Shown here piece by piece: positions 1 to 30,952 of a DNA stretch of 30,952 nucleotides. Each line of letters starts with the position of its first letter. Position 1 is the stretch's first letter. Location: IMG/VR virus record IMGVR_UViG_3300020442_002206, positions 1 through 30,952 of that record; one strand, given 5' to 3'. Under the pieces are notes generated by a model. The model saw nothing but the letters and a program-made list of their open reading frames with translations, did no database searches and was not told the DNA's origin. The position numbers were made by a program, and so were the translations under genes. Origin of the DNA: a virus.

Positions 1-296
1 CTTCCAGCAATACCTCTGTGAACATAGTTCACTTCGTCAGCACCTTTTGGCTGAGTACCTTCGATTGTAAGAACGTTTTTGTCCTTTTCAATCTTTAGGT
101 TATCCATACCAAAGCCAGCAACTGCGATTGAGATCATAAACTCATCTTCGTTGATCTTAGCTATGTTGTATGGAGGATATCCACCCGATCCAGTTGCACT
201 GTTTTCGAACATTCTGTCCATTTCTTCAAACAGGCTGTCGAAGCCAATCATAGATCTGTGAAAAGTGGGAAGGTTTAGTGTAGTTACTCTTGTCAT
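1..296 (-). CDS. hsp20: Small heat-shock protein, Hsp20/IbpA-like (C-terminal part outside window)
   Basis: ATP-independent holdase chaperone of the alpha-crystallin/IbpA family, expected in the cytoplasm. The 98 visible residues begin MTRVTTLNLPTFHRSMIGFD, like E. coli IbpA (SPLYRSAIGFD), then show YPPYNI, the AVAGF strand motif and, at the edge, an Y-V-H-R-G-I-A-G stretch matching IbpA Y-L-Y-Q-G-I-A-E. The last third of the alpha-crystallin domain, including the I-x-I tail, lies beyond the window. The ATG at 296 has a good AAGGAG site 6 bases upstream. Hsp20 is common in marine T4-like phages, where a role in capsid or tail protein folding is suspected but not proven. It heads a minus-strand unit with both a host-type and a late-type promoter candidate upstream. 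Confidence 0.93.
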   Translation of the reverse strand, partial: MTRVTTLNLPTFHRSMIGFDSLFEEMDRMFENSATGSGGYPPYNIAKINEDEFMISIAVAGFGMDNLKIEKDKNVLTIEGTQPKGADEVNYVHRGIAG

Positions 297-384
297 TGTT
301 TTCTCCTTATATTAAGCAAGTTAACGTTTTTTGGGCTACATGCCCTGTCAAAGATACCCTTCTCTGGCATATCTCTAACAATAC

Positions 385-392
385 TATTTATC
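385..392 (-). promoter_or_regulatory. Late-promoter-like motif GATAAATA
   Basis: GATAAATA on the minus strand, one base off the T4 late consensus TATAAATA, 88 bases upstream of the hsp20 ATG. The leader would be long compared with other late motifs in this window (18-32 bases), so use is uncertain. Confidence 0.35.
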
Positions 393-404
393 ATAGTAAT
401 TCTA

Positions 405-432
405 ATAGTAGCATAAAACGGCTAAAAGTCAA
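405..432 (-). promoter_or_regulatory. Host-type (sigma70-like) promoter for hsp20
   Basis: Minus strand: -35 TTGACT (427-432), 16-base spacer, -10 TACTAT (405-410). It is the weakest of eight similarly built promoters in the window, and lies between the guaC stop and hsp20. Confidence 0.45.
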
Positions 433-449
433 GTGATTTATTAACCATT

Positions 450-1499
450 TTATGATTCATATGGCTTGAATACTTGGTTTACTACATTATTGACCCGGAC
501 AAAGGTAGTACATTTTGGCATGTCTTTGATCCTTTTTGCACCAATATATGTAGCGGCACTTCTTACACCACCCAGTATTTCTGTAAGGGTAGCGTCTACA
601 GGGCCTCTGTGCGGAATTTCTACTACTTTACCTTCAGCACCTCTATAGCCATCTTTTCTGCTTCCGTGCTTTGACATAGCCGCATTAGAGCTCATACCGT
701 AAAATTGCACTTTGCCATCTACAATCTCGCCTTCTGCTTCATCATGTCCTGCAAGCATACCACCCAACATTACAAAGTGAGCTCCTGCTCCAAATGCCTT
801 TGCAACATCACCTGGGTACACACAACCACCATCAGCAATCACATGTCCACCTACGCCATTAGCCGCATCTGTACATTCAATTATTCCGGATAGTTGTGGT
901 ACACCTACGCCCGTCATTAAACGTGTTGTACACACTGACCCAGGCCCAATGCCACATTTTACAATGTCTGCACCGCGTAGGATTAATTCTTCGGTCATTT
1001 CACCTGTAATGACATTACCAGCAATAATAGTTTTGTCAGGATAGGTGTCTCTCAATCTTTCAATAAAGTCTCCGTAATTTTCAAAGTATCCGTTTGCAAC
1101 ATCAACACAAATAAAAGGAATATCAGGATACATTTCTAATACTGCTTTCATTGTTGCATAATCCTTTGCATCAGGATCCCATATCACTCCTGTACCAGTA
1201 CACACTGCAAGATATTTCATCTTCACACCGTTACCAATAGCGTTCTTCCAATCTTCTAAAGTATAATGTTTTCTTAGAATAGTCAGCATCTTTTTTTCTT
1301 GTAACACTTTTGCCATAGCAAATGTGCCTACACCATCCATGTTAGATGCCATGATAGGTATTCCAGTCCATTGCTTTTTACTATTGTAAAAAGTAAATGT
1401 TCTTGTTAAATCGACATCTTTTCTTGAAGTCAATGTCGAACGTTTAGGTTTAAAAAGAACGTCCTGATAGTCTAATTTAATATCATGTTCTATTCTCAT
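450..1499 (-). CDS. guaC: GMP reductase
   Basis: Converts GMP to IMP and ammonia with NADPH (purine interconversion), cytosolic. 349 residues, the normal length for GuaC (E. coli 347), with close similarity along the whole protein: N-terminus MRIEHDIKLDYQDVLFKPKR, the flavin-barrel-type IMPDH/GMPR fold, and the catalytic loop GPGSVCTTR at residues 185-193 with Cys190 as nucleophile. A later AFGAGAHFVMLGGMLAGHDE stretch is typical of the family. It lacks the CBS domains of IMP dehydrogenase, which favours GMP reductase. ATG at 1499 has GGAG 7 bases upstream. In this phage it joins prs (29967-30920) and the ribonucleotide reductase genes as nucleotide-supply functions. No sign of truncation. 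Confidence 0.96.
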   Translation of the reverse strand: MRIEHDIKLDYQDVLFKPKRSTLTSRKDVDLTRTFTFYNSKKQWTGIPIMASNMDGVGTFAMAKVLQEKKMLTILRKHYTLEDWKNAIGNGVKMKYLAVCTGTGVIWDPDAKDYATMKAVLEMYPDIPFICVDVANGYFENYGDFIERLRDTYPDKTIIAGNVITGEMTEELILRGADIVKCGIGPGSVCTTRLMTGVGVPQLSGIIECTDAANGVGGHVIADGGCVYPGDVAKAFGAGAHFVMLGGMLAGHDEAEGEIVDGKVQFYGMSSNAAMSKHGSRKDGYRGAEGKVVEIPHRGPVDATLTEILGGVRSAATYIGAKRIKDMPKCTTFVRVNNVVNQVFKPYES

Positions 1500-1521
1500 T
1501 TTTTCACTCCGCGGGTTGATT

Positions 1522-2103
1522 TCATTGGTTTACAATTCCGTAATTAAAAGAGATACTTAATCTATCATCCGCAGTTAGATTTGGTTGAACACTGTGTTTT
1601 AACCAGCCAGGGAAGATATAAATTGCACCTGTTGTAGCCTTGTATGTTGTTGCAGTACTTGTAAAATAGTTTGCTTCTTCAATAGGTGGTAAGAAGTATT
1701 CTGCATCATCGCCTCTTTCAAAAAATATGTTGCCCTGTTCAGGTTGGCTCTTAACGTAGTATACTCCGCTTAGAATTGAACCTGCATGATTATGTAAATG
1801 ATTATATGCACCAGGACTATTGATATTCATCCATACATTTTGTACATTCAATTTAGGTAGTCCAGTCTGTGCCGCACATGCATCTACTTCTTCAGATATA
1901 GTTTGCATTAATTTATCAAATGCTTCATTGTCACCATATCTAATCGAATTGCTTTGCCAGCCTATGTAATTAGATAGACGTGTACCTTCGGGATCTAAAT
2001 TTTTCCTATCATACGCAAATGTCTCGATTGCATCGTTATCTACTCCTTTAAGTAGACCAGACCAGATGGGTGATGGAAACCAATTTTCGGCATGGAGAGC
2101 CAT
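1522..2103 (-). CDS. 2OG-Fe(II) oxygenase-like protein (TIGR02466 type)
   Basis: Putative iron/2-oxoglutarate-dependent dioxygenase of the small phage and bacterial family related to TIGR02466/PF13759. 193 residues. The cupin core is recognisable: NHLHNHAGS at 101-109 (metal-binding histidines), SGVYYVK at 112-118, and the distal IFPGWLKHSVQPN with His170, followed by R181-x-S-I-S-F-N, where the Arg would bind the 2OG carboxylate. The substrate is unknown; hydroxylation of a protein or nucleic acid are both possible. It lies between bS21 and guaC with short gaps, so probably shares their transcript. A second, different oxygenase lies at 20229-20828. Confidence 0.82.
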   Translation of the reverse strand: MALHAENWFPSPIWSGLLKGVDNDAIETFAYDRKNLDPEGTRLSNYIGWQSNSIRYGDNEAFDKLMQTISEEVDACAAQTGLPKLNVQNVWMNINSPGAYNHLHNHAGSILSGVYYVKSQPEQGNIFFERGDDAEYFLPPIEEANYFTSTATTYKATTGAIYIFPGWLKHSVQPNLTADDRLSISFNYGIVNQ

Positions 2104-2106
2104 GGT

Positions 2107-2376
2107 TTAATATCCTCGTTCTGCTTGCTGTTTTTCTAGTTTTTTAAGCCAACGTTTTCTGCCCGCCTGTTTCGCTTTTCTTTTCTTTTCGCTAGGCTTG
2201 ACATAATGTTGTCTTTCTCTGTATTCTTGAATGATGCCTTCTTCTTGTACTTTCTTCTTGAAAATACGTATTGCCTTCATTGCATCACCATTACGTACTT
2301 CTACGTAAATGCCCTTACCCTTGGATTCTGTGTTTTGTCTTCTTTGATTCCAATTTCGTCTATTGTTGTACTTCAA
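2107..2376 (-). CDS. rpsU: Ribosomal protein bS21, phage-encoded
   Basis: Homologue of the small-subunit protein bS21, which sits near the mRNA/anti-Shine-Dalgarno region of the 30S subunit. Residues about 26-80 fit the family: VEVRNGDAMKAIRIFKKKV, then EEGI-x-E-Y-R-E-R-x-x-Y-x-K-P-S and a Lys/Arg-rich tail. An N-terminal extension of about 24 basic, Asn-rich residues precedes the core. There is no early ATG; the best start is TTG at 2376 with AAGGAG 9 bases upstream, overlapping the end of the preceding gene by 17 bases. A near-consensus host-type promoter lies inside that preceding gene (2435-2464). bS21 genes are known in marine phages, including some predicted SAR11 phages; exchange into host ribosomes to bias translation is the usual proposal, not shown here. 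Confidence 0.92.
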   Translation of the reverse strand: MKYNNRRNWNQRRQNTESKGKGIYVEVRNGDAMKAIRIFKKKVQEEGIIQEYRERQHYVKPSEKKRKAKQAGRKRWLKKLEKQQAERGY

Positions 2377-2752
2377 AATATTTTACTCCTTCCATAAATT
2401 GTTTAAGCTCATAGATCCTATTAACATTAACTACATTATACAACATATCTGGTGAGTTTGTCAAGTAAAAAGTTTTACCTAAATTAAGAATGTATCCAAT
2501 TATCCAGGGTTGTATTTTTGTATTGTCAATATCCAAAATAATATGATCTACTGCTGAAAGCACATCAAACAGCCAACCAATCTCTGCTTCGTTGTTTTCG
2601 AAAAGATATAGGTTAATCGGATTTTGAATTTTGGTTGCGTGTTCATTAAAATTATCCTTTAGATGATCACTAGGATTCACCAAGAGTATACTTGGATTAT
2701 CATTGAGTAACTTATCCGGGGCTGTGATTAAATTTATAATTGGATCTGACAT
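2360..2752 (-). CDS. Conserved phage protein of unknown function
   Basis: 130 residues, no family recognised with certainty. It alternates hydrophobic strands and helices (PSILLVNPSDHL; VDHIILDIDN; KTFYLTNSPDML), which looks like a small cytosolic alpha/beta protein resembling a Rossmann-like or receiver fold; this is inference. The ATG at 2752 has no normally spaced ribosome-binding site (AGG is immediately adjacent), but GTAAATA lies exactly 5 bases before it (see findings). An in-frame TTG at 2791 would overlap the upstream gene and has no binding site, so it was not used. A strong promoter for rpsU is embedded in the 3' third. Confidence 0.7.
   Translation of the reverse strand: MSDPIINLITAPDKLLNDNPSILLVNPSDHLKDNFNEHATKIQNPINLYLFENNEAEIGWLFDVLSAVDHIILDIDNTKIQPWIIGYILNLGKTFYLTNSPDMLYNVVNVNRIYELKQFMEGVKYFEVQQ
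2435..2464 (-). promoter_or_regulatory. Host-type promoter for rpsU, inside upstream gene
   Basis: Minus strand: perfect -35 TTGACA (2459-2464), 18-base spacer, perfect -10 TATAAT (2435-2440). It lies within the coding sequence of the preceding gene and about 60 bases upstream of the TTG start of bS21, so it would allow early expression of rpsU, the oxygenase and guaC independently of the late genes above. Confidence 0.75.
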
Positions 2753-2757
2753 CCTAT

Positions 2758-2765
2758 TATTTACT
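2758..2765 (-). promoter_or_regulatory. Late-like motif AGTAAATA, 5 bases before ATG
   Basis: AGTAAATA on the minus strand followed by ATAGG and the ATG at 2752. If it works like a T4 late promoter, transcription would start at or next to the A of the ATG. Same geometry as at 12909, 23755 and 24468. Confidence 0.4.
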
Positions 2766-4611
2766 TGTCGTCTTTGCGGATCTTGTTCCAAACTGAGTTT
2801 TCGTCTTGTTCTGCATTTTGTTGATAACCTTCTGGTTCAATAACTTCTGTTAAATCTGGTTTAATGCGTTCTTCGACATATTGTGCCCAAGGCAATTCGT
2901 GAATTCTGCCTGATATAAATGCCTGCTTCCAATCTTTTATATTACTGTCTGGGTTTTCGTCTTTCCAACGTCTTTTAGCTTTTGTCCATTCTGAATCTTC
3001 TTCAAGTTTTGCAAAAAGTGTTGCTCTTTCTTTTATCTCTGTCTTTTTGAGATTGTCTTCGCCGAAAAGCATACCTGCTTGTTCTTTTTCTGCTTCAGCA
3101 TTGGCGGCTTCTACCCATTCATTCCAGTTATCAAGATCGCTTTTTGACTCTTCCGATGATTCTAAGTCTTTTTTTTCGACCGTAACTTCTTTAGGTTCTT
3201 CAGCTTCTAATGCTTCTTGAAGTGTAACAGGTTCTTCATCTTTTGTAATAGGCTCTTCGACTGTTTCTTGTTCTTCTTTTTCTTCTTTGGCTGGTTCTGA
3301 TTGTTCTGGTTGTTCATCATCTCCATTGCTCTCAGCCATATTAGACTCGCGTTCATATGAATTCTCCACTATTTTTTGTGCCCTTGCTTGTTCGTAGTTG
3401 CGCCAGGCTGACCTCCCATTGTTGCGAGCAAAGTCAAATGTATATTGGCTTGCAATTAATAGTAGAACTGCTAAAGGATCAAAAACAAATATAATAAGGA
3501 TAATCACCCAACGAACTGCTTCTTCAAGCATATCTCTATCTGCTTCTTCTCCGTAAACAAATTCAGCAATGTATTTAATTGGCCCTACTTCTGCCTCAAG
3601 TTTTCTATACTCAGCTTCAATGGTATACTTTTGTTCTGTTAATGTGTCAATTTCAACATTAGCATTTTTAATTTTTAATAGATTTTCTTCTATAAGTTCT
3701 GTGTTGTTATCAGGAGCAATGCTTCCAATTTCAGAACGTAATTTGTTAATTACTTTATTAGAATCTGCTATCTCTTGTTCTGCAATATCACGAAGTCTTT
3801 TGATTTCTTCGTTAGCCGCTTTTATTATAGGAGATTCTTTTTCTTCTATAGTTGTTATAATTTGTAAAACACTATCACGTTGAGCTATTAAACCGTTTCT
3901 ATAATCTTCTACTTGTTTGGCTGTTCTACTGCCGTAGTTTCCATCTACTCTCGTGCCTACAATGCTCTGCAAACGTTTAACACTTTCAGAGTCACGTCTG
4001 TTGAGTAAACTGCTTAATGTGTTTAGATCAGCATCAATTTGATTTACTTGCACAAGATAAGGTTCAATCTTCTTATCTTTTCGTTCTGTTTCTTGTTGTA
4101 TTATTTTTTGTTGTTCTTGTACTAACGGTTGTATTCTATCATATGCAGTATCAATTCTCTTTTGTTCTCTATCAATTTGATCCTGGATAGTATCGTTTTT
4201 GTTTGCACCTTGATTCTCGGCAGTATCTATTTTATCTTCTGCCCTTGTTATAATACTTTCATATCTAGCTATTTCAGTTTCAATCTGATTTATTTTTTCT
4301 ACAGATTCAATGCTTGCAGATGTTTGTTCTATGTGTGCTTTAGATAGATATCCAAAGATACCCATACTTGTAATAAACATAAGAACGGCGACTGCAATAG
4401 CAAGATAGGTTCTAAGCCACCATTTAGCCTTGCTCCAATACTTGTGTAGCCAAACGGCAGTAACGAGCTTGCCAACCTCCAATGCAGTACCCATAATCAT
4501 AATAGGTATTGCGGCCGCGGCAAAGATCGCTACTAATCCTGCTATTGAATAATAAATTGCGACTGCTGAAATACTTAAAGCAGATAATAAAACTAAAATA
4601 CCTAGTGCCAT
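2761..4611 (-). CDS. Large membrane protein with periplasmic coiled coil and acidic C-terminus
   Basis: 616 residues, unknown function. Seen in the sequence: hydrophobic segments at about 3-27, 26-50 and 67-89; a long charged heptad-like coiled-coil region at 95-345; another membrane segment at about 367-389 (WVIILIIFVFDPLAVLLLIA); then a soluble, very Glu-rich tail. Within the coiled coil, residues 211-237 (VKRLQ...VDGNYGSRTAKQV) resemble the peptidoglycan-binding PGBD-1 motif (V-x-x-L-Q ... DG-x-Y-G-x-x-T). The likely topology places the coiled coil in the periplasm and the acidic tail in the cytoplasm, or the reverse. ATG 4611 has AAAGGA nearby and a late-type motif 19 bases further up. 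Candidate roles include superinfection exclusion, cell-envelope anchoring or lysis control. Confidence 0.85.
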   Translation of the reverse strand: MALGILVLLSALSISAVAIYYSIAGLVAIFAAAAIPIMIMGTALEVGKLVTAVWLHKYWSKAKWWLRTYLAIAVAVLMFITSMGIFGYLSKAHIEQTSASIESVEKINQIETEIARYESIITRAEDKIDTAENQGANKNDTIQDQIDREQKRIDTAYDRIQPLVQEQQKIIQQETERKDKKIEPYLVQVNQIDADLNTLSSLLNRRDSESVKRLQSIVGTRVDGNYGSRTAKQVEDYRNGLIAQRDSVLQIITTIEEKESPIIKAANEEIKRLRDIAEQEIADSNKVINKLRSEIGSIAPDNNTELIEENLLKIKNANVEIDTLTEQKYTIEAEYRKLEAEVGPIKYIAEFVYGEEADRDMLEEAVRWVIILIIFVFDPLAVLLLIASQYTFDFARNNGRSAWRNYEQARAQKIVENSYERESNMAESNGDDEQPEQSEPAKEEKEEQETVEEPITKDEEPVTLQEALEAEEPKEVTVEKKDLESSEESKSDLDNWNEWVEAANAEAEKEQAGMLFGEDNLKKTEIKERATLFAKLEEDSEWTKAKRRWKDENPDSNIKDWKQAFISGRIHELPWAQYVEERIKPDLTEVIEPEGYQQNAEQDENSVWNKIRKDDK

Positions 4612-4630
4612 ATTCGTCCTTTTGATTTAA

Positions 4631-4638
4631 TATTTATC
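4631..4638 (-). promoter_or_regulatory. Late promoter-like GATAAATA
   Basis: Minus-strand GATAAATA overlapping the stop of the upstream lipoprotein gene, 19 bases before the ATG of the large membrane protein; spacing fits a T4-type late promoter with a short leader carrying AAAGGA. Confidence 0.55.
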
Positions 4639-5137
4639 GGACAAAACGCCAAGTTTTATCAACAGAGTTAATACAAGCTGTCTCTGAAAAGTTTCTTTGC
4701 TTTCCATAACCAGCTATCTGTGACATAATAACACGGCAGTAACCACTTCCTTGTGGATAAGTCATACTAACTTTTACTGCACCGTGAGCACCAGTATTAC
4801 CATTGTACCATCTTGTAACTTCGCCGTTCTGTAATGTATTTAACGCAAAAAATACTGCGTCTTTTTGTAGATTGTAGTCATAGTCACTCAACATACCTGT
4901 CTTCCATTTAACTGCATTTAAAGCCACTGCTACAGTGCTATTTGCAGGATGATAGTATTCGTTAAGACTTGCCGATTGACTATAACTACTATTTTTAAAA
5001 TTTTGTGTTGTGCTACCACAAGCTGACAATAGTGTCAGACTAATTGTAAGGGTGGCCAACAATCTCCCAAGACCCGTCAAGTTTTTGACAAACGAATCCA
5101 CGTTGTGGGACAATTTTTCCGTCAAGAATAATTTCAT
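4634..5137 (-). CDS. Lipoprotein, 17-kDa-surface-antigen-like
   Basis: 167 residues from ATG 5137, chosen for the GGGAG site 7 bases upstream. A hydrophobic signal region ends in a lipobox (LTLLSAC), so the protein should be a lipoprotein. The n-region of about 25 residues is unusually long because the start lies inside the upstream gene; a TTG start closer to the hydrophobic core cannot be excluded. The C-terminal part (GYCRVIMSQIAGYG ... ETACINSVDKTWRFV) has the C-R-x(n)-G-x(n)-C-x(n)-W-x-x-V pattern of rickettsial 17-kDa antigen-type domains and resembles its neighbour at 5040-5414. The two genes overlap by 98 bases in different frames. Function unknown; envelope modification is the natural guess. 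Confidence 0.72.
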   Translation of the reverse strand: MKLFLTEKLSHNVDSFVKNLTGLGRLLATLTISLTLLSACGSTTQNFKNSSYSQSASLNEYYHPANSTVAVALNAVKWKTGMLSDYDYNLQKDAVFFALNTLQNGEVTRWYNGNTGAHGAVKVSMTYPQGSGYCRVIMSQIAGYGKQRNFSETACINSVDKTWRFVR

Positions 5138-5414
5138 ACCAATGCTCCCTGCAATCTTTAGCCATACCACTGTAAGCTAAAAAATGTTTGTTGTTAGGAT
5201 TTTCTGTACACTCTGTTACACCTTTACTGCTCACTGTACTATTACCTGTACCGTTGTTATCAGTATTGATAGTAGTTGTTTGATAACAGTATTGCGGTTT
5301 AAACTGAGCCATTACAGGCTTGTTGTTGTGCGAGGAGCAGGCATTCAAAGCCATGACTGCTCCAGCAATAATTACTGAATTAATTAGAGTTTTGGATCGC
5401 AGATACTTTCGCAT
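5040..5414 (-). CDS. Lipoprotein, 17-kDa-surface-antigen-like
   Basis: 124 residues from ATG 5414, which has an excellent AGGAGG site 6 bases upstream; a longer in-frame start exists but lacks a site. The signal peptide ends in the lipobox ALNAC at about residue 26. The C-terminus carries CREHWYEI-x(n)-G-x-V-C-Q-K-L-DGSWEIV, which matches the Cys-Arg-Glu ... Cys ... Asp-Gly-Ser-Trp pattern of the 17-kDa surface antigen family. It overlaps the LPP20-like gene upstream by 35 bases and the next lipoprotein by 98 bases, so the three appear translationally coupled. Role unknown; see findings for the envelope-lipoprotein cluster. Confidence 0.78.
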   Translation of the reverse strand: MRKYLRSKTLINSVIIAGAVMALNACSSHNNKPVMAQFKPQYCYQTTTINTDNNGTGNSTVSSKGVTECTENPNNKHFLAYSGMAKDCREHWYEIILDGKIVPQRGFVCQKLDGSWEIVGHPYN

Positions 5415-5898
5415 TTTTTGCCTCCTGGATGAGTTCATCAAAGACTGTTTTAGGCATTCTCAGTTTTACAAAGGTATACATTTTACCTTGGTATTTGAAA
5501 GTACCTGTCTCTTTAGCAATATGCTCTCTAATAGTAGTATCTTTAACAACATAAGAGATAGTTGTTTTAGTTGCTCTACTTTCAGCACCATTCTTGTCGA
5601 TAAATTCAAGATTAGTTGTAGAGTTTACTTCACTGTTGATTCTCTTTGCGAAGTTGTTCATCGCAATAGCATACATCTGCTCTTCTGCGGCTTGTTGGAA
5701 AATACTTTCACCTGCACCACAAGCAAAAGCAAATTCTTCTTTCCACCAGAACCAACCCTTAGATCCTGTTTCTACACAGTTTGCATACCATTTAGGTTGT
5801 GCGTAGTCGTCACGTTCTGCGATAGTAACCATACCTGAACATGCCTGAAGCATACCTACGATTGTTACTAATGCGCCTAGTTTAAAAATGCCTTTCAT
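5380..5898 (-). CDS. LPP20-like outer-membrane lipoprotein
   Basis: 172 residues. Signal peptide with lipobox MLQAC (Cys about residue 20) and a following Ser-Gly. The mature part resembles LPP20/FlgP-type lipoproteins: KPKWYANC-like start (QPKWYANC), a helix AEEQMYAIAMNNFAKRINSEV and a strand-rich end (TGTFKYQGKMYTFVKLRMP). Members of this family occur with CsgG-type or flagellar outer-membrane machinery; curli-related genes have been reported in SAR11 myophages, but no CsgG is visible in this window. ATG 5898 has GGAGG 5 bases upstream. It is first in a three-lipoprotein unit behind a strong host-type promoter (5949-5977). Confidence 0.75.
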   Translation of the reverse strand: MKGIFKLGALVTIVGMLQACSGMVTIAERDDYAQPKWYANCVETGSKGWFWWKEEFAFACGAGESIFQQAAEEQMYAIAMNNFAKRINSEVNSTTNLEFIDKNGAESRATKTTISYVVKDTTIREHIAKETGTFKYQGKMYTFVKLRMPKTVFDELIQEAKNAKVSAIQNSN

Positions 5899-5948
5899 CA
5901 AAGCCTCCGTTTCATAAGTTGTGTTTCAATGATCTTCATTGTGTAAAC

Positions 5949-5977
5949 AGTATAGCACCTTTACACAAGGTTGTCAA
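5949..5977 (-). promoter_or_regulatory. Host-type promoter for the lipoprotein cluster
   Basis: Minus strand: -35 TTGACA (5972-5977), 17-base spacer, -10 TATACT (5949-5954). It lies directly after the stop of the Bax-like gene and upstream of the LPP20-like gene, so the lipoproteins are probably made early. Confidence 0.78.
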
Positions 5978-5978
5978 G

Positions 5979-6662
5979 TTATTTTGGTAAATTTTCTGCT
6001 AGGATTTTTTGAGCTTCTTTTGCCTTAGATTTCACTAACATAGTATATTTTGGATTGGTGCTCCATTTAGAAAGCTCATCAATTAGTTCACTTATATCGA
6101 TAGTTCCCGAACTCAATTGATCTGCTCTTTTGTCTCTAAAGCCTTGGTAGACGCTCAATTTGTTTATGATGCTTACCATGTCTTTTACTGATTGACATTT
6201 GGTAATATAGGTTTTTACTCCCCATTCAACATCTGGATTGTCTTTTGGTTTCAGTTGTGCTTCATCTTTATTCCAAGTCCTTATTCCAAAAAGATTATTG
6301 CCTTGCATAGCAAATCTGCTCTTTCCGTAACCTGTTTCAAGAATAGCCATTGCAACTATTATTTCTCTAGGAATCCGTTGCTCTGGCGGAGTTGTTAGAT
6401 TAACATAATCTATACATTTTGTTACTGCCTGAATAAAACTTGCATTATCTACATAATTCATTTCAGGTTCAAAGAAACCATATTGTTTCCATTCGTTCTG
6501 TATACGTTTGGTTATATCAGTTTCTATTTTATTTACAATCCACTTGTTTGGATATACCGTTCCAACTGCAAATGCAGAAAGAATAGACACAATCCAAAAA
6601 ATGATTCCGATGATCCATCGTCTAATGTTCACCGGAATTTTTTTCCAAAGTTTTATGGCCAT
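5979..6662 (-). CDS. Bax/FlgJ-type glucosaminidase-domain peptidoglycan hydrolase, membrane-anchored
   Basis: 227 residues. N-terminal membrane anchor at about 15-36, then a glucosaminidase-family (PF01832) domain similar to E. coli Bax: AILETGYGKSRFAMQGNNLFG at 107-126 with the presumed catalytic Glu109, then VYQGFRDKRADQ and the C-terminal SKWSTNPKYTMLV. Expected to cleave glycan strands of peptidoglycan in the periplasm; the uncleaved-looking N-terminal segment could act as a signal-anchor-release element, as in some phage endolysins (inference). ATG at 6662 overlaps the end of the SleB-like gene by 10 bases, so the two hydrolases are coupled. Alternative: a virion-associated rather than lytic hydrolase. 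Confidence 0.87.
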   Translation of the reverse strand: MAIKLWKKIPVNIRRWIIGIIFWIVSILSAFAVGTVYPNKWIVNKIETDITKRIQNEWKQYGFFEPEMNYVDNASFIQAVTKCIDYVNLTTPPEQRIPREIIVAMAILETGYGKSRFAMQGNNLFGIRTWNKDEAQLKPKDNPDVEWGVKTYITKCQSVKDMVSIINKLSVYQGFRDKRADQLSSGTIDISELIDELSKWSTNPKYTMLVKSKAKEAQKILAENLPK

Positions 6663-7273
6663 CTGTAGAAAATATGTGTTCCTATTCTACCAACTAGATC
6701 TAATTGAGGAGCCCAATTAGGACTTACATAAGTGGCGTGGTAGTGTGTCGCACCTTCTGTAACACCTCTAAATTTTCCTTCAGTAACGATCCTGTATGCA
6801 ATTTCCTGTGCTTTACGCCAAGCATCACCGTCTCTAACTTTGTCAGCTTTGCCATCACAATACCAAGAAAATTGGCACATGTTCCTTACAGGATTATACT
6901 TTCGTTGATCGTCGGGGAGATCTGCGTGTTGTTTTGTTTTCCAACTTTCGCGTGTAGGTCCTTGCAAAACTACTTCGCAAATTGTATTTGGATATCTAGC
7001 ATCATTGACACGATTAAGCACTACGTCTGCTGTCGCATACTGTCCAGCTATCGGTTCTGACTTTGCCTCAAAGTATGTATTCATGGCAAGGCAGTACAGC
7101 TCTGGATGACTAGATTCTGTATATAGCTCGCCCTCAACTGCATTCTGCAAAGTAATAGCCGAAGCATATGACATCGGAACAATAATCAATCCCGCCAGTG
7201 CCATGAGGACGAGGCTCGATAACAACCTCATATAATATTTAAACGCATTCCACAAAAACTTAAACTCCAACAT
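6653..7273 (-). CDS. SleB/CwlJ-type cell-wall hydrolase
   Basis: 206 residues. Membrane/signal segment at about 17-37, then a Hydrolase_2 (PF07486) domain: CLAMNTYFEAKSE-x-x-AGQYA at 61-80 (Glu69 presumed catalytic), DVVLNRV, CQFSWYCDG, and GATHYHATYVSPNWA near the end. SleB-like enzymes cleave peptidoglycan glycan strands. The family is frequent in marine T4-like phages and is usually read as an endolysin or lysis auxiliary. ATG 7273 has GAGGAG 6 bases upstream and overlaps the previous stop by one base (TAATG). With the Bax-like gene it forms a two-enzyme cassette. Confidence 0.92.
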   Translation of the reverse strand: MLEFKFLWNAFKYYMRLLSSLVLMALAGLIIVPMSYASAITLQNAVEGELYTESSHPELYCLAMNTYFEAKSEPIAGQYATADVVLNRVNDARYPNTICEVVLQGPTRESWKTKQHADLPDDQRKYNPVRNMCQFSWYCDGKADKVRDGDAWRKAQEIAYRIVTEGKFRGVTEGATHYHATYVSPNWAPQLDLVGRIGTHIFYRWP

Positions 7274-7734
7274 TAGTTTCTCCTCATCTTTGCTATTTCA
7301 GTTGCTTGTTTTGATCCTGTCTTATCATCCTCATCTGCAAAAACAGGAACCATATTTGACTTGTGCATTGTAGCAATGCCTACAAGTTTACGTTCACCTG
7401 TGTATTGTATTGATTCTTTTTTAGTACACGGAGCAAAAGAATGCTCAGAATTCAAACTAGGAATATCATCTGATGGACGTTCCCAAACATTGCCACCTTC
7501 ATGAAGCCAATCAGCTCGTGGTGTAGCTTTTGTTCTCGGTTTGTGTTCGCCACGTGCATAAGCAATGTAATGCTCAAGGTCCATCTGTAAATCATGACAG
7601 CCTATTCTTCGCATCTCTTTGTTATGCTTGTGCATGTCTTGTTGGTATTTGGAAATTTGTGCCAAGGTAAGTTTTTTCTTCTTGGGCTTCTTTGTATTGA
7701 GGGTAGTAAGCCCTCTAGCTAAACTCATAGTCAT
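7273..7734 (-). CDS. Conserved phage protein, unknown function
   Basis: 153 residues, soluble, basic N-terminus (NTKKPKKKKLT). The middle is Pro/Gly-rich and the C-terminus has KLVGIATMHKSNMVPVF followed by acidic residues and a final Ala-Lys-Met-Arg-Arg motif. The GI-x-TMHKSN-x-VPVF pattern recalls a short conserved protein of marine T4-like phages whose role is not known to me. ATG 7734 lies downstream of a clear host-type promoter (7768-7796), suggesting early expression; AGGAG is 10 bases upstream of the start. It is the first gene of a unit with the two peptidoglycan hydrolases. Confidence 0.75.
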   Translation of the reverse strand: MTMSLARGLTTLNTKKPKKKKLTLAQISKYQQDMHKHNKEMRRIGCHDLQMDLEHYIAYARGEHKPRTKATPRADWLHEGGNVWERPSDDIPSLNSEHSFAPCTKKESIQYTGERKLVGIATMHKSNMVPVFADEDDKTGSKQATEIAKMRRN

Positions 7735-7767
7735 TTGTGCCTATCTCCTGCCTTAATGTTTAAATAC

Positions 7768-7796
7768 ATTTTAACAGAAGAAGGCACAGATGTCAA
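7768..7796 (-). promoter_or_regulatory. Host-type promoter
   Basis: Minus strand: -35 TTGACA (7791-7796), 17-base spacer, -10 TAAAAT (7768-7773), upstream of the gene starting at 7734. Confidence 0.78.
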
Positions 7797-7815
7797 GTTG
7801 ATTTGGTAAAGTTAA

Positions 7816-8073
7816 TTACGCGAATACTCTTCTTCTAGAGATTGTGTATTCGTTTACTGGTCTGCCTACCATACCTGTGTGAATTGGTTTTGATTTTACA
7901 TTAAAACCATTATCTCTTAGTTCAGAGATTCTTGCACCCGGTGACATAGCATCAAGTTTTTCAGTCAAACCTTCTAATGTGAAAGTTTTACCAGTACCCC
8001 AGTATTTTGCTAGGATTTGTTGATTCTGAGAACCTACTCTGTAGTAAGTTGAACCTTTGTTAGTTGTTGCCAT
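7816..8073 (-). CDS. Small helix-turn-helix (HTH_39-like) protein
   Basis: 85 residues from ATG 8073, chosen because AAGGAGG lies 4 bases upstream; a longer in-frame ORF to 8142 runs through a terminator hairpin and was rejected. The core (QNQQILAKYWGTGKTFTLEG ... ARISELRDNGFNV ... GRPVNEYTIS) looks like the winged-helix HTH_39 type: A-R-I-S-E-L-R-x-x-G as recognition helix followed by a beta wing. This suggests DNA binding and a regulatory role; targets unknown. Its leader contains a host-type promoter and a terminator-like hairpin just before the ribosome-binding site, which may mean attenuation (see findings). Confidence 0.8.
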   Translation of the reverse strand: MATTNKGSTYYRVGSQNQQILAKYWGTGKTFTLEGLTEKLDAMSPGARISELRDNGFNVKSKPIHTGMVGRPVNEYTISRRRVFA

Positions 8074-8088
8074 ATGGCCTCCTTTATT

Positions 8089-8113
8089 AAAAAAAGAGCT
8101 CAAAAGAGCTCCT
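8089..8113 (-). terminator. Rho-independent terminator or attenuator
   Basis: On the minus strand, stem AGGAGCTC/GAGCTCTT (core GAGCTC repeated at 8106-8111 and 8096-8101), loop TTTT, followed by a run of seven T. It could end transcripts from the 8190-9945 genes; it also lies in the leader of the HTH gene, 5 bases before its ribosome-binding site. Confidence 0.75.
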
Positions 8114-8151
8114 GTGTTTTTTAGTCTATCTTTTATAAACATAATAAAACA

Positions 8152-8180
8152 AATATATAATAAAATGCGGATTTTGTCAA
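8152..8180 (-). promoter_or_regulatory. Host-type promoter for HTH gene
   Basis: Minus strand: -35 TTGACA (8175-8180), 17-base spacer, -10 TATATT (8152-8157). Predicted start near 8145, upstream of the hairpin at 8089-8113. Confidence 0.75.
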
Positions 8181-8189
8181 CTGTTTTGG

Positions 8190-8444
8190 CTAAACAGATA
8201 CTTCGCCGTTAATTGCACTGTCCAATTCTTTCTTTTCAACACAAACAACATTGGTTATTTTTCTAGGTTTTCCATAATCTTTAAGCAATTGGTCCACTAA
8301 AAGTGGATAAACCATTGGATCAGTGATATCAGCACTACATTGATCGTAGTTGTCGTAGGTTGGATTGGTAAAGATGTAAAGGTCTCTACCTCCGTCTATG
8401 TCTAAAGGACTTAGAGCAAACACTACGACAATAAACCATGTCAT
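8190..8444 (-). CDS. Small secreted or membrane-tethered protein
   Basis: 84 residues, no named family. A short N-terminal hydrophobic stretch (MTWFIVVVFALSPL) looks like a signal sequence; the mature part contains YDNYDQCSADI and VVCVEKKEL. The two Cys, roughly 32 residues apart, could form a periplasmic disulfide. The same layout (hydrophobic start, F/Y-D-x-C, LL in the middle, late Cys) appears in the next gene upstream, so the two may be paralogues. ATG overlaps the previous stop (ATGA). Confidence 0.6.
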   Translation of the reverse strand: MTWFIVVVFALSPLDIDGGRDLYIFTNPTYDNYDQCSADITDPMVYPLLVDQLLKDYGKPRKITNVVCVEKKELDSAINGEVSV

Positions 8445-8734
8445 GGCGATTCTTTTTGATACATGACCTTTTGTCCAATTACCTTAGGATCTTTTTGGTT
8501 CATGTCCATTTCAACCATTGCACAAGATAGGTAATCAACTTCCATTTGTGCATTGTAAGTTTGTTTGGCATGGTTAAGCAAACCGTTTAATATTTCTGCT
8601 TGATATTCGTTATAGAATATTGTGCATTTATCAAAGGTTGGAAACTGTAACTGCCAGCTATATAGATTTTCTGTTTTGGTAGGATTTTCAGCATAAATTA
8701 TAGTTGCTAAAAATATTACGACTATTGTCTTCAT
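8441..8734 (-). CDS. Small secreted protein
   Basis: 97 residues with a signal-like N-terminus (MKTIVVIFLATIIYAE; cleavage likely after Ala15). The mature part has FPTFDKCTIFYNEY, a central LLNHAKQ and DYLSCAMVEM, i.e. two Cys about 33 residues apart. Similar architecture to the 84-residue neighbour at 8190-8444. Its ATG overlaps the nuclease stop (ATGA), and the three genes are clearly one translational unit. Function unknown. Confidence 0.62.
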   Translation of the reverse strand: MKTIVVIFLATIIYAENPTKTENLYSWQLQFPTFDKCTIFYNEYQAEILNGLLNHAKQTYNAQMEVDYLSCAMVEMDMNQKDPKVIGQKVMYQKESP

Positions 8735-9174
8735 ATTTGAACTTTACCTTCTGCTATGAGTCTTTCACGATTTTTAAGATGGGCTTCTTTAACATCGTCT
8801 TTAGACTGGCCATGGTATGCGACTGCATACCCTTCATTAATAAGTATCTCTGTAGCCCTTGATTTGTCGCCGTTTTGGTCCACAAAAAAGTCTCCAAGAA
8901 TACGTCCGAACTTCCCACGACTATCTTCTCCACTACGATCAATTTCTGTTTTAAGAATCTGCATTGAACCAACCGGCATAAGTTCTTTCAACCTTGCTTT
9001 GGATGCTAAACCAAACTTCTTCTCAACTTTATCTCTTGTTCTAGATTCTGGAGTGTCTATGCCCATCATTCTTACTCGCTCTCTGTGCATCCACATACCA
9101 AAGCCTAGATCTATGTCAATGTCAACGGTATCTCCGTCAACCACTCTTAGTATTTTACATTTATATTCGTACAT
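8731..9174 (-). CDS. Staphylococcal-nuclease-like (thermonuclease) protein
   Basis: 147 residues, SNase domain (PF00565). Visible motifs: VVDGDTVDIDIDLG at 11-24, ERVRMMGIDTPESR at 32-45 and GKFGRILG at 87-94. The catalytic positions of S. aureus nuclease (R35, E43, R87) correspond to R35, E43 and R91, so the active site seems intact; the VDGD/DTP acidic residues would bind Ca2+. No signal peptide, unlike the secreted enzymes, so it probably works on DNA or RNA in the cytoplasm, for example host genome breakdown (inference). ATG 9174 has AAGGAG 5 bases upstream. SNase-like genes are frequent in marine T4-like phages. Confidence 0.93.
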   Translation of the reverse strand: MYEYKCKILRVVDGDTVDIDIDLGFGMWMHRERVRMMGIDTPESRTRDKVEKKFGLASKARLKELMPVGSMQILKTEIDRSGEDSRGKFGRILGDFFVDQNGDKSRATEILINEGYAVAYHGQSKDDVKEAHLKNRERLIAEGKVQI

Positions 9175-9183
9175 AATATCTCC

Positions 9184-9570
9184 TTATCCTATTATTACTA
9201 ATGTCGGTTCACCTGATATTACACTTACTATTACACTTGCAAATGCCCAAAGCAGTAGTGCATAGCCTACCCACCAATACCATGCTTTTCCTTCTAGAAA
9301 TTTTGCTGTTGCTTTTTTAGTCCCTAGAGGATCTTTGCTTGCCGCCCAAGCAAATAGTTTGTCTTTATTATTGAATGGCGGAACTTTCCAAAGTATGACA
9401 GGAATCATTAATAACATAATCCATCCGTCATCATTCCATCCTGCGTATGCTCCAAATAAGCACAAAGGTATCATATAGTAACCTATGTACTGTCTTAAGT
9501 GTTCTCTAAAATAAATGCCAAGACCTAATATTGTTACGCAAGTAAGTCCAAGCCAAAAAAGGAACATCAT
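9184..9570 (-). CDS. Membrane protein, unknown function
   Basis: 128 residues with three or four predicted membrane segments (about 1-20, 30-44, 50-62 and 96-125) and a short positively charged loop between the second and third. W-rich (GWNDDGWIM; KAWYWWVGYALLLWAF). ATG 9570 overlaps the preceding stop as ATGA. Could be an inner-membrane protein such as a holin-type or immunity protein, but nothing specific is recognisable. Confidence 0.65.
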   Translation of the reverse strand: MMFLFWLGLTCVTILGLGIYFREHLRQYIGYYMIPLCLFGAYAGWNDDGWIMLLMIPVILWKVPPFNNKDKLFAWAASKDPLGTKKATAKFLEGKAWYWWVGYALLLWAFASVIVSVISGEPTLVIIG

Positions 9571-9761
9571 TTTCTTTTGTCCAATATGTCTTTCATTACA
9601 TTTGTTGCTGTATTAGTAAAGAACCTAGGTGCAACACTGTGTATAATTAAAGCTGGTACTAATAATTGTAATTTTACTGCTGTTTTTAGAGCTTGCTTCA
9701 TATGTTGCAAAGGCGTCTCTCCCACGTCTTTTAAATGGGCTTTGCACTGTTTACTCAGCAT
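9567..9761 (-). CDS. DUF6356-like small protein
   Basis: 64 residues. The pattern HLKDVGETPLQHMKQALKTA ... HSVAPRFFTNTATNVMKDI fits the small DUF6356 family (H-L-x-x-x-G-x-x-x-x-H-x-x-x-A ... H-x-x-x-P-x-x-F), with a hydrophobic central helix that may be membrane-associated. The function of the family is unknown. The ATG at 9761 overlaps the end of the preceding small membrane protein gene by 11 bases. Confidence 0.68.
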   Translation of the reverse strand: MLSKQCKAHLKDVGETPLQHMKQALKTAVKLQLLVPALIIHSVAPRFFTNTATNVMKDILDKRK

Positions 9762-9945
9762 CGAACATACTCATTAGTTCAGGACCAAACACACTGGCCG
9801 CCCATCCTAAGGCACATATAGTTACAACACCTAATACCAACCATTTCATTTTGAAATCATCTACAGTCATCTTTAATGCAATTAATTCGTTTCCAAGGAT
9901 TCTAACAGCCACTTCTAGCTTACCTTGATCATCTGGTTTACTCAT
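9751..9945 (-). CDS. Small single-pass membrane protein
   Basis: 64 residues: a soluble N-terminal helix (KLEVAVRILGNELIALKMTV), then a membrane segment at about 34-52 (WLVLGVVTICALGWAASVFG) and a short acidic tail. Helix-then-TM layout recalls XhlA/holin-associated proteins and small conserved phage membrane proteins; no precise family. ATG 9945 has GGGAG 6 bases upstream, and the preceding small gene ends 2 bases earlier. Confidence 0.65.
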   Translation of the reverse strand: MSKPDDQGKLEVAVRILGNELIALKMTVDDFKMKWLVLGVVTICALGWAASVFGPELMSMFDAE

Positions 9946-9947
9946 TT

Positions 9948-10091
9948 TTATCTCCCTTGTCCGCGATAAACTTTGTAGCTTCTTCGCTTGCTTTTGTTCA
10001 TTGAGCTCGTCTTTGTCATTGATTTGCTTCCACCAATGCTTGTCTTTTTACGAACTGGCTCATGCTGTGAGGTGCTAAACATCTTTGCCAT
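9948..10091 (-). CDS. Small basic protein
   Basis: 47 residues, found by reading the minus strand from ATG 10091 (GGAG 7 bases upstream) to TAA at 9948-9950. Very basic and Ser-rich: starts MAKMFSTSQHEPVRKKTSIG and ends KRRSYKVYRGQGR. Nucleic-acid binding or a virion-internal role is possible. A late-type motif CATAAATA lies 25 bases upstream, so it is probably a late gene and the first of the 8190-10091 series. Short but well supported by start signal, spacing to the next gene (2 bases) and promoter. Confidence 0.68.
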   Translation of the reverse strand: MAKMFSTSQHEPVRKKTSIGGSKSMTKTSSMNKSKRRSYKVYRGQGR

Positions 10092-10116
10092 CTTACTTCT
10101 CCATATTATATACGTA

Positions 10117-10124
10117 TATTTATG
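10117..10124 (-). promoter_or_regulatory. Late promoter-like CATAAATA (minus)
   Basis: CATAAATA on the minus strand 25 bases before the ATG of the 47-residue basic protein; half of a divergent late-type promoter pair with 10132-10139. Confidence 0.55.
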
Positions 10125-10131
10125 ATAAAAT

Positions 10132-10139
10132 AATAAATA
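10132..10139 (+). promoter_or_regulatory. Late promoter-like AATAAATA (plus)
   Basis: AATAAATA on the plus strand, 18 bases before the ATG at 10158, with AAAGGAA between. Back-to-back with the minus-strand motif at 10117-10124. Confidence 0.5.
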
Positions 10140-10157
10140 AACCCAAAAGGAATATCA

Positions 10158-10361
10158 ATGTCAAAAAACAGAATATTTAAGTTCACTGACGGAGAAGAAA
10201 TAAAAGAAGTAACTGCACTAGGTTGGAAGAAAGCTGTAAAGTCTTTTCAAAGCGGAGCCAAAGCAACTGAGACTGTTGTAAGTTGGATTGGTAAAAAGGG
10301 TAAAGAAATGACAAAGCGTGTAAGACTGCCAATAGGGCGTTCAAAGAAGATAGGAAGATAA
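10158..10361 (+). CDS. Small basic protein, unknown function
   Basis: 67 residues, strongly basic C-terminus (GKKGKEMTKRVRLPIGRSKK). The N-terminal part (FKFTDGEEIKEVTALGWKKA) could be a small beta-hairpin plus helix. Not recognised. AAAGGAA 8 bases upstream of ATG 10158. First of three tightly packed plus-strand genes in an otherwise minus-strand region; two small DNA- or RNA-binding-like products in a row suggest a late, virion-related unit (inference). Confidence 0.65.
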   Translation: MSKNRIFKFTDGEEIKEVTALGWKKAVKSFQSGAKATETVVSWIGKKGKEMTKRVRLPIGRSKKIGR

Positions 10362-10362
10362 T

Positions 10363-10560
10363 ATGGCTGGTATAAAACAAAGAGGTCCCATTTCAGTACA
10401 TCATAAGAAAACTGTGATTAGAGACGGTGAAGCTATTGAAATCAAACCAGTTAGGTATTATGGTCCTGGAAGCAATGGTCGTATGTGTGGTGCTTTTGCA
10501 GACACAGGTGAAATGATATTAGGAGCAAATGGTATTCCAAAACCTTTTAGGAGTATCTAA
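10363..10560 (+). CDS. Small protein, unknown function
   Basis: 65 residues. Beta-rich, Gly-rich sequence (MAGIKQRGPISVHHKKTVIR ... RYYGPGSNGRMCGAFADTGE). No family recognised. AGGAAG 5 bases upstream of ATG 10363, one base after the previous stop. Confidence 0.65.
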   Translation: MAGIKQRGPISVHHKKTVIRDGEAIEIKPVRYYGPGSNGRMCGAFADTGEMILGANGIPKPFRSI

Positions 10561-10703
10561 TGAGCTTGGGACTGAGAAAGTTTATCGTAAGATTGAGAAT
10601 GTTTTACGCTGACATTCGAGGGCATCATGGTAAGCGTTGGAATTATGAACCTTCCGAACACTACATGGGCATGAAAAGAAGTCAAAAAAATAGGCCGCGA
10701 TAA
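10560..10703 (+). CDS. Small basic protein
   Basis: 47 residues, start ATG 10560 overlapping the preceding stop (TAATG) with AGGAG 5 bases upstream. Sequence is basic and aromatic (MSLGLRKFIVRLRMFYADIR ... HHGKRWNYEPSEHY). The 3' end (TAA at 10701-10703) lies inside the terminator hairpin of the convergent porin unit. Unknown function; short but has clean start signals. Confidence 0.58.
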   Translation: MSLGLRKFIVRLRMFYADIRGHHGKRWNYEPSEHYMGMKRSQKNRPR

Positions 10704-10713
10704 ACACGGCCTA
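10684..10713 (-). terminator. Rho-independent terminator of porin/tmRNA unit
   Basis: Minus strand: stem TAGGCCG (10707-10713) / CGGCCTA (10691-10697), 9-base loop, followed by seven T (10684-10690). It lies 9 bases beyond the porin stop. On the plus strand the hairpin is followed by AATTCAAATTT, so it may also slow plus-strand transcripts. Confidence 0.85.
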
Positions 10714-10721
10714 ATTCAAAT

Positions 10722-11768
10722 TTAGAATTTAATTTTAATAGAACCTAACACCTTCTGATCATTGTCAGTGTGGGCACCAGTAAATGTATTTGTCTGCTCA
10801 GTATCATGTAGATATACACCAGCTTCAAAGTTTTGGCCGTCGTTAATTGCTACATCATATACTAAACCATAGTACATACCTGAATTACCAAGGTCGTCAT
10901 TTTCCATCTTGTGTACTGCGGCACTAAAGTTATCGTTGATCATGTACATTAATCCATAATCCCAACGGTCTGCTTCAGTGTAAGTACCTGTGTCTTTGTC
11001 GTCCCATTTTTCAATACCCCAAATTACAGGAGCACCAAATCTATGTAACGAACCACCAATTGCAAATCCTTCTTGATTGGTTTTCTTTGAATAACCAGAA
11101 GCACTTTCTGGAGATCTAATCGTCATATATGAAACATCAGCATATCCCATAAGGCTTACTGTTGCAGTTCCATACCATGTGTCTTGATTAGTATCACGTC
11201 CAATAGATACACCCCAAGGAGTTTCTCTACTTAAACCATAGGTATCGAAGTCCATCTCGTTATTCTTTTCCCAATCCCAACCACCAAAGGCTAGAACTGT
11301 TTTTTCGTTGTGATCAATTCTATGATTGGATTGAGTGTAAATTAATGGTACACTAATTTTTGGAGTCTTACTAAATCCTAATCTTTGAGCGTCTGTTTCG
11401 CCAACAAAAAATCTAGCATTATCATTACCAAATCCAATTTGTTTTTCAACAAGCTCATTGTTTTTTGTTGTGTCTAATGAATAGTGGCTGTCTAATCTCA
11501 TAGAACCACCGGCCCAATCTACACCCAACGGATTTTCCGGTAGGTCGTTTTGAATTCCCAAAATAAATTCTGATCTTCCATCCCAACCTGAATCATAAGT
11601 CTTATCATCATAATATGCTTCGATGTTACCATTTAAAAACATACCATCAGGTAAAGACAATGCTTTAGATTCAAGTTCTGCTACCCTCTCTTCTAAAGTT
11701 TCGGCGTGTGCGGTTCCGAGCGTTAAAACAGCCAGAAACACTACACCAATTATTGTAGTTATTTTCAT
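10722..11768 (-). CDS. Outer-membrane porin-like beta-barrel protein
   Basis: 348 residues. Signal peptide at 1-22 (cleavage AHA|ET), a short coiled coil (TLEERVAELESKAL) as in trimeric porins with N-terminal anchors, then alternating amphipathic strands with aromatic girdles (GNIEAYYDDKTYDSGWDGR; DVSYMTIRSPES; AGVYLHDTEQ) and a C-terminal strand ending in Phe (GSIKIKF), the BamA-recognised signature of outer-membrane beta-barrels. Best read as a gram-negative porin (Porin_4/OmpC-like) of about 16 strands. ATG 11768 has AAAGGAAA upstream. It follows the tmRNA on the same strand and is closed by a strong terminator. Porins in phages can change permeability or block superinfection; substrate unknown. 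Confidence 0.85.
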   Translation of the reverse strand: MKITTIIGVVFLAVLTLGTAHAETLEERVAELESKALSLPDGMFLNGNIEAYYDDKTYDSGWDGRSEFILGIQNDLPENPLGVDWAGGSMRLDSHYSLDTTKNNELVEKQIGFGNDNARFFVGETDAQRLGFSKTPKISVPLIYTQSNHRIDHNEKTVLAFGGWDWEKNNEMDFDTYGLSRETPWGVSIGRDTNQDTWYGTATVSLMGYADVSYMTIRSPESASGYSKKTNQEGFAIGGSLHRFGAPVIWGIEKWDDKDTGTYTEADRWDYGLMYMINDNFSAAVHKMENDDLGNSGMYYGLVYDVAINDGQNFEAGVYLHDTEQTNTFTGAHTDNDQKVLGSIKIKF

Positions 11769-11805
11769 TGATTATTTCCTTTTATATCGATATAATTACT
11801 TTACT

Positions 11806-11829
11806 TTGTCTGTTTAAAGTTCCAGACAA
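11806..11829 (-). other. Hairpin between tmRNA and porin gene
   Basis: Perfect 7-bp inverted repeat TTGTCTG/CAGACAA with a 10-base loop (minus strand 11823-11829 and 11806-11812). No T-run follows, so it is not a typical terminator. It may mark a processing site between the tmRNA and the porin mRNA; the 76 bases from here to the porin ATG show no clear promoter. Confidence 0.5.
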
Positions 11830-11844
11830 GTTACTTATCTCTTT

Positions 11845-12198
11845 TGCAATTATTGATTGTAAATGTGGTCCGTTCTGTTGCTAGGTGGACCAAGCCCCGA
11901 GTGATTACGCCGCGATGGCGAAATCCTCATTCACGTATTTTCTCGCATTAGAAAAATCTACGAAAGAAAATACGTTAGATGCATTATCGTTTGCATTTAT
12001 AACGTTTGTTCGCGTTAACCGAGCTTACATCCGGACAACTCCACTCTTCTACTAATCTGTCAGTCGATCCTAGTTCAGGCCCATCATAATTACTCTACGC
12101 CGTAAATTTGTAGTTTTTACGCTACAGAGTAATTATGGTGGACCTGCTGGGTACTGCCCCCAGGTCCTGTCCAGCGTTTGAATTGCTTCAACGTTGCA
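11845..12198 (-). ncRNA. ssrA: Circularly permuted (two-piece) tmRNA
   Basis: Rescues stalled ribosomes by trans-translation. Order on the minus strand is permuted as in alphaproteobacteria: acceptor piece first, then coding piece. Acceptor piece: T-arm stem 12147-12151/12159-12163 with 7-base loop, and 3' end CAGGTCC-A-CCA (12136-12146). An intervening segment (12083-12135) carries a 12-bp hairpin (12085-12096/12126-12137) and should be cut out. Coding piece: 5' end GGGCCTG (12076-12082) pairs with CAGGTCC to make the 7-bp acceptor stem, then CTAGGATCGAC (D-arm-like). TTGTCCGG (12031-12038) pairs with CTGGACAG (12167-12174) as P2. The tag frame runs 11994 to TAA 11905-11907, 29 residues starting ANDNAS and ending DFAIAA; an 11-bp stem (11933-11943/11965-11975) lies in the tag, and another hairpin is at 11866-11892. 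Outer ends are approximate. Confidence 0.93.
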
Positions 12199-12204
12199 TG
12201 TATA

Positions 12205-12233
12205 TTTATAGCAGATAAACTATGATTTGTCAA
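12205..12233 (-). promoter_or_regulatory. Host-type promoter for tmRNA; overlaps a TATAAATA late motif
   Basis: Minus strand: -35 TTGACA (12228-12233), 17-base spacer, -10 TATAAA (12205-12210). The same bases plus two more spell TATAAATA (12203-12210), the exact T4 late consensus, so the element could serve both host RNA polymerase early and phage-modified polymerase late. Predicted start about 12198. Confidence 0.8.
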
Positions 12234-12408
12234 GAAAAGATTTGTATGCTTCTTCGAAACCTTCTTCTTTTATGTATCCTTCTTCGTTATGCCATAGGCG
12301 TTTGAAGTATCCATCATATGAACTTCTAATAGTTTCTTCTGAAGTGTTTAAGTGTCCCTTCACCATCCAAAAAAGTCTACATGCTTCTTTGAGAGACACC
12401 TGCGTCAT
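12220..12408 (-). CDS. Small protein, unknown function
   Basis: 62 residues from ATG 12408, which overlaps the stop of the DUF3307-like gene as ATGA; a longer in-frame start (12450) would sit deeper in that gene without support. Soluble, helical and charged (SLKEACRLFWMVKGHLNTSE ... KEEGFEEAYKSFLDKS). No family recognised. The -35 of the tmRNA promoter overlaps its 3' end. Confidence 0.6.
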   Translation of the reverse strand: MTQVSLKEACRLFWMVKGHLNTSEETIRSSYDGYFKRLWHNEEGYIKEEGFEEAYKSFLDKS

Positions 12409-12776
12409 AGCATGTACCGAAAGGCCAATAATGTAAAAAGCATATAGCAACTGAAGTGGGCTATTTGGTCAATCCCTTGTACCACCCAAAAACGTTTTGT
12501 TTCAGACTTAATTCCTTTTGCTCTTACGTATCTTGTTTTACAATAATCAATTACAAAGTGTAATACGTAGTCTAAAACACCTAGTGCAAGTGCATAGAAA
12601 GGATTAACATAAAAGACAAATACTAATGCAGTAAGAAAGGCATGATCAAAGGCGTGAATGTATCCTTTGCTCGTTTTGAGGTCTAATTTATCGCCTGAAG
12701 TTAGACGACTTTGTAAAATCAAGTCTGCTAATGCGTGTTTTAAGATTAACAGGTACAGTATCCATGCTGTTTCCAC
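12405..12776 (-). CDS. DUF3307-like membrane protein
   Basis: 123 residues starting at GTG 12776. Several hydrophobic helices with conserved polar residues: LKHALADLILQSRL near the N-terminus, IHAFDHAFLTALVFVF, LDYVLHFVIDYCKTR and GIDQIAHFSCYMLF. The H-A-x-x-D, H-x-x-x-H and D-x-x-x-H-x-x-x-D patterns match DUF3307, a small integral membrane family seen in phages and bacteria with no known function. The first 89 bases overlap the preceding gene in another frame, and the distal end overlaps the next gene by 4 bases. Confidence 0.75.
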   Translation of the reverse strand: METAWILYLLILKHALADLILQSRLTSGDKLDLKTSKGYIHAFDHAFLTALVFVFYVNPFYALALGVLDYVLHFVIDYCKTRYVRAKGIKSETKRFWVVQGIDQIAHFSCYMLFTLLAFRYML

Positions 12777-12903
12777 TTGGCATCACTTCCTTTCGTTCTT
12801 CAGGATACAAGTGAGGGTTCTTGGCTTTGAACGTTGCTATTCGACTCTTAATGTCCAAAACCTTCTCTTCACTAGATAACATTGCAAAAAGTTCTTCTTG
12901 CAT
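12688..12903 (-). CDS. Small protein, unknown function
   Basis: 71 residues from ATG 12903. The first 45 are a normal charged helix region (QEELFAMLSSEEKVLDIKSR ... NPHLYPEERKEVMPSG); the last 30 overlap the DUF3307-like gene in a different frame. The ATG lacks a ribosome-binding site but is preceded exactly 5 bases upstream by CATAAATA (12909-12916), suggesting leaderless late expression. Moderate confidence that it is real. Confidence 0.55.
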   Translation of the reverse strand: MQEELFAMLSSEEKVLDIKSRIATFKAKNPHLYPEERKEVMPSGNSMDTVPVNLKTRISRLDFTKSSNFRR

Positions 12904-12908
12904 GTTTG

Positions 12909-12916
12909 TATTTATG
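12909..12916 (-). promoter_or_regulatory. Late-like motif CATAAATA, 5 bases before ATG
   Basis: Minus strand CATAAATA, then CAAAC, then ATG 12903. Lies immediately after the cold-shock gene stop. Confidence 0.45.
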
Positions 12917-13141
12917 TTACTCAGTGTCTGGGGTGTGAACTATTAGGATATCTGTTGCAACAGGTTTGCCGTTGTGGTCAGTAATTGTGTATTCTACAAT
13001 CATACCTTCAACTATCTTTTTTATTCCTGCTTTACGGAATTCTGATACATGGACAAATAAATCTTTTTGTCCTTCTGCACGTGAAAGAAATCCATATCCT
13101 TTCACATGGTTGTACCATTTAAGTTTTCCTTGTTGTGCCAT
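12917..13141 (-). CDS. Cold-shock-domain protein (CspA family)
   Basis: 74 residues, a complete cold-shock domain: GKLKWYN at the start, RNP1-like KGYGFLSR, RNP2-like DLFVHVSEF and EGMIVEYTI. Binds single-stranded nucleic acid and can act as RNA chaperone or antiterminator. Standard bacterial length and no fusion. The start is ATG 13141 with a weak GAAGGG site. A phage copy may keep phage mRNAs unfolded or act in transcription antitermination (inference). Confidence 0.93.
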   Translation of the reverse strand: MAQQGKLKWYNHVKGYGFLSRAEGQKDLFVHVSEFRKAGIKKIVEGMIVEYTITDHNGKPVATDILIVHTPDTE

Positions 13142-13165
13142 AATTTTTTAGCCCTTCTATTGTAA

Positions 13166-13189
13166 AGGCGTGACATTGGCGCCACGCCT
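13166..13189 (-). terminator. Hairpin, possible terminator of the small histone-like gene
   Basis: Stem AGGCGTG (13183-13189 on the minus strand) / CACGCCT (13166-13172) with a 10-base loop, followed by only TTTAC on the minus strand. It lies 15 bases after the 59-residue protein gene. G+C-rich compared with the surroundings but the T-run is short. Confidence 0.45.
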
Positions 13190-13203
13190 CAACATAATAT
13201 TTA

Positions 13204-13383
13204 TTACATATTATTCTTTTTGTCTTGGATCTCAGCTCTGCGAGCTTTTGCCAATTTTCCGATATTTCCAAGAGCTTTCCTTGCTCTTGCGGCCGCGGCT
13301 TTTACACCTTTAGTATCGAATGATTCAGCCTCTGCCAAATATGCTTCATACTCAGCTTTAATTTGTTCGTGAATGTCTGACAT
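13204..13383 (-). CDS. Small Ala/Lys-rich histone-like protein
   Basis: 59 residues, read from ATG 13383 (AAGGAG 6 bases upstream) to TAA 13204-13206. Sequence: MSDIHEQIKAEYEAYLAEAE, then SFDTKGVKAAAARARKALGN and a basic helix ending in EIQDKKNNM. Acidic N-terminal helix and a basic Ala-rich helix with A-A-x-R-A-R-K-A-L, as in small histone-H1/Hc1-like proteins found in marine T4-like phages. Could coat DNA or be a virion protein; function not established. Missed by length filters at 60 residues. Confidence 0.78.
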   Translation of the reverse strand: MSDIHEQIKAEYEAYLAEAESFDTKGVKAAAARARKALGNIGKLAKARRAEIQDKKNNM

Positions 13384-13394
13384 TTTTATCTCCT

Positions 13395-13691
13395 TTAATT
13401 TGGAACTACTTTGAGTCCAGTTGTTGATTCTATATATTGCTTCGATGTTGTTTCGTTTGTCTTAGCAATGAACACAACGTTTCCTAGATTAATTAGCATC
13501 TCTGTGTCCATGCTCACTGTCAAAGCGAACGGAACCATTCCAATTCCTTTTTCAGTCATGGTCAAAACCAAAGGCTTTTTAATCTTTATAGAATCGTCTT
13601 TAACATCCGTGACTCTAGCTACTACTTCTTCGCCAGCCACAGTTTTGAAAGTGACGGTATCACCGACACTATATGGTTTTTCAATCAACAT
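13395..13691 (-). CDS. LSm-like small phage protein
   Basis: 98 residues. Beta-rich, with V-T-F-K-T-V-A-G-E-E-V-V-A-R-V at 14-28, a strand IKIKKPLVLTM at 35-45, and GIGMVPFALTVSM; the order (short helix, strand with G-E-E, K-P-L, then G-M-x-P-F) resembles LSm/Hfq-like folds and a protein family seen in marine T4-like phages. A ring-forming RNA-binding role is only inference. ATG 13691 overlaps the glutaredoxin stop by one base, so translation is coupled to the RNR operon. Confidence 0.6.
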   Translation of the reverse strand: MLIEKPYSVGDTVTFKTVAGEEVVARVTDVKDDSIKIKKPLVLTMTEKGIGMVPFALTVSMDTEMLINLGNVVFIAKTNETTSKQYIESTTGLKVVPN

Positions 13692-13966
13692 CAGCCTGTT
13701 GCACTCCCTGTACCATTGAACCCTGTATCTTCAATATATTTCAACAGTTGTTCATAACCACCAACATGATGTCCACCTATGAAGATCTGGGGAGCAGTTC
13801 TAGGAGCAGGCAATCCTTTGTCTTCAAAAAGTTGCATCAACTCGCTCGGCTGAATATCAGATCCGATAGTTTTTTCTGTGTATTCCAAGTTCATGCCTTT
13901 GAAAACATTCTTTGCTTTTACACAACTTGGGCACATTGGTTTGCTGTAAATTGTGATGTCCATCAT
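13691..13966 (-). CDS. nrdC: Glutaredoxin
   Basis: 91 residues, thioredoxin fold. Active site CPSC at 12-15, the cis-Pro motif T57-A-P-Q-I-F and GG at 69-70 for glutathione binding. Expected to reduce the C-terminal cysteines of NrdA after each turnover, cytosolic. ATG 13966 overlaps the nrdB stop as ATGA, so the two are translationally coupled. CPSC instead of the usual CPYC is common in phage glutaredoxins. The symbol nrdC follows T4 usage for the RNR-linked redoxin. Confidence 0.92.
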   Translation of the reverse strand: MMDITIYSKPMCPSCVKAKNVFKGMNLEYTEKTIGSDIQPSELMQLFEDKGLPAPRTAPQIFIGGHHVGGYEQLLKYIEDTGFNGTGSATG

Positions 13967-15066
13967 AATGTAAATCCTTTCAGTACATCTTCGTCTACGT
14001 CTTGTTTAATGCCCCCGATAATATAGCTTTCAACTTCTGTTTCTTGTGGTGCCACTTGTAAACCTGAACTTGATAGCCAATGTTGTGTCCAAGGTAACGG
14101 ATTATTATTAAGTGGACGATCGTAAATTGGCTTGTAACCAAGAGCTTTAAGCCTCTTGTTTGCAATGAACTCTACATAATGATGTAACAGTTCTTCATTC
14201 AATCCAATGATCGCTCCGTCCTTGAATAGATAGTTGGCCCATGCTTTTTCTTCGTCAACGCATGTACGCCACATATCATACACTTCTTCTTCACAACTCG
14301 CCGCAACCTTTTTCATTTCAGGATCGTCTAAACCTTTTAGCCAATTCTTAATTACATGGGTGGACAAGTTTAAATGTGTTGCTTCGTCTCTCGCAATTAG
14401 CGAAATAATCTTTGCAGAACCTTCCATCACTTTTGATTCTGCAAATGCAAATGTGCAGGCAAAAGATACATAAAAACGTAAACCTTCTAAGATGTTTACA
14501 TTCATCATAGCAAGGAACATTTTCTTTTTTACGTCTTTGATGTTGCCAGTCTTTCTTTGGAACCAATCGTCAGCGGCCAAAGTAAATGCATCATAGTTTT
14601 TTGTAACGGCTGTTGCACGTTTTAAAATTTCTTTATCATCAAGAATAGTATCAAACACTTCACTTGGATCTGGATACACGTTTTTCATAATGTGTGTATA
14701 AGAACGTGAGTGAATAGTTTCAAAGAAGTCCCAAGTTACAATACAACCTTCTAGTTCAGGAATGCTAACATATGGCAAGAATGCTAAACTAGGTCCTCTA
14801 CCCTGTACACTATCTAAAAGTGTTTGGTATTTTAAATTACTTGTGAAAATATGCTTCTGTTCTGGACGGAACTGTTGGTAGTCTGCTCTATCCTTCTGTA
14901 AGCTAACTTCTTCAGGTCTCCAAAAATATCCAAGCATAGTTTGATTAAGTTTATCAAACTCTGGAAACTTAAATTGATCATATCTTTGTGTGTTTTGATC
15001 TGGACCAAAGAACATGTGAGCTTTGGTAAAATCTACTTTGTCTTGATTAAAAACTGTTTTTGCCAT
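13963..15066 (-). CDS. nrdB: Ribonucleoside-diphosphate reductase class Ia, beta subunit
   Basis: 367 residues, the diiron/tyrosyl-radical subunit that starts the radical chain for dNTP synthesis. Metal ligands align almost position by position with E. coli NrdB: Asp85, Glu116, His119, Glu194, Glu228 and His231; radical Tyr123 lies in ETIHSRSYTH. Partner of NrdA (15119-17431). A host-type promoter sits in the nrdA-nrdB gap (15087-15115), so nrdB and glutaredoxin can be expressed apart from nrdA. Short AAGGA site next to ATG 15066. No signs of damage. Confidence 0.97.
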   Translation of the reverse strand: MAKTVFNQDKVDFTKAHMFFGPDQNTQRYDQFKFPEFDKLNQTMLGYFWRPEEVSLQKDRADYQQFRPEQKHIFTSNLKYQTLLDSVQGRGPSLAFLPYVSIPELEGCIVTWDFFETIHSRSYTHIMKNVYPDPSEVFDTILDDKEILKRATAVTKNYDAFTLAADDWFQRKTGNIKDVKKKMFLAMMNVNILEGLRFYVSFACTFAFAESKVMEGSAKIISLIARDEATHLNLSTHVIKNWLKGLDDPEMKKVAASCEEEVYDMWRTCVDEEKAWANYLFKDGAIIGLNEELLHHYVEFIANKRLKALGYKPIYDRPLNNNPLPWTQHWLSSSGLQVAPQETEVESYIIGGIKQDVDEDVLKGFTL

Positions 15067-15086
15067 CTTCCTTCTCTCTTTTTTCT

Positions 15087-15115
15087 AGTGTAACATAGTT
15101 ATCAAATTTTGTCAA
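15087..15115 (-). promoter_or_regulatory. Host-type promoter for nrdB-grx
   Basis: Minus strand: -35 TTGACA (15110-15115), 17-base spacer, -10 TACACT (15087-15092), between the nrdA stop and the nrdB start. Confidence 0.6.
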
Positions 15116-15118
15116 CGA

Positions 15119-17431
15119 TTAAATTGCACAAGCCTCGCAATGTTCTTCGTATTCTTCATCTGAACCTGTAAATTCTTCCCTTGGTATGGGTTCCTTTTTT
15201 GTTTCTTCTTCAATGTCTCCATCACTCTTGTAATCGTAAGTGTTTTGATAATATGAAGTTTTCCATCCATACTTATACGTATTCAACAAATCTTTAAGCA
15301 TAATGCTCATAGGCACTTCGTTGTTTTCGTAATGTGTTGGGTTATAACTCCAATTACCGCTAATAGCCTGATCAAAAAACTTCTGCATCACTGCTACTAT
15401 ATTAATGTAACCATCATTGCCAGGCATGTCCCAAAGCAATGTATAGTAATTTTTTAATGTTTGGTACTGTGGAACAACTTGCTTCAGAGGACCTTTTTTA
15501 CTTTTCTTTACAGATAAGTATCCTCTTGGTGGTTCAATACCATTCGTTGCGTTACTGACTACCGAAGAACTTTCACTTGGCATCTGTGCAGACAATGTTG
15601 AGTGTCGTAAGCCATGTGTAACAATTTCATCTCTAAGCCAATCCCAGTCGTACTGTAATTTAATATCACAAACTTCGTCAAGTTCTTTTTTGTATGTATC
15701 AATTGGCAGAATTCCATCTGAATATTTTGTTTTATCAAAACCATCACACTTGCCTTTTTCTTTAGCAAGGTTTAATGATGCTTTTAATAAGTTATATTGG
15801 AATGCTTCTGTAAGTCTATGCACCAGTGTCAATGCTTTCTTGTCACCATACATCACTTGATTCTTTGCAAGATAGTGTGCAAGACCAATATAACCTACAC
15901 CTAAACTTCTTCTTGCTTTTGTGCTTATCTCTGCCGCTCTTACAGGATATTTTTGATAATCGATAATCTCATCTAAAGCTCTTACAGCCAAATCACATAA
16001 CTCTTCTAGATCATCTAGTTCCTTAATTACACCTACGTTAATTGCACTTAGAATACACAATGCTATTTCACCTTGTTCATCATCAATGTGTTGTAAAGGT
16101 TTCGTTGGCAATGTAATTTCCTGGCATAGGTTACTCATGTAGACTGTATCTTTGAATGAACTATGTGTGTTTGCATGATCAACGTTCATGATATAGATAC
16201 GTCCTGTTTCTGCACGTTCCTTAACCAGGGCAGAAAATAATTCCATTGCTGGTAAAGTCTTCTTCTTAATTTTTGTATCCTTTTCGTATTTCTCATACAG
16301 TTTCTTAAATTCTTCTGCATCTCCAAAGTATGCTTCGTAAAGACCTGGTACGTCATGAGGTGAAAAAAGGCTGATACTGCCTTGTGTCAAGAGTCTCTCA
16401 TACATCGTTTTGTTAAGCTGGATTGAATAATCTAGTTTACGCACTCTATTATCCTCTGTGCCTTTATTGTTCTTTAAAACAAGAATGTCTTCAATCTCCT
16501 GATGCCAAAACGGAAAATGAACTGTTGCACTTCCGCCACGTACACCATTTTGTGTACAACATCTTACAGTTGCTTCGAACTTTTTAAGGAACGGAACCAC
16601 GCCTGTGTGTGCTACTTCTCCTCCCCTGATTTTTGAGTTGACTCCTCTGATACGTCCTGAGTTGATGCCGATGCCCGCCCTTTGTGCAGTATAACGCCCA
16701 ATAGACATATCGGAAGCAAAGATACTGTCAAGAGTGTCGTCGCTATCAACGAGAACGCAAGAGGCGAATTGCCTGATAGGCGTCCTGACCCCCGCCATGA
16801 CTGGGGTTGGTATGTTAATTTTGAATAACGATGTCGCATCGTAATATCTCCTTACATAATAGAGTCTATCCTCTTTGGGATAGTTTGCAAAAAGAGTTGC
16901 CGCGATCATCATGTACATGTGTTGAGGAGATTCAAAAAGTTCTCCGTTACTTCTATCTTGACAAAGGTATTTGTCAACTACCTGCCTTAGCCCAGCATAG
17001 GTAAAGTTCTCATCACGTTTGTGATGTATGTATCCATCTAATTTTGCAAATTCTTCTTTTGTATATAAATCAAGAATGGCAGAATCATACACTCCGCGAT
17101 CTACATTCTTCTTGATCATATCTATTAGGCTTGTTTTTTCAAAGCCTCCGTATACTTCTTTGTACACTCCGTACAATAATAGTCTTGCCGCAACATATTG
17201 ATAGTTAGGGCATTCCAAAGTTATTAAATCGTTCGCTGAACGAATCAAAAGATCTTGTATTTCTTTTGTTGTCATTCCGTCGCTAAATTGAATCCCAGCG
17301 TTCATTTGTACTAAACTACTGCTAACGCCTGCCAACCCTTCACATGCGAAGTTAACTACTTTGTGTATTTTTTGGATATCTAGGCCTTCAACTTGGCCCG
17401 TTCTTTTTTTGATGCTGAGATCTGTCTTCAT
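15119..17431 (-). CDS. nrdA: Ribonucleoside-diphosphate reductase class Ia, alpha subunit
   Basis: 770 residues from ATG 17431; this start aligns with the E. coli N-terminus (MKTDLSIKKRTGQVEGLDIQ vs MNQNLLVTKRDGSTERINLD) and has AGGGA 7 bases upstream, whereas a longer ATG at 17449 has no site. N-terminal ATP-cone (KIHKVVNFACEGL) for allosteric control, Cys225 in FASCVLVDSDD, the NLCQEITLP segment with the thiyl-radical cysteine, and a C-terminal C-x-x-C (CEACAI) for redoxin reduction. Reduces NDPs to dNDPs with NrdB. An ACTAAATA motif lies 26 bases upstream, but no clear host-type promoter was seen. Intact. Confidence 0.97.
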   Translation of the reverse strand: MKTDLSIKKRTGQVEGLDIQKIHKVVNFACEGLAGVSSSLVQMNAGIQFSDGMTTKEIQDLLIRSANDLITLECPNYQYVAARLLLYGVYKEVYGGFEKTSLIDMIKKNVDRGVYDSAILDLYTKEEFAKLDGYIHHKRDENFTYAGLRQVVDKYLCQDRSNGELFESPQHMYMMIAATLFANYPKEDRLYYVRRYYDATSLFKINIPTPVMAGVRTPIRQFASCVLVDSDDTLDSIFASDMSIGRYTAQRAGIGINSGRIRGVNSKIRGGEVAHTGVVPFLKKFEATVRCCTQNGVRGGSATVHFPFWHQEIEDILVLKNNKGTEDNRVRKLDYSIQLNKTMYERLLTQGSISLFSPHDVPGLYEAYFGDAEEFKKLYEKYEKDTKIKKKTLPAMELFSALVKERAETGRIYIMNVDHANTHSSFKDTVYMSNLCQEITLPTKPLQHIDDEQGEIALCILSAINVGVIKELDDLEELCDLAVRALDEIIDYQKYPVRAAEISTKARRSLGVGYIGLAHYLAKNQVMYGDKKALTLVHRLTEAFQYNLLKASLNLAKEKGKCDGFDKTKYSDGILPIDTYKKELDEVCDIKLQYDWDWLRDEIVTHGLRHSTLSAQMPSESSSVVSNATNGIEPPRGYLSVKKSKKGPLKQVVPQYQTLKNYYTLLWDMPGNDGYINIVAVMQKFFDQAISGNWSYNPTHYENNEVPMSIMLKDLLNTYKYGWKTSYYQNTYDYKSDGDIEEETKKEPIPREEFTGSDEEYEEHCEACAI

Positions 17432-17459
17432 ACTTCTTTCCCTTTTCATTAAAAAATAT

Positions 17460-17885
17460 TTAGTGTAATGGTGGCATCATGTAAATCTTTTGTGATATAA
17501 CGTGTTCGGGAAGTTCTTCTACTGTTATAGCTTCTTTGTTATACCCTAGGATTATGCCATTGTCAATGTACACTAGATAATATATTATGTCTTTCTTTAC
17601 GTCCTTACTGATATGTATCTCAATATTACTATTGCAAAACCTATCGGTTAACTGTAAAGTATATGCAGTAAGTTGTGCAATTTCATACTCAGAAAATTCA
17701 TCTTGCTCTATTAAGTGCCAAGGTTGTGTCTGTGTGTTTGGATCCCAAGCATTTACTTTGCGAGCTGATACATGTAACTTGCTTGTAAATTGGGTCAAAG
17801 CATCGAAAGGCCTTGGATGATCTTCTAACTTTTCACGTAAAGATTTCCAGACTTTTACTTTATCTTCAAATTTTAATTCAAACAT
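17460..17885 (-). CDS. Conserved phage protein, unknown function
   Basis: 141 residues, soluble, helical N-terminus (FELKFEDKVKVWKSLREKLE) and a beta-rich C-terminal half ending IISQKIYMMPP-like (EHVISQKIYMMPP). Sits between the tail fibre and nrdA, with its ATG overlapping the tail-fibre stop (TTAATG). It resembles hypothetical proteins next to nrdA in marine T4-like phages, but I cannot name a family. Confidence 0.68.
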   Translation of the reverse strand: MFELKFEDKVKVWKSLREKLEDHPRPFDALTQFTSKLHVSARKVNAWDPNTQTQPWHLIEQDEFSEYEIAQLTAYTLQLTDRFCNSNIEIHISKDVKKDIIYYLVYIDNGIILGYNKEAITVEELPEHVISQKIYMMPPLH

Positions 17886-19504
17886 TAACCAAGAACTTTA
17901 ATTTTGTAGTTGAATCTTCCTGTATCATTCACTGTAGAGTTTAACATAGAAACTACTATTGTGTCAACCCCTATTTGTCCATTTGTGTTTACCATTGCGG
18001 CAGTAAATGACAAAGCCGTTTCATAGTTTGTGTCACCTTGATATTCGTGCTCGTCAATAAAATTTAACGTATTGGTTGTAGCATCAAGTTGGAAAGTCAT
18101 CTTTCCGCTTCTTTGTGCGTTTACAAGGTTACTATTATAAAAGTATTCAACTTCATAAGTTCTTGAATAATCACCTGGTAGTCTGAAAAAGTATGTAGGT
18201 GATGATGCTTGCGCCACTTCTAAGGACATGTGTCCACCTAGTGATGCATTTACGCTTCCTTTGATTTCTGAAACGTAAGGATAAGCTGTAATGTATGCCT
18301 GATTGTATGAAAGGTCTGCTGTTCTACTAAACGTATCTTCTACTGAACTATTGCCTGGCGCAGTAAAATCCAATACACTGTATTGTGCGTTCCCTTCGTT
18401 GCCTCCTACATTACCTACACTTTGGTAATTGTTGTGTGAACTAAAGTTGTTTGTACCGTTTGTTATTATGATGCCTTCTCTGTCTATATCTGAAAATTCA
18501 GATTGGCTTATCTTGTTTTTACTTGGACCTGTAATTTGTCCTTGTGAACCTAACACAGTTGCAGTTCCAAATCTAATACCATAACCCAAATTACTTAGGT
18601 AACAACAATGGAAATGATTATTGTAAGCATCGTCATCACTAACAATACCAACACTTAATCCCTCTATCATTACGTGATCAAATTTATTCTTTTGTGTTCC
18701 TACAATAGAACTTAAACAACCTAATCTGATTGCGGCATTGTCATTATTGATTGCCGTTCCTGTTGTCCAAGGTCCTGAAATTTTTATTTCTCTAAAGTGG
18801 CTGTTCTTACAACTTTGTAAAATCATAGCTGGTAAAGTTGTCGACGAAGTTGCAATAGTAAATCCTTGCATGTCAATGTTCTGTGCTTGGTTAAGTGTTG
18901 TGCTTGCACTATCGTCTGCATAAGAACCTGGAGTACTATCGCTGTTTACAGTTTGAAATGCTGTCACGTTGCTCGTTACATTGAACTTGGTTTTGTTCAT
19001 TCCGTCGCCTACGATAGAAGCAAATGGCGGTACATAAATTGTAGATGTAATTGCATAAACTCCAGCAGGAAAATATAATTTAACTCTGCTTTGCTCAGTA
19101 CCCTTTGTTGATGAATTTATATATAATTGATCCAAGGCACGTTGAATTGCTACTGTTTGATCTGTGCCGTCACCCTCTGCTCCAAAGGATCTAATGTTTA
19201 CTATTTCGTCTAATCTTTGTTGTAATGTTCTTTTGATAGGAGAGGTTGCACTTCCGCCAGTTTGTACGATAGTTCCACCTAAATAAGTGTAAGAATTTGC
19301 TAACGTAAACAAATCATCATGTTCTGTGATTAGTTTTGTATTACCTACTGCTGGTGCTCCTTCTGCTACAGATCCATTACCTATGTAAAGTTCTCTTGAA
19401 TCTACAGCCCAACCAAACTCACCGCCAGCTAATTGTGGGACTCCAGAACCTTGATTCTTTTGCCCTCTTCTAACTTGTATTCTGGATATCTGTACGACTG
19501 CCAC
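17885..19504 (-). CDS. Tail fibre/spike with pectate-lyase-type beta helix
   Basis: 539 residues. Residues 1-65 (VAVVQISRIQVRRGQKNQGS-type start, then PQLAGGEFGWAVDSRELYIG) match the N-terminal module of marine T4-like fibres and major-tropism-determinant-like proteins. From about 101 (IVNIRSFGAEGDGTDQTVAI) a pectate-lyase_3/phage-endo-N-type parallel beta helix begins, with repeated N-rich turns to about 430, then a beta-sandwich tip. Role: receptor binding and possibly glycan cleavage on the host surface. Start is GTG 19504 with AAGGAG 7 bases upstream and a CATAAATA late motif (19528-19535) further up. Confidence 0.88.
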   Translation of the reverse strand: MAVVQISRIQVRRGQKNQGSGVPQLAGGEFGWAVDSRELYIGNGSVAEGAPAVGNTKLITEHDDLFTLANSYTYLGGTIVQTGGSATSPIKRTLQQRLDEIVNIRSFGAEGDGTDQTVAIQRALDQLYINSSTKGTEQSRVKLYFPAGVYAITSTIYVPPFASIVGDGMNKTKFNVTSNVTAFQTVNSDSTPGSYADDSASTTLNQAQNIDMQGFTIATSSTTLPAMILQSCKNSHFREIKISGPWTTGTAINNDNAAIRLGCLSSIVGTQKNKFDHVMIEGLSVGIVSDDDAYNNHFHCCYLSNLGYGIRFGTATVLGSQGQITGPSKNKISQSEFSDIDREGIIITNGTNNFSSHNNYQSVGNVGGNEGNAQYSVLDFTAPGNSSVEDTFSRTADLSYNQAYITAYPYVSEIKGSVNASLGGHMSLEVAQASSPTYFFRLPGDYSRTYEVEYFYNSNLVNAQRSGKMTFQLDATTNTLNFIDEHEYQGDTNYETALSFTAAMVNTNGQIGVDTIVVSMLNSTVNDTGRFNYKIKVLG

Positions 19505-19527
19505 TGCTAAACTCCTTAATTATATTA

Positions 19528-19535
19528 TATTTATG
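19528..19535 (-). promoter_or_regulatory. Late promoter-like CATAAATA for the tail fibre
   Basis: Minus strand CATAAATA overlapping the exonuclease stop, 23 bases before the GTG start of the tail fibre. Confidence 0.65.
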
Positions 19536-20217
19536 CGAACTTGTCGTAATACTCGTACACTCTATCCCACCATTTTGATTCCCATTGTGCGAATTCATCT
19601 GGCCATAAGTCAAACTGCTGATATTCTAAGTCTCTTGAACACATGAATACATGGCCTTCTTTTATATCAGTTCCGTATAGCTCGTTATGTGCTAATGCAT
19701 AGGCTGTCAACTGCAAAAAATAGTCCTCAACCCATTCTTTTTTCTTAGGTTTATTTGTTTGTTTGAAGTCCATTATTGCAGGCCTGTCATCATATGTGCC
19801 TACAAGGTCAGTGGTTCCTGCATATATCTTAGGATGATATAACTGCACTTCACTTCCCCAAATTTCAGTGACATGACTATCTAGCACATTTTCTCTTATT
19901 TGTGAAGCCATTTTGTGTGCCTGTTGAGCATACGGATTGCTTCCAGGAGAAGGCCAATTAGGCCAGTCACCTATGTAATCTTCTAGATACTTGTGCATAC
20001 GTGTACCAACACCAGCGGCTTCTGTTGTAATTTCTTTTGCTTTTGTTTCACCAACTCTTTTCCGCCAAGCAATAAGATGTGTTTTATCTTTTGTAGCATC
20101 AAGAATGGTCGTTACACTTGCTACAGCATTTCCGTCAGGGCAAGCATATAAGCGTCTACCATCTACACTCTTTTTGTTAATTTCTTTATAGTCATATTTG
20201 TTTGTGATTAATGTCAT
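19531..20217 (-). CDS. PD-(D/E)XK exonuclease (RecB/Cas4-type)
   Basis: 228 residues. Motifs of the RecB-like nuclease fold in order: GTRMHKYLE (71-79, His75), GSEV near 121-124, YAGTTDLVG (132-140, Asp137), IMDFKQTNK (148-156, Asp150 and Lys152) and QLTAYA (169-174). These residues form the two-metal DNA cleavage site. Likely acts in DNA recombination or processing during phage replication; related marine-phage exonucleases are common. Second of a small unit with the downstream 2OG oxygenase. ATG 20217 has AGGAT nearby. Confidence 0.9.
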   Translation of the reverse strand: MTLITNKYDYKEINKKSVDGRRLYACPDGNAVASVTTILDATKDKTHLIAWRKRVGETKAKEITTEAAGVGTRMHKYLEDYIGDWPNWPSPGSNPYAQQAHKMASQIRENVLDSHVTEIWGSEVQLYHPKIYAGTTDLVGTYDDRPAIMDFKQTNKPKKKEWVEDYFLQLTAYALAHNELYGTDIKEGHVFMCSRDLEYQQFDLWPDEFAQWESKWWDRVYEYYDKFA

Positions 20218-20228
20218 TTAAAATCCTG

Positions 20229-20828
20229 TTAGTCTATATCAAAATCCCATACTAAACATCTTCTAAGATCTTCTGTGGGATATGTACCATGCCAAACTCT
20301 ATCGTCCATTACAACAACCTTACCTGGTGTAGGATGAAACTTGTGGTCATATGTATATCCGTTTGGGTCTTGCATGATTGTATACAAACATCCATTGAAT
20401 GGATTGTCTCTAGTAGGTTCTAGTGTATCAAAGAACATAACACTAGAAGCAAACCTTCTGTTTGATTGTTTATATTTTTCTGTAGAATGGAAATGTCCAG
20501 CTTGCCAACCGCCAGGAAAATAATTTATTGTCCAGGCTTTGTGCTCCTGCTCGTTCTTTCTATCATGTATTTGTGTTATTGGAACTTGTATTTGAGAAAA
20601 TATATCTAAGAACCATTCCTTGTAATAGCCTCTTTCTTTTTCCCATTCTTCATCTTTGATTGGTCTTTGTAAACCTTGAACTGTACACGAACCTTTGGAT
20701 ATATCTTCATTACGGAAATCAAAAAATTTCTCCATATCCTTATAAAATGGATACTCAGCACAGACGATCCAATGTTGATTTGGTACCGCATAGAACTCAA
20801 TATTATTTGTTTTTCTTAAAAGACTCAT
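20229..20828 (-). CDS. 2OG-Fe(II) oxygenase-like protein
   Basis: 199 residues. Double-stranded beta-helix features: WTINYFPGGWQAGHFHSTE around 99-117 with metal-binding His112/His114, then PGKVVVMDDRVWHGTYPTED at 168-187 with the distal His180, and R189/R190 that may bind 2-oxoglutarate. It differs from the oxygenase at 1522-2103 and looks closer to prolyl-hydroxylase-type phage proteins. Substrate unknown. ATG 20828 with GGAG 5 bases upstream and a host-type promoter just beyond (20845-20873). Confidence 0.8.
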   Translation of the reverse strand: MSLLRKTNNIEFYAVPNQHWIVCAEYPFYKDMEKFFDFRNEDISKGSCTVQGLQRPIKDEEWEKERGYYKEWFLDIFSQIQVPITQIHDRKNEQEHKAWTINYFPGGWQAGHFHSTEKYKQSNRRFASSVMFFDTLEPTRDNPFNGCLYTIMQDPNGYTYDHKFHPTPGKVVVMDDRVWHGTYPTEDLRRCLVWDFDID

Positions 20829-20844
20829 ACTAACTCCAGCTGTT

Positions 20845-20873
20845 AGTATATAACAGATTTATATAATTGTCAA
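20845..20873 (-). promoter_or_regulatory. Host-type promoter for oxygenase/exonuclease unit
   Basis: Minus strand: -35 TTGACA (20868-20873), 17-base spacer, -10 TATACT (20845-20850). Confidence 0.8.
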
Positions 20874-20878
20874 GTTGT

Positions 20879-21184
20879 TTATGAAAGTGCTTTGGTTGCG
20901 GCTCTTGAAGCCATGTTGTCGACAGTATCGTCTTCTGGCTCTGATCTTGGTTGTTCACCACCCTTCAGCGTAATACCATTTTCGTCGAAACTGTCGACCA
21001 TGCCTTGAATACGTTGATCGTTATTGTAAGCCTGTACGAAACTTTCTCTGTCAAAGTGTTCACTGCCTACGTTGTCTAGAAAATCGTTTAGGTCGTCCCA
21101 ACTTATTTTAGTTGCGCCTTGTTGAAGTTTTAAATGTAGAACCTGTGCTAGACCGTCTCTGGTTTCTTCAGATAAGGTTAAGCC
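20879..21184 (-). CDS. Start-less open frame, probable -1 frameshift extension
   Basis: An open frame of 101 codons in the -1 frame relative to the upstream gene, ending TAA 20879-20881. Its translation is protein-like and not compositionally biased: starts GLTLSEETRDGLAQVLHLKL, continues KISWDDLNDFLDNVGSEHFD, and ends NMASRAATKALS; it resembles an EF-hand-like or conserved small phage protein. No ATG, GTG or TTG precedes it in frame after the last stop. It is reached by a -1 shift on A9 (A-AAA-AAG) at the end of the upstream gene, by transcriptional slippage, or is the result of a one-base indel in the A9 run. See findings. Confidence 0.7.
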   Translation of the reverse strand, partial: GLTLSEETRDGLAQVLHLKLQQGATKISWDDLNDFLDNVGSEHFDRESFVQAYNNDQRIQGMVDSFDENGITLKGGEQPRSEPEDDTVDNMASRAATKALS

Positions 21185-22059
21185 TTTTTTTTTGAGTCTG
21201 CTAAGAGCAAACCTAATCTTTTACTTAATTCTACGCTTTCGCGTTTGGCCCTGTCTGCCGGTTCTTCGCCTCCTGCTGATGCATCTGCGGTTGCAAACTC
21301 GTCGCCTGCTGGGTCTTCTGCTTCCGCTCCTGGTTCAACTTCTGCATCAACGGTTGGTTCCATTTCTGCTTCAGCTTCATCTCCGGGAACTTCATCGCCC
21401 ATTGTAGCTGGTGCGCCTTCGCCTGTCAAAACGGCTACGCCGGCTGTCAAGGCGTCTCTGGTGCTTTCCAATGACGTGAATAAACTTTCAAGTGCTGGTT
21501 TAACACTGCCGATAAATTCTTCCGACTTTTCAACACCCATTTCATCTCTGATCTTGTCGCCTATTTCTAGCATACTTTCTGTTTGCATTTCTGCTGTATC
21601 TTCCATCCAGCCTGTGATTCTATCTACCATGTCCTTCGCGGCCATAGTAAGTGCGGCCTCTTCTTCTGCCCCTTCGTTTAGATCATCTGCGGCTTTATAA
21701 CGCTTGTCGCCTTTTTTGTAGTTCTGATAAGCAGGTGTATTGTTTTTCTTGTCTGCTTTAGAAACAACCATCTTCTTATCATCGTCTTTGTCATCTTCTT
21801 TATCATGTTCAGCTTCAGCAATAGCTTGGTTGAGAATATCAAGGAATAATTTATTCTTCTGGTACACATCGCTGGTGTTCACTGAATCGAAACTTTCATT
21901 AGTTTCTACTTGAGATAAAAGTGTTCTCACTCTGTTTCGAGCATCTTCTAATTGCTCTAAAGTAAATTTTGATACATCAATTTTTTGGCCGAATCTTTTC
22001 TGAAGATTCTCGTTCAGCGTCTCTACTGTAATTGGCCTTGTAAATTCTCTAATCTGCAT
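21178..22059 (-). CDS. Virion structural-type protein (acidic linker), ends at slippery A9
   Basis: 293 residues in the zero frame. N-terminal helix-rich part (MQIREFTRPITVETLNENLQ; LSQVETNESF), a charged linker (EAEHDKEDDKDDDKK), a helical middle, then a Glu/Ala/Pro/Gly-rich low-complexity region and a conserved-looking end (DRAKRESVELSKRLGLLLAD). It resembles virion structural proteins of marine T4-like phages. The coding sequence ends ...TCA AAA AAA AAG GCT TAA; the A9 run contains A-AAA-AAG, a known -1 slippery heptamer. ATG 22059 has AAGGA 7 bases upstream and GATAAATA 32 bases upstream. Confidence 0.75.
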   Translation of the reverse strand: MQIREFTRPITVETLNENLQKRFGQKIDVSKFTLEQLEDARNRVRTLLSQVETNESFDSVNTSDVYQKNKLFLDILNQAIAEAEHDKEDDKDDDKKMVVSKADKKNNTPAYQNYKKGDKRYKAADDLNEGAEEEAALTMAAKDMVDRITGWMEDTAEMQTESMLEIGDKIRDEMGVEKSEEFIGSVKPALESLFTSLESTRDALTAGVAVLTGEGAPATMGDEVPGDEAEAEMEPTVDAEVEPGAEAEDPAGDEFATADASAGGEEPADRAKRESVELSKRLGLLLADSKKKA

Positions 22060-22090
22060 TGTTAATTCCTTTTATTATCAACCTACACTT

Positions 22091-22519
22091 TTATTTATCA
22101 AATATATATCTTTCTATGTCTGCTAAAGCGACCCAAGCATTGTCAGTTGCTATTTCAAATCTTACCTCTGCTGTGTCAATTCTTTCAGCAGAACCTCCCA
22201 TTTTTATAGTATTTTTGGCATATAGTGCATCCATATAGTGTTTTGCCACCTTATCATCCAGTTTTATTATGTCTTTCATCTTAAAATCTGCATCTTCTGC
22301 TGTTAATTTAGCAATGGCAACAGCGGCAGTTTTAGTAAATGTGGTTGTTACGTGCTTATTATTAGTTATGTCAAAAAGCCTATAACCATTTTTATGCCCA
22401 CGTATGACCATGTTTTTGATACGGATGCTGTTGCCCTTTTGGTAAGGGATAGCAACACGTTCAAGACCTGTTTGTATTATTTCTTCTAATTGTTTTGCTA
22501 AATTTGCGTCAACACTCAT
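22091..22519 (-). CDS. Conserved structural-type protein
   Basis: 142 residues from ATG 22519, overlapping the previous stop by 11 bases. Mixed alpha/beta with NGYRLFDITNNKHVTTTFTK and DDKVAKHYMDALYAKNTIKM. Unknown family; position within a run of virion-type genes of marine T4-like phages suggests a structural or packaging role. Confidence 0.62.
   Translation of the reverse strand: MSVDANLAKQLEEIIQTGLERVAIPYQKGNSIRIKNMVIRGHKNGYRLFDITNNKHVTTTFTKTAAVAIAKLTAEDADFKMKDIIKLDDKVAKHYMDALYAKNTIKMGGSAERIDTAEVRFEIATDNAWVALADIERYIFDK
22092..22099 (-). promoter_or_regulatory. Late promoter-like GATAAATA
   Basis: Minus strand GATAAATA overlapping the stop of the next gene up, 32 bases before ATG 22059. 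Confidence 0.55.
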
Positions 22520-22712
22520 TTGCCACAACCATTACAGTTTTACCTTGCACTATCTTACTTACTAATGCTTTCCTAATTAAGTTCTCGATTATGAATCTTT
22601 CTCTTTCAGAATAACTGTTAAATGGTCTGACGGTATCCATTCTTTGAAGCAACTTCTTTTCTTCATTGGTTTGATGGATAATGAATTCGTGTATAAGTTC
22701 GTTTATTTTCAT
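22509..22712 (-). CDS. Small helical protein
   Basis: 67 residues: helical MKINELIHEFIIHQTNEEKK and RERFIIENLIRKALVSKIV, ending VVANEC. ATG 22712 overlaps the preceding stop as ATGA, and its end overlaps the next gene. Function unknown. Confidence 0.62.
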   Translation of the reverse strand: MKINELIHEFIIHQTNEEKKLLQRMDTVRPFNSYSERERFIIENLIRKALVSKIVQGKTVMVVANEC

Positions 22713-23149
22713 GTTATCATACTATCTAGTGCTGTCTTTATAGTAGGATCTTTCTTTTTATACACAGCCTTTGGAGCATCCTTGTTTTTTGGATCTGCCA
22801 AAGTTACTTCGTCACCTGTTACTTTATCTACTTGTACTGCCTGTCCACCTATTGTTAAATCTGTGCCAGGTTTTAATAATTGTTGTGCGGCCATGTCGCC
22901 GACTTTTTGTCCAACCTTTTGTGCTTTCTTTGCCAAGCCCTGGGCCATTTTCTGTCCAGCCTTTTGTGCTAGATTAGAACCTGCCTTAACACCTTTAGCG
23001 GCAATCTTGCCTGCGCCTTTTGCCGCGGCTGTTCCCATTTTTGCACCGACTCTACCTGCCGCCGCACCTGCTCTAGCAAGTCCTCCTGCCACTGCACCTA
23101 CTGCTGGTAATACTTCGTCTGTCCTTTGATTGAATTCTCTAAATCTCAT
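22709..23149 (-). CDS. Ala/Gly/Lys-rich structural-type protein
   Basis: 146 residues. Residues 15-95 are a low-complexity, basic Ala/Gly/Lys region (GKIAAKGVKAGSNLAQKAGQ) that may be a helical membrane- or DNA-interacting segment; the C-terminal part is a small beta domain (TDLTIGGQAVQVDKVTGDEV). Probably virion-associated given its neighbours. AAGGAT upstream of ATG 23149; that ATG shares a base with the preceding stop. Confidence 0.65.
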   Translation of the reverse strand: MRFREFNQRTDEVLPAVGAVAGGLARAGAAAGRVGAKMGTAAAKGAGKIAAKGVKAGSNLAQKAGQKMAQGLAKKAQKVGQKVGDMAAQQLLKPGTDLTIGGQAVQVDKVTGDEVTLADPKNKDAPKAVYKKKDPTIKTALDSMIT

Positions 23150-23466
23150 TACTTCATCCTTTTACGCTTTGTTGAACGTTTGGTTGGTTTAAGTCTACTT
23201 TTATTTAACCTTGTAATTCTTCTAGTGTTTGGACTCATTCTTTTTGTAAATCTTGATTTAATTTTGATTAAAGGACTACGTCTGGCTTTTGCTTTCTTCA
23301 TTGAAATCCTACTTGCAACTCTTATCGGATTACTACAAGTTTGAGGTTTTGCTACTATACGTCCTTTTTTCTGTCCGCTGGTACAACGATACTTTCGAAC
23401 AACTTTGCCCTTGCTTCTACCAAATATCTGAATAGCACCTTCAGGTATGATTTCTGCAATCTGCAT
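23149..23466 (-). CDS. Basic protein, tandem paralogue A
   Basis: 105 residues, extremely Lys/Arg-rich. Core motif KGKVVRKYRCTSGQKKGRIV followed by a second Cys (QTCSNP) and R-I-S-M-K-K-A-K-A-R. The same core, V-R-K-Y-R-C-x-S-G-x-x-x-G-R-I-V-A ... C ... M-K-x-x-x-A-R, appears in the neighbouring gene, so they are tandem paralogues. Two conserved Cys might bind metal or form a disulfide. A nucleic-acid-binding or head-internal role is likely but unproven. Good AAGGGG site 5 bases upstream. Confidence 0.72.
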   Translation of the reverse strand: MQIAEIIPEGAIQIFGRSKGKVVRKYRCTSGQKKGRIVAKPQTCSNPIRVASRISMKKAKARRSPLIKIKSRFTKRMSPNTRRITRLNKSRLKPTKRSTKRKRMK

Positions 23467-23467
23467 G

Positions 23468-23749
23468 TTAACCCCTTTTATTCAATCTCTTTAGAGCTAT
23501 TGAAGCTGGATTAGTTCTTTTTGTTCTACGTGCTTTACGAGCCATTCTAGCACCTAGCCTAGCTCTAGTACGTTTCATTGACATACGTGCTTTCATGTTA
23601 GGTGCCGCAAAACATTGAGCAATGTTAGCAACAATACGCCCTTGCCGTCTACCAGAAGCACAGCGATACTTTCTCACTAACTTCTTGCCACGGCGACCCC
23701 AAATCTGTTTTTCTACGAGGTCAGATGATATGATTTCATTCACAAGCAT
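23468..23749 (-). CDS. Basic protein, tandem paralogue B
   Basis: 93 residues: LVNEIISSDLVEKQIWGRRG, then KKLVRKYRCASGRRQGRIVA, a second Cys (AQCFAAP) and MSMKRTRARLG; C-terminus R-K-A-R-R-T-K-R-T-N-P-A-S. Paralogue of the gene at 23149-23466, one base apart. The ATG at 23749 has no ribosome-binding site but AATAAATA exactly 5 bases upstream. The strong positive charge suggests binding to DNA, RNA or an acidic scaffold. Confidence 0.74.
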   Translation of the reverse strand: MLVNEIISSDLVEKQIWGRRGKKLVRKYRCASGRRQGRIVANIAQCFAAPNMKARMSMKRTRARLGARMARKARRTKRTNPASIALKRLNKRG

Positions 23750-23754
23750 ATATG

Positions 23755-23762
23755 TATTTATT
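23755..23762 (-). promoter_or_regulatory. Late-like motif AATAAATA, 5 bases before ATG
   Basis: Minus strand AATAAATA, then CATAT, then ATG 23749; overlaps the stop of the holin-like gene. Confidence 0.5.
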
Positions 23763-23997
23763 AGTTAAAGGAAATTAAAAGGACAACGATGGTAGAGAGC
23801 AAACCAGCAACTATTGTGCCTGTTGCACCTAAAACTACTTTCATCATAGCTTTGTTGCCGTTTGTAATGTCAGCGTGAATGTGTTCAACCTTCACTTCTA
23901 TTTTACCTAAGCGTGACTCAAGATTTATGTATCTTTGTTCGCATAAATCAACATGTGCTTCTAAGCTCTCACGCTCTAGTTTTGTGGCTCTTGCCAT
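23761..23997 (-). CDS. XhlA-like coiled coil plus membrane segment, holin-associated candidate
   Basis: 78 residues: a helical, coiled-coil-prone N-terminus (TKLERESLEAHVDLCEQRYI ... ESRLGKIEVKVEHI), then a single membrane segment at about 53-76 (KVVLGATGTIVAGLLSTIVV). This is the layout of haemolysin XhlA/holin-associated proteins. GGAG 9 bases upstream of ATG 23997. It could take part in membrane permeabilisation at lysis, but other membrane roles are possible. It lies far from the two peptidoglycan hydrolases at 5979-7273. Confidence 0.65.
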   Translation of the reverse strand: MARATKLERESLEAHVDLCEQRYINLESRLGKIEVKVEHIHADITNGNKAMMKVVLGATGTIVAGLLSTIVVLLISFN

Positions 23998-24057
23998 AAT
24001 CTATATCTCCATACCATGTATTCATCTCGCGGTAGGGGCCTTCTATACTATGCCTGA

Positions 24058-24462
24058 TTATGTAATGTTTGCCTTTTGTATTACTATGTTTTTTGCCTTT
24101 TTATCTGTTGTTCTGAATACATTGTTATTTATCTCAATCGTTTCATCTAGCCCTGATATCACTGGTACTAGATCAAAATCTTTTTCAAGTATTTCGGGTT
24201 CTGGAAACGTACGACCTTCATCTACGGTTAGTGTAATGCACCATACATTGTGGTTGCCTTTATAGTTTGTACCAAACCCTATTTCTTTTAATTCTTTTTC
24301 AGACATTTCAACTTTTTCCGGAGGATTGTCAAAAAGATAGTTTTGTCTTAGACATAGTGTTTGAAAGAAAGTCATGAAGTTAGCCTGCTGATGGGTTAAT
24401 TTTTTATCAGCACCCCTATATTGTTTTGTTTCTGTAATGTCTATTAGGGTGTATATAAGCAT
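24058..24462 (-). CDS. Conserved phage protein, unknown function
   Basis: 134 residues. The start (LIYTLIDITETKQYRGADKK, then LTHQQANFMTFFQTLCLRQN) matches a conserved small protein of marine T4-like phages as I recall it; no function known to me. ATG 24462 has no ribosome-binding site; ACTAAATA lies exactly 5 bases upstream, as at 2758, 12909 and 23755. Next downstream gene is the holin-like gene. Confidence 0.68.
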   Translation of the reverse strand: MLIYTLIDITETKQYRGADKKLTHQQANFMTFFQTLCLRQNYLFDNPPEKVEMSEKELKEIGFGTNYKGNHNVWCITLTVDEGRTFPEPEILEKDFDLVPVISGLDETIEINNNVFRTTDKKAKNIVIQKANIT

Positions 24463-24467
24463 AGTTC

Positions 24468-24475
24468 TATTTAGT
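24468..24475 (-). promoter_or_regulatory. Late-like motif ACTAAATA, 5 bases before ATG
   Basis: Minus strand ACTAAATA, then GAACT, then ATG 24462. Just upstream is a terminator for the preceding gene, so this gene needs its own promoter, which strengthens the case. Confidence 0.58.
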
Positions 24476-24483
24476 GGTCATAA

Positions 24484-24518
24484 AAAAAGGGCCCAAACAA
24501 AGTGAATGAGCCCTTTTT
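24484..24518 (-). terminator. Rho-independent terminator after 24533-24850 gene
   Basis: Stem AAAAAGGGC/GCCCTTTTT (24510-24518 and 24484-24492 on the minus strand), 17-base loop, then T-run. Symmetric A/T tails make it possibly bidirectional. Confidence 0.85.
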
Positions 24519-24532
24519 AAATTTTATAAGAA

Positions 24533-24850
24533 CTATGCTGGGTTCTGGTTAATGATAGCCTCAAGTGTTGTTACAGCACCTGTTACTCCGTGTGCGTTTG
24601 AACCTTCAGCCGCGTAAGTTAAACCTGCGCCTTGAACTGCTACAAACACAACATCAGTTGTACCACTTGCGAAAGCGGAACCGTCTGCTGTACCTACACC
24701 TGCAATAGTGTGTCCATCAAGAGCCATGTCTTCAAGAATAGTTTGAAGCTCAGCAGATGTAATGTTAGTCTTTGCGATCTTAACAATACAACTCTTAGGG
24801 CCTAAACCGTTTCCTAAATCAGCACTTCTTGTATCTGTAATACCTGCCAT
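24533..24850 (-). CDS. Small virion-type protein, separately transcribed
   Basis: 105 residues, starts MAGITDTRSADLGNGLGPKS, with SCIVKIAKTNITSAELQTIL and beta-rich VVFVAVQGAGLTY. No charge extremes, Gly/Ala/Thr-rich, as in small capsid decoration or virion proteins of marine T4-like phages. It has its own CATAAATA late motif (24879-24886), a strong ribosome-binding site (AGGAG) and its own terminator (24484-24518), so it is probably a highly expressed late monocistron. Precise role unknown. Confidence 0.72.
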   Translation of the reverse strand: MAGITDTRSADLGNGLGPKSCIVKIAKTNITSAELQTILEDMALDGHTIAGVGTADGSAFASGTTDVVFVAVQGAGLTYAAEGSNAHGVTGAVTTLEAIINQNPA

Positions 24851-24878
24851 TGTTTTCTCCTATAGGTGTTGTTGTATA

Positions 24879-24886
24879 TATTTATG
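24879..24886 (-). promoter_or_regulatory. Late promoter-like CATAAATA
   Basis: Minus strand CATAAATA, 28 bases before ATG 24850, between this gene and the terminator of the previous unit. Confidence 0.65.
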
Positions 24887-24899
24887 TAAGAGTTCATAA

Positions 24900-24933
24900 A
24901 AAAAGGGCTAATACCGAAGTAAAAGCCCTTTTT
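24900..24933 (-). terminator. Rho-independent terminator after 24955-25287 gene
   Basis: Stem AAAAAGGGCT/AGCCCTTTTT (24924-24933 and 24900-24909), 14-base loop, then T-run on the minus strand. Built like the terminator at 24484-24518. Confidence 0.85.
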
Positions 24934-24954
24934 GTGTAAGATTCTAATTAAATC

Positions 24955-25287
24955 TTATGTTGCGTCAAATGCGTCGATGTCTCTTTCAACGATTGTCAAT
25001 GCACTACAGTCGATACCGTCAACTGTACCCATAGCTTGGTAACGAGTCTGCATAGCCGCCGCTGTTACTGCGTGACCATCAACTACCATAAAGATTTTAC
25101 CAGCTGTTCCTGTTGATTTGTAAAGTAAAGGTTGGAATTCTTGTACCATAGTTGCGATGAATCCATCTACACCATCTTTAGCCGCAAGTGTTGCACCTGC
25201 ATCTAATTCCATACACTTTAATTGTGCTACTGAATACTGAACGCCATGATCGCGTCCGTCCTGATTAACTTTAGTTTGTCCTGCCAT
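24955..25287 (-). CDS. Small virion-type protein, separately transcribed
   Basis: 110 residues, starts MAGQTKVNQDGRDHGVQYSV, then MELDAGATLAAKDGVDGFIA and KIFMVVDGHAVTAAAMQTRY. Ala/Gly/Val-rich, one Cys in QLKCMEL and one in DGIDCSAL. Same start signal (TAGGAGAAAACAATG) and similar size as its neighbour at 24533-24850, followed by a similar terminator. A late motif variant GGTAAATA lies at 25346-25353, about 58 bases upstream. Likely a virion protein; unnamed. Confidence 0.7.
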   Translation of the reverse strand: MAGQTKVNQDGRDHGVQYSVAQLKCMELDAGATLAAKDGVDGFIATMVQEFQPLLYKSTGTAGKIFMVVDGHAVTAAAMQTRYQAMGTVDGIDCSALTIVERDIDAFDAT

Positions 25288-25365
25288 TGTTTTCTCCTAT
25301 TTTCTCTTAATGACATACTTCTTTACTCTAAGAAGTTGTTATATGTATTTACCAATTTAGGAAAT

Positions 25366-26244
25366 TTAGCGTCTATTAGACGTTTTTTTGGCTCGATTTT
25401 CTAAAGCTCTTAGCATTTGTATGAATGCAGGACCACCTTTTACTATATTATCTAGCATTATAATGGCTGGCATGTATGCCTGTAGAATGTTAGCTGATAC
25501 GCTTTTGTTATCTTTAGCAAGTTCTAAAAACTTCTTTGTTAGCATTAAATTCTTAGCACCAACAAGATATCTGTAACCAGCAAGATCTTTTCCTGTAACA
25601 TCTATGTCTGGAACACTTACCTTTGGTTCTGGATCAGTTACCTTATATGTTTCAAGATCTCTTTCTGCTGAAAGCTGTTCTAGATATTCAATTATATCAC
25701 TTGATCTAAGTTTTGCTCTAACAGCGAATAGCAATCTAGTGACAGTTGCCTTCTTGGCTTGTGTTGATAAGCCGTTCAAGCTAAAGATGTTTCTTCTAAT
25801 TGATTTGTAATCTCCGTTTGATATTCTCAGTATGCCTTCAATTCTTATTAGAAAAGCTTCATCTTCTCTACTAGGCACAACGCCTCTAGACATTTTACTG
25901 ACATATCTATTGAATGCCAAAAGCGGAAATTGTGTGTTGTTTCTTAGTTGCTTTGCCGCACCTGGATCTTTTAGTTTATTAAGTGCATTGTCGTCTCCAA
26001 CGATAAAAAAGACGAAATTATAAAGATCACTTCCGCTCATTCTAAAATACTTGTAGCTGTCATAGCCACTGGTATTTTTTGCATATCCATGAGCATAAGG
26101 TGCTGTAGTTGGAAAGCGTCTAAGTAATTCAAGAACCAAACAGGTTAGGTATGCTCTTTCACAGCAATCTGTGTAAGTGAGTGTTCTTAATGAACCTCCA
26201 CTACGAGTAAGCCTTGCTTCGTGTAACTCTTGAATAAACTGCAT
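25366..26244 (-). CDS. Conserved phage protein, helical, unknown function
   Basis: 292 residues, basic, mostly helical: FIQELHEARLTRSGGSLRTL at the start, MSRGVVPSREDEAFLIRIEG in the middle and AFIQMLRALENRAKKTSNRR at the end. No family recognised. ATG overlaps the stop of the preceding gene (TAATG). Late or structural function is likely from context only. Confidence 0.62.
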   Translation of the reverse strand: MQFIQELHEARLTRSGGSLRTLTYTDCCERAYLTCLVLELLRRFPTTAPYAHGYAKNTSGYDSYKYFRMSGSDLYNFVFFIVGDDNALNKLKDPGAAKQLRNNTQFPLLAFNRYVSKMSRGVVPSREDEAFLIRIEGILRISNGDYKSIRRNIFSLNGLSTQAKKATVTRLLFAVRAKLRSSDIIEYLEQLSAERDLETYKVTDPEPKVSVPDIDVTGKDLAGYRYLVGAKNLMLTKKFLELAKDNKSVSANILQAYMPAIIMLDNIVKGGPAFIQMLRALENRAKKTSNRR

Positions 26245-26642
26245 TATGCGTCTGCTATTGCTTTTGCTAATTTATCTTCACCTGAGTGTTCAGGATCTTT
26301 TACAGTTTTTGCAATGTCAATGTTCTTGTCTTTTACCTTTGCAATAATTTCTTTTGCTTCATCTGGTGTAACGCCTGCGGCCTTAAGTGCTTCACCTGCG
26401 TTTCTTGATCCAAAGCTAGAACCAATTGATGAAAGTTGTTGTCCAAGTTTTGCCGCCTTGTTAAACTGCTCATCATCTGGCCATTCAACTCCTGATCCAA
26501 TTGAAAGAGATGCTGTAATCTTTTGACCCATCTTTACAAATGCCTTTGTTTTTGGATCCATATCATAAGTTCCATCTATCTCAGCTAAATCTTCTAAGAT
26601 TTTTAAGAATTCTTCGCCTTGTGCGAGTTCTGTGATTTTCAT
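26244..26642 (-). CDS. Conserved phage protein, unknown function
   Basis: 132 residues, acidic, helical (MKITELAQGEEFLKILEDLA; VTPDEAKEIIAKVKDKNIDI). ATAGGAG upstream of ATG 26642. Unnamed; forms a coupled pair with the gene at 25366-26244 and follows the nucleotidyltransferase-type gene. Confidence 0.62.
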   Translation of the reverse strand: MKITELAQGEEFLKILEDLAEIDGTYDMDPKTKAFVKMGQKITASLSIGSGVEWPDDEQFNKAAKLGQQLSSIGSSFGSRNAGEALKAAGVTPDEAKEIIAKVKDKNIDIAKTVKDPEHSGEDKLAKAIADA

Positions 26643-26651
26643 TGTTTACTC

Positions 26652-28889
26652 CTATCGTTGTGCGGCTCTGTTTGCCGCTGTAAACCCTGCTCTATTTACT
26701 AATTTGATGTCTCCGCCAGGGTGTGCTAAGACATAACCTTCTCCTCCAGGCTTACCAGCTGTTGTAGCTTTCACTGAGCTACCTTGACTATCAAGTTGGC
26801 TGATAATACTGTTTTTTACTTTCATAATGCCTCTGACTACTTCCCAAAGACTTGAAAATGCTTTCATGTTTTGTTTAATATATTCTGCAATCTTTTGTTT
26901 CTTGCGATCAGAAATCTTTGGATGATTCATTAACCAACTCATAAAATCTCTACCTAAACTATCTAATGTTCCTCTATCAACGCTTTGATTTACATAGTTA
27001 TATAAAACATCTGCAAAGTTTGTCATCTGCATTGTTCTTAATTTATTTTTATCTAACAAGCTGTCTAAGTCTGCACTATCCTTTTTGATAATCTCTGCTA
27101 ATCTATCTAGCTCAGCATTAGGAACTTCAGGTGGTGTTTCTACACTCATTGGCGGAACTACTAACAAGTCTGTTCCTTGAAACATTCCTATATCTTTCAA
27201 TGGAGATTCAGATCCATCTGGTGCTACCATTCTATGAATAACCACTGCTGTTTTTGATTTTGCAATGCGTTTACCTAGGTCGCTGTCTACGTCGACAGCG
27301 TATTCAACTCCTCCCGGATTAGGTTTGAATACAAAGTTTTTGTCCTTTACAGGAGGCGTGTTATAATACAACAGGTCTCCTTTGAAATATCCATTTACGT
27401 CCTTTGGCACTGCTCTTTCGAACGTGTCAAATATGCTACCCATGTTACCTGCAAATGCTTTATCTTTATCACTTACTTCTTGTCCTTTGGATTGTTTTCT
27501 ATTGATGAACATTGCTTGTAGGTCTTTTGCACTTGTAGGGCGTCCATCGTATCCTTTTGCTTGGAAACCGGATTTGTCTGTAAGTGTAAATTCTCCATCT
27601 TCATTGCGTCCGAAAATGACTGCGGGAGATCCATCCCATTTGATTGTGACATCCTTGTGTCCTCCTTCTGCCATACTTCTTAAACTTGCTAAAGCTCTCA
27701 TTGCACCTCGTGATCCTTCGAAATACACAAGGTCTTCTACGTGCTGTATTCTAGCACCTTCTACCATTACTGATTCACGTTGTTTTACAAGTGGCTTTCT
27801 TTTCTCCGGTTTATCTTCTTCACTACCTAAAGGTATCCAACCTGCTTTCTGATAGGTTGGTAACTTTTGAAAATCAATTAATTTTTCCTTGCCACCTCTT
27901 TCAACCCAAATTTGTAACTTTTGTTGTTTTGCTTTTGCACCATCAACAGGTTCTTTATCTTTTCCAATAAACACTCTTTTAGTTAAGTCACCTAACTGTC
28001 CTAACGTAGTCTTACCCCCACCAGCTGACTTGTATTTTGATATTGGTCCTGTGCCTGTGCCTTGCGGTGATAGTTCGTATCCTGCTTGAAATCCTGCTTT
28101 CGCTGTTCTGCCTATGTCAACAGCTTTGCCTATTGCTTTTTGAAAGATATTCTTTTCAGCAATCATAATGCCTTGCCTCATAGTTTTAGCTTCAGGCATT
28201 GGTAGTCCTTGTGCTTCAATGTTTTTCTTAAAGTCTGCAACCAATTGTTCATAGTCCGGTCTTGTCTTAATTGCTTTATTGATGGTTTCAACACTATCAA
28301 GGTTAGCTCTGTTGGCTCCTTGTCCGATAAGACGTTTTGCAATTTCATTAGGATCTGTTGTAATGACTTCCTTTGTTTCTCTATTAACTAATCCTTTTGT
28401 AGGAGACCATTGCATGCCTTGTGCTTTTGCTATGCTTGCCAACATAATCATTCTATGAGCACCTTTGTAAATGCTACCGTCACCTGAACCTTTAAGAGCA
28501 AACTTCATCCAATTAGGATCACCAAACATTAAATCTGTTTGTACGTATCCATTTTCTGGATTGCCATTAATAGGTGTTTTAAAATGCACGTTGGTTCCTG
28601 ACTTTGCTACCCAGGCTCTAGCCGGATCATTAGGATGATTTTTTGAAGCCCATGCTACTAATTTTTGATATAATTCTTCTTTGTCTACTTCTGCTTGGTT
28701 GATTGCAACGTCAATGTCACCACTAGAACTTTTGATTCCTGTGCTACCCAGCTTCATATCCTTGTGTGCAATACCTGTAATCTTTTCTACCCAATCTAAA
28801 GTAGGATCTACATCATCTCTCGCAATACGTTGTGTTACAGGCTTACCATCGGCATCCTTAAATATGTTTCCGCCTTCTTTAAGAATCAT
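26652..28889 (-). CDS. DUF6267-like protein with nucleotidyltransferase and ligase-like motifs
   Basis: 745 residues from ATG 28889 (11-base overlap with the preceding gene; longer GTG/ATG starts at 28943/28940 lie deeper in that gene). N-terminal half: LGSTGIKSSSGDIDVAI gives the G-S ... D-x-D signature of pol-beta-type nucleotidyltransferases (Asp58, Asp60), with VQTDLMF (Asp119) as the likely third carboxylate. A linker of about 200 residues follows. C-terminal half: VTIKWDGSPAVIFGR has the K-x-D-G motif I of DNA/RNA ligases and capping enzymes (Lys417), then GYFKGDLLYY and FKPNPGGVEYAVDV as possible later motifs. It resembles marine-phage DUF6267 proteins. Possible roles are RNA repair or tRNA/RNA end modification; whether either site is active is unknown. 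Confidence 0.75.
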   Translation of the reverse strand: MILKEGGNIFKDADGKPVTQRIARDDVDPTLDWVEKITGIAHKDMKLGSTGIKSSSGDIDVAINQAEVDKEELYQKLVAWASKNHPNDPARAWVAKSGTNVHFKTPINGNPENGYVQTDLMFGDPNWMKFALKGSGDGSIYKGAHRMIMLASIAKAQGMQWSPTKGLVNRETKEVITTDPNEIAKRLIGQGANRANLDSVETINKAIKTRPDYEQLVADFKKNIEAQGLPMPEAKTMRQGIMIAEKNIFQKAIGKAVDIGRTAKAGFQAGYELSPQGTGTGPISKYKSAGGGKTTLGQLGDLTKRVFIGKDKEPVDGAKAKQQKLQIWVERGGKEKLIDFQKLPTYQKAGWIPLGSEEDKPEKRKPLVKQRESVMVEGARIQHVEDLVYFEGSRGAMRALASLRSMAEGGHKDVTIKWDGSPAVIFGRNEDGEFTLTDKSGFQAKGYDGRPTSAKDLQAMFINRKQSKGQEVSDKDKAFAGNMGSIFDTFERAVPKDVNGYFKGDLLYYNTPPVKDKNFVFKPNPGGVEYAVDVDSDLGKRIAKSKTAVVIHRMVAPDGSESPLKDIGMFQGTDLLVVPPMSVETPPEVPNAELDRLAEIIKKDSADLDSLLDKNKLRTMQMTNFADVLYNYVNQSVDRGTLDSLGRDFMSWLMNHPKISDRKKQKIAEYIKQNMKAFSSLWEVVRGIMKVKNSIISQLDSQGSSVKATTAGKPGGEGYVLAHPGGDIKLVNRAGFTAANRAAQR

Positions 28890-29139
28890 TCTTTTTGCTC
28901 TCTCTAATTTTTTGTACGCCACGTTTAAACTTACGTCCATCACCTGACTTTATACTGTTAATAAACCTACGTTCCAATTCAATAGCTTCTTCTGGTGTGT
29001 AATGATCTGATATCTTAGAAAACAGATTAATTGTGCTTTCTATCAGGTTATTGCCCGTCGTTTCAATAAGGCTCTCGCGATCCTTGTTTAAATGTAGGTT
29101 ATTAAGCTCTTCTAATATAGATCTAGTTACTTTTTTCAT
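28879..29139 (-). CDS. Conserved small phage protein
   Basis: 86 residues, charged and helical: MKKVTRSILEELNNLHLNKD, then LIESTINLFSKISDHYTPEE, AIELERRFINSIKSGDGRKF and a basic end. Resembles a small conserved protein of marine T4-like phages next to the DUF6267-like gene. AAGGA upstream, CTAAATA motif 21 bases before ATG 29139. Function unknown. Confidence 0.7.
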   Translation of the reverse strand: MKKVTRSILEELNNLHLNKDRESLIETTGNNLIESTINLFSKISDHYTPEEAIELERRFINSIKSGDGRKFKRGVQKIRESKKNDS

Positions 29140-29160
29140 GGCAGTAGTATCCTTATATGG

Positions 29161-29167
29161 TATTTAG
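29161..29167 (-). promoter_or_regulatory. Late-like motif CTAAATA (minus)
   Basis: Minus strand CTAAATA, 21 bases before ATG 29139; back-to-back with the plus-strand motif at 29178-29185. Confidence 0.5.
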
Positions 29168-29177
29168 CTGGATACAA

Positions 29178-29185
29178 GATAAATA
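29178..29185 (+). promoter_or_regulatory. Late-like motif GATAAATA (plus)
   Basis: GATAAATA on the plus strand, 23 bases before the lipase ATG at 29209, with GAGGGT between. Forms a divergent pair with 29161-29167. Confidence 0.6.
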
Positions 29186-29208
29186 TTAACATAATAGAGG
29201 GTAAAAAT

Positions 29209-29970
29209 ATGAGCATAAAAGATTTAAGTTTCAAAGAAAGATCCTTATTGTTTGCTAACCTTGCTAAAATAGCTTATTGTAACAAAAGAGATGCAATAAG
29301 TCAAGCAAAAAATTATGGATTTAACACAGTAGAATTTTACGACAGAGATGGAGCTCAAGCATACCGTTTTATGAACAAGACGGACCTTGTCATTGCATGT
29401 CGTGGCACACAACCAAATGAATTTAACGATATCAAAGCAGACCTTAGAGCTGTTCCTGTCATGGCTGAAACAGTTGGTAAGGTACACATGGGGTTTAAGA
29501 AAGAAGTAGATGACTTATGGCCTATGGTTATAGAAGATATAAACAGAAAAGTAAATCAAAAGAAATCACTTTGGTTTTGTGGACACAGCCTAGGAGCCGC
29601 AATGGCAACTATAATGGCAAGTAGATGCCTACATGACGAAAACTTAAACGACCCTATTGAATTATACACTTATGGTTCTCCTAGAGTAGGTTGGAGAAAA
29701 TATGTTAAAAGCCTTGGCGTAACTCATCATAGGTGGGTCAATAACAATGACATTGTAACTGGTGTACCATTATGGTTGATGGGCTATGTTCATCACGGTG
29801 AAAAACATTATCTAAATGCATATGGAAAAGTTAGAAATCCATCTGGATGGCAACTGTTTAAAGATCGTATGCGAGGTATGTGGTTAGGCATCAAAAAGAA
29901 AAGAATAGATAACTTTTCAGATCATAGCATCACAGAATATGCCAAGCATATCGAAGACTGGAAATCCTAA
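29209..29970 (+). CDS. Class 3 lipase-like alpha/beta hydrolase
   Basis: 253 residues, on the opposite strand to its neighbours. Lipase_3 features: VIACRGTQPNEFNDIKADLR (oxyanion/lid-side motif), the nucleophile elbow CGHSLGAAMA with Ser127, YTYGSPRVG, NNNDIVTGVP with Asp181, and FSDHSITEY with His239. The catalytic triad thus looks complete. No signal peptide, so it would act in the cytosol or reach the membrane after lysis starts. Its last base overlaps the prs stop convergently. Natural substrate unknown; membrane-phospholipid turnover or envelope weakening are plausible. Confidence 0.9.
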   Translation: MSIKDLSFKERSLLFANLAKIAYCNKRDAISQAKNYGFNTVEFYDRDGAQAYRFMNKTDLVIACRGTQPNEFNDIKADLRAVPVMAETVGKVHMGFKKEVDDLWPMVIEDINRKVNQKKSLWFCGHSLGAAMATIMASRCLHDENLNDPIELYTYGSPRVGWRKYVKSLGVTHHRWVNNNDIVTGVPLWLMGYVHHGEKHYLNAYGKVRNPSGWQLFKDRMRGMWLGIKKKRIDNFSDHSITEYAKHIEDWKS

Positions 29971-30920
29971 ACAAACAAACTAGATACTGATTCTTCGTTA
30001 GTAACTCTTCTGATTGCTTCCCCAAACAATTGAGACACAGACACTTGTCTTGTTTTCTTACAACCTTTTGGACATCTATTAGGTATAGAATCTGTTACAA
30101 CTAATTCAGCAAGAGCACTTTTCTCTACCTTTTGGCATGCTTCTCCTGTCAATACTCCGTGTGTTATATAAGCTCTAACACTTAAAGCACCAGCATCAAT
30201 AATAGCTTTTGCGGCATTACATAATGTTCCGCCCGAGTCTACAATATCATCTACTAGGATTGCATGTTTACCTTTGACATCTCCTATTAGATTCATTACT
30301 TCTGACTTGCCTGCTTCTGGTCTGCGTTTATCTACTATTGCAATGTCTCCATGAAACATGTCTGCAAACTTCCTAGCACGAACAACTCCACCTGCATCTG
30401 GTGAAACAAAAACAGTTCCTACCTGTTCAATGTCAGGATCATCTATAATGCCAATAGTCCTTTTAATGTCTTTGGCAAAGACCACCCTGCTGGTAAGATC
30501 ATCTACAGGGATATCAAAGAACCCTTGTATCTGACCAGCATGAAGATCCATAGTCAAAATTCTATCTGCTCCTGCTTTTGTAATAAGGTTGGCAACAAGT
30601 TTTGCCGTGATAGGTGTACGTGATGCACTCTTTCTATCCTGCCTAGCATAACCATAGTATGGCATGACAGCAGTGATTCGTGATGCCGAGCTACGTTTGG
30701 CCGCATCAATCATAACCATCAGTTCCATCAAGCTATCGTTAACAGGTGAACAAGTAGATTGCACAATGAAAACATCTTCGCCCCTGATGTTTTCCAAAAA
30801 CTCTACACTTGACTCGCCATCAGCAAAGGTGCTGATCTTCGCAGGGACAAGTGTTGCGAAACAATGTTCCGCAATTTCCATTGCTAATTTTGGATTAGCA
30901 TTTCCTGTGATTATTTTCAT
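29967..30920 (-). CDS. prs: Ribose-phosphate pyrophosphokinase (PRPP synthetase)
   Basis: 317 residues from ATG 30920, which aligns with E. coli Prs (MKIITGNANPKLA vs MKLFAGNATPELA); an in-frame TTG at 30926, nearer the AGGAGG site, is the alternative. Makes PRPP from ribose-5-phosphate and ATP for nucleotide synthesis. Visible: FADGESSVE, STCSPVNDSLMELMVMIDA, YYGYARQDRK, MDLHAGQIQGFF, FVSPDAGGVVRAR and the PRPP-binding ILVDDIVDSGGT; the C-terminal RRVTNEESVSSLF matches the E. coli tail. Length is normal and no region is lost. Supplies precursors together with the guaC and RNR functions. Confidence 0.96.
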   Translation of the reverse strand: MKIITGNANPKLAMEIAEHCFATLVPAKISTFADGESSVEFLENIRGEDVFIVQSTCSPVNDSLMELMVMIDAAKRSSASRITAVMPYYGYARQDRKSASRTPITAKLVANLITKAGADRILTMDLHAGQIQGFFDIPVDDLTSRVVFAKDIKRTIGIIDDPDIEQVGTVFVSPDAGGVVRARKFADMFHGDIAIVDKRRPEAGKSEVMNLIGDVKGKHAILVDDIVDSGGTLCNAAKAIIDAGALSVRAYITHGVLTGEACQKVEKSALAELVVTDSIPNRCPKGCKKTRQVSVSQLFGEAIRRVTNEESVSSLFV

Positions 30921-30952
30921 TCTCAAAGTAAGCCTTCCTCCTGGTGAATTTT

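Follow-up and report, generated by a model that had tools for sequence, protein, structure and literature searches.

We confirmed that the minus strand of a marine phage contig carries, at 12237-11864, a permuted (two-piece) tmRNA gene of the alphaproteobacterial type, and its features make it highly probable that the gene yields a working phage-encoded tmRNA that relies on the RNA processing, AlaRS, SmpB and proteases of the host. The window, by which we mean the whole stretch of DNA analysed, comprises the 30,952 bases of the virus record. Rfam searches (cmscan) revealed a match to RF01849 (alpha_tmRNA) over the full model length at 12237-11864(-) (97.6 bits, E 1e-25; cut-off 50 bits) and a match to RF04321 (tmRNA_permuted) at 12197-11905(-) (96.4 bits; cut-off 47 bits), and ARAGORN called a permuted tmRNA (tmRNA*) at 11814-12228(-) with the tag ANDNASNVFSFVDFSNARKYVNEDFAIAA. 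The original prediction of a permuted, alphaproteobacterial-type two-piece tmRNA with its parts named was thus borne out by both models, each above its cut-off, by ARAGORN and by the sequence. The RF01849 score lies under those of all 30 low-scoring small-genome alphaproteobacterial genes that were re-scored (131-220 bits), and the window tmRNA is therefore a divergent member. Weak Rfam matches at the linker (mir-7973) and elsewhere were far under the cut-off and were set aside as chance.

The gene order, read from the sequence and from the permuted ARAGORN call, is an acceptor piece upstream, an excised segment, and a coding piece downstream. The acceptor piece (12136-12197(-), from the RF04321 and RF01849 alignments and covariation, the 5′ end being an approximate model boundary) comprises the 3′ strand of P2, a T-arm with a 5-bp stem and the 7-nt loop GGCAGTA (12147-12163(-)), and the 3′ strand of the acceptor stem, CAGGTCC (12140-12146(-)), which includes U70 of G3:U70 and is followed by A and an encoded CCA with its last base at 12136. 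The coding piece (11864-12082(-), its approximate 3′ end taken from the end of the RF01849 match) opens with the acceptor 5′ strand GGGCCTG (12082-12076(-)) and continues through the D-loop, the 5′ strand of P2, the tag frame and a 3′ hairpin region. The acceptor stem has seven pairs, the third being G:U, and P2, as formed in the window copy by TTGTCCGG (12031-12038(-)) with CTGGACAG (12167-12174), has eight, two of which are G:U. The positions originally predicted for P2, the CCA end and the start of the coding piece proved correct.

Comparison with relatives revealed that acceptor pairing was kept in 259/259 cells (shuffled maximum 221) and T-arm pairing in 185/185 cells (shuffled maximum 170) of 37 distinct sequences; these counts take related sequences as independent, so that the shuffles overstate significance, and the compensatory pairs themselves are unaffected. 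The third pair, G3:U70, was kept in 37/37 distinct relatives, acceptor pairs 4-6 covaried, and compensatory changes occurred in T-arm pairs 1-3. Loss of the acceptor pairing in relatives, named in the original prediction as a sign against it, was not seen in any of the 37. Since both helices are paired, with compensatory changes, in every distinct relative, chance is excluded, and the pattern of changes indicates that the tRNA-like part is under selection as RNA.

The excised segment (12083-12135(-), 53 nt) has no ORF, and its ends pair and extend the acceptor stem as a clamp helix, as judged from the fold, the inverted repeat and covariation. Together with the acceptor stem it folds at −34.1 kcal/mol (z −8.4), a value reached by 0/200 shuffles, which agrees with the predicted hairpin. 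Covariation of the clamp helix was seen among 31 distinct relatives, with 409/465 cells paired (shuffled mean 361, maximum 377). Some members of the tag family described below (L123, L125, L145 and relatives) have an excised segment of 18 nt, whose run of four C residues (CCCC) might form an alternative hairpin with the acceptor GGGG, and a sigma70-like promoter further upstream.

Upstream of the acceptor piece, a −35-like TTGACA (12228-12233(-)) lies 17 nt from a −10-like TATAAA contained in TATAAATA (12203-12210(-)), so that TTGACA-N17-TATAAATA has the form of a sigma70 promoter and also that of a T4-type late promoter box. TTGACA-N17-TATAAA was found at equal distance in most distinct upstream sequences of the tag family, as well as in the cultured phage Melnitz, and the strict form of this pattern occurred in 0/68 alphaproteobacterial host tmRNA genes. 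Similarly, TATAAATA is present as a single copy in the window and is kept in about 30 of 40 distinct upstream sequences, and was seen at the tmRNA position in 0/68 host genes. The tmRNA promoter is of a consensus-like sigma70 type. We infer late-promoter use only tentatively, because TATAAATA was not enriched across the phage loci as a whole (71 copies vs about 77 in one shuffle), and a role as a genome-wide late promoter was rejected, leaving only the conservation of the copy at the tmRNA.

NrdA, NrdB, a cold shock protein and a DUF3307 membrane protein are encoded upstream of the tmRNA on the same strand. The window NrdA is about 70% identical to that of cyanomyoviruses, and a DUF6267 protein is in common with cyanophages and Melnitz, so that the T4-like character originally proposed is plausible and the phage is probably a T4-like marine myovirus; a search for Gp23, the T4 capsid family, which had no positive control, gave no match in the window and 14 related contigs. 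Directly downstream of the tmRNA, 10722-11768(-) encodes a protein of 348 aa that appears to have a signal peptide. It matches no Pfam or PHROG family but looks like an outer-membrane beta-barrel, and its gene is followed by a terminator-like hairpin (10713-10691). Elsewhere on the minus strand, a protein of 539 aa (17885-19504) that has a pectate-lyase-like domain and matches Mtd_N weakly is probably a tail fibre or spike, and host-like metabolic genes encode IMP dehydrogenase/GMP reductase (450-1499), the cold shock protein (12917-13141) and ribose-phosphate pyrophosphokinase (29967-30926).

The most unusual trait of the locus, on which the original prediction did not remark, is a long, conserved tag of 29 aa. 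The tag frame called by ARAGORN (11905-11994(-), 29 codons and stop) runs from GCA at 11994 to the stop TAA at 11907-11905, and has the hydrophobic end A-I-A-A. It belongs to a type, ANDN...[T/S]FV[D/N]F[G/S]...VNEDFALAA (29-31 aa), represented by 72 copies with 33 distinct DNA versions, that corresponds to a host-like tag (ANDN...EDFALAA) with 15-17 extra middle residues carrying [T/S]FV[D/N]F[G/S]. Codon-level analysis of the 33 distinct tags revealed that F12, V13 and F15 never change (pN 0, pS 0.91), whereas their third codon positions vary through TTC/TTT, all four GTN codons (GTG/GTA/GTT/GTC) and TTC/TTT, respectively. The six-column core (pN 0.14 vs pS 0.54) and the last nine codons (pN/pS 0.08) were also constrained, and columns 17-22 were free (pN 0.52 vs pS 0.65). 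The invariance of F, V and F despite variable third positions shows that the tag peptide itself is under selection.

Long and short tags alternate within tmRNA branches, as in L021/L050 (ANENFALAA, inside a long-tag branch) and L110 (ANANYSLAA), and the tag therefore seems to be exchanged, or the insert lost. Length alone does not make the phage tag unique, since small-genome alphaproteobacteria have tags of 19-31 aa with other sequences, among them tags of 29-31 aa rich in arginine, lysine and asparagine (L236, L243, L244, L246 and L247), unlike the phage tags. Two phages (L067, 7900-8480(-); L099, 6680-7300) have in common a different long tag type, ANKRALGFADLT...LRLAA (22-24 aa).

Relatives were collected with sequence patterns. 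The T-loop/acceptor pattern matched at least 120 viral stretches, and ARAGORN found a tmRNA in 74 of 121 loci (among the matches listed, together with the window's own), one of which, L121, has a tag almost identical to that of the window; with the 53 structures of PMC9004378, the matches make the earlier view that phage tmRNAs are known but few an understatement. The tag pattern VNEDFA..AA matched 61 viral contigs, every one with the long tag type. A search of 84,980 species genomes of bacteria and archaea revealed no tmRNA whose tag ends in this way, and the eight matches of the pattern all lay within longer protein frames with no ARAGORN tmRNA there, five of them in one common family resembling ribosomal protein L4. 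The 72 copies combine this pattern with a second one (TFV[DN]F type), which itself required FV[DN]F; the first did not require it, yet all its matches have it. Two shorter-spaced matches of the second pattern (L281/L287) were discarded as holding no tag-like peptide. Furthermore, a search by the neighbouring DUF3307 protein, in which the tag was not used, revealed two further loci with the tag ANFNALDNVTFVDFSRAKDYVANEDFALAA, so that the motif is not merely a product of the search pattern, and a third locus without an ARAGORN tmRNA, so that the tmRNA gene is not always present. Among INPHARED phage records, the window tag type was not found by tblastn with two tags, and the tmRNA locus gave no match at 1e-5 in a distant blastn; relaxing the limit to E 10 added no more than 35 nt of the Melnitz ssrA and chance matches.

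The excised segments of relatives often contain a small phage gene, and these nested genes form a separate observation. Distinct viral excised segments have a median length of 73 nt, with 30/78 at 90 nt or more, and distinct alphaproteobacterial ones a median of 25 nt, with 2/46 at 90 nt or more. In the 30 long viral segments, the longest ATG frame averaged 104 nt, vs 48 nt in shuffled sequences and 49 nt on the reverse strand, and exceeded dinucleotide shuffles (p ≤ 0.05) in 16. Small phage ORFs with ribosome-binding-like sites, enclosed by the covarying helix, were seen in the excised segments of L121, L169, L143, L286, L156, L157, L277, L011, L046, L068, L110 and Melnitz (L226, MZ577097). 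Those of L121, L169, L143 and L286 match Melnitz_85 (57% identity, E 5e-18), which lies directly upstream of the Melnitz ssrA. That of L011 matches window 12220-12450(-) (43% identity over 63 aa, E 1e-16, BLASTP), a small gene just upstream of the tmRNA that encodes 76 aa from TTG and whose end overlaps the −35 box. That of L046 resembles window 9751-9945 (33% over 46 aa, E 1e-6), which is a weaker case. Because free-standing homologues exist, these three kinds of nested ORF are clearly genes, and two of the three kinds of homologue adjoin a tmRNA.

Some nested frames stop short of the cut site; others extend into the coding piece and would become non-stop mRNAs once the RNA is cut. Frames that pass through the cut site were noted in L156, L157, L032, L038, L060, L068, L110 and L226, where they stop at the D-loop UAG or later. 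We found no publication on genes nested in tmRNA excised segments, in a search of a mainly open-access literature. Small phage genes lodged between the two pieces of a split functional RNA, as in these relatives and in the cultured phage Melnitz among them, would be a new form of gene nesting, and they raise the regulatory question of whether the nested gene is translated before the RNA is cut.

For the window, the features described above are consistent with the following course. Host RNA polymerase would make one precursor, which the acceptor stem and the clamp helix would fold. Host tRNA-processing enzymes would then remove the 53-nt segment, with RNase P cutting at 12082 and 3′ trimming to the CCA at 12136, and the two pieces would stay joined through the acceptor stem and P2. 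Host AlaRS, for which G3:U70 is the identity pair, would charge the molecule, and host SmpB would carry it to ribosomes that have stalled because an mRNA is broken or lacks a stop codon; such mRNAs are expected to be abundant during lytic takeover. After the addition of 29 residues the ribosome would be released at UAA, and the C-terminal IAA would direct the tagged chain to a host protease. We assume that SmpB is supplied by the host, since no SmpB gene was found in 14 related contigs, all of them incomplete. Alpha-type tmRNA was present in 352/385 alphaproteobacteria, and hosts of this class therefore possess the pathway.

We infer a role for the tmRNA in infection. For the insert, our most economical guess is that it alters the handover of tagged chains to the protease, by adaptor spacing or as a partner-binding motif. 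SspB-type adaptors bind the front of such tags and ClpX the end, so that the insert would change the spacing between them, which gives a lead. A broader joint reading, which we regard as doubtful, would make the tmRNA a phage-specific tagging device, with [T/S]FV[D/N]F[G/S] as a signal to a partner beyond or instead of host ClpXP/SspB, and the excised segment a cargo site for small phage genes; where these cross the cut site, processing would make a non-stop mRNA, itself a trans-translation substrate, and would couple nested gene output to tmRNA maturation.

Tagging could instead be a by-product of a tmRNA that mainly frees ribosomes late in infection, the long tag being a tolerated spacer. 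This is possible, if on the whole unlikely: tag length varies among close relatives, with short tags (L021/L050, L110) in the same branches, and the unrelated 19-31 aa tags of some small-genome alphaproteobacteria argue that length alone is tolerated; however, a spacer free of selection would be expected to change in the manner of columns 17-22, and F, V and F are constant in 33 distinct sequences though all their synonymous third positions vary. The same synonymous variation makes it improbable that the conserved stretch is an RNA element, whether a fold or a protein site, rather than a peptide signal, since it is the mark of peptide selection. The tag frame of the window does contain an 11-bp perfect inverted repeat (11933-11975(-); 11933-11943 with 11965-11975), partly kept via G:U in near-identical relatives, but it is absent from other tag groups and is thus no general feature, and we rejected hairpin formation in the RNA as the reason why the tag is conserved. 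That the gene is a non-functional relic, or a decoy titrating host SmpB, seems very improbable. The decoy has a precedent in mycobacteriophage DS6A, whose tmRNA consists of the tRNA-like domain only (PMC4131195, PMC11915505); yet in the window the tag frame, for which a decoy has no need, is intact and constrained, and the promoter, the acceptor stem and the excised segment have been preserved, with covariation.

The alphaproteobacterial type and gene order, and a tag that ends like host tags (ANDN...ALAA), would also fit an ssrA gene captured recently from the present host, in line with the host capture originally proposed. We analysed 122 sequences over 157 columns, including 47 sampled alphaproteobacterial genes, in a tree whose root is arbitrary and whose bootstraps are not fully settled; the window, 14 tag-family members, 56 other viral sequences and Melnitz formed one group of 72 (support 100/98), apart from the host genes, and three viral rows (L034, L067 and L101) fell outside it. 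The window thus groups with phage tmRNAs and with none of the 47 sampled hosts, DNA similarity to 385 alphaproteobacteria is confined to stretches of 32-38 nt, and the window tag ending is carried by no tmRNA in the 84,980 species genomes. With the phage tmRNAs standing apart from the sampled alphaproteobacterial ones, no host capture is visible at this level and a recent one is most improbable; the separate group suggests an old phage lineage.

The tmRNAs of Bacillus phage G and of mycobacteriophages Bxz1 and Wildcat are of the one-piece form, and these phages are unrelated to the window phage. All three are listed among phage-encoded tmRNAs in PMC4131195, and a tmRNA database holds 79 phage sequences (PMC11915505). 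The DS6A tmRNA resembles that of the window as a phage RNA acting on the trans-translation pathway, but it is without a tag frame and is a reported inhibitor (PMC4131195, PMC11915505), whereas the window tag frame is intact and constrained. With alphaproteobacterial permuted tmRNAs (RF01849/RF04321), the window shares the gene order, the G3:U70 acceptor stem, the T-arm, P2, the tag start and the 3′ region; host tags, however, are mostly 12 aa (40/68) compared with 29 aa, and the median host excised segment is about 25 nt long compared with 53 nt.

Two-piece tmRNAs were published in 2022 for two marine myophages, the Methylophilales phage Melnitz and the Pelagibacter phage Mosig, and for 53 tmRNA structures, of which 50 are from marine or aquatic phages (PMC9004378), and the window tmRNA is therefore not new in kind. 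Melnitz ssrA (MZ577097) is likewise a two-piece, alphaproteobacterial-type tmRNA in a marine myophage. Its promoter (TTGACA-N17-TATAAATA) and its clamp helix (TAAACACTT...GAAGTGTTTATGAT) match those of the window, and it belongs to the same phage group in the tree. Its tag, however, has 14 aa (ANDNYVPVDYALAA), compared with 29 aa and an FVDF insert in the window, and its excised segment has 142 nt and holds an unannotated ORF, at 46096-46257 of MZ577096-8, covered only by the SsrA feature, compared with 53 nt and no ORF. For the role of phage tmRNAs in infection, PMC9004378 gives suggestions only. What is new here is a variant from an undescribed phage lineage, with a tag about twice the usual length and a conserved stretch that none of the bacterial genomes searched was found to carry. 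Since this phage-only tag has an internal motif that does not vary, the question of phage tmRNA function becomes testable.
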